The notes beneath the pieces are model-generated. The model did no database searches. It saw only the letters and a list, made by a program, of their open reading frames with translations, and was not told where the DNA came from. A DNA stretch of 64,000 bases from Bacteroides cellulosilyticus (GTDB taxonomy: Bacteria; Bacteroidota; Bacteroidia; Bacteroidales; Bacteroidaceae). This document shows positions 1 through 64,000 of the stretch, piece after piece. Each line of letters opens with the position of its first letter. Positions within the stretch are counted from its first letter, which is position 1. The DNA is taken from NCBI RefSeq assembly GCF_020091405.1, contig NZ_CP081903.1, positions 2,604,501 to 2,668,500 of the forward strand, written 5' to 3'. Position numbers and translations under genes: made by a program.

Positions 1-25
1 ACGTAATCTCATTCTTGGTCTTTAA

Positions 26-1324
26 TTATTGGGCAGGCAATAAAGTGGCGCGTACTGAAGCTTTAAAGTCTACACTTGAGTTATTGGTATCTTGCAGCAT
101 TTCACGTCCGTCTTCGGTTGTATAAGATACTTTGCGGACTACTGCCTTGCTGGCATTTTCAACAGCGGTAGTGTTCATTCCGATATAAGTATAACTCATA
201 TCCAAAGCCGCACTTGTTACATTCCATATATATCCGTTTGTAGGACTGAGGTTGACTGCATCAATGATCCATTCATTCGGGAATTTATAGGAGTTGGTCA
301 CTGTCATTTCCTTGCCGCTATTCATATAAGTAGGGTTATATTTGTAGTCGGCTATATATGTATCCGCACTGATACTTTCCGGGATACGGCCGATGGCATA
401 AGCTCTGTTGCCCTGTTTGCTTAGCAACCAAACAGTTTTTGTATAGTTGAAGATCATATCCAGATTGGGAACATCCGGGTTGTCCACATCCGGATTGGAA
501 GCTGTTCCTCCCGTATACCATTCGAAGTCAGCACCGGTTAAATCCAATGAAGAAGAGAGAGCTTCTGTATGATTGATTGCATTATCACACAACAGGATGC
601 TCTTGCCCGGCAGTACCGGATGTTCCTTTCCGCTTCCGGGGATGCGGGCTACTACCTGTACGGCCATAGCTTCGTCCATAATGTCAGGGTTATAATCAAA
701 TTTCTGGGTTGTTGGGAATTTAGATTCTACCAATACTAATCCATCGGCATAGAGAGTTTCTGAAGAGTTATTGTAAATGCGGATGTATTGGTCACCATTG
801 TATTGTTTGTTGGTTTCCGTATTGTATGAACCTCCGGCAAAAATCTCGGCAATCACAAAATCACCTTTTTCATCCTTGTTCTGTACATAAACAGTCAGGT
901 TCAGTGATACGCTTCCGCCTTTTACTTCTACATTCTGCTGTGAACCTTGAATGCTTGCTTCAGCGGTTTTGGTTACTTCTACATTCTCACCGTCTCCGTT
1001 TATTGCAGGTTCTGTTACGGTGTAGGTGTAAGTGGCTTTACCAATGAAGGCTACGTTGTAGAGTCCGTCTGTCAAAGTAGCCAGCGTGCTCTCGGTGGCG
1101 GTACGGGTCAGCGTAGCGCCGTAGTCAATGGTTGTTTCTGTTCCGGTGCTCACGTTAGTGAATGTATAGGTTCCCGTTTCAACTTTCAGATTGTCTCCGA
1201 TAGTGTTCTTGATATTTAAACCCATATTTACCTGCGTAGAGGCAACGTCGTCATCACTGCAGCTTGTCATTGTAAAGCTGCCGGCCAACAGAATTGCTAA
1301 TGCGAAATACTTAACTTTTTTCAT
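26..1324 (-). CDS. DUF4876-like surface lipoprotein
   Basis: A 432-residue lipoprotein. The N-terminus has a short basic region, a hydrophobic core and a lipobox ending at Cys22, followed directly by Ser-Asp-Asp-Asp. That acidic run resembles the lipoprotein export signal known from Bacteroides, so display on the cell surface is likely. After an N-terminal beta-rich part (about 30-150), the segment around residues 155-230 (FVIAEIFAGG, then a D-Q-Y-I-R-I-Y-N-N pattern) resembles a lamin-tail-like beta sandwich, consistent with what I recall of DUF4876 proteins. It ends 27 bases before the start-side of the TonB-dependent receptor gene region and is transcribed after that receptor, so the two are probably one operon. 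The lipoprotein may act as an accessory to the receptor, in the place SusD-like proteins occupy elsewhere. The substrate is unknown. The family name is recalled, not searched. Confidence 0.65.
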   Translation of the reverse strand: MKKVKYFALAILLAGSFTMTSCSDDDVASTQVNMGLNIKNTIGDNLKVETGTYTFTNVSTGTETTIDYGATLTRTATESTLATLTDGLYNVAFIGKATYTYTVTEPAINGDGENVEVTKTAEASIQGSQQNVEVKGGSVSLNLTVYVQNKDEKGDFVIAEIFAGGSYNTETNKQYNGDQYIRIYNNSSETLYADGLVLVESKFPTTQKFDYNPDIMDEAMAVQVVARIPGSGKEHPVLPGKSILLCDNAINHTEALSSSLDLTGADFEWYTGGTASNPDVDNPDVPNLDMIFNYTKTVWLLSKQGNRAYAIGRIPESISADTYIADYKYNPTYMNSGKEMTVTNSYKFPNEWIIDAVNLSPTNGYIWNVTSAALDMSYTYIGMNTTAVENASKAVVRKVSYTTEDGREMLQDTNNSSVDFKASVRATLLPAQ

Positions 1325-1351
1325 CCTTGATTATTGTTTTATGTATTAATA

Positions 1352-4093
1352 TTAAAATCTTAAATTAGCTTCCATACCGAAGTAAGGATTGGTGGTGCGT
1401 CTTATTAGTTGTGTCCCTCTATGATAATCGGGGGATACTGTCAGCAGTCTGTTCACGAACAGCGACAAATCCAGGTATTTTCCGATTTGTTTGGTTGCTT
1501 TCAGATTCAGATTCATTTCAAAGGGAACCGTTATGCGGTCAAAATAAGTGTCTCCATATATTGATACCAGATGTTGCAGTTGTGCATCTTTGGCATCTGC
1601 TTCGGTAAACGGGTGTATGTTTCCGCCTTTGTCCACGTAACTGCTAGGCATACCACTGTTCCATAACGGTTGACTGGCGGTGTACCAGGTGCATTGTGCA
1701 GCCAGTGAAAAGATCATACCTATTTTTTGTAAATACGTATCGGCTGTAAAGTTGGTGTTGAACTGTTCCTGAATCTTGGAATTTGAATCCCAATTATACA
1801 TGCCTACATATTGTAACTGTTCTCCATTAATCATGACAGATGCTTCCTTGTATCGGATGGCATTGTTGCTGTATGTACTTTTCAGCCAGGCACCGGTGAC
1901 GGTAAACCTTGTACGTAACGGTTTGATTCGTTGGGTATGAAAGGTGAATTCCACACCTTCTTTATCTACACGTGTACCGTTTCCTGTTGTTTCATAGGTA
2001 TTGATCAGTGCATCTTCCGTATACGATAAATCTTCCAATGCGGGTGGGGCGGTCAGTTCCGAAGAATTGATGGATGAAGTGTCATACTTCTTATAAGCCA
2101 GCGTACGGTAATAGGACTTATTCCGGAAAGCATTATTCATGTGTTCCTGGAAGTAAGTGATAGAGAATCCGTATCCTTTATGGTCCACATTCACCCTTAC
2201 TTCCCATTTCCGGTTACGTGCCGGTTCCAGGTCATAGTTCGTATTATCCCACTTATAAGTCATCATATTGATGCGGCGGAAATCAGGATTATTATGATAA
2301 TAATTCAGTTGCACAACATCTACATACAGGTCGTCCGGGTAAAGTTGTGCTGTAGTCGGCATTCTGGATAGCCAGCCTATACCACCTGAAATGTCAATAT
2401 GCCAATCTTTATTCTTACCCAAGGCGGGCAAACTCCATTTCAGGTTGAAACGTGGATCGAAGTAAAGTTTTCCCTGCATGGCGAATTTGTCCGACAGGCC
2501 GATAAAAGTATTTGCGCGTACACCGGCAGACAGGAAGAATTCGTGTTTGCCAAGTGACAGTTTCATTTGTTCTTCTGCATAGATAGATAACTCCTGTCGG
2601 GTAGGAATGTCGCTATAATTTCTCGGACGGGTGGTCGAGGCGGTTTGTAAGGGACGGGTAATATCATATACCTGGCCGTCACCGAAGTTTTTACTTAATT
2701 TCCATTCTGCACCCAGTTTCAATGTATGAGAACTCTTCAGCCAATTGAAGGCGAAATCTCCGTTAAGCTTGGCATTGGCATAGAACGGTTTACCGTCGAT
2801 CAGCATATCTGCTACATAATTATAGGGTAGATAAAGTCCGTCGGCCTCTCCTTCTTCCATACTATTGGGAATACCCATCGGACGGTCTATGGATATGGTT
2901 TTTCGTTCTTTGATCTGGCTGAATTCCTGTGAGACGGAAGCTCTGGCCTGTAACTGGCGCAAGAAAGAGTTTATGGGACGCTTCAGAGTCCATTCGCTTC
3001 CCAGTGTCATTATATCATAAGAGGATTTATAAGAATCTTCTTTGATGGTGACATCTTTGTCTTGCTTCACATTGTCAAATGAGCCTGTATAGTCAGCATT
3101 TACGCGCCAGTCTATATGACCGATGTTTGCTTTATAGTTGCTGCCCCAGCGTGCTGAAGCTGTGATACGCTTGTAGTTTTCACGGCTGTCGCGTGGATCT
3201 ACTTTTGAATCCAGGTAGCTGAGGTCTAAGTTAAGTACATTGCTGCCGTTTATAGCCAGACCCTTTCCGACAGAGAAAAGTTTGCTTACCTGGTCCGCTT
3301 TAAAGCGGGCGGTTAAAGGAGAAGCTGTTGATTTACGTTTTATGTTTATCAATCCATTAGTGAGGTTTCCGTACTCTACGGAAGGTATACCGCGGATGAT
3401 TTCCACACTCTCTATATTGTCGGTAGATAGGGTTCGCATATCGACTCCTTTGGATACAAATTGTTTGCTACTGTTGTCTGTGCTCGACCCATTGAGATAT
3501 TGCAAGTTGGCATCTGTGTTTACCGGCATGCCGTCTATGGCGAAACCTACTCCTAATGAAGAGATTATCTCACTGCTGTTTCCTGCTTCGCGAATGCTAA
3601 TCAGATTTGCTTTCCCCATGTTAGGGTCGATGGACTTTCCACCGGGAAGCATTTCCAGCAGGTCGGTAAAACTGGTTGGTTGTAAGTGTTCCATTGCCTT
3701 GCGGTCTATCTTTGAAGCACTTGTTACTCCTTTTGATTCCGAAGCAGTGATTACCACTTCGTTCAATGCCATGGTCGATGAAGTAAGCTGGAAGGTTAAT
3801 GTCGTATTTTTAGAGATGGAAAAGGTCTTTATCAGCTTGTCATATCCCAGATAAGATACAGTTGCTGTATATTCTCCGACAGATAATTTGGTGAAAGAGT
3901 ATCGTCCGTTCTGGTCGCTGAGAGCGCCATACCAGGTTTTATCCGCAGTCTGTAATTGAATGGTAGCAAAACTTAAAGGCTCTTTAGTCTGCGCGTCTTG
4001 TATAGTTCCGGTGAGGGTGTAACCATGTTGGGCAGAAGCTGACAAGTGACTGATAAACAATAATGTTATGATATAAAGAACTTTGCGAAACAT
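1352..4093 (-). CDS. TonB-dependent outer-membrane receptor with carboxypeptidase-like N-domain
   Basis: A 913-residue outer-membrane receptor. A signal peptide (residues 1-21, cleavage near ASAQ) is followed by a CarboxypepD_reg-like beta-sandwich (about 24-105, with the typical GxVxDxxTxEPLxxATIxL pattern). A TonB-box-like segment (LNEVVITAS, about 112-120), the plug domain (about 120-260, with IRGIPSVEYGNLTNGLINIK) and a long beta-barrel ending in Arg-Phe, the usual C-terminal aromatic assembly signal, come next. Such proteins import ligands across the outer membrane using TonB energy. The next gene in the same direction is a surface lipoprotein and no SusD homologue is adjacent, so this is not a standard SusCD pair. 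Ligand unknown. A TAnnTTTG box lies just upstream at 4112-4119, giving a very short leader. Confidence 0.9.
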   Translation of the reverse strand: MFRKVLYIITLLFISHLSASAQHGYTLTGTIQDAQTKEPLSFATIQLQTADKTWYGALSDQNGRYSFTKLSVGEYTATVSYLGYDKLIKTFSISKNTTLTFQLTSSTMALNEVVITASESKGVTSASKIDRKAMEHLQPTSFTDLLEMLPGGKSIDPNMGKANLISIREAGNSSEIISSLGVGFAIDGMPVNTDANLQYLNGSSTDNSSKQFVSKGVDMRTLSTDNIESVEIIRGIPSVEYGNLTNGLINIKRKSTASPLTARFKADQVSKLFSVGKGLAINGSNVLNLDLSYLDSKVDPRDSRENYKRITASARWGSNYKANIGHIDWRVNADYTGSFDNVKQDKDVTIKEDSYKSSYDIMTLGSEWTLKRPINSFLRQLQARASVSQEFSQIKERKTISIDRPMGIPNSMEEGEADGLYLPYNYVADMLIDGKPFYANAKLNGDFAFNWLKSSHTLKLGAEWKLSKNFGDGQVYDITRPLQTASTTRPRNYSDIPTRQELSIYAEEQMKLSLGKHEFFLSAGVRANTFIGLSDKFAMQGKLYFDPRFNLKWSLPALGKNKDWHIDISGGIGWLSRMPTTAQLYPDDLYVDVVQLNYYHNNPDFRRINMMTYKWDNTNYDLEPARNRKWEVRVNVDHKGYGFSITYFQEHMNNAFRNKSYYRTLAYKKYDTSSINSSELTAPPALEDLSYTEDALINTYETTGNGTRVDKEGVEFTFHTQRIKPLRTRFTVTGAWLKSTYSNNAIRYKEASVMINGEQLQYVGMYNWDSNSKIQEQFNTNFTADTYLQKIGMIFSLAAQCTWYTASQPLWNSGMPSSYVDKGGNIHPFTEADAKDAQLQHLVSIYGDTYFDRITVPFEMNLNLKATKQIGKYLDLSLFVNRLLTVSPDYHRGTQLIRRTTNPYFGMEANLRF

Positions 4094-4111
4094 CTCTATC
4101 GATTTGTTTGC

Positions 4112-4119
4112 AAAGGTAT
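4112..4119 (-). promoter_or_regulatory. Bacteroides -7 promoter box (TonB receptor)
   Basis: Reads TACCTTTG on the minus strand, matching the Bacteroides -7 consensus TAnnTTTG, about 18 bases before the receptor start codon. No convincing -33 TTTG was seen at the usual spacing. Confidence 0.55.
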
Positions 4120-4213
4120 GTAGAATGTAAAAGGTGAGAAATCGCTATTTGTAGGTAATTATTGTGTGGTTTTGTATATCTTGGTACTTATAAGTAGGTA
4201 TTGGCTGAAAACG

Positions 4214-4258
4214 ACAAAAGCCATCCCCCAGAATAGACAAGTAAGGGACGGCTTTTGT
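4214..4258 (-). terminator. Hairpin terminator after small secreted protein
   Basis: Arms 4214-4227 (ACAAAAGCCATCCC) and 4245-4258 (GGGACGGCTTTTGT) pair over 14 positions with one G-T wobble, loop of 17. On the minus strand it follows the stop of the small protein gene at 4276 and is followed by a short T-run. It separates that gene from the downstream TonB receptor promoter. Confidence 0.75.
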
Positions 4259-4275
4259 TATCAGTGTGCTTACTA

Positions 4276-4530
4276 TTATTCAGCAGGCTGTGCAGGTGTT
4301 TCCGTTGCAGGAGTACTGCTGGCAGGAGCTTCAGCTTTGGGCTCTTCAGCTTTCGGTTCTTCTGCTTTGGGTTCTTCCTTGGCAGGCTCAGTGGCTTTGG
4401 GCTCTTCAGTTTTTTCCGTTGCCGGTTGTTGCTGTTGAGTTTTCACCGGGTCCTGAGCGTTTGCCAGGAAAGAACCACCACAAACAAACATAAACAGGGC
4501 TGCTACTAATACTAACTTTTTCATAATCAT
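4276..4530 (-). CDS. Small secreted Pro/Glu/Ala/Thr-rich protein
   Basis: An 84-residue protein with a signal peptide (Met-Lys-Lys, hydrophobic core, predicted cleavage after ANA near residue 25). The mature part is entirely low complexity: a Gln run, then repeated KAEEP/KATEP units at about 40-70, then a Thr/Ala/Pro tail. No folded domain is visible, so it is likely a disordered periplasmic or envelope protein. Two starts are possible, Met1 at 4530 or Met3 at 4524; the second gives the more typical MKK start. It has its own downstream terminator hairpin. Function unknown. The repeat units make length variation between strains likely. Confidence 0.7.
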   Translation of the reverse strand: MIMKKLVLVAALFMFVCGGSFLANAQDPVKTQQQQPATEKTEEPKATEPAKEEPKAEEPKAEEPKAEAPASSTPATETPAQPAE

Positions 4531-4685
4531 TTGCTTTTTAAGTGTTATACTAAATATATATCTTATAGTTGAAAGTTTAGGTTTCCTTTTTCTTTAGGAA
4601 GCTTTGTGCTTACATAAATTATAGTTGCAAAGCACGTGCCAGAAGAAACGAATTCTAGGTAAATGGTTGATAATTAATGATGAGA

Positions 4686-4758
4686 GGTAGTGGAGAAGTG
4701 TGGCACAGTGTGGAATTGTGTGGAAAGTGTGGAAATGGAGTGTGGAAAAATTCCACAC
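4686..4758. repeat. GTGTGGAA word array with terminal hairpin
   Basis: Several GTGTGG words (GTGTGGCA, then four GTGTGGAA) are iterated at irregular spacing. The last one (4740-4747) pairs perfectly with TTCCACAC (4751-4758) across a 3-base loop. The hairpin sits 9 bases past the stop codon of the NtrC-type regulator (minus strand), so it probably acts as its terminator. It is the local member of a class of gene-end word arrays seen throughout the window. Confidence 0.7.
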
Positions 4759-4767
4759 TGGGGCTAT

Positions 4768-6126
4768 TTAGCTCTCTATTTCGTAAAGTTTCAGCTTATT
4801 GTATAATGTTTTACGGTCTATGCCCAGCAGTTGCGCCGCCCGGCTTTTATTATTTCCCGTTTGCCGCAGTGCTTCGATAATCTGATGCTTTTCTGTTTCT
4901 TCATTACGCAATGGCAGACCTACATGGGGATGAGTGATTTGCTGCAGTTCGGTTAGTTCTCTCAGTGTAATAAGTTGGTCTTGTGCCAATAGGGTGGCGC
5001 GTCGTACCACATTCTTCATCTGTCGCAGATTTCCCGGCCAGTGGTATTCCAGCAATGCTTTGGATGCTGCATCATCGAATCCGATTAACTGTTTGTCCAG
5101 TTCCCGGTTGGCTTGGTCGAGGAAGAAGTTGGCAAAGAGAAGGATGTCTTCTCTCCGGTCCTTGAGTTCGGGCATGCGCAGGGTGAATTCATTGATACGG
5201 TGGAACAGATCCTGACGGAAAGTTCCTTTCTCAATGGCTTGTTCCAAATCTTCATTTGTTGCGGAAACCAAACGAACATCTACAGTGATTTCTTTATTGG
5301 AACCTACCGGACGTATTTTTCGTTCCTGCAAGGCACGTAGTAGTTGTATCTGGACTTCGTAGCTGAGATTACCTATTTCATCGAGGAAGATGGTTCCTCC
5401 GTTGGCTGCAACAAAGGCTCCTGTTTTGTCTGTCAATGCTCCGGTGAATGAACCTTTCACGTGTCCGAAGAACTCCGATGCGGCAAGTTCTTTAGGGATG
5501 GAGCCACAGTCGATGGCGACGAAGGGCTGTCCGGCACGCTTGCTGAGTTGATGGATACGGTGGGCTACATACTCTTTACCCGTTCCGCTGGCACCATTGA
5601 TCAGTACCGACATTGTGGTGGGGGCAACCAGTCTTACATAATTATAAAGTTGCTTGGCAGCATCACTTTCTCCTTCCAGATAGTCGGAAGACGGAGCGCC
5701 GCCTGCATTTTTCTGATGGGTACTTTCTCCTTTTCCGGAACTGATGGTTTGTTTGGGGGAAGCAGCGGGTTGTTTCACAGCCTCACTGATTTTCTTCAGA
5801 AGCTCGTCCGGATTTACAGGCTTGGCAACGTAGTCGCTGGCACCTAATTTCATGGCTTGCACCGCCGATTGTATATCAGCATAGCTTGTCATCATGATGA
5901 GCGGAACGGACAGACCTTGCTCTCCCAACCACTTCAACAGATCGATGCCGTCCTTGTCGGGCAGACGCAGGTCGGACAAAATCAAGTCGGCACCCTCTGT
6001 TTCCAAATGTTTCTGGGCGCGGGCGATACTGCTGACGGAAGCTACCTGAAAGCCTTTTTTGCCTAACCAGGTCTTCAGCATCATACCGTAAGTAATGTCG
6101 TCTTCAACGATGAGTATGGATTTCAT
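4768..6126 (-). CDS. NtrC-family sigma-54-dependent response regulator
   Basis: A 452-residue transcriptional activator. The receiver domain (1-120) has the acidic pair Asp9/Asp10, phospho-acceptor Asp52 (SDLRLPD) and the conserved Lys in VAKPVNP. The AAA+ domain (about 150-375) has Walker A GASGTGKE near 178-185, the sigma-54 contact loop GSFTGA near 224-229 (Ser in place of the usual Ala), Walker B GGTIFLDEIGNL and the arginine-rich sensor regions. A Fis-type helix-turn-helix ends the protein (NNKSRAAQLLGIDRKTLYNKL). It should activate sigma-54 promoters when phosphorylated. No kinase is adjacent. The nearest is the hybrid kinase with an HPt module at 9823-12108, a plausible but unproven partner. 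It is transcribed divergently from the cyclophilin gene with overlapping promoter boxes. Confidence 0.93.
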   Translation of the reverse strand: MKSILIVEDDITYGMMLKTWLGKKGFQVASVSSIARAQKHLETEGADLILSDLRLPDKDGIDLLKWLGEQGLSVPLIMMTSYADIQSAVQAMKLGASDYVAKPVNPDELLKKISEAVKQPAASPKQTISSGKGESTHQKNAGGAPSSDYLEGESDAAKQLYNYVRLVAPTTMSVLINGASGTGKEYVAHRIHQLSKRAGQPFVAIDCGSIPKELAASEFFGHVKGSFTGALTDKTGAFVAANGGTIFLDEIGNLSYEVQIQLLRALQERKIRPVGSNKEITVDVRLVSATNEDLEQAIEKGTFRQDLFHRINEFTLRMPELKDRREDILLFANFFLDQANRELDKQLIGFDDAASKALLEYHWPGNLRQMKNVVRRATLLAQDQLITLRELTELQQITHPHVGLPLRNEETEKHQIIEALRQTGNNKSRAAQLLGIDRKTLYNKLKLYEIES

Positions 6127-6155
6127 TGCCTTATTCTTTTGTCTCTTTTAAGACA

Positions 6156-6163
6156 CAAAGGTA
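6156..6163 (-). promoter_or_regulatory. -7 promoter box (NtrC-type regulator)
   Basis: TACCTTTG on the minus strand, 30 bases before the regulator start. It lies 21 bases from the divergent box at 6185-6192, so the two promoters share control DNA. Confidence 0.55.
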
Positions 6164-6184
6164 AACCGTTTTGTCTGAAAATCG

Positions 6185-6192
6185 TATATTTG
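6185..6192 (+). promoter_or_regulatory. -7 promoter box (cyclophilin)
   Basis: TATATTTG matches TAnnTTTG and lies 27 bases upstream of the cyclophilin ATG. Confidence 0.55.
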
Positions 6193-6218
6193 CAAACTTA
6201 ATTTAAATAAAAAGCGTT

Positions 6219-7058
6219 ATGAGGAGGAATTTCACTGTATTATTAACCATACTGATTTGCAGCGTTACAGCCTGCCAATCGGGACAAAAGAAAGATAGAA
6301 ACATGGATCAGGAAACTAAATTGAAGATTGAAACAACTGCGGGTGACATTATCGTGAAACTGTATAATGAGACACCGCAACATCGTGATAACTTCATCAA
6401 ACTGGCGGAGGAGGGTACATACGAAGGTACATTGTTCCACCGTGTCATCAAGGATTTTATGATACAGGCAGGCGACCCTGAGTCAAAGAATGCTCCGAAA
6501 GGAAAGATGCTGGGTGCAGGTGATGTAGGTTATACTATTCCGGCTGAGTTTGTTTATCCGAAGTATTTCCATAAGAAAGGTGCATTGTCGGCTGCGCGTC
6601 AGGGTGACAATGTGAATCCGAAGAAGGAATCATCAGGTTGCCAGTTCTACATTGTGACGGGTAAAGTGTATAATGATACTACGTTGCTGGGGATGGAGAA
6701 CCAGATGAACCAGAATCGTCTGACTACTGTGTTCAATGCTTTGGCACAGAAGCACATGAAGGAAATCTATAAGATGCGTAAGGAAAATGACCAGGATGGT
6801 CTGATGAACTTGCAGGATAGCCTGTTTGCGCAGGCTGAGGCGGAAGTTGCCAAGCAACCGGAATTCCACTTCACACCGGAGCAGGTGAAGGCTTACACTA
6901 CGGTAGGTGGTACTCCGCATTTGGATGGTGAATATACTGTGTTCGGCGAAGTGATCGAAGGCATGGATATAGTAGATAAGATACAACAGGTAAAAACAGA
7001 TCGTAGCGACCGCCCGGAAGAGGATGTGAAGATCAAGAAAGTGACAGTGTTGGACTAA
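6219..7058 (+). CDS. Cyclophilin-type peptidyl-prolyl isomerase, lipoprotein
   Basis: A 279-residue periplasm-facing lipoprotein (lipobox ending at Cys19). Cyclophilin motifs are clear: KTTAGDIIVKLYNETPQHRDNF-type start near residue 38, FHRVIKDFMIQAGDP (active-site FHR..F..Q.GD), and SSGCQFYIVTG. The two halves of the barrel are separated by an insert of about 75 charged, helical residues (roughly 160-235), after which the domain resumes with LDGEYTVFGEVIEGMDIVDKI. This insert makes it longer than a single-domain cyclophilin of about 165-180 residues. It probably helps fold envelope proteins. The family assignment is secure; the client is unknown. Confidence 0.92.
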   Translation: MRRNFTVLLTILICSVTACQSGQKKDRNMDQETKLKIETTAGDIIVKLYNETPQHRDNFIKLAEEGTYEGTLFHRVIKDFMIQAGDPESKNAPKGKMLGAGDVGYTIPAEFVYPKYFHKKGALSAARQGDNVNPKKESSGCQFYIVTGKVYNDTTLLGMENQMNQNRLTTVFNALAQKHMKEIYKMRKENDQDGLMNLQDSLFAQAEAEVAKQPEFHFTPEQVKAYTTVGGTPHLDGEYTVFGEVIEGMDIVDKIQQVKTDRSDRPEEDVKIKKVTVLD

Positions 7059-7091
7059 ACCGTTGATGAAATTAGTTCAAAAATGTGCAGT

Positions 7092-7207
7092 AATGAGTTT
7101 TCACCACAGAGTAACACAGAGTCTCACGGAGTTCTATTCTTTTGATTTCAAATTGATTAAACTCTGTGATACCCTGTGTTACTCTGTGGTGAATTAATTC
7201 ATAACCT
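7092..7207. repeat. CACAGAG palindromic repeat, full copy A
   Basis: A unit of about 115 bases. The left arm at 7102-7122 carries ACCACAGAGTAACACAGAG; the right arm at 7171-7191 is its reverse complement with one mismatch. The centre includes a stretch (TTTCAAATTGATTAAACTC) shared with the copy at 13535-13651, and the outer flanks (AATGAGTTTTCACC and GGTGAATTARTTCATAACCT) are also shared. Near identity over the whole unit, with inverted ends, suggests a mobile, MITE- or REP-like element. It lies between the cyclophilin and M16 peptidase genes. Confidence 0.85.
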
Positions 7208-7253
7208 CGCCCGAAAGAAAATCCTTTCTCCGATAAGTAACAATCGCTATTTT

Positions 7254-8489
7254 ATGAAAATAAATAAATACTGTCTTAATAACGGTCTGCGACTGGTGCA
7301 TTACCAGGATCTCAGTACTCAGATGGTGGCACTGAACATCGTCTATGATGTAGGTGCCCGGGACGAAGATCCCGAACATACCGGCTTTGCCCATCTGTTT
7401 GAACATCTGATGTTTGGCGGTTCTGTGAATATACCCGACTATGATGCTCCTTTACAGTCGGCAGGTGGCGAAAACAATGCCTGGACGAACAATGACATTA
7501 CGAACTATTACCTCACCGTTCCCAAGTCGAATGTAGAGATTGGCTTCTGGCTGGAGTCCGACCGTATGCTGGAACTGGCATTCAGTGAACAAAGCCTTGA
7601 AGTGCAGCGCGGTGTGGTCATGGAGGAGTTCAAACAGCGTTGTCTGAACCAGCCTTACGGAGATGTGGGACATCTTATCCGTCCGTTGGCTTACGAAGTG
7701 CATCCGTACCGCTGGCCTACCATCGGGAAGGATTTATCGCACATCGAACAAGCTACATTGGAGGAAGTGAAGGCATTCTTCTACCGTTTTTATGCACCTA
7801 ATAATGCTGTGCTTGCCGTAACCGGAAACATATCGTGGGAAGAAGCTGTCCGGTTAACAGAAAAATGGTTCGGTCCGATTCCCCGCAGGAATGTGCCTGT
7901 GCGACAATTGCCGCAGGAACCCGTACAGACGCAGGAACGCAGGCAGGTAGTGAAACGGCCTGTTCCCCTGGATGCATTGTTCATGGCTTATCATATGTGT
8001 AGTCGCGGGCATCCTGATTATTACGCTTTTGATATTCTTTCAGATATCCTTAGTAACGGGCGTTCCAGTCGCTTGAACCGTCGGTTGGTGCAGGAACAGA
8101 AATTATTCTCCGGCATAGATGCTTATATTTCGGGTACACGTGATGCGGGATTGCTGCATATCAGTGGAAAACCATCAGCCGGAGTGTCACTGGAACAGGC
8201 TGAGGCCGCTGTACGTAAAGAGTTGCAGGAGTTGCAGCAAGTGGCGATAGAAGAACAGGAACTGGAGAAAGTAAAGAATAAGTTTGAATCCACCCAGATA
8301 TTCGGGAATATCAATTACCTGAATGTAGCCACAAATCTGGCATGGTTCGAACTGACCGGGCAGGCAGAAGATATAGACCGTGAGGTAGAACGGTATCGCG
8401 CAGTGACGGCAGAGCAGCTGAAGGTAGTTGCACAAGAGACTTTCCGTGAGGAAAACTCGGTGGTATTATATTATGAGAAAGATAAATGA
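7254..8489 (+). CDS. M16-family zinc metallopeptidase
   Basis: A 411-residue pitrilysin/MPP-type peptidase. The inverted zinc motif HLFEH (His47, Glu50, His51) and the distal glutamate in VVMEEF (about 124) are intact, followed by the second half-domain with GRSSRLNRRLVQEQKL. A start at 7254 is preferred: an upstream GTG at 7176 would place 26 extra residues inside the dispersed CACAGAG repeat, whereas MKINKYCLNNGLRLV matches the normal family start. There is no signal peptide, so it is likely cytoplasmic. Its stop overlaps the MATE gene start (ATGA), so the two are translationally coupled. A single-chain M16 of this size usually dimerises or pairs with an inactive partner; none is adjacent. 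Confidence 0.92.
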   Translation: MKINKYCLNNGLRLVHYQDLSTQMVALNIVYDVGARDEDPEHTGFAHLFEHLMFGGSVNIPDYDAPLQSAGGENNAWTNNDITNYYLTVPKSNVEIGFWLESDRMLELAFSEQSLEVQRGVVMEEFKQRCLNQPYGDVGHLIRPLAYEVHPYRWPTIGKDLSHIEQATLEEVKAFFYRFYAPNNAVLAVTGNISWEEAVRLTEKWFGPIPRRNVPVRQLPQEPVQTQERRQVVKRPVPLDALFMAYHMCSRGHPDYYAFDILSDILSNGRSSRLNRRLVQEQKLFSGIDAYISGTRDAGLLHISGKPSAGVSLEQAEAAVRKELQELQQVAIEEQELEKVKNKFESTQIFGNINYLNVATNLAWFELTGQAEDIDREVERYRAVTAEQLKVVAQETFREENSVVLYYEKDK

Positions 8490-9826
8490 ATAGATTAATT
8501 GCTACATACAAGGGGCACTATAAAGCCCTCTTTTACTTAGGACTTCCCATTGTTATCGGCCAGATGGGTGTCATTGTTCTTGGATTTGCCGATACCTTGA
8601 TGGTGGGACATCACAGCACGGCTGAGTTGGCTGCCGCTTCTTTCACCAACAATCTTTTTACACTTTGCATTATTTTCAGTACCGGTTTCTCTTATGGACT
8701 GACGCCTGTGGTGGGCGAGTTCTACGGTAATCGTCGTTTCATGGAGGCCGGACAAGCTTTGCGTTCAAGTTTGCTTGCCAATGTGTTGGTAGCACTGTTG
8801 CTGACGCTTATCATGACTGTTGTCTATTTCTGTGTGGAATACATGGGACAACCCGAGGAACTGATTCCCTTGATAAAACCTTATTTTCTGGTTCTGCTTG
8901 CATCCCTGGTATTTGTCATGCTGTTCAATGGCTTTAAGCAATTTACGGATGGCATTACTCAAACGCAGACTGCCATGTGGGTGCTTCTTGGTGGAAATGC
9001 GCTGAATATTGTCGGCAATTATGTGCTGATTTACGGAAAGTTCGGTTTCCCGGAATGGGGATTGCTCGGTGCGGGTATCAGTACCCTGTTCTCACGCATC
9101 GTCATGGTTATTGCTTTTGCATTGATTGTTTTTCGTAGTCGGAGGTTCCTGAGATATAAAGTAGGGTTCTTCCGCTTGGGATGGTCGAAACAGATGTTCA
9201 GGAAATTGAATGGACTTGGGTGGCCTGTCGGTTTGCAGATGGGCATGGAGACGGCTTCATTCAGTCTCAGCACGATTATGGTCGGTTGGCTGGGAACTAT
9301 TGCTTTGGCGTCGCATCAGATTATGCTTACTATTTCTCAGTTCACCTTTATGATGTTTTATGGAATGGGGGCGGCGATTGCTGTTCGTGTCAGTAACTTC
9401 AAGGGGCAGAACGACATGGTGAATGTCCGCCGTTCGGCATATGCCGGTTATCACCTGATCATGGCAATGGCGGTGGTGCTTCTGAGCATTGTGTTTCTGT
9501 TGCGCAATCAGGTGGGGGGCTGGTTTACGGATAGTGTGGAGGTTTCTGCCATGGTATCTTCTCTGTTCCTGCCATTCCTGGTTTATCAGTTTGGTGACGG
9601 ACTGCAAATCAGTTTTGCCAATGCCCTGCGTGGTATTGCAGACGTAAAACCGATGATGATCATTGCATTTATTTCCTATTTTGTTATATCTTTGCCTGTA
9701 GGATACTTATGCGGTTTCGTGCTGGGCTGGGGTACGGTCGGTGTGTGGATGGCCTTCCCGTTCGGACTGACCAGTGCGGGGATTATGCTTTGGCTGCGTT
9801 TCCGCTATAAAACGAAAGATAAATGA
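8486..9826 (+). CDS. MATE-family multidrug/metabolite efflux transporter
   Basis: A 446-residue integral membrane protein with about 12 hydrophobic segments in two homologous halves, each beginning with a MatE pattern (LPIVIGQMGVIVLGFADTLMVG; then GLQMGMETASFSLSTIMVG). MATE proteins export cationic drugs or metabolites using Na+ or H+ gradients. It overlaps the upstream peptidase gene by 4 bases and the downstream hybrid kinase gene by 4 bases, so the three are likely translated from one message. The linkage to a sensor kinase could mean that the exporter is made under the same signal. Substrate cannot be told from sequence. Confidence 0.93.
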   Translation: MNRLIATYKGHYKALFYLGLPIVIGQMGVIVLGFADTLMVGHHSTAELAAASFTNNLFTLCIIFSTGFSYGLTPVVGEFYGNRRFMEAGQALRSSLLANVLVALLLTLIMTVVYFCVEYMGQPEELIPLIKPYFLVLLASLVFVMLFNGFKQFTDGITQTQTAMWVLLGGNALNIVGNYVLIYGKFGFPEWGLLGAGISTLFSRIVMVIAFALIVFRSRRFLRYKVGFFRLGWSKQMFRKLNGLGWPVGLQMGMETASFSLSTIMVGWLGTIALASHQIMLTISQFTFMMFYGMGAAIAVRVSNFKGQNDMVNVRRSAYAGYHLIMAMAVVLLSIVFLLRNQVGGWFTDSVEVSAMVSSLFLPFLVYQFGDGLQISFANALRGIADVKPMMIIAFISYFVISLPVGYLCGFVLGWGTVGVWMAFPFGLTSAGIMLWLRFRYKTKDK

Positions 9827-12108
9827 ACAATGTCTCCAAGAAGAAGATAGCTGCCGGTTATGCTGTCCTGTTGGCAGTCTTACTTTATTCCCTGTTCTTC
9901 GTGCACCGGGAAATGGAGAATCTTATGAGTTCGGATAATACTGATATTCTGCGCACGGACAGTCTGATAGGACTTTTGAGGGAAAAGGATGCTAATACCG
10001 TCCGCCTGCTGCGCACACTGAGCGAAGCCAATGACAGCATGATTTCAGCCCGTGAAGTGGAACAGATTATTGCCGAACAGGATACTATTATCACCCAGCA
10101 ACGTGTACAACGTCGGGTTATTGCCCGCCGCGATACGGTTGTGACACAACCTAAGAAGAAAGGCTTCTTCCGCCGTCTGGGAGAAGTCTTCGTTCCGCCA
10201 CGCAAAGATTCTGCTGTTCAGGTGCAAACAACCCTTGAAGTTGCTACGGATACTGTACTCGATGCTTATAATCCGGTTGATTCCCTGCATGCGAAGTTGC
10301 GCACTGTTGCCCGACAGAAGAAGGCTACCAATAGTGTGATGCAGCGTCGTAAGCGAACTTTGCAACGTCTTGACCACGCGCTGAGTGCCCGTATCGACAG
10401 CCTTTTGAAAGGATATGAACAGGAAACCCTGATGCGTGCCCGTGAAGAAGCTGAGTATCAGAAAGCTGTCCGGCATCGTTCTGCAACGATTATTTCGGGT
10501 ATTGCTGCCGGGGCTGTTGTGCTGTCCGTTATCTTTCTTGTCATGATCTGGCGGGATGTCACCCGTAGTAACCGTTACCGGCATCAATTGGAAGAGGCCA
10601 ACCGTTTTGCCGAAGAGTTGCTTGCCTCCCGCGAAAAGTTGATGCTTGCCATTACCCACGACTTCAAAGCTCCTTTAGGTTCCATCATGGGATATGCCGA
10701 CCTGCTCTCCCGACTCACCGTTGACGAACGGCAGCGCTTCTATCTCGACAACATGAAAACTTCTTCGGAACACCTGTTGAAGCTTGTTACCGACTTGCTC
10801 GACTTCCACCGCCTCGACTTGAATAAAGCTGAGATAAATCGGGTTACTTTCCATCCCGCACGCTTGTTAGAAGAAATCTATGTCAGCTTTGAACCACTGA
10901 CTTCTGCCAAAGGATTGTCTTTGAAGTGTGAGATAGATCCGGAACTGAAAGGAGCTTTTATCAGTGACCCATTGCGCTTACGCCAGATTGTCAATAACCT
11001 GCTCTCTAATGCAGTGAAGTTTACTTCGGCGGGCGGCATTACGCTGACTGCCTCTTTTGTGCCGAAAGGCGATTCCGTTTTTCCCGGTAACCATTTGAAA
11101 CTCTCTGTTATCGATACGGGAAAGGGTATGGAGCCCGGTGATCGTGAGCGTATTTTCCAGGAATTCACCCGTCTGCCCGGAGCACAGGGAGAGGAGGGCT
11201 TCGGACTGGGATTGTCCATTGTCCGTATGCTGGTGCAACTGCTGGAGGGACGTATTGAGGTGGACAGTGCGCTCGGAAAGGGAAGTACATTCACGTTACG
11301 GGTACCTTTGTATCCGGTGGCATTGGATAATGATACTTCCGCCTTGAATGACCAAACAAGTGGGGACCCACAAACTCAGATACCCGCTTTGCATATTCTC
11401 TTGATTGATGACGACCGCATTCAGCTTACTCTCACTGCCGCCATGCTTGCACAGAGTGGCATTACTTCCGTAACCTGCCTGCAACTGGATGAACTCTTGG
11501 AAGCCCTCCGTACTGATACTTTCGATGTGTTGCTGACCGATGTGCAAATGCCTGCCATGAATGGTTTCGACTTGCTGAACCTGCTGCGTGCTTCGAATAT
11601 CCCGCAAGCCAAGACTATTCCGGTGGTTGCCGTTACTGCCCGCAGTGATATGAAACGTGAGGAGTTTCTGCAACATGGCTTTGCCGGAAGTCTGCACAAA
11701 CCGTTTACGGTGAATGAGTTGCTTACGGAGATTGGCGTTTTACAAGCGGATATTGCTACTGTTGATACCGCCCCTTCTTCTGCTTTGAACTTTTCCGCCC
11801 TTACCGCTTTTTCCGGTGATGATCCGGATGCGGCAAAATCCATACTGGAAAGCTTCGTCGTAGAGACACGCCTGAATGTTGATCGCTTGCGACAAGCATT
11901 GGAAACAGAAGACACAGACGGCATTGCCGCCATGGGGCACAAGATGCTTCCCCTGTTTACTCTGTTGGGAGCCAGTGAGCTTGTTACTTTATTGAAAGAG
12001 CTTGAAGCCTCACGTGGAGTGCCTTTTGATGAAAAAATAAAAGAGAAATCGCTTGCTGCCCTAAGATTGATAGGAGATATACTTGAACAAGCTGCAAAGA
12101 AAGTTTAG
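9823..12108 (+). CDS. Hybrid sensor histidine kinase with receiver and HPt domains
   Basis: A 761-residue membrane kinase. One membrane segment lies at about 7-26 and a second at about 218-240, with a roughly 190-residue periplasmic region between them that is rich in Arg/Gln and probably helical. Then come a HisKA domain with phospho-acceptor His279 (THDFKAPLGS), HATPase_c (N box NNLLSNAVKFT, G1 DTGKGME, G2 GFGLGLSIV), a receiver domain with Asp573 (LLTDVQMPAMNG), and a C-terminal HPt-like helical domain with candidate His706 (GHKMLPLF). The chain supports a His-Asp-His phosphorelay ending at a separate regulator. The NtrC-type protein encoded at 4768-6126 is the nearest candidate. Translation is coupled to the MATE gene through ATGA. 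Confidence 0.92.
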   Translation: MNNVSKKKIAAGYAVLLAVLLYSLFFVHREMENLMSSDNTDILRTDSLIGLLREKDANTVRLLRTLSEANDSMISAREVEQIIAEQDTIITQQRVQRRVIARRDTVVTQPKKKGFFRRLGEVFVPPRKDSAVQVQTTLEVATDTVLDAYNPVDSLHAKLRTVARQKKATNSVMQRRKRTLQRLDHALSARIDSLLKGYEQETLMRAREEAEYQKAVRHRSATIISGIAAGAVVLSVIFLVMIWRDVTRSNRYRHQLEEANRFAEELLASREKLMLAITHDFKAPLGSIMGYADLLSRLTVDERQRFYLDNMKTSSEHLLKLVTDLLDFHRLDLNKAEINRVTFHPARLLEEIYVSFEPLTSAKGLSLKCEIDPELKGAFISDPLRLRQIVNNLLSNAVKFTSAGGITLTASFVPKGDSVFPGNHLKLSVIDTGKGMEPGDRERIFQEFTRLPGAQGEEGFGLGLSIVRMLVQLLEGRIEVDSALGKGSTFTLRVPLYPVALDNDTSALNDQTSGDPQTQIPALHILLIDDDRIQLTLTAAMLAQSGITSVTCLQLDELLEALRTDTFDVLLTDVQMPAMNGFDLLNLLRASNIPQAKTIPVVAVTARSDMKREEFLQHGFAGSLHKPFTVNELLTEIGVLQADIATVDTAPSSALNFSALTAFSGDDPDAAKSILESFVVETRLNVDRLRQALETEDTDGIAAMGHKMLPLFTLLGASELVTLLKELEASRGVPFDEKIKEKSLAALRLIGDILEQAAKKV

Positions 12109-12123
12109 ATAACCTTCCGTGAA

Positions 12124-12144
12124 ACTCTGTGTTACTCTGTGGTG
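12124..12144. repeat. CACAGAG repeat, half copy
   Basis: Only the right arm of the repeat (CTCTGTGTTACTCTGTGGT) is present, between the stop codons of the hybrid kinase and the transglutaminase-like gene. No left arm is nearby, so it looks like a remnant of a full palindromic unit. Confidence 0.75.
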
Positions 12145-12163
12145 AGGAAAGTGTTCTTCCTTT

Positions 12164-13426
12164 TTATTTCGTCTGCTTAAACATCCCTTTCCTCTGCTTG
12201 GGCGGTAGCTTAAAGTACTGCCTCAGAAAAAGTTTATGTTTATATACGGTTGTTGCCACTTCCATTATCTGATCCCGTAATTTCAGGATAGGTTCCCGGT
12301 ATCTCTCCGGTGCGGTGCGGATGCTATTGATCGCACTGTCTGCCCGGTTTATCAATTCCTCGGGGACATCTACCATCGCCTGAATTTCTGCATCCGGTTT
12401 CAGGGGCTCAAATGCCTTATTCCGGTAACGGACGAATTCATTGATGGCATCCGTAGCTTTTCCCTGTAAATCCATTGCCATATTGTAAGCATTCAGAATC
12501 TTCTGGTAACCGGCTATGCGGATGTTGTTACTCGTAAGTTCCAGCATATAATAAACCAAGTCATTGCTCCGCCCGTTCGATAACATGCGCTGTCTGGCAC
12601 TTGCCAGTCTTTCCAGTGTATCCTGCCTTGCATATAGAGCCAATGTATCCGCCCAATAGAATACCGGTACGGAGCGTTGTTCATCCACAACTCCTGTATC
12701 AAACTCTTCATAGCTCAGTGGACGTTCGCGGAACTGGAACATCGGATCGAAAGGCATGTGTGTTTTCAGCAATGTATCCGGCAACAGCTTGCAGAAACGA
12801 TGATTCGGGGAAGGAATGAACTGGTAGTTTTCCACAAATCCTGCGCCCCATGTAGGGTCGAACATATACCATTTTCCATTTACTTTGGCTGCGCACCATT
12901 CGTGTGGGTCGGGCAATAAGGCACCGTCCCTGCGGTTATAGCCATTAATAACATAAGCGTCCATTCCCGCTTCCTTCGCCAGCGCTTTAAAAAGCAATGC
13001 GTAATCCTGACAGATACCTTTGCGTTCGGACAGTATCTTTTGTATTTCTTTCGTTTCGTTTGCTTCCTCGCTGCGCGAGGTATAAGTTATGTACACATTG
13101 TATTTAATATTTCTTGAAACCCAGGTATAGATGGCGCGTGCCAGTTGGTCGTCTGTGCTGAGATGCTGTTTCAGGTAAGCTACAAGAGAAGAAACGCTCC
13201 TTCCGGCAGCTTCGGGTGCTGCAAGTGCCACGGAATCGGGAAATGTAAGGCGTTCAGGCATTATACTGTCAGGGGATGCTTTTGATACGGCTGAAGTTGA
13301 AAAAGCCTTATCCTGCGCGGCGACATTACGCCATGCAGAAGACAATTTGCAGAAAGGAAAAAAGAGGCAGAGGGCGAATAGCCATACCGTGAGCCTGTTT
13401 GTTGATTGCCGGAACATACTTGTCAT
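12164..13426 (-). CDS. Secreted transglutaminase-like superfamily protein
   Basis: A 420-residue exported protein; the hydrophobic segment at about 10-28 is a signal peptide or anchor. The transglutaminase-core fold is marked by the catalytic triad: Cys139 (KGICQDYA), His175 (PDPHEWCA) and Asp190 (YMFDPTWG), preceded by ARAIYTWVSRNIKYN typical of these domains. The C-terminal 200 residues are helical and basic, with no recognised domain. In bacteria such proteins are often cysteine peptidases or have unknown roles rather than being crosslinkers. Met4 (MFRQ) is an alternative start. It faces the hybrid kinase gene tail to tail and is not in an obvious operon. Confidence 0.85.
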   Translation of the reverse strand: MTSMFRQSTNRLTVWLFALCLFFPFCKLSSAWRNVAAQDKAFSTSAVSKASPDSIMPERLTFPDSVALAAPEAAGRSVSSLVAYLKQHLSTDDQLARAIYTWVSRNIKYNVYITYTSRSEEANETKEIQKILSERKGICQDYALLFKALAKEAGMDAYVINGYNRRDGALLPDPHEWCAAKVNGKWYMFDPTWGAGFVENYQFIPSPNHRFCKLLPDTLLKTHMPFDPMFQFRERPLSYEEFDTGVVDEQRSVPVFYWADTLALYARQDTLERLASARQRMLSNGRSNDLVYYMLELTSNNIRIAGYQKILNAYNMAMDLQGKATDAINEFVRYRNKAFEPLKPDAEIQAMVDVPEELINRADSAINSIRTAPERYREPILKLRDQIMEVATTVYKHKLFLRQYFKLPPKQRKGMFKQTK

Positions 13427-13534
13427 ATCTATTTGATGGAAGCAAAGGTAAGGGATTTATTGATAAACAGCAAGGGTAAATGTTGAAAAATATATGCAAA
13501 GGGGTATTTTGTGCTCTATTTATAACGGTATAGC

Positions 13535-13651
13535 AATGAGTTTTCACCACAGAGTAACACAGAGTATCACGGAGTTCTATTTTTTCTGATTTCAAATTGA
13601 TTAAACTCAGTGAGACTCTGTGTTACTCTGTGGTGAATTAGTTCATAACCT
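13535..13651. repeat. CACAGAG palindromic repeat, full copy B
   Basis: The left arm at 13545-13565 and right arm at 13615-13635 are perfect reverse complements over 21 bases. The central region and the outer flanks closely match copy A at 7092-7207. No target-site duplication could be defined by eye. Confidence 0.85.
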
Positions 13652-13778
13652 AACAAAAATGAATAAATGTCTGAAAAGGATCAATATATTAAAAACAGCT
13701 TTATTTCTTGATGATTAAATCGTACAAAAGAGAGTGCTTCATTTGCTTTGAAACCTTCCGAAAACCTGTGTTAGGGAA

Positions 13779-13858
13779 AGTCGTTACCTTTGCCAGCCTC
13801 AGTCGTTACCTTTGGGTGCCTCAGTCGTTACCTTTCCTACCCCAAAGTCGTTACCTTT
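13779..13858. repeat. AGTCGTTACCTTT direct-repeat array
   Basis: Four exact 13-base copies start at 13779, 13801, 13823 and 13846, so the period is 22-23 bases, close to two DNA helical turns. The first two copies extend to TACCTTTG, the -7 promoter box. Spacers differ in sequence. This could be an iteron-like binding array or one of the locus-specific word repeats typical of this window. Confidence 0.8.
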
Positions 13859-14001
13859 CCTTACCCCCTCTCAGAAGGTGCTGTAGAGGTGATTTGGACG
13901 TTGATGCTCCGGCTTTGGGTAAAAAGATGCAGAGATGAAAAAATGCGACATTTACATGTTGATTAGGGTAACCGCAATAAAAGTTTCATATTGCTCAGTA
14001 A

Positions 14002-14135
14002 TGAATCAATAGATACGCGGACGACGCGTACCCATTTGATTCAAACCCGCTTCTTTTCCCTCATAAATCTATTCCAACTACTGATTCGCATAGCGAAGCC
14101 CTGCTGTATAGAGTGCCGGATAGTGGAATAAATAG
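14002..14135. other. Tandem hairpins upstream of tamB
   Basis: Hairpin 1 (14002-14043): TGAATCAA and TACGCG on the left pair with CGCGTA and TTGATTCA on the right around a GACGA loop. Hairpin 2 (14069-14135): TATTCCAACTA pairs with TAGTGGAATA with one bulge and encloses a perfect TTCGC-ATA-GCGAA stem at 14085-14097. A T-rich run (CCTTTTTGTCTTTT) follows. The layout could be a small RNA with a terminator, or a structured leader. Confidence 0.4.
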
Positions 14136-14221
14136 CCTTTTTGTCTTTTGCATCAACCAAATGTCGTTGGAATTTGTTTACTTTGTAACGATTTAAACAC
14201 TGACTATCGATTGACGTCCTA

Positions 14222-17200
14222 ATGAGAAGAAAATGGTTAAAATGGGTAGTGTGGATACTACTTACCCCTATCCTATTATTTGCAATACTGATGGTATTGC
14301 TTTATATCCCTCCCGTACAGAACCTGATACGGAAGCAAGCTACCGCCATCGCATCCGAGGCAACAGGTATGGATATATCTGTTGAACGTATTGACCTCCG
14401 CTTTCCGCTGAACCTGTTGGTACGTGGTGTGCAGGTCATCCAGCCTATACAGGCAGATAAACAAATATCCTCTGCTCCCGGTGACTCTCTTGCCGTGAAA
14501 CAAACTCCTGATACTCTGCTGACCCTGGAAAGCCTGAACGTGCGCGTGCAGGCATGGCCGTTGATACGCGGACAAGTAGAAGTGGATGAGGTAACCGTGA
14601 ACGGAGTTTTTCTGAACTCTGCCGATTTGATAGAGGGTATCCGCATACGTGGTGTATTAGGACGTTTCTTCCTTGAAAGCCATGGCATAGACCTGAAGAA
14701 AGAGGATGCCGTTATCAATCGTGTGGAATTGAGTGATACTCATATGCTCGTTGTGATGAACGATACTACTACTGCCGAACCGGACACTGCGACTACCGCC
14801 CTTAATTGGAAAGTAGCCTTGCATAAGTTGGCACTGAAAAACGTTTCCGTTGATTTGCAAATGCCGTTGGATTCCATGCGTCTTGCTGCCCGTCTGGGCG
14901 ATGCAGAGGTAGATGATGCGGTTGCTGACCTGGGCGGACAGATGTACGGTCTGAAGAAATTTGAATTGAGCGGTACTACGGTGAACTATGACACGGGCAG
15001 TCAATTGCTCAGTGCCATTAATAGCCTGATAGATACCGGTAGTCTTGCGGCTACTGATAGCACCGGTGTGAAACCTGCTCCCGGATTTGATGCTTCGCAC
15101 ATCGCCTTGCGGGATATTCGTATTGGGGTGGACTCCGTGCTTTATCATGGACGGAATATCAATGCCGTTATCCGAGAATTCTCCATGAACGAGCGTTCCG
15201 GTCTGAGCATCACTTCACTGACGGGACGGGTATATGCTGATTCTACTGTCATTCAGGTACCTGCCTTAAAATTACTTACCCCGCATAGCGAAATGGATTT
15301 CACTGCCCAGACTTATTGGGAACTGGTGGAAATTCCCACTTCCGGACGACTCTCCGCCCGTTTCAATGCCCGCATCGGCAAGCAGGATGTGATGCTCTTT
15401 GCAGGTGATTTACCTGATACATTCAAGGATGCATATCCTTTCCGGCCCCTTACTATCCGTGCCGGTACGGAAGGTAACTTTAAGCAGATGCAGATTTCCC
15501 GCTTCAACATCGATCTGCCGGGTGCTTTCACCTTGAATGGAGGGGGCGAGATTTGGAACCTCACCGACAGTCTGACGCGCAACGGAAGCATTGACTTCGA
15601 TATCCGGACACAAAATCTGAATTTCCTTACCGGACTGACAGGCGTCACTCCGGATGGCTCCATAGTAGTGCCGGACAGTATGCATTTGGCAGCACGTCTT
15701 GGCATGGATGGACCTAAGTATGACGCTACGCTTAAGCTGAAAGAACGCGAAGGAACGTTGAACTTGCTGGCGCACTATAACACTGCCACTGAAGCTTATC
15801 AGGCAGACCTTCATGTGGATGCCCTGCAAGTACACCACTTCCTACCTAAAGATTCTATCTATACCCTTTCGGCTAAGGTTGCCGCTAAAGGAAAAGGATT
15901 CGATCCCGCCAACCACCGTACCGTGGCGGCTGTACAAGCTTCTCTCGGCGAATTACAATACGGGCACTGGAATATCTCCGGCATTGACCTGACCGCCGGA
16001 TTGAAATCCGCTCTTGCCACTGTACGCATGACGAGCGACAATGCCCTGCTGAAGATGCAGGCGGATGCCGATATGCGTCTTGATCGTAAATACCTGGATG
16101 GCAAGGTGGCTATGAATGTGGAGAATGTCGGTTTACATGAGTTAGGAATTTCTCCCAAGCCATTGAAGCATCCTTTCGCTTTCACTCTCGGTGCCGAAGC
16201 ACGCCATGACTCTATCAAGATGAGCATGGATGCAGGCGACCTCGACTTCCAGTTCCGTGCCCGCAGCACCTTGCAGAAACTGATGGATCAGGGCACTGCC
16301 TTTGCCACACTGCTTACCCGGCAGATAGAATCAAAGCAACTCGATCATGCAGAATTGCGGAAAGCGCTGCCCTCAGCCGGTATGCAACTGAAAGCCGGCA
16401 AACAGAACCCTGTCAGTTATTTCCTGGCAACTAAGGATATTTCTTTTAATGATTTTGTGTTGCGTTTCGGCACTACCCCCCGACGAGGTATCAATGGGCG
16501 TACTGCTATACATGGTTTGCGTATGGACTCCCTGCAACTGGATACTATTTTCTTCGCTATCAGCCAAGATACTGCACGCATGAAGTTGCAGGGTGGTGTC
16601 ATTAATGGTCCAAAGAACCCGCAGTTTGTCTTCCGCAGTACACTGACGGGTGAAATCCGTAATGAAGATGCCGAACTGACCTTGAATTATGTGGATGCGA
16701 AGGGAGATACCGGACTCGATCTGGGTATCAATGCCCGTCCTTTGATAGAGGGCCGGGGTAGGGGTAATGGTATTGCCTTCCGCTTGACACCTGCCGAGCC
16801 TATTATCGCTTTCCAGAAGTTCCGCTTTGTGGATAACAGCGACTGGATTTATCTGCACAAGAATATGCGCGTCTATGCCAATGTGGACATGGACAGCGAC
16901 GACGGACTTTGCTTCCGCATGCAGTCCGACCGTTCCGACACCGTTTCCTTGCAGAATATCAATTTGGAACTCATACGTTTCCGCCTGGATAAATTGAGCG
17001 GTATTCTGCCATATATGCCCCGCATTACGGGACTTTTCTCGGCAGAGGCCAACTATATACAGACCGCAACCTCACTACAAGTTTCCGCTGAGGCCGGTGT
17101 GGAAAAGCTGACTTACGAACGCCAACCGGTAGGTAACATCGGGCTGGGTGCCACCTGGCTTCCGGGTGATAAAGGTACGCACTATCTGAATGCCTACTTC

Positions 17201-18856
17201 CGGTCGGGAGATCAGGAGGTAATGACCGCTGATGCCGTCTTGACCCAAAAGAACGGGCGCGATTCGGTTGAAGTCAACACTACTTTTGAACATTTCCCAC
17301 TCTCGCTTGCCAATGCTTTCATGCCCGATCAGGTAGTTGCCTTTACCGGTGACATTGACGGCGGACTCTATATTAGCGGTGCCATGGAGAAGCCTAAACT
17401 GAGCGGTGACCTCTCACTGGACAGCGTATCTGTCTATGCCCGTCAGGCAGGCGCTCGCTATTGGTTCGACAATCGTCCGCTGAAGATAGAGAATAATCAG
17501 CTTATATTTAATAAGTTTGCTATATACACCACCAGCCGGAATCCTTTCACGATAGATGGGAATATAGACTTCCGCAATATGGAGAATCCGACGGCAAAGT
17601 TGAACCTGCGTGCACAGAATTACACCCTGCTCGATGCTCCCCGCACCAAGGAGAGTATGATCTATGGCAAAATCTTTGTAGACCTGGATGCTACCGTACG
17701 CGGTCCGCTGGATGGACTGACCATGCGCGGAAACATGAATCTGCTGGGCAATACGGATGTAACCTACGTGCTGACCGATTCGCCCTTGACAGTAGAAGAC
17801 CGTTTGGGTGAACTCGTTACGTTCACTTCCTTTACGGATACTACTTCGGTACAAGCAACCGAGGTTCCCACCATGTCGCTCGGTGGTATGGACATGCTGA
17901 TGTCCGTGCATATTGATGATGCCGTACGTTTACGTGCCGATCTTAGCCCCGACCGCAGCAGCCGTGTGGAACTGGAAGGCGGAGGCGACTTGAATCTGCA
18001 ATATACTCCGCAAGGCGATCTTACATTGTCCGGTCGCTATACGCTGATCGGTGGTATGATGAAATACGCCTTGCCCGTTATCCCTCTGAAAGAGTTCCAG
18101 TTTGTCAACGGAAGTTATGTGGACTGGACGGGTAATCCGATGAATCCTTCGCTCAACCTGACTGCTACGGAACGTGTCCGCGCTTCTGTATCCGATGGGG
18201 ATGACGGCGGTTCGCGCATGGTGAACTTCGACGTTTCCATCAGCATCAAGAACCGTCTGGAAAACCCTGACTTGAGTTTTAATCTGAGTGCTCCCGATGA
18301 TGCCACCGTACAGGGTGAACTGGCAGGAATGAGTGCCGATGAACGAAGCAAACAAGCCATTACCATGCTTGCCACAGGTATGTATCTTTATAACAGCGGA
18401 AAAGGTGGTGGTTTGACCATGGGTTCCGCACTGAACAGCGTGCTGCAAAGTCAGATTAATGCGCTGACCGGAAATCTGAAGAACGCTTCTCTCAGTGTCG
18501 GCATTGAAGACCGTACCGCTGCCGAAACGGGTGATAAACAGACGGACTACAGCTTCCGCTACTCTCAGCGTTTCTTCAATGACCGTATACAGATTGTAAT
18601 CGGTGGAAAAGTGTCCAGTGGTGCCAATGCAACGAATGACGTGGAATCGTTCATCGATAATATATCTTTGGAGTATCGTTTGGATAATAGCGGTACACGC
18701 TATGTCCGCGTGTTCCACAACAAAAACTATGAAAGTGTGCTCGATGGTGAGATAACCGAGACTGGTGTCGGCCTTGTGCTTCGTCGTAAGATGGACCGCC
18801 TGAGTGAGCTGTTCATATTCAAGAGAAAGAAGAAAGTAGAACCTGTGAGCGAATAG
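14222..18856 (+). CDS. tamB: TamB-family translocation/assembly protein (DUF490)
   Basis: A 1544-residue protein with one N-terminal membrane anchor (about 8-29) and a very long periplasmic beta-rich body, ending in the conserved TamB C-terminal domain. That domain spans about 1150-1500 and includes VRGPLDGLTMRGNMNLLG, LTLSGRYTLIGGMMKYALPVIPLKEFQFVNGSY and SFNLSAPDD. TamB spans the periplasm and works with an outer-membrane Omp85 partner in outer-membrane protein insertion or lipid transport. That partner is encoded 22 bases downstream (tamL), as expected in Bacteroidetes. It is longer than the E. coli protein (about 1260 residues). The gene stands at the head of a two-gene operon after a long structured intergenic region. 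Confidence 0.92.
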   Translation: MRRKWLKWVVWILLTPILLFAILMVLLYIPPVQNLIRKQATAIASEATGMDISVERIDLRFPLNLLVRGVQVIQPIQADKQISSAPGDSLAVKQTPDTLLTLESLNVRVQAWPLIRGQVEVDEVTVNGVFLNSADLIEGIRIRGVLGRFFLESHGIDLKKEDAVINRVELSDTHMLVVMNDTTTAEPDTATTALNWKVALHKLALKNVSVDLQMPLDSMRLAARLGDAEVDDAVADLGGQMYGLKKFELSGTTVNYDTGSQLLSAINSLIDTGSLAATDSTGVKPAPGFDASHIALRDIRIGVDSVLYHGRNINAVIREFSMNERSGLSITSLTGRVYADSTVIQVPALKLLTPHSEMDFTAQTYWELVEIPTSGRLSARFNARIGKQDVMLFAGDLPDTFKDAYPFRPLTIRAGTEGNFKQMQISRFNIDLPGAFTLNGGGEIWNLTDSLTRNGSIDFDIRTQNLNFLTGLTGVTPDGSIVVPDSMHLAARLGMDGPKYDATLKLKEREGTLNLLAHYNTATEAYQADLHVDALQVHHFLPKDSIYTLSAKVAAKGKGFDPANHRTVAAVQASLGELQYGHWNISGIDLTAGLKSALATVRMTSDNALLKMQADADMRLDRKYLDGKVAMNVENVGLHELGISPKPLKHPFAFTLGAEARHDSIKMSMDAGDLDFQFRARSTLQKLMDQGTAFATLLTRQIESKQLDHAELRKALPSAGMQLKAGKQNPVSYFLATKDISFNDFVLRFGTTPRRGINGRTAIHGLRMDSLQLDTIFFAISQDTARMKLQGGVINGPKNPQFVFRSTLTGEIRNEDAELTLNYVDAKGDTGLDLGINARPLIEGRGRGNGIAFRLTPAEPIIAFQKFRFVDNSDWIYLHKNMRVYANVDMDSDDGLCFRMQSDRSDTVSLQNINLELIRFRLDKLSGILPYMPRITGLFSAEANYIQTATSLQVSAEAGVEKLTYERQPVGNIGLGATWLPGDKGTHYLNAYFRSGDQEVMTADAVLTQKNGRDSVEVNTTFEHFPLSLANAFMPDQVVAFTGDIDGGLYISGAMEKPKLSGDLSLDSVSVYARQAGARYWFDNRPLKIENNQLIFNKFAIYTTSRNPFTIDGNIDFRNMENPTAKLNLRAQNYTLLDAPRTKESMIYGKIFVDLDATVRGPLDGLTMRGNMNLLGNTDVTYVLTDSPLTVEDRLGELVTFTSFTDTTSVQATEVPTMSLGGMDMLMSVHIDDAVRLRADLSPDRSSRVELEGGGDLNLQYTPQGDLTLSGRYTLIGGMMKYALPVIPLKEFQFVNGSYVDWTGNPMNPSLNLTATERVRASVSDGDDGGSRMVNFDVSISIKNRLENPDLSFNLSAPDDATVQGELAGMSADERSKQAITMLATGMYLYNSGKGGGLTMGSALNSVLQSQINALTGNLKNASLSVGIEDRTAAETGDKQTDYSFRYSQRFFNDRIQIVIGGKVSSGANATNDVESFIDNISLEYRLDNSGTRYVRVFHNKNYESVLDGEITETGVGLVLRRKMDRLSELFIFKRKKKVEPVSE

Positions 18857-18878
18857 TGTAAAAGAAATAAGAATCAAA

Positions 18879-21227
18879 ATGAAGAAACTCGTATACATCC
18901 TCCTTGCAACCCTGCTTCTGGCAGCCTGCTCCACTACTAAGCACCTGCCCGAAGGCGAAGTGCTCTACACCGGTCAGAAGCCGATGATTGTAGAGAACCG
19001 CTCCAATACCAAGGTAGGCGAGACCGCTATGGAAGAAGTGGAAGCCGCCCTTGCCAAAGCTCCCAATAACGCCCTGCTCGGTAGCTCTGAATACCGCATC
19101 CCTTTCCCATTCGGACTGTGGGTGTACAATGGTTTTGCGAAGTACAAAAAAGGTTTTGGTAAGTGGATATTCAATCGCTTTGCCGCTACTCCCGTGCTCA
19201 TATCTTCCGTTAATCCGGACATCCGGCAGAAAGTAGCGACGAATATCCTGCACGATTATGGGTACTTCAATGGCACGGTAAGTTATCAGACTTTCGTTAA
19301 TCCTAAGGACAGTCTGAAAGCTAAATTGCAATACACGGTCGATATGCGTAACCCGTACTTCATTGATACCGTATATTATCGGGGATTCAATAGTACGACG
19401 ATGCAGATTATCAACCTTGGTCGCCGTCGCTCCCTGATCAGTCCGGGTGAACAGTTCAATGTTACTGATCTTGATGGTGAGCGTACCCGCATCAGCGGTT
19501 TGCTGCGTAATATGGGGTATTACTATTTTCGCCCTGACTACCTGACTTACCAGGCCGATACAACTCTCGTTCCCGGTGGGCACGTCAGCCTGCGCATGAT
19601 CCCTGTTCCCGGTATGCCGAAGGACGCCGAACGCCCTTTCTTTGTAGGTAAAACTAATTTTTACCTCCACGGCCCGCAAGGACAAACGCCCAATGACAGT
19701 CTTTACTACAAGACTTTCTGGATACACTATTACGATAAACTGAAGATACGTCCCAATATGCTCCACCGTTGGCTGAACTACCAAGGTTACCAACGGAAAC
19801 GCCAGGAACTGGACAAGGGAGGTATGCGCCGTCGTCCGGAAAAGCTATATAGCCAATACCGGCAAACCCGTATCCAGGAGCGTCTGGCAAGTGTGGGCAT
19901 CTTCCGTTATCTGGAGATGCAGTACACGCCCCGCGATACAGCACTCGTTTCCGATACGCTGGATGTGAATATCCGTGCCATGTTGGATAAGCCGTATGAT
20001 GCCGAATTGGACTTTAATGTCACCATGAAGAGCAATAACCAGACCGGCCCCGGTGCCGCCTTCACCGTAACGAAGAACAACGTCTTTGGCGGTGGTGAAA
20101 CCTGGAATGTGAAAGTGAACGGCTCTTATGAATGGCAGACGGGTAAGAACAGCAGCTCGCTGATGAATAGCTACGAGTTGGGCTTATCTTCTGCACTTAC
20201 CTTCCCACGTATCGTCTTCCCTCGGATGGGTACCAAGGAATATGACTTCCCGGCTTCCACCACCTTCCGTGTCTACATAGACCAGATCAACCGTGCCAAG
20301 TACTACAAACTGCTTGCTTTCGGTGGAAACGTCACGTATGACTTTCAGCCTGTGCCTACCCGGAAACATAGTATCACGCCCTTCCAATTGACATTTAATG
20401 TGCTGCGCAATCCGACTGCGGCTTTTGAGGAAATACAGGCTCAGAACCCGGCTCTTTACATCAGCCTCCGTAATCAGTTTATTCCCAAGATGGAATATAC
20501 CTACACTTATGATAACGCTTCTCTTCGCAATGTACGTAATCCCATCTGGTGGCAGACTACATTCGGATCTGCCGGTAATCTGACCTCTTTGATTTATAAG
20601 GCATTCGGACAGTCTTTCAGCAAGGAAGACAAGAAATTGCTGGGAGTGCCTTTCGCACAATTCCTGAAGCTGAATTCGGAGTTCCGCTATCACTACAGGA
20701 TAGACAAGAACCAGATGATTGCTTCCCGTATTGCAGGAGGAGTAATCTGGTCCTACGGAAATGCAACGACTGCGCCTTATACCGAACAGTTCTATATTGG
20801 TGGCGCCAACAGTATCCGTGCCTATTCTGCCCGTAGCATCGGTCCCGGTGGCTATCCACCCGATAAAGAGAAAAAGTATTCCTATATCAACCACGTGGGC
20901 GATATCCGTATGGAAGCAAACGTGGAATATCGTTTCCGTATTCTCGGCGACCTGCACGGAGCTATCTTCCTCGATGCAGGTAATGTCTGGCTGATGCGTA
21001 AGGATGAAACCCGTCCCAATGGACAGTTGACGTTGAAGAATTTCCCGAAACAGGTTGCTTTGGGTACAGGTGCCGGTTTGCGTTATGATCTGGACTTCCT
21101 TGTATTCCGTTTCGACTGGGGAGTGGCACTGCATGATCCGTATGATACAGGTAAGAAGGGATATTATAATATTCCGAAGTTTAAAGATGGCATGGCATGG
21201 CATTTTGCTATCGGTTATCCGTTCTAA
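18879..21227 (+). CDS. tamL: TamL, Omp85-family outer-membrane lipoprotein
   Basis: A 782-residue outer-membrane protein with a lipoprotein signal (LLAAC, Cys17), unlike proteobacterial TamA. POTRA-like repeats occupy about 25-360 (for example KVATNILHDYGYFNGTVSYQT and RISGLLRNMGYYYFRPDYLTYQ), followed by a bacterial surface-antigen/Omp85 barrel. The barrel carries the conserved QFYIGGANSIRAYSARSIGPGGY loop motif (close to the family VRGY/RAF signature) and ends in the C-terminal assembly signal (AIGYPF). It is the partner of TamB encoded immediately upstream. Lipidated TamA-like proteins paired with TamB are established in Bacteroidetes as TamL. Confidence 0.92.
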   Translation: MKKLVYILLATLLLAACSTTKHLPEGEVLYTGQKPMIVENRSNTKVGETAMEEVEAALAKAPNNALLGSSEYRIPFPFGLWVYNGFAKYKKGFGKWIFNRFAATPVLISSVNPDIRQKVATNILHDYGYFNGTVSYQTFVNPKDSLKAKLQYTVDMRNPYFIDTVYYRGFNSTTMQIINLGRRRSLISPGEQFNVTDLDGERTRISGLLRNMGYYYFRPDYLTYQADTTLVPGGHVSLRMIPVPGMPKDAERPFFVGKTNFYLHGPQGQTPNDSLYYKTFWIHYYDKLKIRPNMLHRWLNYQGYQRKRQELDKGGMRRRPEKLYSQYRQTRIQERLASVGIFRYLEMQYTPRDTALVSDTLDVNIRAMLDKPYDAELDFNVTMKSNNQTGPGAAFTVTKNNVFGGGETWNVKVNGSYEWQTGKNSSSLMNSYELGLSSALTFPRIVFPRMGTKEYDFPASTTFRVYIDQINRAKYYKLLAFGGNVTYDFQPVPTRKHSITPFQLTFNVLRNPTAAFEEIQAQNPALYISLRNQFIPKMEYTYTYDNASLRNVRNPIWWQTTFGSAGNLTSLIYKAFGQSFSKEDKKLLGVPFAQFLKLNSEFRYHYRIDKNQMIASRIAGGVIWSYGNATTAPYTEQFYIGGANSIRAYSARSIGPGGYPPDKEKKYSYINHVGDIRMEANVEYRFRILGDLHGAIFLDAGNVWLMRKDETRPNGQLTLKNFPKQVALGTGAGLRYDLDFLVFRFDWGVALHDPYDTGKKGYYNIPKFKDGMAWHFAIGYPF

Positions 21228-21294
21228 TGGCGGGTTTTGTACGATAAAGCTAAAATATGAACCAATTGTCTACCTTTCTTGACTTTATTTTTTG

Positions 21295-21302
21295 TAATTT
21301 TG
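21295..21302 (+). promoter_or_regulatory. -7 promoter box (nucleotidyltransferase)
   Basis: TAATTTTG matches TAnnTTTG, 51 bases before the ATG at 21353. Confidence 0.5.
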
Positions 21303-21352
21303 CCCCGTAATCAAAACAAGGATACACTAACCTTTTTAAATAATAACTAAGT

Positions 21353-22264
21353 ATGAAACCAACTTTATTCTTATTGGCAGCCGGAATGGGCAGCCGTTAC
21401 GGTGGCTTGAAGCAATTGGACGGACTGGGTCCGAATGGCGAAACTATTATGGACTATTCAATTTATGACGCCATTAACGCCGGATTTGGTAAGCTCGTTT
21501 TCGTAATCCGTAAGGATTTTGAGAAAGACTTTCGTGATAAAATTATTTCCAAATACGAAGGTCATATCCCGTGCGAATTGGTGTTCCAGTCTATCGACGA
21601 TCTGCCCGAAGGCTTCACTTGCCCCGAAGGTCGTACGAAACCCTGGGGAACCAACCACGCCGTAATGATGGGCGCTGATGTAATTCAGGAACCGTTTGCC
21701 GTTATCAACTGCGACGACTTCTATGGTCGCGATTCTTTCCAGGTAATGGGTAAATTCCTTTCTGCACTGCCCGAAGATTCAAAGAATGTATATTCAATGG
21801 TAGGTTTCCGCATTGGTAATACACTGAGCGATAGCGGTACTGTATCTCGCGGTCTTTGCGGTACGGATGCCAACAATCTGCTGACTTCTGTTGTAGAGCG
21901 CACTAAGATCCAACGTATGGACGGAGAAGTGAAATACATTGACGATAATGGCGAATGGACGGCTACTCCCGAAACTACTCCGGTAAGTATGAACTTCTGG
22001 GGCTTTACTCCCGATTATTTTGCATACAGCTGCGATTTCTTCAAGAGCTTCCTGAGCGATCCGAAGAATATGGAGAACCTGAAGAGTGAATTCTTCATTC
22101 CGTTGATGGTGGATAAATTGATTCAGGACGGTGTCGCTACATGCGAGGTCCTTGATACTACAAGCAAATGGTTTGGCGTGACTTATCCTGAGGATCGTCA
22201 AAGTGTTGTAGATAAAATCCAGGCTTTAGTGGATGCGGGTGAATATCCTGCCAAGCTATTTTAA
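21353..22264 (+). CDS. Sugar-phosphate nucleotidyltransferase family protein
   Basis: A 303-residue GT-A-type nucleotidyltransferase. The nucleotide-binding loop LAAGMGSRYGGLKQLDGLG at the N-terminus and the metal-binding INCDDFYG near residue 123 are typical of NDP-sugar pyrophosphorylases. The region around 205-225 (VSMNFWGFTPDYF) matches the sugar-side half of this family. There is no left-handed beta-helix domain, so the enzyme resembles the stand-alone transferases found in Bacteroidetes. Its sugar and nucleotide are unknown. It has its own promoter box and a terminator hairpin shared with the facing ABC transporter gene, so it is a single-gene unit. Confidence 0.88.
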   Translation: MKPTLFLLAAGMGSRYGGLKQLDGLGPNGETIMDYSIYDAINAGFGKLVFVIRKDFEKDFRDKIISKYEGHIPCELVFQSIDDLPEGFTCPEGRTKPWGTNHAVMMGADVIQEPFAVINCDDFYGRDSFQVMGKFLSALPEDSKNVYSMVGFRIGNTLSDSGTVSRGLCGTDANNLLTSVVERTKIQRMDGEVKYIDDNGEWTATPETTPVSMNFWGFTPDYFAYSCDFFKSFLSDPKNMENLKSEFFIPLMVDKLIQDGVATCEVLDTTSKWFGVTYPEDRQSVVDKIQALVDAGEYPAKLF

Positions 22265-22304
22265 GTCTGGAGAACTTTGCGAAAGCAAATTTAAAATTAG
22301 GAAT

Positions 22305-22336
22305 GAAAGGGAGTCGTCGTGAGATGGTTCCCTTTC
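22305..22336. terminator. Bidirectional terminator hairpin
   Basis: GAAAGGGA (22305-22312) pairs with TCCCTTTC (22329-22336) between convergent genes, with A/T-rich sequence on both sides. Confidence 0.65.
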
Positions 22337-22359
22337 TTAATTTCATGGCAATGCGTCTT

Positions 22360-24021
22360 TTAAAGTTGTATAGTTGCTTCGCAAGCCTCGGCTACTGCCG
22401 GATGGTGTGTGATGAAGATGAATGTTTTGCCTGTGCAGTTTCTGCGCAGGCTTTCTATTAATAGTCGTTCCGTTTCGGGATCGAGGGCGGAAGTGGCTTC
22501 GTCCAGCAGCAGGATGTGTCCGGGACGGAGGAGGGCGCGGGCGATGGCGATACGCTGGGCTTGTCCTTCGCTGAGGCCGCCACCTTGTTCGTTGAGGTTA
22601 GTATCTATTCCGTCCGGTAAAGAGAGAACGAAGTCGGCACAGGCGGTATGGAGAGCCTGGAGCATTTCGGCTTCGGTGGCATGAGGATTGCCCATTAATA
22701 GGTTGTCGCGAATGGTACCGCTGAAAAGAGTGTTTCCTTGGGGGACATAGACGAAGTTGGAACGGGTTTGAGGGGAAACTTCAAGAGTTGAGGACTGAGA
22801 ATTGAAAGTTGAGGGTAGGGACTGTGTTGTATTTGCGGATGAAAGGGTGATACTTCCTGCTTGCGGGTCAGCGAGTGCGAGAAGCAACCGGATCAGGGTC
22901 GTTTTTCCAGCACCGGTTTCACCCAATACGGCAGTGCAGCTTCCGGCGGGGAAGTTGCAGGAGAAGTGATTTAATATAGGTCGGTCTCCTGTTGAATAAC
23001 TGAATGTGACATCCTTTAATTGTAAGTCCGGGGTTTGGGGGAACAGTTGCGCTGTTCCGCTTGCTTCGGAGGGAAGTTCTTCAAGTTCCATCAGTCGCTC
23101 TACGGCGGTGAGGGCATTGATAAAGGAAGGCAGCAGGCGTGAAAGATCAAGGGCAGGTCGTTGCACTTTTCCTACCAGTTGCAGGAAGGCGGTCATTGTT
23201 CCGAAGGTGATACTCCCTGTGCTAAGGCGTACTGCCCCCCAAAGAAATGCTGTAAGATAGCCGCCGGAGAACGCAAATGCCACCAGCATACGTGCAGAGA
23301 GTGAAAAGCGGGTACGACCGAATATCTGACTACGGAGTGCATCTTGCAGATCATCCAGTTTTCCGATATGCCGGTCGCTTTGTTCCAGGGTTTTGATGAC
23401 GGTTCGGTGTTGCAGGCTTTCTTGTATAACGGACTGGATACGGCTGTCGCTCTGCCGGATTTCACGGGTGTAGCGGCGCATTCGTTTCATATAGAAGCGG
23501 CTACCCAATAGGAAAATAGGTAGAATGCCTACCACCACCCAAGGCAGGGACGGATCGAGAAAGCAGAAGAATACGAATGCGGCTACCAACTGAACGATGG
23601 TAACTATGAAAGCCGGAGTTGTACTGGTCAGTAACCCCACGATAGCGGCGGTATCTTGTTCCACCCGGTTTACGATATCGCCGGTGTGGAAGCGTTCCAA
23701 TTCGTTCCAACGGCTTTGTAATAGACGGGAGAATAGGCGGTGGCGCAGTGCGTTTCCTGTTTCCACTTGCATACGGGCACTGAGCCAGGTGTCGACGGCT
23801 CCGCACAGAAGTTGGGCGATTAACAAAGCAATAGTAAGGATAGCGGCATTGGTCAGGCTTCCGATGGCGGCACCTGTGGCAATGTCGATGACGACCTTGG
23901 AAGCATAAATAAAGGCAAGAGAAACCGCTACCCCAATGATACCTGTGAGGCAGGAGAGGAGAATACGTCCCCGTTGTCCGTGAGATACTTCCCAGATGTA
24001 CTTTATTTGTTCTGTCTTCAT
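22360..24021 (-). CDS. ABC exporter, fused permease and ATPase
   Basis: A 553-residue half-transporter. The N-terminal region has six membrane helices (about 20-310). The C-terminal ATPase has Walker A GETGAGKTT, signature LSEGQAQR, Walker B ILLLDEATSALD and the switch His in FITHHPAVAE. It lacks an N-terminal C39 peptidase domain, so leader removal, if any, must be done by another protein. It is the last gene of a five-gene operon with a kinase-like protein, an S24/S26 peptidase, a PqqD-like protein and a nucleotidyltransferase. This suggests it exports the operon's product, or confers immunity to it. The segment at about 405-430 (SSANTTQSLPSTFNSQSSTLEVSP) is a Ser/Thr-rich low-complexity insert before the Q-loop. 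Confidence 0.92.
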   Translation of the reverse strand: MKTEQIKYIWEVSHGQRGRILLSCLTGIIGVAVSLAFIYASKVVIDIATGAAIGSLTNAAILTIALLIAQLLCGAVDTWLSARMQVETGNALRHRLFSRLLQSRWNELERFHTGDIVNRVEQDTAAIVGLLTSTTPAFIVTIVQLVAAFVFFCFLDPSLPWVVVGILPIFLLGSRFYMKRMRRYTREIRQSDSRIQSVIQESLQHRTVIKTLEQSDRHIGKLDDLQDALRSQIFGRTRFSLSARMLVAFAFSGGYLTAFLWGAVRLSTGSITFGTMTAFLQLVGKVQRPALDLSRLLPSFINALTAVERLMELEELPSEASGTAQLFPQTPDLQLKDVTFSYSTGDRPILNHFSCNFPAGSCTAVLGETGAGKTTLIRLLLALADPQAGSITLSSANTTQSLPSTFNSQSSTLEVSPQTRSNFVYVPQGNTLFSGTIRDNLLMGNPHATEAEMLQALHTACADFVLSLPDGIDTNLNEQGGGLSEGQAQRIAIARALLRPGHILLLDEATSALDPETERLLIESLRRNCTGKTFIFITHHPAVAEACEATIQL

Positions 24022-24030
24022 AATGAATTA

Positions 24031-24104
24031 GTTACGAGCTACGAGTGGCTGGCGCTATCATGCTGCATAGCACTCGTAGCTTGTAGCTTTGTAGCTCGTA
24101 GCTT
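24031..24104. repeat. GCTACGAG hairpin repeat, copy 1
   Basis: The left arm (TTACGAGCTACGAGTGG) and the right arm (CACTCGTAGCTTGTAGC, followed by further words) are reverse complements around a loop containing CGCTATCATGC. It overlaps the 3' end of the NTP_transf_5 gene, supplying its last codons and stop. Confidence 0.85.
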
Positions 24105-25199
24105 ATTTATTTGTATTGTTACTGTTCCCTTTATCAGCGTCACCGGATACCATAACGCCTCATTGGGAGCAAACTTTCGCAGCTTCATGCAGCGTTTGGT
24201 TGCCCGGCAGAAAGTGTGCCATTTTCCGGCCCAATAACCTTTGGGACGTGGCTTGATGCGTGCGTCATGCTGACCGAAGTTTCCGGTAGCAAAGATATCA
24301 TCCAGTAAGATTTCTCCTGCCCGTTCCATACCTTTGACAGAGAAGGGCAGGTTGTCTTCCGGCAAACCCAGATAATGCACGGCGATATATCCGAAAGCTT
24401 TTGCGGCACGTAGCAATCCTACTTTGCGGAAATATTTTTCCAGCAAAAGTTTGTCAATATCTTCATGACGTGTTGCCAACAGACGGGTCCAGTCGCAAAC
24501 TTGGCGAAGGCCGATGCCGCTGTTCAGGAAATGGACGAATGCATGCATGAAGATATACAGCGCATTGAATGTTACAGGCGGGAGGCTGACGGGATATTCG
24601 TGTATCTCTCTTGTTTCAGCATGCTGTGGGTACCATTCCTGTATCAGACGCTGGAAGTACCGGTTACCTGCCGGATTGTTAATCCGCAGAATGATACGAT
24701 GGTTTTCTATATGAACGCCATGAAATGAATAGCTGGCGTGTTTGTCCGATGCTTCTCCTTCTGCCTCTGCACCGTGACGGAGCAGAATATTGTTGGCTAC
24801 GGGCTGTCCTTCCTTTCCGATATAGACGTCGATGTCGCCACATTGACGGTGCAATGGGTTTATGTAGTGAGTGGCGATGCCTTGTCCTTTCAGTAGAATA
24901 GGGTGTAGACCGGCTTCCCGGTATGGCATAAAAACTTCCGGGAGTTCTTCATTCAGGCGGAGGTTAGACTGCTCGATTTGTGCCACTTTAGCTGCCCATT
25001 GCAGATAGAGCGGTCGGGGTGGGCGCAGTTCTGCCGGCAGACTGAGCACTCCGTCGAAGGTAATGGCGAGAAGGGCTTGGGTACGTGCCAGCTGGTATAT
25101 TTCTTCCCAGTCGGCAGTGTTCATGCTACTGAACGGGGTTGGGTCGACGGGGGTGTTCCATAATCCGGAACGCACCAAGGTTAGGAAAGTACGACGCAT
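24039..25199 (-). CDS. Nucleotidyltransferase family protein (NTP_transf_5-like)
   Basis: A 386-residue protein. The family hallmark is at about 115-145: LLKGQGIATHYINPLHRQCGDIDVYI, where the Gly-Asp-Ile-Asp pair is the metal-binding motif of the DNA polymerase beta-type fold. Proteins of this family occur in lasso-peptide and related peptide clusters as tailoring enzymes, though most members are uncharacterised. The start is 3 bases from the PqqD-like stop. The last 20 or so residues (RATKLQATSAMQHDSASHS) are encoded by a dispersed GCTACGAG hairpin repeat and are not expected to be part of the ancestral fold. Confidence 0.82.
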   Translation of the reverse strand: MRRTFLTLVRSGLWNTPVDPTPFSSMNTADWEEIYQLARTQALLAITFDGVLSLPAELRPPRPLYLQWAAKVAQIEQSNLRLNEELPEVFMPYREAGLHPILLKGQGIATHYINPLHRQCGDIDVYIGKEGQPVANNILLRHGAEAEGEASDKHASYSFHGVHIENHRIILRINNPAGNRYFQRLIQEWYPQHAETREIHEYPVSLPPVTFNALYIFMHAFVHFLNSGIGLRQVCDWTRLLATRHEDIDKLLLEKYFRKVGLLRAAKAFGYIAVHYLGLPEDNLPFSVKGMERAGEILLDDIFATGNFGQHDARIKPRPKGYWAGKWHTFCRATKRCMKLRKFAPNEALWYPVTLIKGTVTIQINKLRATKLQATSAMQHDSASHS

Positions 25200-25202
25200 A
25201 TG

Positions 25203-25469
25203 CTATTCTATGATTCCGGCTTCCAGCCAGTTCTTTATCAGTTGTTCTGCATCCCGCTTTGCGGTTTCAGCGTCTACTTCGTAGTTCTCCGTAAGGAAAT
25301 CGGTAAGGGTGTCGGTATTGAAATCTGTTCCTTCCACATGTTGCCAAAGGCAGGTTGCCGTAGGGTTCAGGCTGATGATATTGCTGAAATCTACGTTTCC
25401 TGTGCCGTTGTGCATGATGATATGTTCGTCACCAATCTGATGTAAGGTAAATCCGTTCTTAATTTTCAT
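25203..25469 (-). CDS. PqqD-like peptide-recognition protein
   Basis: An 88-residue protein matching the PqqD/RRE fold: an N-terminal beta hairpin region (MKIKNGFTLHQIGDEHIIM), a short strand with DFSNIISLNPTATCLW (the typical LNxTAxxLW pattern), then helices ending in AEQLIKNWLEAGIIE. PqqD-like domains bind the leader of ribosomally made peptides and present them to modifying enzymes. A free-standing copy of this size corresponds to a B1 protein in lasso-peptide systems. It is sandwiched between an S24/S26 peptidase (12-base gap) and an NTP_transf_5 gene (3-base gap), supporting a peptide-modification role. The partner peptide was not found. Confidence 0.85.
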   Translation of the reverse strand: MKIKNGFTLHQIGDEHIIMHNGTGNVDFSNIISLNPTATCLWQHVEGTDFNTDTLTDFLTENYEVDAETAKRDAEQLIKNWLEAGIIE

Positions 25470-25481
25470 TGTTTGTATGTA

Positions 25482-25952
25482 TTAGGTTGTTATTATTCTG
25501 CTTCTTCTGAATATTGCCAGTAGCCATCGCCTTACAGGGGTCAGTTTCATCCACCAGAAAGAATAGCGCTGCCAGACACGGCCATTGCACGGATATTCTT
25601 TTTCTTTGCGGATGGCGGCAACCATTACTCCCATGACATTGGCTATGTTGGTCTGTTCGGTTATTCGTATATTACCGTCTCCCAGTAGTGTTAGTTCTTG
25701 GCCGTTGCGGTGGATGATGCGGTGGAAGATAATACGTCCGTTCGTATCTCTGGCAAGTACGGCAACGCCCGGTTGTAAATCATCATCGGTAAAAGGACCT
25801 AAAATAATGCGGTCGCGACGGTCTACAAGAAACGGGTTCATACTGTTTCCTCTGACTGTCAGGGTTACGGTATGTCCTTCGCTGATGAGGCGTGCTACTT
25901 CGGGTAACAGTACCTCGTTCGGGATGATTCTTTTTCGTCCGTTATCTATCAT
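25482..25952 (-). CDS. S24/S26-family serine peptidase
   Basis: A 156-residue protein with a signal-peptidase/LexA-like core. Ser37 in VRGNSMNPFL is the nucleophile. His77 in FHRII sits where eukaryotic and archaeal-type signal peptidases have a catalytic His in place of Lys. LGDGN (about 92-96) matches the conserved GDN box. The C-terminus (about 125-156) is basic and aromatic (WWMKLTPVRRWLLAIFRR) and may sit at the membrane. There is no N-terminal membrane anchor. Within the operon it is the natural candidate for leader cleavage. An alternative is a domesticated regulator protease, but no DNA-binding domain is present. Confidence 0.8.
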   Translation of the reverse strand: MIDNGRKRIIPNEVLLPEVARLISEGHTVTLTVRGNSMNPFLVDRRDRIILGPFTDDDLQPGVAVLARDTNGRIIFHRIIHRNGQELTLLGDGNIRITEQTNIANVMGVMVAAIRKEKEYPCNGRVWQRYSFWWMKLTPVRRWLLAIFRRSRIITT

Positions 25953-25972
25953 GATGTTGATTTAGCTACGAG

Positions 25973-26060
25973 CTATAAGCTACATGCTACGAGTTACAAG
26001 CTACGAGTGGCTGCGCTATGAACCGAAAGGCACTCGTAGCTCGTAGCTCTTGTAGCTTGT
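25973..26060. repeat. GCTACGAG hairpin repeat, copy 2
   Basis: Iterated words (GCTACGAG, CTATAAG, CTACATG, CTACGAG, TTACAAG, CTACGAG) are followed by a loop with CGCTATGAACCG and the reversed words (CACTCGTAGC, TCGTAGC, CTTGTAGC). It overlaps the 3' end of the HPr-kinase-like gene. Confidence 0.85.
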
Positions 26061-26968
26061 TTAAAACAAATCTCCGCCGCCTCCCTGTCCGGCAAGCATT
26101 TCAGAAAATACACCGGAGTATGGGCCGCAAGATATTTCACTGTCTCGATGACACCATTATTCAATTCTCTCACTTCCTTCAGATTAGAGCACGACGGCAA
26201 TAGTGATGCGAAGGCCCGTGCCGGACTCTCCCGTTGAATCTCATTCATCGGAGCCTGTTCCAATCGTACAAATGCCCCTACAGGAACAGAATCATTCTTG
26301 TAGCAGGGTGTCTTTCCGCTCCAGGGCGAACCGTAGACTGTGGCTTCCCCTGTTTCCCGGTTGAAATGCACGATGGGATTATCATCGTTCAGCAGTTCAC
26401 AGCCTGGGATATGCTTCAGCCACAACCCGCTGTGCGTACTTTTTCCTGTTCCGCTTTTGCCTTGGAAGAGATATCCCTTTCCATCTTTCTTTATGACGGA
26501 AGCGTGCATTAATACAGTATCGGAACAAGCCGTATTGAAAGCATAAATCATCATCAGGATATTGTTGAGTACAAATGCATCCGCTTCTGTTTCGTGCAGG
26601 AACAGGACACCTTTGGTAAATCCGTAGAAGAAATAAGCTGTGTACTCTTTCGGATCGTTGGGAGCGAGGATGGTAATGAGATAAGAGTCCGTATCCGGAA
26701 TCACACTGATCCTGCATGTGGCACCTTCCCATTCGAACTCGACGAGTGAGCGATATTTTACATGGTCTTCTTCTTGGATTTCACTCTCCGGCTGGACGGC
26801 AAGTGAGAATGCTATTTTAAGTTCTTTCTCTTTGTATGTATCTAAAGATAACAGGAAAGGTTTCAGGGAGGGAATCAGCTCTTCCGTTTTCCAGTGTGGA
26901 ATGGTGGAGGAAGTACCGAATAGATAAGGCCCTACTTGATATACCTGTGCGTTACGCTCTCCTTTCAT
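25994..26968 (-). CDS. HPr-kinase/PEP-carboxykinase-like protein
   Basis: A 324-residue protein. A P-loop (GKSGTGKST, about 170-178) in the HprK/PEPCK-type context is followed by ELLNDDNPIVHF (metal-binding Asp pair) and GSPWSGKTPCY, all typical of HPr-kinase-like proteins. The N-terminal 150 residues are not the HprK N-domain, and no HPr is nearby, so it is unlikely to be true HprK. Related proteins phosphorylate peptide natural products, for example the lasso peptide paeninodin. It is the first gene of the five-gene operon, with a promoter match at 26995-27025. Its last 20 residues come from a dispersed repeat, and its stop codon TAA lies within that repeat. Confidence 0.82.
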   Translation of the reverse strand: MKGERNAQVYQVGPYLFGTSSTIPHWKTEELIPSLKPFLLSLDTYKEKELKIAFSLAVQPESEIQEEDHVKYRSLVEFEWEGATCRISVIPDTDSYLITILAPNDPKEYTAYFFYGFTKGVLFLHETEADAFVLNNILMMIYAFNTACSDTVLMHASVIKKDGKGYLFQGKSGTGKSTHSGLWLKHIPGCELLNDDNPIVHFNRETGEATVYGSPWSGKTPCYKNDSVPVGAFVRLEQAPMNEIQRESPARAFASLLPSCSNLKEVRELNNGVIETVKYLAAHTPVYFLKCLPDREAAEICFKQATRATSYECLSVHSAATRSL

Positions 26969-26994
26969 AATCTATAATATTTGATGTACCGGTG

Positions 26995-27025
26995 TAAAGG
27001 TAGAGGAATTCTTCTGATTGGACAA
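26995..27025 (-). promoter_or_regulatory. Promoter of the kinase-peptidase-PqqD operon
   Basis: On the minus strand, GTTG (TTG at 27023-27025) and TACCTTTA (26995-27002) are separated by 20 bases. This fits the Bacteroides -33/-7 arrangement apart from the final base of the -7 box. It shows that the operon can start independently of the DUF3943 gene upstream. Confidence 0.5.
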
Positions 27026-27076
27026 CTGAATTTTACACAATATTACAGGTATCGGTTCATTTCTCCAGTCTTTTCA

Positions 27077-28555
27077 TCAATATTTATAAGTCAGCATAAT
27101 GCGCCCTTCCGAAGTATTGGAAAATACATTGGCGTGATACCTGTATTTGGTATCGCGGGTGTAGTTCATAAATGTGCCGGTGAGGTACAGTTGCTTCCGC
27201 AATTTCAGGTCCAGCCGAAGGCCGACTGCATGGAGGATGGCTCTTGAACGGTCGCCCTGGGCATTGAGTGTCTTCGGTTCCACTTCGTCCCAGTTGATGT
27301 CTTGGGGATACCCTTTCCAGGTGAACATGTGGTAGACTTCGTAGATGGTGGATATAGCAAGACGGTCCTTGTAGGTAAAGTTAAAGTTGAGCTTGCTACT
27401 GTAGCCGCTGGCTAGGTTGTAGATGCGTTCGTCCACTTGATAATAGTCGCTGAGGGCACCTCCCAGAAGGATGGCGTTGAGGTAGGCGTAACCATCTATT
27501 CCCCAGTTCCGTTTGAGGTTTCTTTTGTAGATGAGGCCACCGCCCACGGAAGCGGGTGTGCAGAATTTATAAGGTACTTTTGCCGATACTGCCGATATCG
27601 TGTCCGAATCGTAGTAGTCGAAGTGCTGGTACAGCCCAAGGCTGAGATAGTGCTTTTCATTGTTCACCAACTCTTTGGCTACCAGTCGGCCAACGATGTT
27701 TATCTGTCCCAGGACCGGTTGATCTTTCTGCCAGTTCAGGTTCGCCTGGATGGAGAAATAGTCGTAGGGTTTGGTATCTTCCGCATCGAAGCGGTCACCG
27801 TATTCGACGTTGATTTCGGAGGCTAGACCCACACCTTTGTCCAGAATCTCGTCTTTCAGTTCCAGGGTACGTATGCCCAGAGATACATCCACACTTACAT
27901 CGGGTACACCGAATTGCTTACCCGAAGTGGAACGCCGCTTCCAGGCATCTCCGTTGATAATACGGGTCAAACCGCGCATGGGGGACACCAGGAATCCGGC
28001 AAACTCCAGTCCGAAGCGTGACCAACCGGTTTTCCGGTCGTCGAGGATGAGGTCGGAAACCCTGTAAGTCACTTCGCCTAGGGCCATACCGCCAATGGGG
28101 GTGGCAATGATGTCGTTGGTAGAGGGATATTCGTTCTCCATAAACATCTCCCACATGAAACTGCCGCCGAAGGCAAAGAGCCCGGACTGCCAGAAATTGT
28201 ATCCGTTGGATCGGGCTGAGTTGAAGTACAGGCTACCATGGTAGGGGTGCATGAACATATTGGTGCCCATGGCATCATTGTCCCACACGAAGCCATACTT
28301 GAGGTTGTCTTTGATAGTACGCCCGTTGATGTAGGCAAAGTCAGCCTTACGGATATAGCGGTCGAAGGCCCAGACTCCCATATTGATGCCGAAGACCATG
28401 GTACCCGCCTGAAGCCCCCTTTTGTGGGAGTAATAGTCTATATCGAGCGAGTCGGCAGGCCGGGGAGTGGCTAAACGGTGGCGGATGGCGAGTTGCGGAT
28501 AAGCCACATTAATGGCTATCAGGAAAGTGAACAGAGTCAGCAGTAACTTTTTCAT
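27077..28555 (-). CDS. DUF3943-domain outer-membrane-type protein
   Basis: A 492-residue exported protein with a signal peptide (about 1-20, cleavage near AYPQ). The DUF3943 segment is at about 45-220 (GLQAGTMVFGINMGVWAFDRY, HPYHGSLYFNSARSNGYNFWQSGLFAFGGSFMWEMFMENEYPSTND, PIGGMALGEVTYRVSDL). The rest is beta-rich with alternating aromatic residues, and the protein ends RIMLTYKY, so it may be an outer-membrane barrel. Function is unknown. A TAAGTTTG box on the minus strand lies only 4 bases before the ATG, so if that match is real the message would have almost no leader. Confidence 0.8.
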   Translation of the reverse strand: MKKLLLTLFTFLIAINVAYPQLAIRHRLATPRPADSLDIDYYSHKRGLQAGTMVFGINMGVWAFDRYIRKADFAYINGRTIKDNLKYGFVWDNDAMGTNMFMHPYHGSLYFNSARSNGYNFWQSGLFAFGGSFMWEMFMENEYPSTNDIIATPIGGMALGEVTYRVSDLILDDRKTGWSRFGLEFAGFLVSPMRGLTRIINGDAWKRRSTSGKQFGVPDVSVDVSLGIRTLELKDEILDKGVGLASEINVEYGDRFDAEDTKPYDYFSIQANLNWQKDQPVLGQINIVGRLVAKELVNNEKHYLSLGLYQHFDYYDSDTISAVSAKVPYKFCTPASVGGGLIYKRNLKRNWGIDGYAYLNAILLGGALSDYYQVDERIYNLASGYSSKLNFNFTYKDRLAISTIYEVYHMFTWKGYPQDINWDEVEPKTLNAQGDRSRAILHAVGLRLDLKLRKQLYLTGTFMNYTRDTKYRYHANVFSNTSEGRIMLTYKY

Positions 28556-28682
28556 GACGCAAACTTAGGGATTTTTATTAAATGCACGTAGTTGTATTTT
28601 TCGTAAAAAGTCTCTATAACTTCTTAATTAACTCGTTTGCAGCATAAAAGGTTTGCGAAAGGGACACTTTTTTGTATCCCCG

Positions 28683-29528
28683 CTATCTCACCGAGTTCCG
28701 GAACATCTGTGGCGTCACCCCCGTATGTTTCTTGAAGAATTTATTGAAGAAAGCCGCATTATTGAACCCCAGGCTCAGCGCAATATCCTTCACCGACGTA
28801 TTTTCCGTGCGCAGTTGCGTCTTGGCATCCATGATGAGCGTTTTATTGATAATCTCCATCGCCGTATGCCCCGACTCTTTCTTGACAAGCCGGCAGAGGG
28901 CAGACGTTTGCATATTTATCTTCCTGGCATAATACGCCACCTGATGCTCCCGGACATAGTCCTCATGTACCATCCGGACGAAAATCCGGTACTGTTGGAA
29001 ATGTCTGCTACCCGGTGTCTCTATCAGCTTCGCCTGTTCCGGACAAAGCTCGGACACCCCCTGTAACATCAAGCTCAGGAACGACTGAGACACAGCTTCA
29101 CTCAATTTCTCCCCAACCTCTTTATAAAGGTGAGACAGAAACGTAAACATCTCCGCATACAGTGTGGAAGCCACTTCCGATAGCGGGAAAACATAGTGCT
29201 TACCGATGACGTAGAACTTATCCATCATATTCTTACCCATCCCCGCATTTTGGATCAGTTGTTGTGAAAACATGACGGTATGCATCTCCAGATCATCCGA
29301 TGTTGCCAGCAGTTGGATGAAAGATTCCGGCGGAAGCGCTATTAACTCATTCGCCCGAATCCGGTATTCGGTATGGTTGATGATTGCTTTCAGGGAACCC
29401 CTGTTGCAGAGGGCAAAAATACCCCCCTCTGTCTTATAGGATTTCTCCAATAAAGATTCCAACTCATTAACTGTGACACACTTGTAAGCAGTGAAGCCTG
29501 CATGTATATTGAATTTACTTATGCTCAT
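28683..29528 (-). CDS. AraC-family transcriptional regulator
   Basis: A 281-residue regulator with a C-terminal double helix-turn-helix (about 185-281). VAYYARKINMQTSALCRLVKKESGHTAMEIINKTLIMDAKTQL is the first half, and VKDIALSLGFNNAAFFNKFFKKHTGVTPQMFR is the classic AraC signature. The N-terminal 170 residues form a cupin-like sensing domain (IRANELIALPPESFIQLL). It is divergent from the PAS kinase gene and downstream of nothing obvious, so its target may be itself or the DUF3943 gene. Inducer unknown. Confidence 0.9.
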   Translation of the reverse strand: MSISKFNIHAGFTAYKCVTVNELESLLEKSYKTEGGIFALCNRGSLKAIINHTEYRIRANELIALPPESFIQLLATSDDLEMHTVMFSQQLIQNAGMGKNMMDKFYVIGKHYVFPLSEVASTLYAEMFTFLSHLYKEVGEKLSEAVSQSFLSLMLQGVSELCPEQAKLIETPGSRHFQQYRIFVRMVHEDYVREHQVAYYARKINMQTSALCRLVKKESGHTAMEIINKTLIMDAKTQLRTENTSVKDIALSLGFNNAAFFNKFFKKHTGVTPQMFRNSVR

Positions 29529-29750
29529 CTTTTTCCATTTAGGTATGCAAAATTGAAGGATATCGGTATATAATCAACAGGAATAACCGTTAAATTCGCC
29601 TTTTTATCCCTTTCTGTCCCGTTAAAAGATGTAAAGATGTGAACGATGGAATATATCTGCGCCGAAATAGAATGTTGATTTCTTCCGTTTTGTTTGCCAT
29701 CTACCTGTTTATGCCCGACCTTTGTCACCTTACACGATAAACATAGCCTT

Positions 29751-31244
29751 ATGAACCCCGATATACCTCAGGAAGTACGGATTGTGAACGCCATTGCTGA
29801 ACAATTGTTCGATGTATGGCCCGTCAGCATTGTTATGATTGATCTTGAAGACTGCATCTGGCGTGTGAACAAGCAGATGAGCGATGAACTTCAACTGGAT
29901 GCAGATGTCATTGGAAAGCCCGTTGTCGATATGCTGGAGGTTGTGCAGGATAAAGAGAATGTCCTGCCCCGCTACCTGCGGGAATTGCACGAAGACCGTC
30001 AGCGCATTATCCACTTGACTTCCAATTGCTTCATGCTCGAACCGAAGAGACATATCAGTTTTCTTATACAAGGTGCTTTGATGGGCATATATGAAGAAAA
30101 CCGATTGGTAAGAATCGTACTTTACTACCGCAACGTGCTGGAAGAAAGTACCCGGGAACATCTGTTGAACATTGCCCTGAGCCGGACGCAGATATTTCAA
30201 TGGTCGTACGACATGGAGCGTAACCTTATGATTATCGATCCCCGCTACTTCGAATACTTGGGCATTCCCACGCGAGACTACACTCTCACCTCCGAAGAGT
30301 TTGCCTACCTGATACATCCCGACGACCGTCAGTCGTTGTTTGACGCCTTAACCCTGCAACTGGATGGCACTCTGTACGAAGCCCCCGTCGAATATCGCCT
30401 TCGCCGTGACGACGGCAGTTGGGAGTGGTTCGAAGCCCAGTCCACCTATGTCGGGCAGTTGAAAGAAACTCCTTTCCGTGTAGTCGGCATCTGCATGAGT
30501 ACCCAGAAGTATAAGGATACCGAAGAACGGTTGAATGAAGCCTTGCGTAAGGCCCGACGCAGTGATGAACTGAAAAGTATCTTTCTTGCCAATATGAGCC
30601 ACGAAATACGCACGCCACTCAATGCTATCGTGGGTTTTTCTTCCTTGTTGGCCTATGGAGAATCGGACTTGACCAAAGAAGATATCATAGAATTTACCTC
30701 TCTGATCGAAAAGAACAGCCAGTTGCTGATGGTTTTGATCTCCGATATCCTGGACCTTTCCAAGATAGAGTCAAACACTATGGAATTTAACTTTTGCAAC
30801 ATTTCTCTCCACGAGGTATTGAATGAGATAGGCAGTACGCAAAGGATGAATATGTGCGAAGGAGTGGAGTTGTTGTTGGATCTTCCCGGGCAGGAGGTGA
30901 CCGTTTATACCGATCCCGCTCGGTTGAGTCAGGTTATAAACAACCTGGTGAACAATGCTATAAAGTTTACTTCCGAAGGAAATATCCGTATCGGATACCG
31001 ACCGGCCCCCTCCGGGGATGTAAAGATATTTGTGGAAGATACCGGAACAGGTATGTCAAAAGAAGTACTCGAACATATTTTTGATCGTTTTTACAAAGGA
31101 GATGCCTTTAAGCAAGGTACGGGGTTGGGGCTGGCTATCTGCAAAACAATCGTCAAACGTTTCGAAGGCAAGATCGAAGTGGTGTCCATAGCCGGGAAGG
31201 GTACGTGCTTTACAATCACCTTGCCCCTGAAAATAGAAGGATAA
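29751..31244 (+). CDS. PAS-domain sensor histidine kinase (cytoplasmic, orphan)
   Basis: A 497-residue kinase without membrane segments. Two PAS-like domains (about 10-125 and 135-265; the second is a PAS_3/PAC type with YRLRRDDGSWEWFEAQ) precede HisKA, with phospho-acceptor His284 in MSHEIRTPLNAIVGFS. HATPase_c follows (N box NNLVNNAIKFT, G1 VEDTGTGMS, G2 GTGLGLAIC). The ATG at 29751 is preferred over an in-frame GTG-like start 57 bases upstream, because the upstream residues (MPSTCLCPTF) do not resemble the family. No response regulator is adjacent. The signal sensed is unknown. Confidence 0.9.
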   Translation: MNPDIPQEVRIVNAIAEQLFDVWPVSIVMIDLEDCIWRVNKQMSDELQLDADVIGKPVVDMLEVVQDKENVLPRYLRELHEDRQRIIHLTSNCFMLEPKRHISFLIQGALMGIYEENRLVRIVLYYRNVLEESTREHLLNIALSRTQIFQWSYDMERNLMIIDPRYFEYLGIPTRDYTLTSEEFAYLIHPDDRQSLFDALTLQLDGTLYEAPVEYRLRRDDGSWEWFEAQSTYVGQLKETPFRVVGICMSTQKYKDTEERLNEALRKARRSDELKSIFLANMSHEIRTPLNAIVGFSSLLAYGESDLTKEDIIEFTSLIEKNSQLLMVLISDILDLSKIESNTMEFNFCNISLHEVLNEIGSTQRMNMCEGVELLLDLPGQEVTVYTDPARLSQVINNLVNNAIKFTSEGNIRIGYRPAPSGDVKIFVEDTGTGMSKEVLEHIFDRFYKGDAFKQGTGLGLAICKTIVKRFEGKIEVVSIAGKGTCFTITLPLKIEG

Positions 31245-31312
31245 AGTGCTCTTTTTATGCGGAATTGATACAATAATATACGCTTCCGATGTCATATCCC
31301 ACTGGAAATCGC

Positions 31313-31320
31313 TACCTTTG
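31313..31320 (+). promoter_or_regulatory. -7 promoter box (ABC-F gene)
   Basis: TACCTTTG lies 29 bases before the ATG at 31350. A TTG start at 31326 would fall at or before the transcription start, which supports the ATG. Confidence 0.55.
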
Positions 31321-31349
31321 CAGCCTTGAACGATAAATTCATTGACACT

Positions 31350-33311
31350 ATGATATCAGTAGAAGGACTGAAGGTGGAATTTAATGCAACCCCTCTGTTC
31401 GAAGACGTCTCTTACGTAATCAACAAAAAAGACCGCATCGCCCTGGTGGGCAAAAATGGTGCGGGTAAGTCTACCATGCTCAAGATATTGGCCGGACTAC
31501 AGCAGCCTACTTCCGGTGTCGTCGCCATTCCCCGTGAATGTACTATCGGTTACCTGCCACAGGTGATGATTCTCAGCGATAAGCGTACCGTGATGCAAGA
31601 GGCAGAACTTGCTTTCGAACATATCTTCGAAATGCAGGCGGATATCGAACGCATGAACCGGCAACTTGCCGAACGCACTGATTATGATAGCGAAGATTAT
31701 CACAAACTCATCGACCGTTTCACTCACGAGAACGAACGTTTCCTGATGATGGGCGGTACCAACTTCCGTGCTGAAATAGAACGAACCTTGCAAGGTTTAG
31801 GTTTCAGCCGCGAAGACTTCGACCGCTCCACCAGTGAGTTCTCCGGTGGTTGGCGTATGCGTATCGAGCTTGCCAAACTCCTGCTTCGCCGTCCCGATGT
31901 GCTGTTGCTCGACGAACCTACCAACCACCTGGATATTGAGAGTATCCAATGGCTTGAAAACTTCCTTTCCACACGTGCCAATGCCGTGGTATTGGTGAGT
32001 CACGACCGTGCATTCCTCAATAACGTCACCACGCGCACCATTGAAATCACTTGCGGACAGATTTACGACTACAAAGTGAAGTATGACGAATTCGTCGTAC
32101 TGCGCAAGGAACGTCGTGAACAGCAACTTCGTGCCTACGAGAATCAGCAGAAACAGATAGAAGATACCGAAGCCTTCATCGAACGCTTCCGCTATAAAGC
32201 CACGAAAGCCGTGCAGGTGCAGAGCCGCATCAAACAACTGGAAAAGATAGAGCGCATCGAGGTGGACGAGGAAGACAACTCGGCATTGCGCCTGAAGTTT
32301 GCTTGCAGCAGCCGTAGCGGAAGTTACCCCGTCATCTGTGAGGATGTCCGGAAAGCCTATGGCGACCATGTCATCTTCCATGATGTCAACCTGACCATAA
32401 ACCGTGGTGAGAAAGTGGCGTTCGTAGGTAAGAACGGTGAAGGTAAATCCACTCTGGTAAAATGTATCATGGGAGAAATCACCGACTATACCGGTAAACT
32501 CACCCTTGGTCATAATGTACAGATCGGTTACTTCGCCCAGAACCAGGCACAACTCCTGGATGAAAGCCTGACGGTATTCGATACCATCGACCGCGTAGCC
32601 GTAGGCGATATCCGCCTGAAGATACGTGACATCCTCGGTGCTTTCATGTTCGGCGGCGAAGCTTCTGATAAGAAGGTGAAAGTGTTGTCCGGTGGAGAGC
32701 GTACCCGCCTCGCAATGATCAAGCTCCTGCTGGAACCCGTGAACTTCCTGATACTGGACGAACCGACCAACCACCTCGATATGCGTTCGAAGGATGTACT
32801 GAAAGATGCCATCCGCGAATTTGACGGTACGGTCATTTTGGTAAGCCACGACCGTGATTTCCTGGACGGACTTGCGACTAAAGTATATGAGTTCGGTGGC
32901 GGAGTTGTGAAAGAACACCTCGGTGGCATCTACGACTTCCTGCAAAAGAAGCAGATAGAGAGCCTGAACGAATTGCAGAAAGCACCCGCACTTTCTACTT
33001 CACCCTCCGGTGGAAAAGAGAATACGGATACCGCCACTCAGTCGTCCGGCGCCAAGCTTTCTTATGAAGAGCAGAAGGAACTGAACAAGAAGCTCAAAAA
33101 ACTGGAACGCCGCGTTGCCGATTGTGAATCGGAGATAGAGCAGACCGAATCCGCCATTGCCATCCTCGAAGCCCGCATGGCAACTCCCGAGGGGGCTTCG
33201 GATATGGCCCTCTACGAGCAGCATCAGAAACTGAAGCAGCAACTCGACTCTGTACTGGAAGAGTGGGATGCCGTCTCTACCGAACTGGAAGAAGCCAAGC
33301 GAGAACAATAA
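31350..33311 (+). CDS. ABC-F family ATPase (Uup/EttA-like)
   Basis: A 653-residue soluble tandem ABC protein. The first ATPase has GKNGAGKST and FSGGWRMR; the second has GKNGEGKST and LSGGERTR. Both Walker B motifs read LLDEPTNHLD or ILDEPTNHLD. The arm/linker region (about 235-300) is charged and helical (RFRYKATKAVQVQSRIKQLEK). A C-terminal coiled coil (about 570-653) resembles the Uup tail. ABC-F proteins act on the ribosome in translation quality control or antibiotic resistance, and this architecture points to a housekeeping member. It has its own promoter box and is followed by a TATCAC word array. Confidence 0.92.
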   Translation: MISVEGLKVEFNATPLFEDVSYVINKKDRIALVGKNGAGKSTMLKILAGLQQPTSGVVAIPRECTIGYLPQVMILSDKRTVMQEAELAFEHIFEMQADIERMNRQLAERTDYDSEDYHKLIDRFTHENERFLMMGGTNFRAEIERTLQGLGFSREDFDRSTSEFSGGWRMRIELAKLLLRRPDVLLLDEPTNHLDIESIQWLENFLSTRANAVVLVSHDRAFLNNVTTRTIEITCGQIYDYKVKYDEFVVLRKERREQQLRAYENQQKQIEDTEAFIERFRYKATKAVQVQSRIKQLEKIERIEVDEEDNSALRLKFACSSRSGSYPVICEDVRKAYGDHVIFHDVNLTINRGEKVAFVGKNGEGKSTLVKCIMGEITDYTGKLTLGHNVQIGYFAQNQAQLLDESLTVFDTIDRVAVGDIRLKIRDILGAFMFGGEASDKKVKVLSGGERTRLAMIKLLLEPVNFLILDEPTNHLDMRSKDVLKDAIREFDGTVILVSHDRDFLDGLATKVYEFGGGVVKEHLGGIYDFLQKKQIESLNELQKAPALSTSPSGGKENTDTATQSSGAKLSYEEQKELNKKLKKLERRVADCESEIEQTESAIAILEARMATPEGASDMALYEQHQKLKQQLDSVLEEWDAVSTELEEAKREQ

Positions 33312-33336
33312 AACGATACGGTGAATACCTTCCCCT

Positions 33337-33366
33337 TATCACTTTATCACGCTATCACTTTATAAC
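33337..33366. repeat. TATCAC 8-base-period array
   Basis: TATCAC at 33337, 33345 and 33353, then TATAAC at 33361, so the period is 8 bases. It lies between the ABC-F stop and the M13 peptidase start. The reverse-complement word GTGATA is iterated with the same period between mreC and mreD. Confidence 0.75.
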
Positions 33367-33381
33367 ATTATTTTATATCTT

Positions 33382-35418
33382 ATGAAAGTAACTCATTATT
33401 TACCTTTAGCTGCAGCTTGCCTTATGATGGTGGGATGTGGTACGGGCAAGCAGAAAGCTGAAATGACAGCCGGTATCCAGCTTGCCAATCTTGACACAAC
33501 TGCCCTTCCGGGGAGTAGTTTTTATCAGTACGCTTGTGGCGGTTGGATTGAAAGCCATCCACTTTCACCTGAGTATTCACAGTACGGTTCTTTTACAGAA
33601 CTTGCCGAGAATAATCGTAAGCAGATACAAGGTTTGATCGAAGAACTGGCTGCCACTCAGCACGAAGCAGGCAGTGTAGCACAAAAGGTAGGCGACCTCT
33701 ACAAGATTGTTATGGACAGCGTGAAGCTGAACAAGGAAGGTGTTGCTCCTATTAAAGCCGACCTGGAACAGATTGCTTCCCTGAAAGATAAAGAAGCTGT
33801 TTATGCTTTGCTCGCCGATCTGCGCAAACAGGGCATCGGTGCTTACCTCGGCCTCTATGTGGCTGCCGACGAAATGAACAGTAACGAGAACGCTGTGCAG
33901 CTTTATCAAAGCGGTTTGAGCATGGGCGAACGTGATTACTATCTGGCTACTGATCCTTCTACTACCGCTATCCGTGATGCATTCCGTACTCATGTACAGA
34001 AAATGTATCAGTTGGCCGGTTTCGATGAGGCTACTGCCAAGAAGGGTATGGAAGTGGTTATGGACGTGGAAACACGCCTTGCCAAAGCTTTCCGTTCCCG
34101 TACCGAACTGCGTGACCCGCATGCCAACTACAATAAGATGAGCATGGAAGAGGTGAAGAAGAATTATCCTACTTTCAACTGGGACGCTTACCTTTCAGGT
34201 CTTGGACTGACAGATGTGAAGGAAATCATTGTCGGCCAGCCTGCTTCGGTAGCTGAAGCTGCTAACATTCTGAATTCCTTACCTGTTGACCAGCAAGCCC
34301 TTTACCTGCAATGGAAACTGATTGATTCTGCTGCCAACTTCCTGAATGACGAGATGGCTCAACAGAATTTCGACTTCTACGAACGCACCATGTCCGGAAC
34401 GCAGGAAATGCAACCCCGCTGGAAGACTGCCGTTTCTGTAGTAAGCTCCGCACTGGGTGAAGCCGTAGGACAGATGTATGTAGAGAAATACTTCCCTGCC
34501 GCTGCCAAGGAACGTATGGTATCTTTGGTGAAGAACCTTCAGACCAGCCTGGGCGAACGCATCAACAACCTTGCCTGGATGAGCGACGAAACCAAGAAGA
34601 AAGCACAGGAGAAGCTGGCCACTTTCCACGTGAAGATCGGTTATCCTGATAAGTGGAAAGACTACTCTACGTTGGAAATCAAAGACGACTCTTATTGGAA
34701 CAACTTCAAACGTGCCAGCCTGTGGAACTATGCTGAAATGATTGCCAAAGCCGGCAAACCGGTAGACAAGGACGAGTGGTTGATGACTCCGCAAACCGTA
34801 AACGCTTATTACAACCCGACAACGAACGAAATCTGTTTCCCTGCCGGTATCCTGCAATATCCGTTCTTCGATATGAATGCTGACGATGCCTTCAATTACG
34901 GTGCAATCGGTGTTGTAATCGGTCATGAGATGACACACGGCTTCGACGACCAGGGACGCCAGTACGACAAAGACGGTAATCTGAAAGACTGGTGGACGGA
35001 AGAAGATGCCAAGAACTTCGAGAAACGTGCCGATGTAATGGTTGCTTTCTTTGACAGCATCGAAGTTGCACCGGGGGTACATGCCAACGGTCGTATGACA
35101 CTGGGTGAGAACATTGCCGACCACGGAGGTTTGCAAGTATCTTACCAGGCATTCAAGAAGGCTACCGCTGCCGCTCCGCTGGAAGTAAAAGATGGTTTCA
35201 CTCCTGAACAACGCTTCTTCCTGGCTTATGCCAATGTTTGGGCTAACAATACCCGTCCCGAAGCCATCCTGCAATTGACGAAGATCGACGTGCATTCTTT
35301 GGGCAAATGGCGTGTAGATGCTGCATTGCCGCACATTGCAGCATGGTATGAGGCATTCGGCATTACAGAAAAAGATCCGATGTTCGTACCGGTGGCAGAA
35401 CGCATCTCTATCTGGTAA
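33382..35418 (+). CDS. M13-family (neprilysin-like) zinc metallopeptidase, lipoprotein
   Basis: A 678-residue lipoprotein (lipobox ending Cys19). The zinc site HEMTH (His515, Glu516, His519) and third ligand Glu576 in GENIADHGG are intact, and the substrate-binding NAYYNPTTNEICFPAGILQYPFF segment precedes them. The N-terminal helical domain (about 40-400) is complete, with the family feature SSFYQYACGGWIESHP. The protein probably digests oligopeptides at the outer face of a membrane. A strong intrinsic terminator lies about 140 bases downstream, so it is likely monocistronic. Confidence 0.93.
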   Translation: MKVTHYLPLAAACLMMVGCGTGKQKAEMTAGIQLANLDTTALPGSSFYQYACGGWIESHPLSPEYSQYGSFTELAENNRKQIQGLIEELAATQHEAGSVAQKVGDLYKIVMDSVKLNKEGVAPIKADLEQIASLKDKEAVYALLADLRKQGIGAYLGLYVAADEMNSNENAVQLYQSGLSMGERDYYLATDPSTTAIRDAFRTHVQKMYQLAGFDEATAKKGMEVVMDVETRLAKAFRSRTELRDPHANYNKMSMEEVKKNYPTFNWDAYLSGLGLTDVKEIIVGQPASVAEAANILNSLPVDQQALYLQWKLIDSAANFLNDEMAQQNFDFYERTMSGTQEMQPRWKTAVSVVSSALGEAVGQMYVEKYFPAAAKERMVSLVKNLQTSLGERINNLAWMSDETKKKAQEKLATFHVKIGYPDKWKDYSTLEIKDDSYWNNFKRASLWNYAEMIAKAGKPVDKDEWLMTPQTVNAYYNPTTNEICFPAGILQYPFFDMNADDAFNYGAIGVVIGHEMTHGFDDQGRQYDKDGNLKDWWTEEDAKNFEKRADVMVAFFDSIEVAPGVHANGRMTLGENIADHGGLQVSYQAFKKATAAAPLEVKDGFTPEQRFFLAYANVWANNTRPEAILQLTKIDVHSLGKWRVDAALPHIAAWYEAFGITEKDPMFVPVAERISIW

Positions 35419-35420
35419 GT

Positions 35421-35520
35421 CTTGCCATCGCTTTGGCACAGTTGTGCCATAGGCATGGCATAGTCTTGCCAAGGTGATGGCAAAACAGTGCCAATACTGT
35501 GGCACAGCTCTGGCACAGTG
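35421..35520. repeat. TGGCA/TGCCA alternating word array
   Basis: Nine occurrences of TGGCA or its reverse complement TGCCA fall within about 95 bases directly after the M13 peptidase stop, in both orientations. Several form short inverted pairs (for example TTGGCAC with GTGCCA). Confidence 0.75.
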
Positions 35521-35556
35521 GAGCGATTTCCTCTCCGTTTAGCAAAGAAGAAAGAT

Positions 35557-35597
35557 AAAGGCAGTAAATCCTAAACAGGATTGCTGCCTTTTTTAAT
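35557..35597 (+). terminator. Intrinsic terminator after M13 peptidase
   Basis: The left arm AAAGGCAGTAAATCCT (35557-35572) pairs with AGGATTGCTGCCTTT (35577-35591) with a small internal irregularity, followed by a run of Ts. Confidence 0.85.
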
Positions 35598-35646
35598 TAT
35601 ACCTAATTTATTGTGTTTGAGTATGTGTGCAAATAAACATTTTTAG

Positions 35647-35654
35647 TACCTTTG
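35647..35654 (+). promoter_or_regulatory. -7 promoter box (purH)
   Basis: TACCTTTG lies 28 bases before the purH ATG. Confidence 0.6.
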
Positions 35655-35682
35655 CGCATCAAATACTTATATACGCAATTCC

Positions 35683-37206
35683 ATGTCTGAAACAAAAAGA
35701 ATTAAAACCGCTTTAGTATCGGTTTATCATAAGGAAGGTTTGGACGAAATCATCACCAAACTGCATGAAGAAGGAGTTGAGTTTCTGTCAACAGGCGGAA
35801 CTCGTCAGTTTATAGAATCACTGGGTTATCCCTGTAAAGCAGTGGAAGACTTGACCACGTATCCCTCTATCCTGGGTGGACGTGTGAAGACCCTGCATCC
35901 AAAGGTGTTCGGTGGTATTCTCTGCCGCCGCGGACTGGAACAGGATATGCAACAGATAGAAAAATATGAAATTCCCGAAATAGACCTCGTTATCGTCGAT
36001 TTGTATCCGTTTGAAGCTACCGTAGCTTCCGGTGCCGACGAGCCGACTATCATCGAGAAAATAGATATAGGCGGTATCTCACTGATCCGCGCTGCTGCCA
36101 AGAATTACAATGATGTGGTTATCATTGCTTCTCAGGCACAATACCAGCCGTTCCGCGATATGCTGATGGAACATGGAGCTACCACTTCGCTGGAAGAACG
36201 CCGTTGGTTTGCCAAAGAGGCGTTTTCCGTTTCTTCCCATTACGATTCAGCCATCTTCAACTACTTCGATGGCGAAGAAGGTTCCGCATTCCGTTGCTCT
36301 GCCAATAATCAGAAAACTTTGCGCTACGGCGAGAACCCGCATCAGAAGGGTTACTTCTACGGAAATCTGGAAGCTATGTTCGACCAGATTCACGGAAAGG
36401 AAATCTCTTACAACAACCTGCTCGATATCAATGCAGCCGTTGACCTGATCGATGAATTTGAGGAGACAACGTTTGCCGTATTGAAGCATAACAATGCTTG
36501 CGGTCTGGCTTCACGCCCCACGGTGCTCGAAGCATGGAACGATGCATTGGCCGGTGACCCGGTTTCCGCTTTCGGTGGTGTACTCATCACAAACGGAGTG
36601 ATCGATAAGGACGCTGCTGAGGAAATCAATAAAATCTTCTTCGAGGTAATTATCGCTCCTGATTACGATGTAGACGCATTGGAAATCCTGGGACAGAAGA
36701 AAAACCGTATTATTCTGGTTCGCAAGCCTGCCGCACTGCCTAAGAAGCAGTTCCGTTCTCTCCTGAATGGTGTGTTGGTACAGGACCGTGACCTGAACAT
36801 CGAGAAGCCTGAAGATTTGAAAACTGCAACCACGAAAGCACCTACCGCACAGGAAATAGAAGACATGCTCTTTGCTAACAAGATTGTGAAGAACAGTAAG
36901 TCCAACGCTATCGTACTGGCTAAAGGCAAGCAATTGCTGGCAAGCGGTGTGGGACAGACTTCACGTGTGGATGCTTTGAAGCAGGCCATCGAAAAAGCTA
37001 AGAACTTCGGCTTCGACCTGAAAGGTGCTGTGATGGCATCCGACGCTTTCTTCCCCTTCCCCGACTGTGTGGAGATTGCCGGAAATGAAGGTGTGACCGC
37101 AGTTATTCAACCGGGTGGTTCCATCAAGGATCAGCTTTCGTTCGACTATTGCAACGAACATGGCATCGCGATGGTGACCACAGGAATTCGTCATTTCAAA
37201 CACTAA
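35683..37206 (+). CDS. purH: Bifunctional AICAR transformylase/IMP cyclohydrolase
   Basis: A 507-residue enzyme catalysing the last two steps of purine synthesis. The N-terminal MGS-like cyclohydrolase domain (about 1-190) includes STGGTRQFIESLG and the strongly conserved HPKVFGGIL. The C-terminal transformylase domain includes LRYGENPHQ, LKHNNACG (catalytic Lys-His) and SDAFFPFPD. Length matches the family. It has a promoter box, and the downstream mre genes follow after a GAATGAAGAAT palindrome, so it may or may not be co-transcribed with them. Confidence 0.97.
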   Translation: MSETKRIKTALVSVYHKEGLDEIITKLHEEGVEFLSTGGTRQFIESLGYPCKAVEDLTTYPSILGGRVKTLHPKVFGGILCRRGLEQDMQQIEKYEIPEIDLVIVDLYPFEATVASGADEPTIIEKIDIGGISLIRAAAKNYNDVVIIASQAQYQPFRDMLMEHGATTSLEERRWFAKEAFSVSSHYDSAIFNYFDGEEGSAFRCSANNQKTLRYGENPHQKGYFYGNLEAMFDQIHGKEISYNNLLDINAAVDLIDEFEETTFAVLKHNNACGLASRPTVLEAWNDALAGDPVSAFGGVLITNGVIDKDAAEEINKIFFEVIIAPDYDVDALEILGQKKNRIILVRKPAALPKKQFRSLLNGVLVQDRDLNIEKPEDLKTATTKAPTAQEIEDMLFANKIVKNSKSNAIVLAKGKQLLASGVGQTSRVDALKQAIEKAKNFGFDLKGAVMASDAFFPFPDCVEIAGNEGVTAVIQPGGSIKDQLSFDYCNEHGIAMVTTGIRHFKH

Positions 37207-37210
37207 TATT

Positions 37211-37306
37211 AATGATGAATGAAGAATGAAGAATTTGCTGCGCTGTCTTTATTTGCGCTGTTATTCTGCATAGTATTCTTAATTCTTCATTCTTAATTCT
37301 ACATTT
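37211..37306. repeat. GAATGAAGAAT palindromic repeat
   Basis: The left arm (GATGAATGAAGAATGAAGAA, 37214-37233) is roughly reverse-complementary to the right arm (ATTCTTAATTCTTCATTC and more, 37274-37300), around a 38-base centre. It lies between purH and mreB. Confidence 0.75.
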
Positions 37307-37311
37307 AGAAT

Positions 37312-38334
37312 ATGGGATTATTCTCTTTTACGCAAGAAATAGCGATGGACCTTGGTACCGCCAATACCATTATTACAACCAATGGTAAGATTGTGGTGGA
37401 TGAGCCTTCGGTGGTAGCTCTCGACCGTCGCACCGATAAGATGATTGCCGTGGGTGATAAGGCAAAGATGATGCACGAAAAGACCCACGAAAACATACGT
37501 ACCATCCGTCCGCTTCGCGACGGTGTAATTGCCGATTTCTATGCTTGCGAGCAGATGATACGCGGTTTGATAAAGATGGTGAATAATCGCAACCGTCTGT
37601 TCTCTCCTTCGCTCCGTATGGTTATCGGTGTCCCCTCGGGTAGTACTGAAGTGGAACTGCGTGCCGTGCGCGACTCTGCCGAGCATGCCGGCGGACGTGA
37701 TGTCTACCTGATTTTCGAACCTATGGCTGCCGCTATCGGTATCGGTATCGATGTGGAAGCTCCGGAAGGAAACATGATTGTAGATATAGGTGGTGGTTCT
37801 ACGGAAATTGCCGTTATCTCCTTGGGTGGTATCGTAGCCAACAATTCCATCCGCATAGCGGGTGATGACTTTACTGCAGACATTCAGGAGTATATGAGCC
37901 GTCAGCACAATGTGAAGGTCAGCGAGCGTATGGCCGAACGTATTAAGATCAATGCGGGTGCCGCCCTGACCGAACTTGGTGAAGACGCCCCCGAAGATTA
38001 TATCGTTCACGGACCGAACCGTATCACGGCTCTGCCTATGGAAGTGCCTGTATGCTATCAGGAAGTGGCGCACTGTCTGGAGAAATCAATCTCGAAGATT
38101 GAAACCGCTATCTTGAATGCGCTGGAAAATACACCTCCCGAACTGTATGCCGATATCGTGCACAATGGTATTTATCTGGCAGGCGGTGGTGCATTGCTCC
38201 GCGGACTCGATAAGCGTTTGACTGATAAGATTAACATTCCGTTCCATATTGCTGAGGATCCCCTGCATGCTGTTGCCAAAGGTACGGGTGTGGCGTTGAA
38301 GAATGTGGATCGTTTCTCATTCCTGATGAGATGA
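37312..38334 (+). CDS. mreB: Rod shape-determining protein MreB
   Basis: A 340-residue actin-like cytoskeletal ATPase. The phosphate-1 motif AMDLGTANTII, phosphate-2 motif MIVDIGGGSTEIAVIS and adenosine motif IYLAGGGALLRGLDKRL are all present. MreB polymers on the inner membrane guide the elongation machinery. It is first of a compact operon mreB-mreC-mreD-mrdA-rodA, with 9 bases to mreC. The ATG follows a dispersed palindrome. Confidence 0.97.
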   Translation: MGLFSFTQEIAMDLGTANTIITTNGKIVVDEPSVVALDRRTDKMIAVGDKAKMMHEKTHENIRTIRPLRDGVIADFYACEQMIRGLIKMVNNRNRLFSPSLRMVIGVPSGSTEVELRAVRDSAEHAGGRDVYLIFEPMAAAIGIGIDVEAPEGNMIVDIGGGSTEIAVISLGGIVANNSIRIAGDDFTADIQEYMSRQHNVKVSERMAERIKINAGAALTELGEDAPEDYIVHGPNRITALPMEVPVCYQEVAHCLEKSISKIETAILNALENTPPELYADIVHNGIYLAGGGALLRGLDKRLTDKINIPFHIAEDPLHAVAKGTGVALKNVDRFSFLMR

Positions 38335-38343
38335 TAAAGGTAT

Positions 38344-39186
38344 ATGCGAAATTTACTGAACTTTCTTATTAAATATAACTACTGGTTCCTCTTTCTACTG
38401 TTAGAGGCAGCCAGTTTTGTTTTATTGTTTCGTTTCAACTACTATCAGCAGAGTGTGTTCTTCACATCTGCCAACAGTGTGGCGGGGAAAGTTTACGATG
38501 TTTCGGGAACTATTACTTCTTATTTCCATCTGAAATCTGTCAATGAAGACTTGCTCGACCGTAATATGTGGTTGGAGCAGCGGGTGGCTTTCCTGGAGAA
38601 AACGCTGAAAAATAAAGGAATGGACTCTGTTCGGTTGTATAGCCTGGAACGGCTCGAACCGGACGAATACCATATTTTCAAAGCGAATGTCATCAAGAAT
38701 AGTCTGAACCGGGTGGATAACTATATCACCCTTGATGAAGGAACCTCTGCGGGTATTCGTCCGGAAATGGGAGTGGTAGATGCCAACGGAGTAGTGGGCA
38801 TTGTCTATAAGACTTCTCCGCATTACTCTACCGTTATCCCATTGCTGAACAGTAAATCGAGCATCAGTTGCAAGATTGTGGGCAGTGAATATTTCGGTTA
38901 CTTGAAGTGGGAATATGGAGACTCTCGTTATGCTTATCTGAAAGATTTACCTCGCCACGCAGAGTTTAACCTGGGTGATACCGTGGTGACAAGTGGATAT
39001 TCTACAGTATTTCCTGCAGGCATCATGGTGGGAACGGTGGATGATATGTCTGATTCTCACGACGGCCTCTCTTATCTGTTGAAGATAAAACTGGCTACGG
39101 ACTTCGGAAAGGTGAGCAACGTTCGGGTGATTGCCCGTACCGGACAAGAAGAGCAGAAAGCGCTGGAGAAGGAAGAGGAGAAGTGA
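38344..39186 (+). CDS. mreC: Rod shape-determining protein MreC
   Basis: A 280-residue inner-membrane protein with an N-terminal membrane helix (about 12-30), a coiled coil (about 65-95) and the two beta domains typical of MreC (MGVVDANGVVGIVYKTSPHYSTVIPLL, and TVVTSGYSTVFPAGIMVGTVDD). It links MreB to the periplasmic wall synthases. The C-terminus is a charged tail. Its TGA stop codon forms part of the first word of a GTGAT array. Confidence 0.95.
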   Translation: MRNLLNFLIKYNYWFLFLLLEAASFVLLFRFNYYQQSVFFTSANSVAGKVYDVSGTITSYFHLKSVNEDLLDRNMWLEQRVAFLEKTLKNKGMDSVRLYSLERLEPDEYHIFKANVIKNSLNRVDNYITLDEGTSAGIRPEMGVVDANGVVGIVYKTSPHYSTVIPLLNSKSSISCKIVGSEYFGYLKWEYGDSRYAYLKDLPRHAEFNLGDTVVTSGYSTVFPAGIMVGTVDDMSDSHDGLSYLLKIKLATDFGKVSNVRVIARTGQEEQKALEKEEEK

Positions 39187-39275
39187 TGGGAGTGATAAGG
39201 TGATAGAGTGATAGGAGTGATAAATGATAGGGGGGACCTCAATCGTAAATCGTAAATTATAAAATCGTAAATCAA
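39183..39275. repeat. GTGAT and ATCGTAAAT word arrays between mreC and mreD
   Basis: GTGAT words start at 39183, 39192, 39200, 39208 and 39217 (period 8-9), beginning inside the mreC stop. They are followed by ATCGTAAAT words between about 39242 and 39273. The latter end directly before the TTG start of mreD. Confidence 0.75.
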
Positions 39276-39276
39276 A

Positions 39277-39777
39277 TTGGTCATCAATTATCTGCATAAA
39301 ATAGGTTGGTTTATCGGTTTGGTACTATTGCAGGTACTGATACTGAATAATGTGCATATTGCCGGATATGCCACTCCTTTTCTATATATTTATCTCATAC
39401 TGAAATTCGAGTCGGAAACACCACGGAACACTTTGATGCTGTGGGCGTTTTTTCTGGGACTGACGGTGGATATCTTTTCGGATACGCCGGGTATGAATGC
39501 TGCAGCTACGGTGGCACTGGCTTTTCTGCGTCCTACATTCCTACGCCTGTTTGTGCCGAGGGATGCGTTTGAGAATATAGTTCCTTCGATAAAATCGATG
39601 GGAATTGTACCTTTCCTGAAGTATTTGGTTGTTAGCGTTTTTATTCATCATGCAATATTACTTACCATAGAATTCTTTTCGTTCGCCCATATCGGAACGT
39701 TGCTGCTGAGAATTGTGGCAAGTGCGTTGCTGACTATAACCTGTATCATGGCTATAGAAGGAGTGAAGAAGAAGTAA
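39277..39777 (+). CDS. mreD: Rod shape-determining protein MreD
   Basis: A 166-residue membrane protein with about five hydrophobic segments and the MreD pattern FLYIYLILKFESETPRNTLMLWAFFLGLTVDIFSDTPGMNAAA. A TTG at 39277 gives the most complete N-terminus (MVINYLHKIGWFIGLVLLQ); no ATG is available before the first membrane helix. The region upstream is an iterated word array, so the original start area may have been remodelled. It is followed by mrdA after 1 base. Confidence 0.9.
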   Translation: MVINYLHKIGWFIGLVLLQVLILNNVHIAGYATPFLYIYLILKFESETPRNTLMLWAFFLGLTVDIFSDTPGMNAAATVALAFLRPTFLRLFVPRDAFENIVPSIKSMGIVPFLKYLVVSVFIHHAILLTIEFFSFAHIGTLLLRIVASALLTITCIMAIEGVKKK

Positions 39778-39778
39778 G

Positions 39779-41644
39779 ATGGCAAAAGATTATACACTCG
39801 AAAAGCGGAAATTAGTGATAGGTGGGGTAGCAATTGTGATTGTTATCATTTATATCATGCGTCTTTTTGTGTTGCAGATCATGACTGATACTTACAAGAA
39901 GAACGCAGATAGTAACGCTTTCCTCAATAAAATCCAGTATCCTTCGCGCGGTGCGATTTATGACCGCAATGGAAAATTACTGGTGTTCAATCAACCTGCG
40001 TATGATATCACATTCGTGCCGCGAGAGGTGACGGAACTGGATACTCTCGATTTTTGCCGCACACTGAATATTACGAAAGAACAGCTGCTGAAGCGAATGA
40101 AAGATGTGAAGAACCGCTGGATGAATCCCGGTTATTCCAGATATACACATCAGGTGTTTATGACGCAGCTCTCGGCGGAAGAGTGCGGTGTATTCCAGGA
40201 AAAACTCTTTAAATTCCCGGGCTTTTATATTCAGAGACGTACTATCCGGCAATACACTTATAATTCTGCCGGACATGCTTTGGGGGATATCGGTGAGGTT
40301 TCAATGAGAGATATTGAGGCTGACGATTATTACATTCGCGGTGATTATGTGGGTAAGCAAGGTATAGAAAAGTCATACGAGAAATACCTGCGTGGCGAAA
40401 AAGGAGTGGAGGTTTTGCTTCGTGATGCGCACGGACGTATTCAGGGCCACTATATGGATGGGAAACTGGATCGACCATCCGTACCGGGTAAGAATCTGAA
40501 ATTAGGGTTGGATATTGATTTGCAGATGTTGGGTGAGCGTCTGATGAAGAATAAAATCGGTGCAATTGTGGCTATTGAGCCGGAAACGGGGGAGATCCTT
40601 TGTTTGGTATCTGCTCCGAACTTTGATCCGCACTTGATGATTGGCCGCCAACGTGGTAAAAATCATAATATGCTGCAGAGAGATAAGCAGAAACCTTTGC
40701 TGAATCGTGCTATTATGGGTGTTTATCCTCCGGGGTCTACTTTCAAAACAGCGCAGGCGCTGACATTCTTACAGGAAGGTATTATACAGCCATCCACATC
40801 GTTCCCTTGTTCTCACGGATTCATTTATGGAGGTCTGCGTGTGGGATGTCACGGGCATGGATCACCTCTTCCGCTGATACCTGCTATTGCCACTTCGTGT
40901 AATGCTTATTTCTGTTGGGGGCTTTATCGCATGTTTGGTGATAAGAAATACGGTTCACCACAGAATGCGCTTACTGTATGGAAAGATCACATGGTTTCTC
41001 AAGGATTTGGTTATAAGCTGGGAACGGACTTGCCGGGTGAGAAACGCGGATTTATTCCCAATGCGGGTGTTTATGATAAGGCCTATCGTGGATCATGGAA
41101 TGGATTGACGGTAATTAGTATTTCTATCGGTCAGGGTGAAGTTTTAAGTACACCTTTGCAAATGGCAAATTTAGCGGCTACCATTGCCAATCGTGGTTAT
41201 TTTGTGACTCCGCATATCGTGAAGGATATTCAGGATGCAGAATTGGATAGTACCTACCGGGAACGTCGTTACACTTCTATCGACCGCTCTTATTATGAAG
41301 AAATTGTAGAAGGTATGCGGGCTGCCGTTACGGGAGTTACCGGAAGTGCTACTTGCCGTATAGCCGGAACCATACTGCCGGGTGTAGAAGTCTGTGGAAA
41401 GACGGGTACGGCACAGAATCGCGGACATGACCACTCTGCATTTATAGGTTTTGCCCCAATGGATAAGCCGAAGATTGCAATTGCTGTTTATGTGGAGAAT
41501 GGTGGTTGGGGGGCAACCTACGGAGTACCTTATGGTGCTTTAATGATGGAACAGTATTTGAATGGAAAACTTTCGCCTGCCAGCGAAGAAAGAGCGGAGG
41601 AAATGAGTAATCGTGTGATAATGTATGGTGACGAGGAGAGATAG
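39779..41644 (+). CDS. mrdA: Penicillin-binding protein 2 (elongasome transpeptidase)
   Basis: A 621-residue class B PBP with an N-terminal membrane helix (about 13-32), a pedestal domain and a transpeptidase domain. Active-site motifs are Ser320-Thr-Phe-Lys (YPPGSTFK), Ser-Cys-Asn (TSCNAYF) and Lys541-Thr-Gly (KTGTAQN). It crosslinks side-wall peptidoglycan with RodA. It overlaps the rodA start by 20 bases. Confidence 0.96.
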   Translation: MAKDYTLEKRKLVIGGVAIVIVIIYIMRLFVLQIMTDTYKKNADSNAFLNKIQYPSRGAIYDRNGKLLVFNQPAYDITFVPREVTELDTLDFCRTLNITKEQLLKRMKDVKNRWMNPGYSRYTHQVFMTQLSAEECGVFQEKLFKFPGFYIQRRTIRQYTYNSAGHALGDIGEVSMRDIEADDYYIRGDYVGKQGIEKSYEKYLRGEKGVEVLLRDAHGRIQGHYMDGKLDRPSVPGKNLKLGLDIDLQMLGERLMKNKIGAIVAIEPETGEILCLVSAPNFDPHLMIGRQRGKNHNMLQRDKQKPLLNRAIMGVYPPGSTFKTAQALTFLQEGIIQPSTSFPCSHGFIYGGLRVGCHGHGSPLPLIPAIATSCNAYFCWGLYRMFGDKKYGSPQNALTVWKDHMVSQGFGYKLGTDLPGEKRGFIPNAGVYDKAYRGSWNGLTVISISIGQGEVLSTPLQMANLAATIANRGYFVTPHIVKDIQDAELDSTYRERRYTSIDRSYYEEIVEGMRAAVTGVTGSATCRIAGTILPGVEVCGKTGTAQNRGHDHSAFIGFAPMDKPKIAIAVYVENGGWGATYGVPYGALMMEQYLNGKLSPASEERAEEMSNRVIMYGDEER

Positions 41645-43091
41645 TATATGGAAATCACTGGATTGGGTAACGATCTGTGTTTACTTGATTCTGATTGCAT
41701 TCGGTTGGTTTAGCGTTTGCGGGGCAAGCTATGATTATGGTGACCGCGACTTCTGGGATTTCTCCACTCGTGCAGGTAAGCAATTGGTTTGGATCATTTG
41801 CTCTTTCGGATTGGGGTTTGTGTTATTGATGCTTGAAGACAGCGTTTATGATATGTTTGCCTATCTGATTTATATAGCACTTGCCATATTACTTGTGGTT
41901 ACTATCTTTATAGCCCCTGATACGAAGGGATCGAGGTCGTGGCTGGTCATGGGGCCGGTAAGTTTGCAGCCGGCGGAGTTTGCCAAGTTTGCTACGGCAC
42001 TGGCTCTTGCCAAGTATATGAATTCCTATTCGTTCACCATGAAGAACTGGAAGAATATCCTGATGATGGTTTTTCTTATTCTGTTCCCGATGATGCTTAT
42101 TATCTTGCAGCGGGAGACTGGCTCCGCGTTGGTATATACTGCTTTCTTTTTGGTGCTGTATCGGGAGGGGATGCCGGGTGTGGTCCTGTTTTCCGGGTTG
42201 TGTGCGGTAGTTTACTTTGTGGTAGGCATTCGTTTTGATCAGGTGTTTATTGCCGATACGCCGACGCCGATAGGGGAGTTTGCCGTACTTTCGATGGTCT
42301 TGCTGTCTGCGGCAGGAATGGTGTGGGTTTATAAGAAGAAATGGGAACCGGTACGCAATATATTGTTAGTTACCATTGGAGTGTTGTTAATCGCTTATTT
42401 TATATCGGAATATGTGATTCCGTTTAATTTGGTTTGGGTGCAATGGGGACTGTGTATACTGGTAGTTGGGTACCTTATTTTCCTTTCGTTAAGTGAACGT
42501 CATCTTAGTTATTTCCTGATAGGTATGTTTGCTATCGGTTCTATCGGTTTCTTATATTCCAGTGATTACTTCTTTAATAAAGTATTGGAGCCTCACCAGC
42601 AGATACGTATCAAGGTGGTATTAGGTATGGAAGAAGATTTGGCTGGTGCCGGATACAATGTCAACCAGTCGAAGATAGCTATTGGTTCCGGTGGTCTGAC
42701 AGGAAAGGGTTTCCTGAACGGTACTCAGACTAAGCTGAAATATGTACCCGAACAAGATACGGACTTTATTTTCTGTACGGTAGGTGAAGAAGAAGGATTT
42801 ATAGGTTCTACTGCCGTGCTACTCTTATTCCTTATATTAATACTCCGTCTGATTGCTGTGGCGGAGCGGCAACCGTCTACTTTTGGTCGAGTCTATGGGT
42901 ACTCGGTCGTTAGTATATTCCTGTTCCACTTATTTATTAATGTAGGTATGGTGCTGGGATTGACACCTGTGATTGGTATTCCGCTGCCATTCTTTAGTTA
43001 TGGCGGTTCTTCGCTTTGGGGATTCACCATCCTGCTGTTCATCTTCCTGCGGATTGATGCAGGACGCAAAAAGAGACTGTCAGCGTTTTAA
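41625..43091 (+). CDS. rodA: RodA, SEDS peptidoglycan polymerase
   Basis: A 488-residue SEDS-family membrane protein with about ten helices. The conserved region GSRSWLVMGPVSLQPAEFAKFATALALAKYM and the C-terminal GLTPVIGIPLPFFSYGGSSL are typical. It is the glycosyltransferase partner of PBP2. The start overlaps mrdA. An insert at about 195-280 with extra hydrophobic segments makes it longer than the roughly 370-residue E. coli RodA. Its last 12 bases overlap the convergent gldH gene. Confidence 0.96.
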   Translation: MVTRRDSIWKSLDWVTICVYLILIAFGWFSVCGASYDYGDRDFWDFSTRAGKQLVWIICSFGLGFVLLMLEDSVYDMFAYLIYIALAILLVVTIFIAPDTKGSRSWLVMGPVSLQPAEFAKFATALALAKYMNSYSFTMKNWKNILMMVFLILFPMMLIILQRETGSALVYTAFFLVLYREGMPGVVLFSGLCAVVYFVVGIRFDQVFIADTPTPIGEFAVLSMVLLSAAGMVWVYKKKWEPVRNILLVTIGVLLIAYFISEYVIPFNLVWVQWGLCILVVGYLIFLSLSERHLSYFLIGMFAIGSIGFLYSSDYFFNKVLEPHQQIRIKVVLGMEEDLAGAGYNVNQSKIAIGSGGLTGKGFLNGTQTKLKYVPEQDTDFIFCTVGEEEGFIGSTAVLLLFLILILRLIAVAERQPSTFGRVYGYSVVSIFLFHLFINVGMVLGLTPVIGIPLPFFSYGGSSLWGFTILLFIFLRIDAGRKKRLSAF

Positions 43092-43565
43092 TTTGATTCC
43101 TACATCATTGATACCTGGAAGAACTTCGTCCGGTAGAAGGTGTATAATTTTGAAGCGGTATTCCCCGGCTTTTCCAATACGGATGAAACCTGCTGCGAGA
43201 GTTGATTGATATAACCCACCCCAGCCATCTCCTAACCAAATACCTGCATTGTCAGCAAGTCGCAGTTCCAATGTATCCCGCTTGATATTTGGGACTTCCG
43301 GACTGTCGTAGTAGATGAGTAAGGGCAGATTCTGATACGGATAATTGTTCCGGTTTCTTACTTCTACGGATACATTGTAGAGTGTAGCGGAGTCTGCAAC
43401 CGAAACATTGAAGAATAGTGTGTCATTCCGCTGCCAGCCTTCCGTTGGCAGGGATTGAAAAGAATGATATACAGTCTGTTCATCGCAGGCTGTGTAGAAG
43501 CTTGCGATGAACAGCAGTATTAAACTCTTTAGGAGAGATGTTTTATTCTTGAGCAGGTTTTTCAT
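43080..43565 (-). CDS. gldH: GldH-family lipoprotein
   Basis: A 161-residue lipoprotein with the lipobox ending at Cys27 (SFYTACDEQ). The rest matches gliding-motility lipoprotein GldH: YHSFQSLPTEGWQRNDTLFF, EVRNRNNYPYQNLPLLIYY and HLLPDEVLPGINDVGIKL. A much longer frame reading back to 43859 runs through the other frame of the ricT tail and is rejected. The start at 43565 overlaps ricT by 23 bases. Non-gliding Bacteroides keep this gene, so its role there is probably in the envelope rather than motility. Its 3' end overlaps rodA tail to tail by 12 bases. Confidence 0.88.
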   Translation of the reverse strand: MKNLLKNKTSLLKSLILLFIASFYTACDEQTVYHSFQSLPTEGWQRNDTLFFNVSVADSATLYNVSVEVRNRNNYPYQNLPLLIYYDSPEVPNIKRDTLELRLADNAGIWLGDGWGGLYQSTLAAGFIRIGKAGEYRFKIIHLLPDEVLPGINDVGIKLKR

Positions 43566-44928
43566 TTCCGGCTGGTTTCTCTCCTTGTGGTCTGGGTGGA
43601 TTGTTGGGCCTGGGACCTCTATCAACACGTTGTCCATCTCCTCGTTCACGATTTTTTTGCTTGTTGCGTCTGACCTGATCGCCTTGTTGTCTGGGTTGGT
43701 TCCCCTGTTGCCTTGGTTGCTCTCCTTGTGGTCTGGGGGCACCTTGTGGGCGTGGTCTGGATTGTTGATCTCCAGGTTGATTCGGATTTCCTTTTTTCTT
43801 TTTCTTGCGGTTGTTATTACCGCCGTTTCCATTTCCGCCACCGTTATTTTCTCCGCCATTTTTACCTTTACGACTACGGTCGAAGCGGGTTAAGCTTTCC
43901 TGTTCCAACAAATCTATCGGCTTCTTGGGTTCCACTTGGCGTGCTTCTTCTACAAGACTTTCTGGTTTAGTACCCCGTTTGTTCATACCGATGATTTCAA
44001 ATGCACGCTTACCACTGATTGTTACCAGATTGGCAGGAATGTTCTTGTCGGTAGAGTAGGTTATCTGATTACTCAGAATATCTGCCTTGAAGAAATAGAA
44101 AGTACCGTCTTTGGTTTCCAACTCGATCTCTCTGGAAGGAAGACGTTTCTGGGCTTCCACATAGCAGTCCACTTCATAGTTGAGACAGCATTTCAGTTTG
44201 GCACATTGTCCTGCCAGTTTTTGCGGATTGAGAGAAATATCCTGATAACGGGCGGCACTTGTGGATACTGACACGAAAGAGGTCATCCAGGTGGCACAGC
44301 AGAGCTCGCGTCCACATGGGCCGATACCACCGATTCGTCCGGCCTCTTGGCGTGCACCAATCTGCTTCATTTCAATGCGGACATGGAAAGCATCTGCCAA
44401 TACCTTGATCAGCTGGCGGAAGTCTACACGCTCATCGGCAATATAATAGAAAATTGCTTTGTTACCGTCTCCCTGATATTCCACATCACCGATTTTCATG
44501 TTGAGATTCAGGTTGAGGGCAATCTGTCGGGCGCGTATCATAGTATTATGTTCGCGTCCTTTGGCTTCATTATATTTGTCCATATCTACCTGTTTGGCTT
44601 TACGGTAGATGCGCTTGATATCAGCCTCAGACTTGATGTTAGCCTTTCGCATTTGCAGTGGAACGAGGCGTCCGGTTAGGGTCACTACACCGATGTCATG
44701 TCCCGGCGTTGCTTCTACGGCAACGATGTCGCCCTTTTCAAGAGGTATATGATTGCTATTGCGGAAATATCCTTTACGGGTATTCTTGAACTGAACTTCT
44801 ACCAGGTCGCTTTCTTCTCCGTTTCCGGGAATGTCGGCCAGCCAGTCGTAGGTGTTCAGTTGCTTGTCTTGCCTGCCGCAACTTTTGCAGCAGAGACCTC
44901 CGCTTCCGTTATGTAGTTTAAAATCCAT
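43543..44928 (-). CDS. ricT: PSP1-domain protein, RicT-like Fe-S protein
   Basis: A 461-residue protein. An N-terminal cysteine cluster (GGLCCKSCGRQ, about 10-20) is followed by the PSP1 domain (about 40-290), whose cysteine-rich core reads IGGIGPCGRELCCATWM and QCAKLKCCLNYE. In Bacillus these cysteines support the RicAFT iron-sulfur complex, which affects RNA processing. The last about 120 residues form a long low-complexity basic tail rich in Gln, Arg, Pro and Gly (PRPQGEQPRQQGNQPRQQG), absent from the roughly 275-residue Bacillus protein; it could bind RNA. It sits between holB and gldH in a minus-strand operon, as in Bacillus, where ricT lies next to holB. Confidence 0.88.
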   Translation of the reverse strand: MDFKLHNGSGGLCCKSCGRQDKQLNTYDWLADIPGNGEESDLVEVQFKNTRKGYFRNSNHIPLEKGDIVAVEATPGHDIGVVTLTGRLVPLQMRKANIKSEADIKRIYRKAKQVDMDKYNEAKGREHNTMIRARQIALNLNLNMKIGDVEYQGDGNKAIFYYIADERVDFRQLIKVLADAFHVRIEMKQIGARQEAGRIGGIGPCGRELCCATWMTSFVSVSTSAARYQDISLNPQKLAGQCAKLKCCLNYEVDCYVEAQKRLPSREIELETKDGTFYFFKADILSNQITYSTDKNIPANLVTISGKRAFEIIGMNKRGTKPESLVEEARQVEPKKPIDLLEQESLTRFDRSRKGKNGGENNGGGNGNGGNNNRKKKKKGNPNQPGDQQSRPRPQGAPRPQGEQPRQQGNQPRQQGDQVRRNKQKNRERGDGQRVDRGPRPNNPPRPQGEKPAGNEKPAQE

Positions 44929-44969
44929 TTTTTTATTTATGATTGAGATTACTACTATATATCTGATTT

Positions 44970-46088
44970 CTACTGTTTCAGTAGAACTATCATTTTCAAC
45001 GAAAAATCAAAGAAGACCATCCTTGCATTTACATTTTGCTCAATATGTATCTGCGCTTCGCTCAATTCATCCATCATTCCCATTACATTCCGTTCGTTGA
45101 TAAAAGGGGCGAAGCGAGTGGCAAAGTTTTGTTCAGGCAAAGTCATGTAACTCATCTCTTTGCAATGCAGGTTGTAGATGAAATTCTCGCGTATCATACG
45201 CTGGGCGTATGTCAGGAAGTTCTTCTGTCGTTCGCGTCCCATGCCTGCCAGTTGCTCACTCCATTGCTTCATTTCACGTATCTTCCGTTGATAGGAAAGA
45301 CGCATGAGGCTGACAAAGAGTTCAAAGAACAGTTCGTTTTCTTCGTTCAGGTGAATGGTTTCCAATGCTTTGATAAAGTCACCGTTGGCAAGATGTGCCA
45401 AGGTGAAACTATCATTAGGACGTACACCGTATTTCTGTTGCAAGGCGTTGGCAATATCCGTTTCTTCTATTTTACGGATGTTGAAACGTTGCGTACGGCT
45501 CAGGATTGTCGGCAGTATCATATCCGGAGTTTCGGATATCAATAAGAATACAGTTTTTTCGGGAGGCTCTTCCAGAAGCTTCAATAACTTATTGGCACAA
45601 ACTACATGCATTTTTTCCGGTAGCCAGACGATAGTAACCTTGTAGCCACCTTCGCTCGATTTCAGGCTGAGCTTGCGTACTATCTCGTCACTCTCCTTTG
45701 CATAGATGATGGCTTGCCCGTTTTCAGCATCCATCTCATTTAGCCAGTGGTTAAGACTGAAATAAGGGCTGTTCAGCACTAGATGTCGCCAGTCAGTTAT
45801 GTAATCGTCGCATACTTCTTTCTTCCCTTTTTTTACGATGGGAAAGACAAAGTGTACATCAGGATGTACCAGCTTATTCCACTTTACGCAGGAGGGACAA
45901 GTTCCACAGGCATCTGTATCTGTACGGTTCGGGCAACAGATGTAACGGGCATAAGCCATTGCCAACGGAAGTTTTCCCACTCCCGATGGACCGCAGAAGA
46001 GCTGGGCATGAGGAATACGCCCCTCTTGCACTTCTTGTCTGAGTCGCTGTTTGGCTGCTTCTTGTCCTATTACCTCTTTGAAAAACAC
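44970..46088 (-). CDS. holB: DNA polymerase III delta' subunit
   Basis: A 372-residue clamp-loader subunit. Features include VIGQEAAKQRLRQEV at the N-terminus, a P-loop GPSGVGKLPLA, a four-cysteine zinc module (CCPNRTDTDACGTCPSC), VWLPEKMHVVCANKLLKLLEEPPEKTVFLLIS and the conserved TILSRTQRFN (SRC-like motif with Thr in place of Cys). It helps load the sliding clamp. It lies between metF and ricT. Confidence 0.92.
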   Translation of the reverse strand: MFFKEVIGQEAAKQRLRQEVQEGRIPHAQLFCGPSGVGKLPLAMAYARYICCPNRTDTDACGTCPSCVKWNKLVHPDVHFVFPIVKKGKKEVCDDYITDWRHLVLNSPYFSLNHWLNEMDAENGQAIIYAKESDEIVRKLSLKSSEGGYKVTIVWLPEKMHVVCANKLLKLLEEPPEKTVFLLISETPDMILPTILSRTQRFNIRKIEETDIANALQQKYGVRPNDSFTLAHLANGDFIKALETIHLNEENELFFELFVSLMRLSYQRKIREMKQWSEQLAGMGRERQKNFLTYAQRMIRENFIYNLHCKEMSYMTLPEQNFATRFAPFINERNVMGMMDELSEAQIHIEQNVNARMVFFDFSLKMIVLLKQ

Positions 46089-46139
46089 GATATTATATAT
46101 GGTTTTATAAATTACAACTCATGTTACTTGGCTGCCGTC

Positions 46140-47093
46140 TTAGTATACCAGCTTTGCAACTTCTTTTATACTGTCCACTGCACCGATGGAGTAAAAGTGA
46201 ATACTGGGTACTCCATGCTCCACTAACTCCTTACATTGCTTAACACACCATTCGATGCCTACTTGTTTGGCTTCTTCATCCGTTTTACATTTCATGGCTT
46301 CAAGTGCCAGTTCTTCGGGCAAGTCTACCTTGAAAGTCTTGGGTATCATGCTGATTTGAGACATCTTCTTGAATGGTTTGATACCTGGAATGATGGGAAT
46401 GGTAACTCCGGCTTTTCGGGCACGTTCTACGAAATCGAAATATTTTTGGTTATCATAGAAAAGCTGTGTAACGGCATATTCTGCACCGGCTTCCATTTTC
46501 TTTTTAAGCCAGTAGATATCAGTGTCGATGTTGGGAGCTTCTTCGTGCTTTTCGGGATAACACGCTACGCCATAGGAAAATGGCGTATTGGTCACTTTCA
46601 TTTCCGAGCCATCCACGAAGATGCCTTTATTGAAGTTGTTGATTTGTTCTTGTAATTCAGTGGCATGATGGTAGCCATCGCCTTCGGGAGTGAAGACAGA
46701 CTCATGTTTTGCTTTATCTCCACGTAGCACCAGTAAATCGGTGATACCCAGGAATTGCAGATCAAGCAGTACATATTCCGTCTCTTCGCGGGTGAAACCA
46801 CTGCAAAGAAGATGCGGAACTACAGTGATATTATATCTGTTTTGGATGGCGGCAGCTACGGCAACAGTTCCCGGACGGCGGCGTAAGCGATTGCGCTGAA
46901 ACAAACCGTTTCCCAGATCTTTGTACACATATTCGCTGCGATGTGTGGTGATATTGATGTATTTCGGGTCAAATTCCCGTAAAGTATCTATGGTTTCGTA
47001 CAGCTTTTCGATGCCTGTGCCTTTCAGCGGTGGCAGTATTTCAAAAGAGAAAGCTGTCTTCTCGTTGCTGTGTATCAGGTCGATAATTCTCAT
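46140..47093 (-). CDS. metF: 5,10-methylenetetrahydrofolate reductase
   Basis: A 317-residue TIM-barrel flavoprotein. SFEILPPLKG at the N-terminus carries the catalytic Glu, and ITTHRSEYVYKDLG, LLVLRGDK, YAVTQLFYDNQKYFDFV and IPIIPGIKPF are family motifs. It makes 5-methyl-THF for methionine synthesis and matches the nearby metA in purpose, though on the other strand. A perfect TTTGTTC-GGT-GAACAAA palindrome lies 16-32 bases upstream of the start codon. Confidence 0.95.
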   Translation of the reverse strand: MRIIDLIHSNEKTAFSFEILPPLKGTGIEKLYETIDTLREFDPKYINITTHRSEYVYKDLGNGLFQRNRLRRRPGTVAVAAAIQNRYNITVVPHLLCSGFTREETEYVLLDLQFLGITDLLVLRGDKAKHESVFTPEGDGYHHATELQEQINNFNKGIFVDGSEMKVTNTPFSYGVACYPEKHEEAPNIDTDIYWLKKKMEAGAEYAVTQLFYDNQKYFDFVERARKAGVTIPIIPGIKPFKKMSQISMIPKTFKVDLPEELALEAMKCKTDEEAKQVGIEWCVKQCKELVEHGVPSIHFYSIGAVDSIKEVAKLVY

Positions 47094-47108
47094 TTCTTTT
47101 TCGTTGTC

Positions 47109-47125
47109 TTTGTTCGGTGAACAAA
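47109..47125. promoter_or_regulatory. Palindrome upstream of metF
   Basis: TTTGTTCGGTGAACAAA, 7-base arms with a 3-base centre, 16 bases before the metF start; a further GAACAAA half occurs at about 47143-47149. It could be an operator. No known regulator is assigned. Confidence 0.35.
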
Positions 47126-47187
47126 ACTTATTTGTACATTGGGAACAAAAATACGAAAAAGAAATGAGATATGCTTTTATTGTTGGG

Positions 47188-49083
47188 CTATTCTTTTATA
47201 CAACGTATGGAAAGGGCTTTATAGAATGTCTTATTGGTTACTAAAGTTCCATTTGAAATAAAATGTTCATCACTTCCTGTGAGGAATATGGTTTGCTCGG
47301 GTATGGTCTTGCCGTTATCTTCAAGAGTCCAATATCCGGTCATTTTATAGACTTGTGCATGTGCTTGTTCATACCACATGCCTATCGGATATGCACCGAA
47401 ATCGGTCAGGTTGGAGGCAGGATATACATGGTCATCCTCTTTTAATCCCTGCCATTCTCCTGCCTTAATCAGTGATGCTTCATTACCTGTATAATTCTTC
47501 AAGCCTTCCCAGTCTTTGCTGTTAGGTATTTTCCATCCTTCCGGTGCTAAGTCACCGGCCAGTATGGCTTCTCCGTTGTAGAAGTATATTTCAAATTTGT
47601 CTGGTTTGAAGTAGCCTGCTCCGGTGCCCAATTCAACTCGTTTTGTAAGGGGAGTTCCAGTTATATATGTAGTTTCGCACAGATCTTTCCGCATCCAATA
47701 TTGTGTCCCTATCTTTATTATCGGGTGTTCTTTCAGTGCTCCGTTTCTGATATCTCGAATCGTGTACCGGATTACATTAACATCCGATGATTTATCGGGC
47801 TTTGCCAGTGTTACTGTTCCTGTTTCATCCAAATAGAATTTATCGATTGTTCCTGAGGTTCCCTGAGTGTACGTGAAAGAATTATTCTCTGTGTTCCAAC
47901 TTATTTGTCCTCCATTGATGTCTCTGTCATCATCCAACAGTTGAAGTACTGTCCCGTTGTTCAAATCACTTTGTTCATCTACGCCGATAGGATAAATCGT
48001 GATTGCTTGTGAATCGATATCATCTGATTTAAGATACTCTTTGCAGATTTCCACGATAGGTTTTCCGCTGTTGTATACTCTATAAACATTTGATTGGGTG
48101 AAAGACAGGGCGGCAATGTGTATGGCTGTCGTCTTGCCGCTATTGTCCGTTTCCTTACCTTCTACGGTTGTCCAGTCTTCTATACTGCTGGCTATCCCTG
48201 TCAGCACATGACTGGTGGTCTGCATGGCGGCGATGTCCAAGTTGCATTGTGTGCTTCCGGTCATTGTTAATTCCGGCATCGGGCATGTGTATAGTTGTCC
48301 GTTCCAATCCATAACGAATGATTGCGTATCGGGATTAATCTCTTGAGGGATAATAATAATCTCTTTTCCTATTAATTTCCCCTCTTTTATACTCCATGTT
48401 CCGTAAGGAATGATATCCGCGTCTTCTTCTTTATGAATTGTAAATTCTTCTGTGCTTAGATCGTAATCGGCTTTATTATAGAATCCTGTGGCAATGATGC
48501 GTGGATTGGCTTTTAATAAAGCTTCAACGTTTTCATCTCCTTTCGGTGTAAGTGTGATGTTGAATTTCACCAATTTATGATGGAACTTCAGTTCAACGGC
48601 CTTTTCGCTGCTTGCTATCTTTGCTTGTGTGGCAATTAGAAAGTCAGATAGAGATCGCTTTTGGGCATTGCTTTGATCGGACTGTACGGAAACTGGGATG
48701 ATGGAAGAGTTGGCTGCTATCTCTGCCGACTGATATGGAGAATAGCTGATGAAGTCTAGCATTGCATCTCCCACTGGGTAGAAAACAGTTTTTTCGGGGA
48801 TAAGTTTAGCATCTTCTCCGCATTCTAACAGCAAATTGTTAATGTATCGTTCTTTTGCAATGGAAGTAGAAGACAGCATTGCGTACAATCCCACTTTATC
48901 TCCTTTTTCAAAGGCCGTATTGGTTACTCGCGTATTGGTTTTACTGACTTTTGTGGTAAATGTGATCGGTACTGTTCCGGAAGGTGTTTCTGAGTCAATT
49001 TTATTGACGCAAGCGGTAAATAAGTGGATGAGGCAGAGTGATAATAGGATCAGTCTGTTTTTCTTGATAGTTGTTTTGTTCAT
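47188..49083 (-). CDS. Fimbrillin-family lipoprotein with FISUMP-like C-terminus
   Basis: A 631-residue lipoprotein (start MNKTTIKK; lipobox ending Cys25). The N-terminal 290 residues match Bacteroides fimbrillin-type proteins: VPITFTTKVSKTNTRVTNTAFEKGDKVGLYAM, YPVGDAMLDFISYSPY and VELKFHHKLVKFNITLTPK. From about 445 to the end the pattern changes to a Fibrobacter paralogous domain type: IKIGTQYWMRKDLCETTY, GWKIPNSKDWEGLKNY, and a terminal ALSIRCIKE. Such proteins are surface or pilus-associated adhesins. It has a TAnnTTTG box nearly 200 bases upstream, so it should have a long leader. A 14-residue upstream extension to 49125 is rejected for lack of signal-peptide logic. Confidence 0.85.
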   Translation of the reverse strand: MNKTTIKKNRLILLSLCLIHLFTACVNKIDSETPSGTVPITFTTKVSKTNTRVTNTAFEKGDKVGLYAMLSSTSIAKERYINNLLLECGEDAKLIPEKTVFYPVGDAMLDFISYSPYQSAEIAANSSIIPVSVQSDQSNAQKRSLSDFLIATQAKIASSEKAVELKFHHKLVKFNITLTPKGDENVEALLKANPRIIATGFYNKADYDLSTEEFTIHKEEDADIIPYGTWSIKEGKLIGKEIIIIPQEINPDTQSFVMDWNGQLYTCPMPELTMTGSTQCNLDIAAMQTTSHVLTGIASSIEDWTTVEGKETDNSGKTTAIHIAALSFTQSNVYRVYNSGKPIVEICKEYLKSDDIDSQAITIYPIGVDEQSDLNNGTVLQLLDDDRDINGGQISWNTENNSFTYTQGTSGTIDKFYLDETGTVTLAKPDKSSDVNVIRYTIRDIRNGALKEHPIIKIGTQYWMRKDLCETTYITGTPLTKRVELGTGAGYFKPDKFEIYFYNGEAILAGDLAPEGWKIPNSKDWEGLKNYTGNEASLIKAGEWQGLKEDDHVYPASNLTDFGAYPIGMWYEQAHAQVYKMTGYWTLEDNGKTIPEQTIFLTGSDEHFISNGTLVTNKTFYKALSIRCIKE

Positions 49084-49471
49084 ATAATGTTGTTGTTTTG
49101 TGGAATACGATGATCGAATTCCCAATTAATAGTTGTTAATCAAAACATTGGAGTATCTGGGGTGGTTGGGACCATAATTGGTATAGAAAAGACTGTTGCT
49201 TTGGAATGCTAATTAGTTGAATTCACGCTTGAATTCCGGTTCTGTTCCATCTTTATGTTTTTCAACGTTTATTAACCTAATGGACGTCAAAGGTAAAATA
49301 AACTTTTAAAAAACAGAAAGAAAAGAATAACTTTATACCAATTATTTATTTATAATGCTTTGTATGAAGGGGATAAATAACTTGAAATGTCCCTACATTT
49401 TCATTCTTTCGCGGGAGATTTCAAAATTATCAGTACCTTTGTACTCTAAATTAAAGATAATCTGATAACTT
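49084..49471. promoter_or_regulatory. 388-base divergent intergenic region (fimbrillin/metA)
   Basis: It contains the fimbrillin -7 box TACCTTTG on the minus strand at 49288-49295, leaving a leader of about 200 bases, and the metA -7 box TACCTTTG on the plus strand at 49434-49441, leaving a leader of about 24 bases. No riboswitch-like structure was recognised before metA. A-T rich, no open frame of interest. Confidence 0.6.
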
Positions 49472-50389
49472 ATGCCATTAAATTTACCTGATAAGCTGCC
49501 GGCGATAGAGTTGCTGAAAGAAGAGAACATATTTGTTATTGACAACTCCCGCGCCACGCAACAGGACATCCGTCCGTTGCGCATCGTTATCCTGAACTTG
49601 ATGCCTTTGAAGATTACCACGGAGACAGATCTTGTGCGTTTGCTCTCCAATACACCGCTTCAAGTGGAAATCTCGTTCATGAAAATCAAGAGTCATACAT
49701 CAAAGAATACGCCTGTAGAACACATGCAGACATTCTATACTGACTTTGAAAAGATGCGTGGCGAGAAGTACGACGGTATGATTATCACTGGTGCCCCTGT
49801 AGAACAATTGGATTTCGAAGAGGTGACTTACTGGGATGAAATAATGGAAATATTCGATTGGGCGCGTACGCATGTCACATCTACCCTTTATATATGCTGG
49901 GCTGCACAGGCCGGACTCTATCATCATTATGGAGTGCCCAAGTATGCGTTGGATAAGAAAATGTTCGGCATATTCGAGCATCGTCCTTTAGATCCGCTGC
50001 ACGCTATTTTCCGTGGTTTCGATGATATGTTCTATGTACCCCATAGCCGCCATACGGAAGTACGGAAAGAAGATATCTTGAAAGTGCCGGAGCTTACTTT
50101 ACTTTCGGAATCGGAAGATGCAGGCGTACACCTGGTGGTAGCACGTGGTGGACGTGAGTTTTTTGTTACCGGACATTCGGAATACTCTCCACTGACACTG
50201 GATACGGAATATCGCAGGGATGTGGATAAAGGTCTACCTATTGAAATACCTCGTAATTATTATGTGGATAATGATCCGGACAAAGGTGTGATGGTACGTT
50301 GGCGTGCCCATGCCAATCTGCTGTTCTCTAATTGGTTGAACTATTTCGTTTATCAGGAAACTCCGTACAATATTAATGATATAAAGTAG
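49472..50389 (+). CDS. metA: Homoserine O-acyltransferase MetA (predicted acetyltransferase)
   Basis: A 305-residue enzyme for the first committed step of methionine synthesis. Catalytic residues are in the family numbering: Cys142 (YICWAAQAG), His235 and Glu237 (TGHSEY). Residue 111 in TGAPVEQLDF is Glu. In work on Bacillus cereus and E. coli MetA, Glu111 gives acetyl-CoA preference and Gly111 succinyl-CoA preference, so this enzyme is probably a homoserine O-acetyltransferase despite the usual succinyltransferase label. Its TAG stop is the first three bases of a GCTACAAG hairpin repeat. Confidence 0.95.
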   Translation: MPLNLPDKLPAIELLKEENIFVIDNSRATQQDIRPLRIVILNLMPLKITTETDLVRLLSNTPLQVEISFMKIKSHTSKNTPVEHMQTFYTDFEKMRGEKYDGMIITGAPVEQLDFEEVTYWDEIMEIFDWARTHVTSTLYICWAAQAGLYHHYGVPKYALDKKMFGIFEHRPLDPLHAIFRGFDDMFYVPHSRHTEVRKEDILKVPELTLLSESEDAGVHLVVARGGREFFVTGHSEYSPLTLDTEYRRDVDKGLPIEIPRNYYVDNDPDKGVMVRWRAHANLLFSNWLNYFVYQETPYNINDIK

Positions 50390-50470
50390 CTACAAGCTAC
50401 GAGCTGCGAGTGACAAGACCTTGCGGTATATAGTGTAGCACTCGTAGCTTGTAGCCTGTAACTTGTAACT
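50387..50470. repeat. GCTACGAG hairpin repeat, copy 3
   Basis: The left arm (GCTACAAGCTACGAG and on) and right arm (CACTCGTAGCTTGTAGCC and on) pair across a centre with CTTGCGGTATATAG. It begins with the metA stop codon and ends just before the U32 gene start at 50479. Confidence 0.85.
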
Positions 50471-50478
50471 AAAACGAT

Positions 50479-52377
50479 ATGATAAAGCAACGGAAGATAG
50501 AGTTACTGGCCCCTGCCAAGAACATGGAATGTGGCATTGAAGCTATTAACCACGGTGCGGATGCAGTGTATATCGGTGCACCTAAGTTTGGCGCACGTGC
50601 AGCAGCCGGCAATTCGTTGGAAGATATAGCTGCTTTGGTGGCTCATGCCCATTTATATAATGCCCGGATTTATGTGACTGTCAATACCATCTTAAAGGAA
50701 GAAGAACTGGCAGAGACGGAGAAAATGATTTGGGATTTGTATCGTGCGGGAGTAGATGCCCTCATTGTGCAAGACATGGGAATCACTCGCTTAAACCTAC
50801 CGCCTATTCCCTTGCACGCCAGTACCCAAATGGATAACCGTACACCGGAGAAAGTACGTTTCCTTGCAGAAGCCGGTTTCCGGCAAGTAGTATTGGCACG
50901 TGAGCTTTCCCTTCAGGAAATCAGCCATATTCATAAAGCTTGTCCGGAAGTGCCGTTGGAAGTATTTGTACATGGGGCACTTTGCGTTAGTTATAGCGGG
51001 CAATGTTATGTCAGCCAGGCTTGTTTCGGACGTAGTGCCAACCGGGGAGAATGTGCACAATTCTGTCGTTTGCCTTTCAGTCTGGTGGATGCCGACGGAA
51101 AAGTAATTGTACGTGATAAGCATTTGCTATCTCTCAAAGATTTGAATCAAAGTGATATCTTGGAAGAGTTACTTGATGCAGGTGCTACTTCGCTCAAGAT
51201 AGAAGGTCGTCTGAAAGATGTTTCTTACGTAAAGAATGTTACGGCTGCTTACCGCCAAAAGCTGGATGCCATCTTTACACGCCGTAAAGAATATGCCCGA
51301 GCCTCTTCCGGTACTTGCAATTATACATTCCGTCCCCAGTTAGATAAAAGTTTTAGTCGTGGATTTACGCATTACTTCCTGCACGGACGCAGTGAAGAAA
51401 TTTTCTCTTTTGATACTCCGAAATCCCTCGGTGAAGAGATGGGAACCATGAAGGAACAACGTGGAAACTACCTCACAGTAGCCGGATTGAAATCATTCAA
51501 CAACGGTGACGGTGTTTGTTATATCGATGAGCAAGGACGCCTGCAAGGCTTCCGTATCAACCGTGTAGATGGAAATAAACTCTATCCGGCAGGTGAGATG
51601 CCTCGTATCCGTCCGCGTACTGTACTTTACCGTAACTATGACCAGGAGTTTGAGAAGTTGCTGGCACGTAAGTCTTCCGAACGAAAGATTTCCGTTTCCT
51701 TGCTTTTGGCAGATACTGCCTTCGGCTTTGCTCTGACTGTCACGGATGAGGATGATAATAGCGTTACACTTTCTTTCCCTTATCAGAAAGAACCTGCCCG
51801 TACCCCGCAGGCAGATAATCTGCGTACTCAACTCAGTAAATTGGGAAATACTCCTTTTGAAGCCGGAATATTAGCGGATAATCGTTCGCTTGAAACAAAT
51901 TCCGCCATAGAAATCCGCTTTTCAGATAACTGGTTTCTTCCCGCTTCCGTAGTAGCCGATTGGCGCCGTCAAGCCGTAGACAAGCTGGTTACCGTTCGCC
52001 GTATTAATTATCGGCAGGAAGTGGCAGTCTGGAAACCTACAACTCATGCTTTCCCTTTGCCGGGAACTTCTTCTAAGACAACAGCTTCCGCTACTTCATT
52101 AACGTACCTCGGTAATGTAATGAATACCCGTGCCGCCTCTTTCTATACCGATCACGGCATTGCTACCGTAGCTCCGGCTTATGAGAAACAATCTGTACCG
52201 GGTGCTGTTTTAATGTTCTGCAAGCATTGTTTGCGTTATAGTATGGGGTGGTGCCCTACTTATCAGAAGGGACGTTCACCCTATCGGGAGCCTTATTGTT
52301 TGCAAGGAACTGATGGTAAGCGCTTCCGCTTGGAGTTTGATTGTAAGAATTGTCAGATGAAAGTATATGCAGAATAA
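50479..52377 (+). CDS. U32-family peptidase-like protein (RlhA/YegQ-type)
   Basis: A 632-residue protein. The U32 core (about 1-330) includes ELLAPAKNMECGIEAINHGADAVYIGAPKFGARAAAGN, LHASTQMDN, ELSLQEI, and the signature VFVHGALCVSYSGQCYVSQACFGRSANRGECAQFCR with its cluster-binding cysteines. The C-terminal part adds a distinct domain with four more cysteines (FCKHCLRY...GWCP and DCKNCQM). U32 proteins of this group are involved in rRNA or tRNA hydroxylation (RlhA in E. coli modifies 23S rRNA), not necessarily proteolysis. The exact substrate is not determined here. Its stop overlaps the next gene start by 11 bases. Confidence 0.88.
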   Translation: MIKQRKIELLAPAKNMECGIEAINHGADAVYIGAPKFGARAAAGNSLEDIAALVAHAHLYNARIYVTVNTILKEEELAETEKMIWDLYRAGVDALIVQDMGITRLNLPPIPLHASTQMDNRTPEKVRFLAEAGFRQVVLARELSLQEISHIHKACPEVPLEVFVHGALCVSYSGQCYVSQACFGRSANRGECAQFCRLPFSLVDADGKVIVRDKHLLSLKDLNQSDILEELLDAGATSLKIEGRLKDVSYVKNVTAAYRQKLDAIFTRRKEYARASSGTCNYTFRPQLDKSFSRGFTHYFLHGRSEEIFSFDTPKSLGEEMGTMKEQRGNYLTVAGLKSFNNGDGVCYIDEQGRLQGFRINRVDGNKLYPAGEMPRIRPRTVLYRNYDQEFEKLLARKSSERKISVSLLLADTAFGFALTVTDEDDNSVTLSFPYQKEPARTPQADNLRTQLSKLGNTPFEAGILADNRSLETNSAIEIRFSDNWFLPASVVADWRRQAVDKLVTVRRINYRQEVAVWKPTTHAFPLPGTSSKTTASATSLTYLGNVMNTRAASFYTDHGIATVAPAYEKQSVPGAVLMFCKHCLRYSMGWCPTYQKGRSPYREPYCLQGTDGKRFRLEFDCKNCQMKVYAE

Positions 52378-53416
52378 GAGAGGACATATTCGTTATCACC
52401 ACAGAGCGGCACAGAGTAACACAGAGTTTCTTAAATATCAGAAAAGACTCCGTGCAACTCTGTGCTACTCTGTGGTGATAGCGATTATTATCAGTCTGGT
52501 TTCCTGTCGTTACTCCCGTCCCAATCTGGATGATGAAGGTATCAGTGATAAAACCCGCGACTCTCTGACCTACCTTTACGACCGGCATTATACGTTGAAT
52601 ACGAATCTGGAAGTGGTGCAGGATTCCGTGGTGCTTGCCTGTCTGCCGGTGAAGGATTGCTACAATACTCTGTATAGAGGAGACCGTGTAGTAGTGGCCG
52701 AATTTGCCATTCATTCTGCTGATAGTGTGGACAGTGTTTGGGTAAAACTGGCTCATTCCCAGGAGATACAAGGCTGGATCGGGGAGCGGGAAATGATGCA
52801 AGCTTTTGTACCTACGGACAGTATCTCACAATTCATTTACTTGTTCAGTGATACACATGCTTCTTACTTCGTGATTATTTTCGCCTTGTTTATCGGTGCC
52901 TGGGTGTTCCGTCTGTTCCGTCGGAAGCAGTTGAAGATTGTTTATTTCAATGATATTGATAGTGTATATCCGCTTTTGCTCTGCCTGTTGATGGCATTCA
53001 GTGCTACGGTGTATGAGACGATGCAAGTCTTTGTGCCCGAAACGTGGGAACATTTCTATTTTAATCCTACGCTTTCACCTTTCAAGGTGCCGTTTATTCT
53101 CTCAGTCTTTTTGCTGAGCATCTGGTTGTTTATCATTGTACTGCTGGCAGTACTCGATGACTTGTTCCGTCAGTTGACTCCTGCCGCTGCCGTATTCTAT
53201 CTGTTGGGATTGGCATCTTGTTGTATCTTCTGTTATTTCTTCTTTATACTGACTACACAAATCTATATCGGCTATATTTTCCTTGTTGTTTTCCTTGGAC
53301 TTTTCCTAAAGCGAATGTGTACTACACTTGTCATTTACCGCTATCGTTGCGGGCGCTGCGGACAGAAATTAAAAGAAAAGGGGGCTTGCCCAAGCTGTGG
53401 TGCTATCAATGAATAA
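52367..53416 (+). CDS. Membrane protein with SH3-like lumenal region and zinc ribbon
   Basis: A 349-residue protein of unknown function. Residues 1-46 form a long basic N-region and a hydrophobic stretch ending in a lipobox-like LVSC (Cys47). Residues 11-37 are encoded by a CACAGAG palindromic repeat. Residues 50-150 resemble an SH3-like domain (GDRVVVAEFAIHSADSVDSVWVKLAHSQEIQGWIGEREM). Four or five membrane helices follow (about 163-182, 198-215, 240-262, 270-310). The C-terminus is a zinc ribbon (YRCGRCGQKLKEKGACPSCGA). It is translationally coupled to the U32 gene. Alternative in-frame GTG starts at residues 36-37 would remove the charged region of the signal and are less likely. Confidence 0.75.
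   Translation: MQNKRGHIRYHHRAAQSNTEFLKYQKRLRATLCYSVVIAIIISLVSCRYSRPNLDDEGISDKTRDSLTYLYDRHYTLNTNLEVVQDSVVLACLPVKDCYNTLYRGDRVVVAEFAIHSADSVDSVWVKLAHSQEIQGWIGEREMMQAFVPTDSISQFIYLFSDTHASYFVIIFALFIGAWVFRLFRRKQLKIVYFNDIDSVYPLLLCLLMAFSATVYETMQVFVPETWEHFYFNPTLSPFKVPFILSVFLLSIWLFIIVLLAVLDDLFRQLTPAAAVFYLLGLASCCIFCYFFFILTTQIYIGYIFLVVFLGLFLKRMCTTLVIYRYRCGRCGQKLKEKGACPSCGAINE
52394..52480. repeat. CACAGAG palindromic repeat, coding copy
   Basis: The left arm (ATCACCACAGAGCGGCACAG, then AGTAACACAGAG) and right arm (CAACTCTGTGCTACTCTGTG, then GTGAT) are reverse complements. It lies entirely within the open frame of the membrane protein gene, keeps the frame open, and encodes part of its signal sequence. Confidence 0.8.
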
Positions 53417-53494
53417 TAGGGTGTAGCAAGTTCTCTTAACCCTTTCATGCTTATGATACTTACTTTTCCCCTCTTTCCTGCTTAGATGTAATGT

Positions 53495-53580
53495 AAAAGA
53501 TGGCATCTTTTGCTGCGAAAGATGCCATCTTTTGATGTTAGAGATGCCACCTTTTGCGACAAAAGATGCCATCTTTTGCA
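53495..53580. repeat. GATGGCATC word array / bidirectional terminator
   Basis: AAAAGATGGCATCTTTT, then AAAGATGCCATCTTTT, GAGATGCCACCTTTT and AAAAGATGCCATCTTTT, spaced about 25-27 bases. The first unit is close to the reverse complement of the others, so long hairpins with T-tails on both strands are possible. It sits between the convergent membrane protein and TonB receptor genes, where a bidirectional terminator is expected. Confidence 0.8.
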
Positions 53581-53624
53581 TAACGGGTTAGGGAGATGTA
53601 TGGGGACGGAAGTAATGATCTCTA

Positions 53625-56051
53625 TCAGAACCTGCAACGTAGTTCGATTCCCGCCTGTATGGGGCGGCCTTTCTGCATGAATCCGTTGCCCATGCTTTCA
53701 AAGTAGAAGGCAGCGTAGTCTTTATCCAGTGCATTGCGAACCCAGAAGTCAATCTGTCCGTTGCCTTTTTGCAGGCTGAGGCGTCCGTTCAATGTGCCGT
53801 AGAAGGCTTGGCTGACATCATTCTGCTCGGTCCAATAGATACGTCCTGCACCGGTGTAGTTGGCATTAAGTTGAATACGGTCCAGCCAATGTCCCGGGTT
53901 GATGCGGAAAATGTATTGTCCGCCCAGGCTCAGAGTGTGCTTCGGAACGAAAGGAACATAGTTGCCGTTGTAACTTATTTCTTCTAATTTACTGTTGGTT
54001 GTTATGTAATCTTTGAATGTGGCATAAGTATAACCATAGCTTGCAGTCAGGGTAAAGTTAGTGGTAACTGCACCCATCAGAGATATTTCTGCTCCCAAGC
54101 TGCGGCTCTTTCCTGCATTTACCGTCTCGCGTCCAAGTCCGCTCTGGGCGAAGCGGGAAATCTGCTGGTCGCGCGTTTCAAGCCAGAACAGGGCGGCATC
54201 GGCACGCAGACGGTTTTGGAAAAGGTTTAGGTGAGTACCTATTTCATAGTTCCAGGTTTGTTCCGGTTTATATACGGTGGCAGCCCGGGCATCCGGATTC
54301 TTACCGCCATCGGGTAGGAAACCATCTACCAAATCTTTGAAGTTGTCCGGAACATTGGGCATGATTGCTTCTTTAGATTGCTTCATCATATCGTTGCGCA
54401 AACTGGATTGTAGAAGGTCGGAGAACATCTGAATGTTATATCCTCCCGAGCGATAACCTTTGCTGACGGTAGCATATACATTTCCGGCATTATCCCGGAA
54501 GTCATATTGCAAGGCGAACTTCGGAAGTAGTTGCAGATAATCTTTGCTGATGGAACCTTCGTAGCAGGATTCTACAGTCAGGGCTGTTTCCGGCATCATT
54601 ATTATAGGATCACGAACAGGCTGTCCGTTCTGCATCATCTGACCTGTAATGCCTACGGTGTAATCCATTGCTGTGCCGGAGTTATAATCCATCTTCATCT
54701 TCTCATAATCCAGGCGAAGTCCGGCAGTGAATGATAATCCGTCGATACTAAATAGATCTCTGAATGTGGATTGGTGAAACAGGGCTCCATTCAGAAGTGG
54801 TGTTTTGAAATCTCCGTTGATGGGCAAACGTGTGCTGGTTACTTTTAATGATGGCATGATATTCATATTCATCACCGGGCTCATCGGTACTTCTATTAGT
54901 GGAGGAATTACGCTACCCAGCATCTTGTTCATCATCGCCATACCATCTTCCTTGAATGTGACGGGGGCAGTAGTATTCAGCCATTGATAGAATCCGAAGA
55001 CACCTGTTGCCCATTGCCAACGCCGGTTGCTCTTGCTTTTCATTACAATTTCTTCACTGATGGTATTGATGCGTTGTTTCTGTTCCAGTGTATACGTATC
55101 TGAGGCTGTGAAATCCTGATCCAGAAACATACGATCCTTTAGATGCTGATATCCGGTTACGGCACTGAGTGTGAAATTCTGTGCCTGGTACTCTACATTA
55201 AGTCCGGCATTCAGCAGGTTGCGGTAATAGCTACTTTCATCATTGTAAGCCGTTTTGGCTACATCTCCGGTTTCTTTATTGTAGAGTCCATACGGGTAAC
55301 CGCCCTGGTCACCATATTCATAACTTACATTAAAGTCGAGCTTCCAATTATCGCTGGGCAAGTAGATGGCGCGGATACGTCCACCGGCAGACTGCCCTTT
55401 ATCTACCTTTTTATTGTTGAGCGCTGCATTGCGGAAGAAACCGCCTTCGTATTCATAAAATCCTCCAGCCGAGAATGCAAAGCGCTCATTCATCCGGTGA
55501 TAGTGAGTGACGGAAGTATTGTATTGATTGTGTGTACCTGCCCCTATCCGGAAGTCAGTACCTTGATAAGAGAAAGGAGATTTGGTATGTACTTTAATAA
55601 GTCCACCCATCGCATTTCGTCCGTACAGTGTACCCTGCGGACCGCGCAGCACATCAATACGCTCGATGTCGGAATAATTGAAATCGAATGCGGATTTATC
55701 TATATAAGGTATATTGTCAACATAGAGCCCTACGGAGGGAGTATTGATGCGAGAACCGATACCACGAATGTAGACGGCAGATGTCAGTCGCGAACCGTAG
55801 TCGGGAATAAATATATTGGGTACAAGTGCGGTCAGGTTTTTGATTGAGTTCACTTGTGCAGCCTGCATGTCTTGTTGCGAAAGCAGGGTGACGGCATTGG
55901 GCAGCTCGCGCAACTTACGGTTTTCTTTAGGTGCTGCAATGATCAGGACTTCTTCAACGTCCACTATTTTCAGGGTATCCACTTCCTCTGCACATACGTT
56001 CCCTATCGACAGGAGTGCCAGGGCAAAGGCTAACAATTTACTCTTCTCCAT
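53625..56051 (-). CDS. TonB-dependent receptor (no N-terminal carboxypeptidase-like domain)
   Basis: An 808-residue outer-membrane receptor. A signal peptide (about 1-21, ending CAEE) and TonB-box-like segment (DVEEVLIIAAP) are followed by the plug (about 45-160: VYIRGIGSRINTPSVGLYVDNIPY, IERIDVLRGPQGTLYGRNAMGGLIKV) and a barrel ending IELRCRF. This is the siderophore/vitamin-type layout rather than SusC, and the plug GIGSR-x-PSVG pattern is shared with many iron-type receptors. It is preceded in the same direction by a LuxR-type regulator with a His-rich segment, 72 bases away, so metal- or heme-linked control is plausible. Ligand unproven. Confidence 0.9.
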   Translation of the reverse strand: MEKSKLLAFALALLSIGNVCAEEVDTLKIVDVEEVLIIAAPKENRKLRELPNAVTLLSQQDMQAAQVNSIKNLTALVPNIFIPDYGSRLTSAVYIRGIGSRINTPSVGLYVDNIPYIDKSAFDFNYSDIERIDVLRGPQGTLYGRNAMGGLIKVHTKSPFSYQGTDFRIGAGTHNQYNTSVTHYHRMNERFAFSAGGFYEYEGGFFRNAALNNKKVDKGQSAGGRIRAIYLPSDNWKLDFNVSYEYGDQGGYPYGLYNKETGDVAKTAYNDESSYYRNLLNAGLNVEYQAQNFTLSAVTGYQHLKDRMFLDQDFTASDTYTLEQKQRINTISEEIVMKSKSNRRWQWATGVFGFYQWLNTTAPVTFKEDGMAMMNKMLGSVIPPLIEVPMSPVMNMNIMPSLKVTSTRLPINGDFKTPLLNGALFHQSTFRDLFSIDGLSFTAGLRLDYEKMKMDYNSGTAMDYTVGITGQMMQNGQPVRDPIIMMPETALTVESCYEGSISKDYLQLLPKFALQYDFRDNAGNVYATVSKGYRSGGYNIQMFSDLLQSSLRNDMMKQSKEAIMPNVPDNFKDLVDGFLPDGGKNPDARAATVYKPEQTWNYEIGTHLNLFQNRLRADAALFWLETRDQQISRFAQSGLGRETVNAGKSRSLGAEISLMGAVTTNFTLTASYGYTYATFKDYITTNSKLEEISYNGNYVPFVPKHTLSLGGQYIFRINPGHWLDRIQLNANYTGAGRIYWTEQNDVSQAFYGTLNGRLSLQKGNGQIDFWVRNALDKDYAAFYFESMGNGFMQKGRPIQAGIELRCRF

Positions 56052-56123
56052 TTTTTGCTTCTATTATTTCGCTTGCAAAGAAAGAGGATTTCTCTTATAC
56101 CCGCAATCCTCATTTATTAGGAT

Positions 56124-56753
56124 TTAGATACGGTCTGCTTCGACGTATCCGTGCATTACAGCATAAATCGTTAGTCCGGCCACTGATTTAATGCCCAGCT
56201 TCTCCGTAATATTCTTTCGGTGGGAGATGACGGTAGTCAGGCTGATATTCAGTTTATCGGCTATTTCTTTATTGATAAGTCCTTTGGTTATCAGTACCAG
56301 TACTTCTATTTCGCGGGGAGAGAGATCATGTTCGCTGTCGGCATGAGGATTACCGCACGGATGCGCTGTTGCACCGTGGGGATGTCCGTGGGGGTGGCTA
56401 TGAGGATGTCCGCCTTTGTGTCCGAACTGATGCAGTTGCAGGATGTTTCTGATCAGTGTTTTCTCGTCCTGATAAATATTCAAGGTCGGTATTCCTGCCA
56501 GCTGAGGCTGATTGTCACCGTTTGCCAATACAATGGTCTTGGGCTTGCGCGGTAGGAAAAAAGCGGTATGCTCAAAATATATCTGTGCTGAAACAAAATA
56601 ATGCGCGTACATATCGGGGGTATCGTCCATCAGTTCCTCGAACGAACTGAATACACGGATGACGGCCATCGGGATAATTTCTTCCAGAAGGCTTTGCAAT
56701 CCCATACATGATAAGGTGTTGGAGTCAGCAATTGCTATTTCGGGAGCTACCAT
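56124..56753 (-). CDS. LuxR-type regulator with degenerate receiver and His-rich linker
   Basis: A 209-residue regulator. The N-terminal domain (1-105) has a receiver-like layout but lacks phosphorylation residues: the position of the phospho-acceptor Asp is Ser55 (YFVSAQIY), only one acidic residue (Asp10) remains at the first acidic site, and no conserved Lys follows. The linker at 108-142 contains 11 His and one Cys (GGHPHSHPHGHPHG and flanking), a clear metal-ligand candidate. The C-terminal LuxR helix-turn-helix (about 143-205) has LSPREIEVLVLITKGLINKEIADKLNISLTTVISHRKNI. It should bind DNA independently of a kinase. It heads an operon with the TonB receptor downstream. Confidence 0.88.
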   Translation of the reverse strand: MVAPEIAIADSNTLSCMGLQSLLEEIIPMAVIRVFSSFEELMDDTPDMYAHYFVSAQIYFEHTAFFLPRKPKTIVLANGDNQPQLAGIPTLNIYQDEKTLIRNILQLHQFGHKGGHPHSHPHGHPHGATAHPCGNPHADSEHDLSPREIEVLVLITKGLINKEIADKLNISLTTVISHRKNITEKLGIKSVAGLTIYAVMHGYVEADRI

Positions 56754-56772
56754 AGTGTTTCTTAAATTTCTG

Positions 56773-56780
56773 CAAAAGTA
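56773..56780 (-). promoter_or_regulatory. -7 promoter box (His-rich regulator)
   Basis: TACTTTTG on the minus strand matches TAnnTTTG, about 20 bases upstream of the regulator start. Confidence 0.5.
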
Positions 56781-56906
56781 CAGATAAATTTTAGGATGTA
56801 GGCTATTGTGATTGAAAAACAGTAACTTTCCTTAATAGGTTGCTATAGAACTTTGCGCTCTTCTCTTTTGTTGTTAAGTATATAATTTACTTAATACTAC
56901 TGATTT

Positions 56907-58256
56907 ATGAAATATGATATAGCTATCATCGGCGGTGGCCCTGCCGGATATACGGCAGCTGAAAGAGCGGCTGCAAACGGGCTGCAAACTGTTTTGTTTG
57001 AAAAGAAAGCTATTGGCGGTGTTTGTCTCAATGAGGGGTGTATCCCTACCAAAACTCTACTCTATTCCGCCAAGTTGTGGGACAATATGAAAGGCGCGTC
57101 CAAGTATGGCATCTCTGTGCCCGACGGTTCGTCATTCGATATGAAAAAGATTATCGACCGTAAAGATAAGATTGTGAAAAAGCTGACTGGTGGTGTGAAG
57201 ATGACGGTCAGTTCGTACGGTGCTGTTATTGTGCCGCAGGAAGCCGTTATTATGGGTGAGGCGGACGGACGTTTCCAACTTTCGGCTGCCGGCGAAGTAT
57301 ATGAAGTAACCTATCTGTTGGTATGTACAGGTTCCGATACATTGATCCCTCCCATTAAAGGATTATCTGAAATTGATTATTGGACATCAAAGGAAGCATT
57401 GGAGATCACAACTTTGCCCCGTTCACTTGTCATTATCGGTGGTGGTGTTATCGGGATGGAATTCGCCTCTTTTTTCAATAGCATGGGTGTGCAGGTGCAT
57501 GTTGTTGAAATGATGCCCGAAGTATTGGGCGCCATGGATAAGGAAACCAGTGGCATGCTACGTTCAGAATATCAGAAGCGTGGGGTTAATTTCCATTTGA
57601 ATGCCAAAGTAATTGAAGTCGGCAAAGAGGGTGTCACTATTGAAAAAGAAGGTAAGACTGCACTTATCGAAGCCGAAAAGGTACTCGTCAGTGTGGGTAG
57701 GAAAGCTAACTTGTCCCAGGTCGGTTTGGATAAACTGAACATTGAACTGCTGCGCAACGGTGTGAAGGTGGATGAGCATATGCAGACTTCCCATCCTCGT
57801 GTTTATGCCTGTGGCGACATCACCGGGCGTTCTATGCTGGCACATACTGCCATTCGTGAAAGTGAAGTTGCTGTCAATCATATCCTGGGAGTGGAAGACC
57901 GTATGAATTACGATTGTGTACCCGGTGTGGTGTATACCAATCCCGAAGTAGCGGGAGTCGGTAAGACTGAGGAAGAACTGAAAGTATCCGGTATCAGTTA
58001 TCATGTACAGAAGTTACCGATGGCCTATTCCGGTCGTTTTGTAGCCGAGAATGAATTGGTGAACGGGCTATGTAAGTTGATATTGGACGATGATGATCGG
58101 GTGATAGGCTGCCATATGCTGGGAAACCCTGTTTCCGAATTGATTGTTCTTGCCGGACTTGCCGTGCAGCACGGATATACGGTGGAAGAGTTTCAAAAGA
58201 CTGTTTTTCCGCATCCGACGGTCGGTGAAATCTTCCATGAAACTTTGTTTGCGTAA
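56907..58256 (+). CDS. lpdA: Dihydrolipoyl dehydrogenase (E3)
   Basis: A 449-residue FAD disulfide oxidoreductase. The FAD motif IIGGGPAGYTAAERA, redox cysteines Cys40/Cys45 (GGVCLNEGCIPTK), NAD motif IIGGGVIGMEFASFF and C-terminal HPTVGEIFHE with the catalytic His are intact. It reoxidises lipoamide in the 2-oxo acid dehydrogenase complex encoded downstream. Its stop shares a base with the lipoate ligase start. Confidence 0.96.
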   Translation: MKYDIAIIGGGPAGYTAAERAAANGLQTVLFEKKAIGGVCLNEGCIPTKTLLYSAKLWDNMKGASKYGISVPDGSSFDMKKIIDRKDKIVKKLTGGVKMTVSSYGAVIVPQEAVIMGEADGRFQLSAAGEVYEVTYLLVCTGSDTLIPPIKGLSEIDYWTSKEALEITTLPRSLVIIGGGVIGMEFASFFNSMGVQVHVVEMMPEVLGAMDKETSGMLRSEYQKRGVNFHLNAKVIEVGKEGVTIEKEGKTALIEAEKVLVSVGRKANLSQVGLDKLNIELLRNGVKVDEHMQTSHPRVYACGDITGRSMLAHTAIRESEVAVNHILGVEDRMNYDCVPGVVYTNPEVAGVGKTEEELKVSGISYHVQKLPMAYSGRFVAENELVNGLCKLILDDDDRVIGCHMLGNPVSELIVLAGLAVQHGYTVEEFQKTVFPHPTVGEIFHETLFA

Positions 58257-59005
58257 TGTTCTGTATTGATAATCGCTGCACGGATATCTATTTTAATCTG
58301 GCAGCAGAAGAGTATTTGTTGAAGCAGAAGCGAGGTAACTTCTTTATGCTTTGGCAGTCGGAACCTTCCGTAGTGATAGGGAAACATCAGAGTGTGGCAG
58401 CGGAAGCGGACGAGAGGTTTCTGGATGAAAAGGGAATAACCCTGGCACGCCGTTTCTCCGGTGGAGGGGCTGTATATCATGACCGGGGAAACATTAACCT
58501 GAGTTTTATTGAAACCGTAAAACAACCGGACTTTGTATATTACCTGCAACAGGTTGTCGATTTCCTCGAAAAGGTAGGCATCTCAGCTTATGCTGACCAG
58601 CGTTTGGGCATTTATGTGGATGAACGGAAAATATCAGGTAGTGCGCAGTGTATACACAAAGACCGTGTGATGTATCATTGTACTTTGTTGTTTTCCACTG
58701 ATCTGGATACATTGAATGCGGCATTGAATGGCGATCCGGATGCGGAAAGCCGTCTACCGGGCTCTCGTACTATGCGTGCAGTACCTTCCGTACGGAGTGA
58801 AGTTGTTAATATAAAAGAGTTTTTGTCCGAACCCATGGACGTCAAACGTTTCATGCATTTGCTCTTTCACTCCTTTGTGGATGATGACGATAACCGGATT
58901 TACCGCTTCTCTGCCGGAGATATGGAAGCCATCGAACGGTTGAAAGCGGAAAAGTATTCCTGCAAAGAGTGGATATATCATAAATCCGCATTAACTTTTA
59001 CTTAA
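58256..59005 (+). CDS. Lipoate-protein ligase family protein (short form)
   Basis: A 249-residue lipoyl/biotinyl ligase-fold protein. The lipoyl-AMP loop RRFSGGGAVYHDRGNINLSFI and catalytic Lys125 (ERKISGSAQ) are present. It lacks the C-terminal accessory domain of about 330-residue LplA enzymes, so it may need a partner for lipoate activation or act mainly as a transferase. Its position between E3 and E2 implies that it lipoylates Lys44 of the E2. Confidence 0.9.
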   Translation: MFCIDNRCTDIYFNLAAEEYLLKQKRGNFFMLWQSEPSVVIGKHQSVAAEADERFLDEKGITLARRFSGGGAVYHDRGNINLSFIETVKQPDFVYYLQQVVDFLEKVGISAYADQRLGIYVDERKISGSAQCIHKDRVMYHCTLLFSTDLDTLNAALNGDPDAESRLPGSRTMRAVPSVRSEVVNIKEFLSEPMDVKRFMHLLFHSFVDDDDNRIYRFSAGDMEAIERLKAEKYSCKEWIYHKSALTFT

Positions 59006-59070
59006 GTTAAAAACTTACTACTCAGTTGTTTGTTGTATAATAATAAACCGAGAACCTAAAACTTAACTAT

Positions 59071-60405
59071 ATGTCAAGATTTGAAATAAAGATGCCCAAA
59101 TTGGGTGAAAGTATAACCGAAGGTACCATCATCTCATGGTCGGTACAAGTAGGAGACATCATCAAGGAAGATGATGTGTTATTTGAAGTAAATACCGCTA
59201 AAGTCAGTGCCGAAATACCGTCTCCGGTAGAAGGTAAAGTCGTGGAAATTTTATTTAAGGAAGGAGACACCGTGGCTGTGGGTACGGTGGTGGCTATTGT
59301 CGATATCGGAGGTGAGAACTCCGGGGATGAGGGTGTTGCGGTTGTTTCTAAGACTGCCTCTGAGGAAACTCCTCAAGTCAAGACTGTAAAAACGGAAGAA
59401 GAGCGTTGGTACTCGCCTGTAGTTCTTCAGTTGGCTCGTGAGGCCGGCATTCAGCCTGAAGAACTGGATACTATTTCGGGTACCGGATATCAGGGGCGGG
59501 TGAGCAAGAAGGACATCAAGAGTTACATTGTCCGGAAACAAAGTGGTGGTACCACCACGGCGCAATCTGCTGCTAAGCCAAGTCCGCAACCTGTTGCAAG
59601 CGTTGCACCGCAACCGGTAGCTACAGCACCTGCCCAGTCGTCTGCTAAACTTGCTGCAACTCCTGAAGTACAACGTACTACACCTGCTTCCGGCACATTC
59701 TCAGCAGAAGGTGTTGAAGTAAAAGAGATGGATCGTGTACGTAAGGTGATAGCCGACCACATGGTAATGTCCAAACATACTTCCCCACACGTAACCAATG
59801 TTGTGGAAGTGGATGTAACGAAACTTGTGAAGTGGCGCGATAAGAATAAAGATGCTTTCTTCCGTCGTGAGGGAGTGAAACTTACTTATATGCCTGCCAT
59901 CACAGAAGCTGTGGCGAAGGCACTGGCTGCTTACCCGCAAGTGAATGTATCGGTAGAGGGATATAATATCTTGTTCAAGAAACATATCAATGTCGGTATT
60001 GCCGTTTCTTTGAATGATGGCAATCTGATTGTTCCGGTGGTTCGTGATGCCGATCGTCTGAACCTGAACGGACTTGCCGTAGCCATTGATTCACTGGCAC
60101 TCAAGGCTCGTGATAATAAGCTGATGCCCGATGATATTTCCGGTGGCACTTTTACGATTACGAACTTCGGTACATTCAAGTCTTTGTTCGGTACACCTAT
60201 CATCAATCAGCCTCAGGTGGCTATCCTGGGAGTAGGATACATCGAGAAAAAGCCTGCCGTAATAGAGACCCCGGAAGGAGATGTGATTGCCATCCGTCAT
60301 AAGATGTATCTGTCCCTTTCTTATGACCATAGAGTCGTGGATGGTTCATTAGGTGGCAACTTCCTCTATTTTATTAAAGATTATCTGGAAAACTGGAAAG
60401 AATAA
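59071..60405 (+). CDS. 2-oxo acid dehydrogenase E2 (dihydrolipoyl acyltransferase)
   Basis: A 444-residue E2. There is a single lipoyl domain (1-80, acceptor Lys44 in NTAKVSAEIPSP), a peripheral subunit-binding domain (about 112-155, SPVVLQLAREAGIQPEELDTISGTGYQGRVSKKDI), an Ala/Pro/Gln-rich mobile linker (about 160-205) and the catalytic domain with His420 and Asp424 (SYDHRVVDG). The linker is typical of swinging-arm proteins. It could transfer acetyl or branched-chain acyl groups; sequence alone does not decide. Confidence 0.93.
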   Translation: MSRFEIKMPKLGESITEGTIISWSVQVGDIIKEDDVLFEVNTAKVSAEIPSPVEGKVVEILFKEGDTVAVGTVVAIVDIGGENSGDEGVAVVSKTASEETPQVKTVKTEEERWYSPVVLQLAREAGIQPEELDTISGTGYQGRVSKKDIKSYIVRKQSGGTTTAQSAAKPSPQPVASVAPQPVATAPAQSSAKLAATPEVQRTTPASGTFSAEGVEVKEMDRVRKVIADHMVMSKHTSPHVTNVVEVDVTKLVKWRDKNKDAFFRREGVKLTYMPAITEAVAKALAAYPQVNVSVEGYNILFKKHINVGIAVSLNDGNLIVPVVRDADRLNLNGLAVAIDSLALKARDNKLMPDDISGGTFTITNFGTFKSLFGTPIINQPQVAILGVGYIEKKPAVIETPEGDVIAIRHKMYLSLSYDHRVVDGSLGGNFLYFIKDYLENWKE

Positions 60406-60423
60406 CTTAATACCTTGATAAGT

Positions 60424-62460
60424 ATGAAAAAGTACAATATAAAAACCACAGATGTGGAACTGCTGAAGAAGTGGTATTACTTGATGACGCTGGGGCGTGC
60501 GCTTGATGAAAAAGCGCCCGCTTACCTGTTGCAGTCCCTTGGCTGGTCCTTTCACGCTCCATATGCCGGGCATGACGGGATACAGTTGGCCATCGGACAG
60601 GTATTTACCAAAGGAGAAGACTTCCTTTTCCCTTACTACCGTGATATGCTGACTGCCCTTTCCGCCGGAATGACAGCGGAAGAGCTTATACTGAATGGTA
60701 TCTCCAAAGCTACTGATCCGGGAAGTGGCGGACGCCACATGTCCAATCACTTTGCCAAACCCGAATGGCATATCGAGAATATATCCTCGGCTACAGGTAC
60801 GCATGATCTTCATGCAGCCGGTGTGGCACGTGCAATGGTATATTATGACCATAAAGGAGTCGTTATTACTTCACACGGCGAATCTGCCTCCTCCGAAGGC
60901 TTTGTCTACGAAGCTGTCAATGGTGCCAGCCTTGAACGCCTGCCCGTTATTTTTGTATGGCAGGATAATGGATATGGTATATCTGTTCCGAAGAAAGACC
61001 AGACGGCAGCCCGTAAAGTGGCGGATAACTTCTCCGGATTCAAGAATCTGAAGATTATCCATTGTAATGGAAAAGATGTGTTCGACTCCATGAATGCCAT
61101 GACTGAGGCCCGTGAGTATGCATTGCTGAACCGGAATCCGGTAATCGTACATGCCAATTGTGTCCGTATCGGTTCCCATTCCAACTCTGACAAAGACACT
61201 TTGTACAGGGATGAAAACGAACTGGCTTATGTGAAAGAAGCTGATCCGTTGCTGAAGTTCCGCCGGATGCTGTTACGTTACAAGCGTCTCACCGAGGAAG
61301 AGCTGAAAGAAATAGAGGAGAAAGCAAAGAAAGATCTGGCTGCTGCCAATCGTAAGGCGTTGACGGCTCCCGATCCCGATCCTAAAACCATTTTCAACTA
61401 TGTATTGCCGGAACCTTACGAACCGGAAAAATATAAAGATGGGACACATCGTGAGACAGAAGGAGAGAAGAAATTCTTTGTAACTGCCATCAATGAGACG
61501 CTGAAAGCAGAGTTCCGCCATAATCCTGATACCTTCATTTGGGGGCAGGATGTTGCCAATCGGGATAAAGGGGGCGTGTTCAACGTGACGAAAGGTATGC
61601 AACAGGAATTCGGCGAAGCTCGTGTATTCAGTGCACCTATCGCCGAAGATTATATTGTCGGCACAGCAAATGGCATGAGCCGTTTTGATCCTAAAATCCG
61701 GGTAGTGATAGAAGGTGCGGAGTTTGCCGACTATTTCTGGCCTGCCGTAGAACAATATGTGGAATGTACCCATGAGTATTGGCGCAGCAACGGACAGTTC
61801 GTTCCTAATGTAACTTTACGTCTGGCTTCCGGTGGTTATATCGGTGGTGGACTCTATCACTCACAAAATCTGGAGGGTGCTTTGGCTACTCTGCCCGGAG
61901 CGCGGATTGTTTGTCCATCCTTTGCTGATGATGCTGCCGGACTGCTCCGTACAAGTATACGCTCCCGTGGGTTTACGCTGTTTATTGAACCGAAAGCATT
62001 GTATAATTCCGTAGAAGCAGCTACCATCGTCCCTGATGATTTTGAAGTTCCTTTTGGGAAAGCGCGTATTCGTCGTGGGGGCAGTGATCTGAGTATTATC
62101 ACCTATGGTAATACAACGCATTTCTGCCTGAATGTTGCCGAACGTTTGGAAAAAGAAGGTGGCTGGAGTGTGGAAGTGATCGATATCCGTTCTTTGATAC
62201 CGTTGGATAAAGAAACCATTTATGAGTCTGTGAAGAAGACCAGTAAAGCCCTGATTGTTCATGAAGATAAAGTCTTTGGTGGCTTCGGCGGTGAGATAGC
62301 AGCCAGTATTGGTACAGACTTATTCCGTTACCTGGATGCACCGGTGCAGCGTGTAGGTTCTACCTTTACTCCTGTAGGTTTTAATCCGATATTGGAACGT
62401 GCCATTCTGCCGGGTGCAGATAGAATTTATGAAGCAGCCAAGAAGCTGTTGGAATATTAA
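60424..62460 (+). CDS. 2-oxo acid dehydrogenase E1, fused alpha and beta
   Basis: A 678-residue fused thiamine-diphosphate enzyme. The alpha-like half (about 1-320) has GGRHMSNHF, TGTHDLHAAGVARAM, SHGESASSEGFVYEAVNGAS and WQDNGYGISVP. The beta-like half (about 345-678) has TFIWGQDVANRDKGGVFNVTKGM, FSAPIAEDYIVGTANGMS and LIVHEDKVFGGFGGEIAASI. The ATG at 60424 is preferred to a TTG nine bases upstream. Substrate could be pyruvate, acetoin or branched-chain keto acids. Fused E1s of this kind are common in Bacteroidetes. It is followed by flavodoxin after 17 bases. Confidence 0.92.
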   Translation: MKKYNIKTTDVELLKKWYYLMTLGRALDEKAPAYLLQSLGWSFHAPYAGHDGIQLAIGQVFTKGEDFLFPYYRDMLTALSAGMTAEELILNGISKATDPGSGGRHMSNHFAKPEWHIENISSATGTHDLHAAGVARAMVYYDHKGVVITSHGESASSEGFVYEAVNGASLERLPVIFVWQDNGYGISVPKKDQTAARKVADNFSGFKNLKIIHCNGKDVFDSMNAMTEAREYALLNRNPVIVHANCVRIGSHSNSDKDTLYRDENELAYVKEADPLLKFRRMLLRYKRLTEEELKEIEEKAKKDLAAANRKALTAPDPDPKTIFNYVLPEPYEPEKYKDGTHRETEGEKKFFVTAINETLKAEFRHNPDTFIWGQDVANRDKGGVFNVTKGMQQEFGEARVFSAPIAEDYIVGTANGMSRFDPKIRVVIEGAEFADYFWPAVEQYVECTHEYWRSNGQFVPNVTLRLASGGYIGGGLYHSQNLEGALATLPGARIVCPSFADDAAGLLRTSIRSRGFTLFIEPKALYNSVEAATIVPDDFEVPFGKARIRRGGSDLSIITYGNTTHFCLNVAERLEKEGGWSVEVIDIRSLIPLDKETIYESVKKTSKALIVHEDKVFGGFGGEIAASIGTDLFRYLDAPVQRVGSTFTPVGFNPILERAILPGADRIYEAAKKLLEY

Positions 62461-62477
62461 TTTAATAATAAGTTATT

Positions 62478-62981
62478 ATGAAAGAGATAGGATTATTTTA
62501 TGCAATGAATGCTGCCAAGACTTCTCATATCGCAGAGAAGATACGTGAGAAGCTCGGACATAAAGAAGTGGAAATGATTATGATAGAAAAAGCTTGGCAG
62601 AATGATTTCCAGGCTTATGATAAACTGATAGTAGGTGCTTCTACCTGGTTTGATGGTGAATTGCCCACCTATTGGGATGAGATGATACCGGAGATAGAAA
62701 GCCTCGATCTGAAAGATAAGAAAGTTGCTCTCTTCGGGCTTGGTGACCAAATCGGGTATCCCGATAATTTTGTTGACGGCCTGGGAATACTGGCTGCTGC
62801 CTTTGAAAAGGCAGGGGCTGTTCTTGTCGGATTTACGTCTGCCGAAGGTTATTCATTTAACCATTCAAGAGCTTTGAGGGATGGTAAATGGTGTGGACTG
62901 GTGATTGATATAGAGAACCAGTCGAAGCTGACGGATAAACGTATAACGGATTGGTGTGAACGGTTGAAGAAAGAATTCTAA
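62478..62981 (+). CDS. Flavodoxin
   Basis: A 167-residue long-chain flavodoxin-like protein: IGLFYAMNAAKTSHIAEKI at the N-terminus, GASTWFDGELPTYWDEM (FMN-ring loop with Trp) and VALFGLGDQIGYPDNFVDGLG (second loop), TSAEGYSFNHSRALRDGKWCGLVID. The phosphate-binding loop reads AMNAAKT in place of the usual S/T-x-T-G-x-T, losing the Gly and the first Thr, so FMN binding may differ. The gene is the last in the lpd-E1 operon and may supply or accept electrons for low-potential reactions. Confidence 0.9.
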   Translation: MKEIGLFYAMNAAKTSHIAEKIREKLGHKEVEMIMIEKAWQNDFQAYDKLIVGASTWFDGELPTYWDEMIPEIESLDLKDKKVALFGLGDQIGYPDNFVDGLGILAAAFEKAGAVLVGFTSAEGYSFNHSRALRDGKWCGLVIDIENQSKLTDKRITDWCERLKKEF

Positions 62982-62990
62982 TAAATTATT

Positions 62991-63028
62991 AAGGAGGGTA
63001 TATTTGAATGAGTTAGTATACCCTCCTT
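62991..63028. terminator. Bidirectional terminator
   Basis: AAGGAGGGTATA (62991-63002) and TATACCCTCCTT (63017-63028) form a perfect 12-base stem with a 14-base loop between convergent genes, flanked by A/T-rich runs. Confidence 0.9.
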
Positions 63029-63033
63029 GAATT

Positions 63034-64000
63034 TTATAGATTGAAATAACCGGCTACCGCTTCCGCGCATCGTTCCCCGTCAATACCGGCAGAAACAATA
63101 CCACCTGCATATCCTGCTCCTTCTCCGCATGGGAACAAGCCTTTTACTCTTACATGCTGCAAAGTTTCCCTATCTCTTATGATTCGTACGGGTGCGGAGG
63201 TACGTGTCTCTACGCCAATCATTACTGCTTCATTGGTCAGGAAACCGTGACTGTATCGTCCGAATTGTTGGAATCCTTTGCTGAGTCGTTCTGTAATGAA
63301 CGGTGGCATCCAGAAGTGTAGGGGAGAAGATATCAGTCCCGGAGCATACGAACTTTCCGGTAGATCATAACTCAGCTTTTTGTGTGTAAAATCCTGCATC
63401 CGCTGTGCAGGTGCTGTTTGTCGCATATTGCCTTGTTGCCAGCAATTATATTCCAATGCCTCCTGAAAGTACATCATGCTGAGTTGGGGATAGGTAACAC
63501 TATCATCCTGCATAGCTGTTCCTCTATTTTCTATCTTCAATCCTTCGTCTTCCAGATCTTCCGGCCTTAACTCAACGACCATTCCCGAATTGCTCCAACG
63601 AGAGCCACGGTTACTGGGACTCATTCCGTTCACTACAATCTGTTGCGGACCGCTGGCGGCAGGTACAACGAACCCACCCGGGCACATACAGAAACTGTAT
63701 ACTCCTCGTCCGTCTACCTGATTCACAAAACTATATTCGGCGGCAGGCAGATATTTACCCCGCCCGTTCTTGTTATGATACTGTATTTGGTCGATCAATT
63801 CTGAAGGATGCTCCAAACGTACACCGACTGCAATACCTTTAGCTTCAACCTCCACTTGATTGGCAGCCAACCAACGGTACACATCCCGCGCCGAATGTCC
63901 TGTTGCCAGAATCACCGGACCCAGAATTGTTTGTCCTGTATGGGTTTCGATACCTTTTATCTCGTCTCCTTCGATAATCAACGCCTCCATACGTGTCTCA
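63034..64000 (-). CDS. FAD-dependent oxidoreductase (COG2509-like), cut by the window edge
   Basis: The C-terminal part, at least 318 residues, of a larger flavoprotein. The frame stays open through 64000, and the typical N-terminal FAD motif (GxGxxG) is outside the window. Family features are VILATGHSARDVYRWLA (second nucleotide loop), GVRLEHPSELIDQIQY, YSFCMCPGGFVVPAAS, and the C-terminal GLFPCGEGAGYAGGIVSAGIDGERCAEA that holds the flavin. Homologues are about 500 residues long and uncharacterised. The gene is convergent with flavodoxin and shares its terminator. Confidence 0.88.
   Translation of the reverse strand, partial: ETRMEALIIEGDEIKGIETHTGQTILGPVILATGHSARDVYRWLAANQVEVEAKGIAVGVRLEHPSELIDQIQYHNKNGRGKYLPAAEYSFVNQVDGRGVYSFCMCPGGFVVPAASGPQQIVVNGMSPSNRGSRWSNSGMVVELRPEDLEDEGLKIENRGTAMQDDSVTYPQLSMMYFQEALEYNCWQQGNMRQTAPAQRMQDFTHKKLSYDLPESSYAPGLISSPLHFWMPPFITERLSKGFQQFGRYSHGFLTNEAVMIGVETRTSAPVRIIRDRETLQHVRVKGLFPCGEGAGYAGGIVSAGIDGERCAEAVAGYFNL

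Follow-up and report, generated by a model that had tools for sequence, protein, structure and literature searches.

Here we report that five adjacent genes of Bacteroides cellulosilyticus probably form a stand-alone RiPP machine of the linear polyphosphorylated peptide (LPP) type, which would act in trans on small precursor proteins whose genes lie far from the operon. The genes lie in the window, the whole 64,000-nucleotide stretch of DNA that was analysed, which sits within a single 6.94-Mb contig. A sequence-only reading of the window had proposed a RiPP tailoring and export set, kin to the tailoring genes of paeninodin-type lasso peptides, and this is still the best reading of the operon, with its likely substrates located elsewhere in the genome. 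If it is right, LPP extends to another phylum, with Bacteroides carrying the gene set and supplying the precursors in trans, and a family of small hypothetical proteins emerges as likely modified peptides, which genome mining could overlook where it expects a precursor beside its enzymes.

Table 1. Features of the operon (positions in the window) and candidate precursor genes (positions in the genome).
Feature	Position	Strand	Description
Kinase-like gene	25994-26968	minus	324 aa; HprK-like (LppK-like)
S24/S26-like peptidase gene	25482-25952	minus	156 aa; proposed leader peptidase (LppS-like)
PqqD gene	25203-25469	minus	88 aa; free-standing PqqD-family RiPP recognition element (LppB/B1-like)
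NTP_transf_5 gene	24039-25199	minus	386 aa; nucleotidyltransferase (LppN-like); PF14907 1e-50
ABC exporter gene	22360-24021	minus	553 aa; membrane and ATPase domains, without C39 (LppD/MsbA-like)
Possible Bacteroides -7 promoter element TACCTTTA	26995..27002	minus	just upstream of kinase gene; read by eye
Palindromic REP-like element	25958..26058	minus	3' end of kinase gene; fold z -4.35
REP-like element, second copy	24018..24118	minus	3' end of NTP_transf_5 gene; fold z -3.32
Candidate precursor gene	C1:94609-94833	minus	profile match
Candidate precursor gene	4571546-4571764		profile match
Candidate precursor gene	5602362-5602589		profile match
Candidate precursor gene	5605841-5606068		profile match

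From the kinase to the exporter, the five genes are separated by 41, 12, 3 and 17 bases, and the ORF coordinates agree with the same-strand order, location and gaps of 3-41 bases described in the sequence-only reading. The promoter element in Table 1 was read against the Bacteroides -7 consensus, TAnnTTTG. Matches above the Pfam cut-offs were obtained for PqqD (PF05402, 1.5e-15), NTP_transf_5 (hereafter NTP5; PF14907, Table 1) and the exporter (ABC_membrane PF00664, 1e-31; ABC_tran PF00005, 4.8e-27); as had been noted from the sequence, no C39 family is among the domain matches of the exporter in the Pfam scan. The kinase and the peptidase gave Pfam and NCBIfam matches below the curated cut-offs only, and both were counted in the LPP set through such matches together with conserved residues.

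All five families were found together in 27 of 64 stretches (60 around NTP5/PqqD loci, the window and three named loci), a count that includes two places twice (L004/L152 and L005/L154) and to which many of the 60 stretches were brought because NTP5 and PqqD, or NTP5 and a precursor match, stood close. The families occur in several gene orders, the window's own in 10 of the 27, and their flanking genes vary between places; this co-occurrence among differing neighbours argues for a recurring unit rather than chance. Of 201 genomes of the family, 144 carry NTP5 and 180 carry PqqD. The peptidase was detected in at least 16 of 395 genomes and at least 8 of 170 genera of the phylum, a lower bound as at most 9 candidates were scored per genome.

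The closest matches of the kinase are SynChlorMet ScmC (TIGR04249; 4.1e-6, 26.4 bits against a cut-off of 125), HprK_rel_A (TIGR04352; 1.3e-5, 24.5 bits against a cut-off of 200, short of membership) and Hpr_kinase_C (0.036), which points to a distant kinase similarity. A P-loop lies at about residues 170-178, accompanied by His155 and Asp195/196, and H155, K176 and D196 are each kept in 47 of 48 relatives from the stretches examined. The naming as a kinase is therefore supported by its likely catalytic residues despite the below-cut-off scores.

The peptidase resembles Peptidase_S24 (PF00717, 6.2e-4) and sigpep_I_arch (0.0037) below cut-off, and in a profile search it matched SEC11C (0.0022) and SEC11A (0.056) as well as bacterial signal peptidases (0.0055 and 0.012). 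Since the bacterial enzymes match about as weakly, its assignment to the Ser-His type comes from residues and not from score. S37, H77 and D92 are invariant in 32 of 32 relatives, so that Ser37 and His77, already recognized from the sequence, are completed by Asp92 to a Ser-His-Asp set.

The modelled structure of PqqD is predicted to contain the recognition fold of an RRE, and N35 and D73 are each present in 46 of 48 relatives. By alignment these correspond to N33 and D70 of LppB, of which, in the available text of PMC13381572, the Asn holds the Pro kink and the Asp a Tyr hydrogen bond. The sequence-only reading had named a PqqD lacking the RRE groove as evidence against itself, and here both the predicted fold and the binding residues are present. 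Neither 9x8z (LppB) nor 9x90 (PbaB1) is among the 50 matches listed from a structure library that ends on 2026-04-08. LppB had the lowest score among the four RREs matched. In an RRE tree that took in pieces of LppB, PbaB1, TbiB1 and TfuB1, built on few columns and with long branches and few supported forks, LppB stands on a branch of length 6.0 and did not receive a place relative to the window PqqD. The window PqqD is 99% identical to that of B. cellulosilyticus DSM 14838 (L004). The only other PqqD match in the genome (L003) was rejected as the cognate RRE, as it adjoins a transporter-like gene and six same-genus genomes with PqqD but without NTP5 have no A3 match (the precursor model defined below).

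No precursor had been visible near the operon, and a search of 892 window ORFs of 20 or more residues with the precursor profiles likewise gave nothing better than E 3.1; at 17-33 kb a loose YxxP/WxxP pattern picks out six ORFs, apparently by chance. The genome, by contrast, has four dispersed candidate precursor genes for three distinct proteins of 73-76 aa (Table 1). A strict DNA-level search of the whole genome for proteins that begin with MKKxYxxP gave no match, and the precursors were found with a protein profile instead. Their matches in the first profile search were weak (E 0.04 to 0.8), and it is the shared C-terminal block, lying outside that profile, which indicates that the four are one family. 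The three proteins have common N- and C-terminal blocks and consist of a YxxP leader, a Gly/Ser-rich middle and a conserved C-terminal LExLIxDILTI, with Ser at Y+19, Y+20 or, where three extra residues are inserted, Y+22; at E 1, neither Pfam nor NCBIfam matches any of them. As the precursor nearest to the operon is 1.9 Mb away, the link between the two in this genome is drawn from co-occurrence and from relatives.

Small proteins with [Y/W/F]xxP were found near many NTP5/PqqD loci in a short-ORF scan for this motif at the N-terminus, from which chance matches were left out by eye. Tyr and Pro are invariant in an alignment of 18 of them (A1), partly by construction, both here and in A3, as a YxxP-type pattern had served to select most of the rows. 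A hydrophobic residue stands at Y+5 in 25 of 30 precursor rows, counted by eye. At a threshold of E 0.001, the wider family has at least 288 matches; no Pfam domain occurs among the 120 listed, and the few organisms named are Bacteroides.

The distribution of precursors follows that of the operon. A model of this genome's precursor proteins only (A2; threshold E 0.1) matched 33 of 119 genomes of the genus, all of them within the 63 that carry NTP5 (Fisher p 3e-12, a value inflated by kinship because the genomes are related and not independent). Eight A2 matches are strong (1e-15 or below), and many of the others, at 4e-7 to 0.07, are weak; the threshold per genome would give about 12 chance matches in 119, and the chance rate is bounded by the lack of any A2 match in the 56 genus genomes without NTP5. 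The peptidase is present in 58 of the 119 genomes and in 32 of the 33 that are A2-positive. A wider model built from 30 precursors (A3; threshold E 0.05 in the genus) matched 54 genus genomes, 49 with the peptidase, or 36 of 41 after removal of the 13 genomes that supplied rows. Four of the 54 are without NTP5 (G293, G297, G310 and G212, the last with an A3 match of only E 0.02) and five, the same four and G296, without the peptidase; an A3 match is missing from 13 of 63 NTP5-positive and 9 of 58 peptidase-positive genus genomes. The association is weaker in the family sample, where 126 of 152 A3-positive genomes have NTP5 and 26 do not, at least 3 of the latter also being without a PqqD match.

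Precursors and operon also stand close together in some relatives. An A3 place shares a contig with a peptidase place in 35 of the 80 A3 places examined, and the two lie within 20 kb of each other in at least 11 genomes. One stretch (L141) has the window's gene order with a precursor and a lipoprotein-like gene next door, and in two others (L070, L095) the order is a 38-aa precursor, a lipoprotein-like gene for about 1100 aa and then the five genes. The sequence-only reading would have given way before a set conserved among unrelated neighbours in genomes that lack such short ORFs altogether: the neighbours do vary, but matching short ORFs exist in the genome and, in some relatives, beside the set itself.

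The precursor genes have conspicuous neighbours of their own. An ORF with a lipobox-type, lipoprotein-like start follows 39 of 47 unique precursors (spacing of -4 to +143 bases), compared with 42 of 441 control genes, and two further precursors (L117, L171) were judged by eye to be followed by such a gene. Within the window's genome, three of the four precursors directly precede a large lipoprotein-like gene, and the fourth (94609-94833) stands before a gene that resembles SusC by the look of its sequence. The N-terminal parts of 19 partner lipoproteins have a faint common pattern, with Mfa_like_1 (fimbrillin-like) in 4; nine whole partners compared with Pfam gave LRR_5 (BspA-type repeats, 6.5e-19) in one and little else, so that 'fimbrillin-like' describes part of the partners only. 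It is conceivable, and we put it forward tentatively, that one chromosomal machine serves dispersed peptide-lipoprotein pairs, and that phosphorylated, perhaps glycosylated, peptides are exported to work with fimbrillin-like or BspA-like surface lipoproteins. Should this hold, cell-surface structures of gut Bacteroides would be the first biological context for LPP peptides, and one RiPP machine would provide a genome-wide surface-modification service; the precursor-lipoprotein pairing is a testable handle on LPP function.

From these features we infer the following order of events. The PqqD protein, as its model and residues suggest, would bind the YxxP part of the precursor leader, and the HprK-like kinase would place one or more phosphates on a Ser just after the leader. 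Ser is the expected residue since it stands at Y+18 to Y+20 in 38 of 45 precursors, at Y+19 or Y+20 in most, near the Y+18 (core position 3) of the LPP phosphosite. The NTP transferase may add a further group to the phosphate, for which a hexose is a guess by analogy with pseudomycoidin, whose NTP transferase attaches one or two hexoses to the phosphate in the available part of PMC8498205; this step is the weakest, because no effect of LppN was seen in the heterologous host used in the published work (PMC13381572, as available). The Ser-His-Asp peptidase would then remove the RRE-presented leader, at a site that cannot be transferred from LPP because the leaders diverge from those of LPP in their C-terminal half and have no F-E-T, and the ABC exporter would move the product out.

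Three other explanations have to be weighed against this in-trans LPP-type machine. The operon could modify a larger protein, such as the lipoproteins, with the small proteins as partners or chaperones and not substrates. The position of the small-protein genes directly before lipoprotein-like genes fits such a role, as does the conserved C-terminus of the genome's small proteins, which is unusual for a released peptide; however, the RRE-binding motif occupies the N-terminal leader position in the small proteins, and precursors of 35-200 aa are the kind of substrate shown for LppK and LppS in the available text of PMC13381572, which makes a larger target unlikely. Shared ancestry alone could also explain why the small YxxP proteins accompany the operon, the leaders serving another recognition protein. 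Relatedness does inflate the co-occurrence p-values, and the 26 A3-positive family genomes without NTP5 are in keeping with this idea. We nevertheless consider it quite unlikely: the other PqqD of the genome sits beside its transporter-like gene, six same-genus genomes that are PqqD-positive and NTP5-negative (G002, G055, G074, G091, G107 and G121) have no A3 match, and ancestry alone does not explain why the two lie near each other in at least 11 genomes.

A decayed or split lasso cluster of the paeninodin kind, its cyclase and B2 protease lost or located elsewhere, is very unlikely. Such an origin would account for the kinase, NTP transferase, PqqD and ABC exporter, which are common to paeninodin and pseudomycoidin clusters (PMC8498205, as available), and for the match of PqqD to the NCBIfam lasso chaperone model, at 27.2 bits against a cut-off of 70; loci resembling true lasso clusters do exist in Bacteroidaceae (L089, L090). 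Against it, neither the Asn-synthetase family nor a B2-sized transglutaminase was found among the 11 flanking proteins scanned (12164-38334), in line with the sequence-only reading; the only transglutaminase-like flanking protein, of 420 aa (12164-13426), is long for B2. Nothing in the set looks decayed, given that the peptidase keeps its triad in 32 of 32 relatives and occurs in all 27 complete sets. In the RRE tree, whose branches are long and whose support is modest, the RREs of the two Bacteroidaceae lasso loci group with PbaB1, away from the window's set, and these loci have WxxP where the precursors described here have YxxP.

The in-trans LPP-type machine can be set beside other known kinds of system. 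Paeninodin and pseudomycoidin clusters have, like the window, an HprK-like kinase, an NTP transferase, a free-standing PqqD/B1 and an ABC exporter, and differ in their WxxP leaders and in having a cyclase and a B2 protease, neither of which was found among the flanking proteins scanned. The archaeal and eukaryotic-type signal peptidases (SEC11, and SipW according to the available text of PMC13381572) match the peptidase weakly and have the Ser-His-Asp set in common with it, whereas the enzyme described here accompanies an RRE, a kinase and an exporter and is presumed to cut RRE-presented leaders.

The closest counterpart is the LPP family of RiPPs, described by Popov and colleagues (Nature Communications, 20 May 2026; PMC13381572). 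In its available text, the gene set consists of a SpI/SipW-like leader peptidase, a discrete RRE, an HprK-like kinase, an NTP transferase and an MsbA-like exporter; LppK phosphorylates Ser3 of the core, and LppS cuts the leader only with LppB. The discussion calls LPP 'restricted' to Bacillota, the results say 'predominantly' for the peptidase cluster, the role is called unknown, and 'bacteroid' occurs 0 times in the main text as available. A literature search judged by titles and the starts of abstracts found no account of the five-gene set in Bacteroides among the papers listed. A Eubacterium MAG stretch (L007), considered as a Bacillota LPP locus, was rejected, as its PqqD lies near a contig end with no operon visible.

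The five core genes of the Paenibacillus alginolyticus lpp cluster, as described there, are the ones co-located in the window. Both systems have a Ser-His-Asp peptidase, RRE residues for Tyr and Pro and no macrolactam cyclase nearby, and the proposal that the S24/S26 enzyme replaces the leader protease is supported by LppS, which has that part in LPP. LppS and LppK were likened to the window's enzymes by published description and residues rather than by sequence comparison, and the LppS residues S29, H68 and D93 correspond to S37, H77 and D92 with a His-Asp spacing of 25 against 15. Small precursors with an N-terminal YxxP leader and a variable C-terminus, as in LPP, occur in the genome and beside the set in some relatives, but were not found in the window; of the LPP leader YxxPxVLxHQxIxFET, cut after T, they share YxxP and have neither HQ nor FET. 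The suggestion of a distinct RiPP-like system thus holds in part: the gene set equals that of LPP, while the phylum (Bacteroidota and not Bacillota) and the dispersed precursors, mostly before lipoprotein-like genes, depart from it. Judged from sequence, the window's set appears to belong to the LPP kind by gene set, catalytic triad, YxxP leader and RRE residues.

Within the stretches fetched around NTP_transf_5/PqqD or precursor loci of Bacteroidaceae genomes (L-numbers), sets of PqqD, NTP_transf_5 and kinase genes with neither the peptidase nor the exporter were found in L073, L075-L077, L079, L080, L082, L084-L086 and L093. The three-gene loci of L077, L079, L080 and L093 look like exopolysaccharide clusters, judging by the length and sequence appearance of their sugar transferase and Wza/Wzc-like genes, with a small YxxP protein encoded past the Wzc-like gene. 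A match to the candidate YxxP precursor is present in 13 of the 16 stretches possessing the three genes and no peptidase, a sample that takes in two lasso-like loci and two other loci. Longer YxxP proteins (115-148 aa) accompany the PqqD-kinase-peptidase sets of L083, where four of them are clustered near one another, and of L087 and L088, where the sets are neighboured by radical-SAM-like genes and by an NTP_transf_5 protein whose N-terminus appears PqqD-like.

The REP-like copies within the operon are both made up of AGCTACN-like units and overlap the last codons of their genes; the Bacteroides stercorirosoris kinase (L005) ends without the REP-like extension seen in the window's kinase. Six same-genus genomes lacking NTP_transf_5 have one PqqD match each, counted regardless of its kind. 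The regulator-like proteins encoded before precursor-lipoprotein gene pairs may place these pairs under contact- or surface-sensed control.

Coordinates of features in the window and in related loci
Feature	Location	Remark
Transglutaminase-like protein, 420 aa	window 12164-13426	PF01841, 5.1e-15
Palindromic REP-like element, copy 1	window 25958-26058	3' end of kinase gene
Palindromic REP-like element, copy 2	window 24018-24118	3' end of NTP_transf_5 gene
Second PqqD-domain protein of the genome (L003), 129 aa	G000:C1:3722515-3722676	adjoins transporter-like gene
Small protein resembling membrane-tethered HTH regulator	L163 5235-5810	before precursor-lipoprotein pair; by sequence appearance
Small protein resembling membrane-tethered HTH regulator	L170 5055-5564	before precursor-lipoprotein pair; by sequence appearance
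Lasso-like cluster	L089 7182-9810 and 12870-15612	WxxP precursor and tailoring genes
Lasso-like cluster	L090 6180-12803	WxxP precursor and tailoring genes

The transglutaminase-like protein, encoded 9 kb from the operon, is of a size that speaks against its being a lasso B2 leader protease. The L089 and L090 clusters, adjoined by tandem tail-collar-like genes, encode PqqD, kinase, NTP_transf_5, exporter and, by its look, an Asn-synthetase-like protein, and the L090 WxxP precursor has a PadeA-like match (E 0.023).
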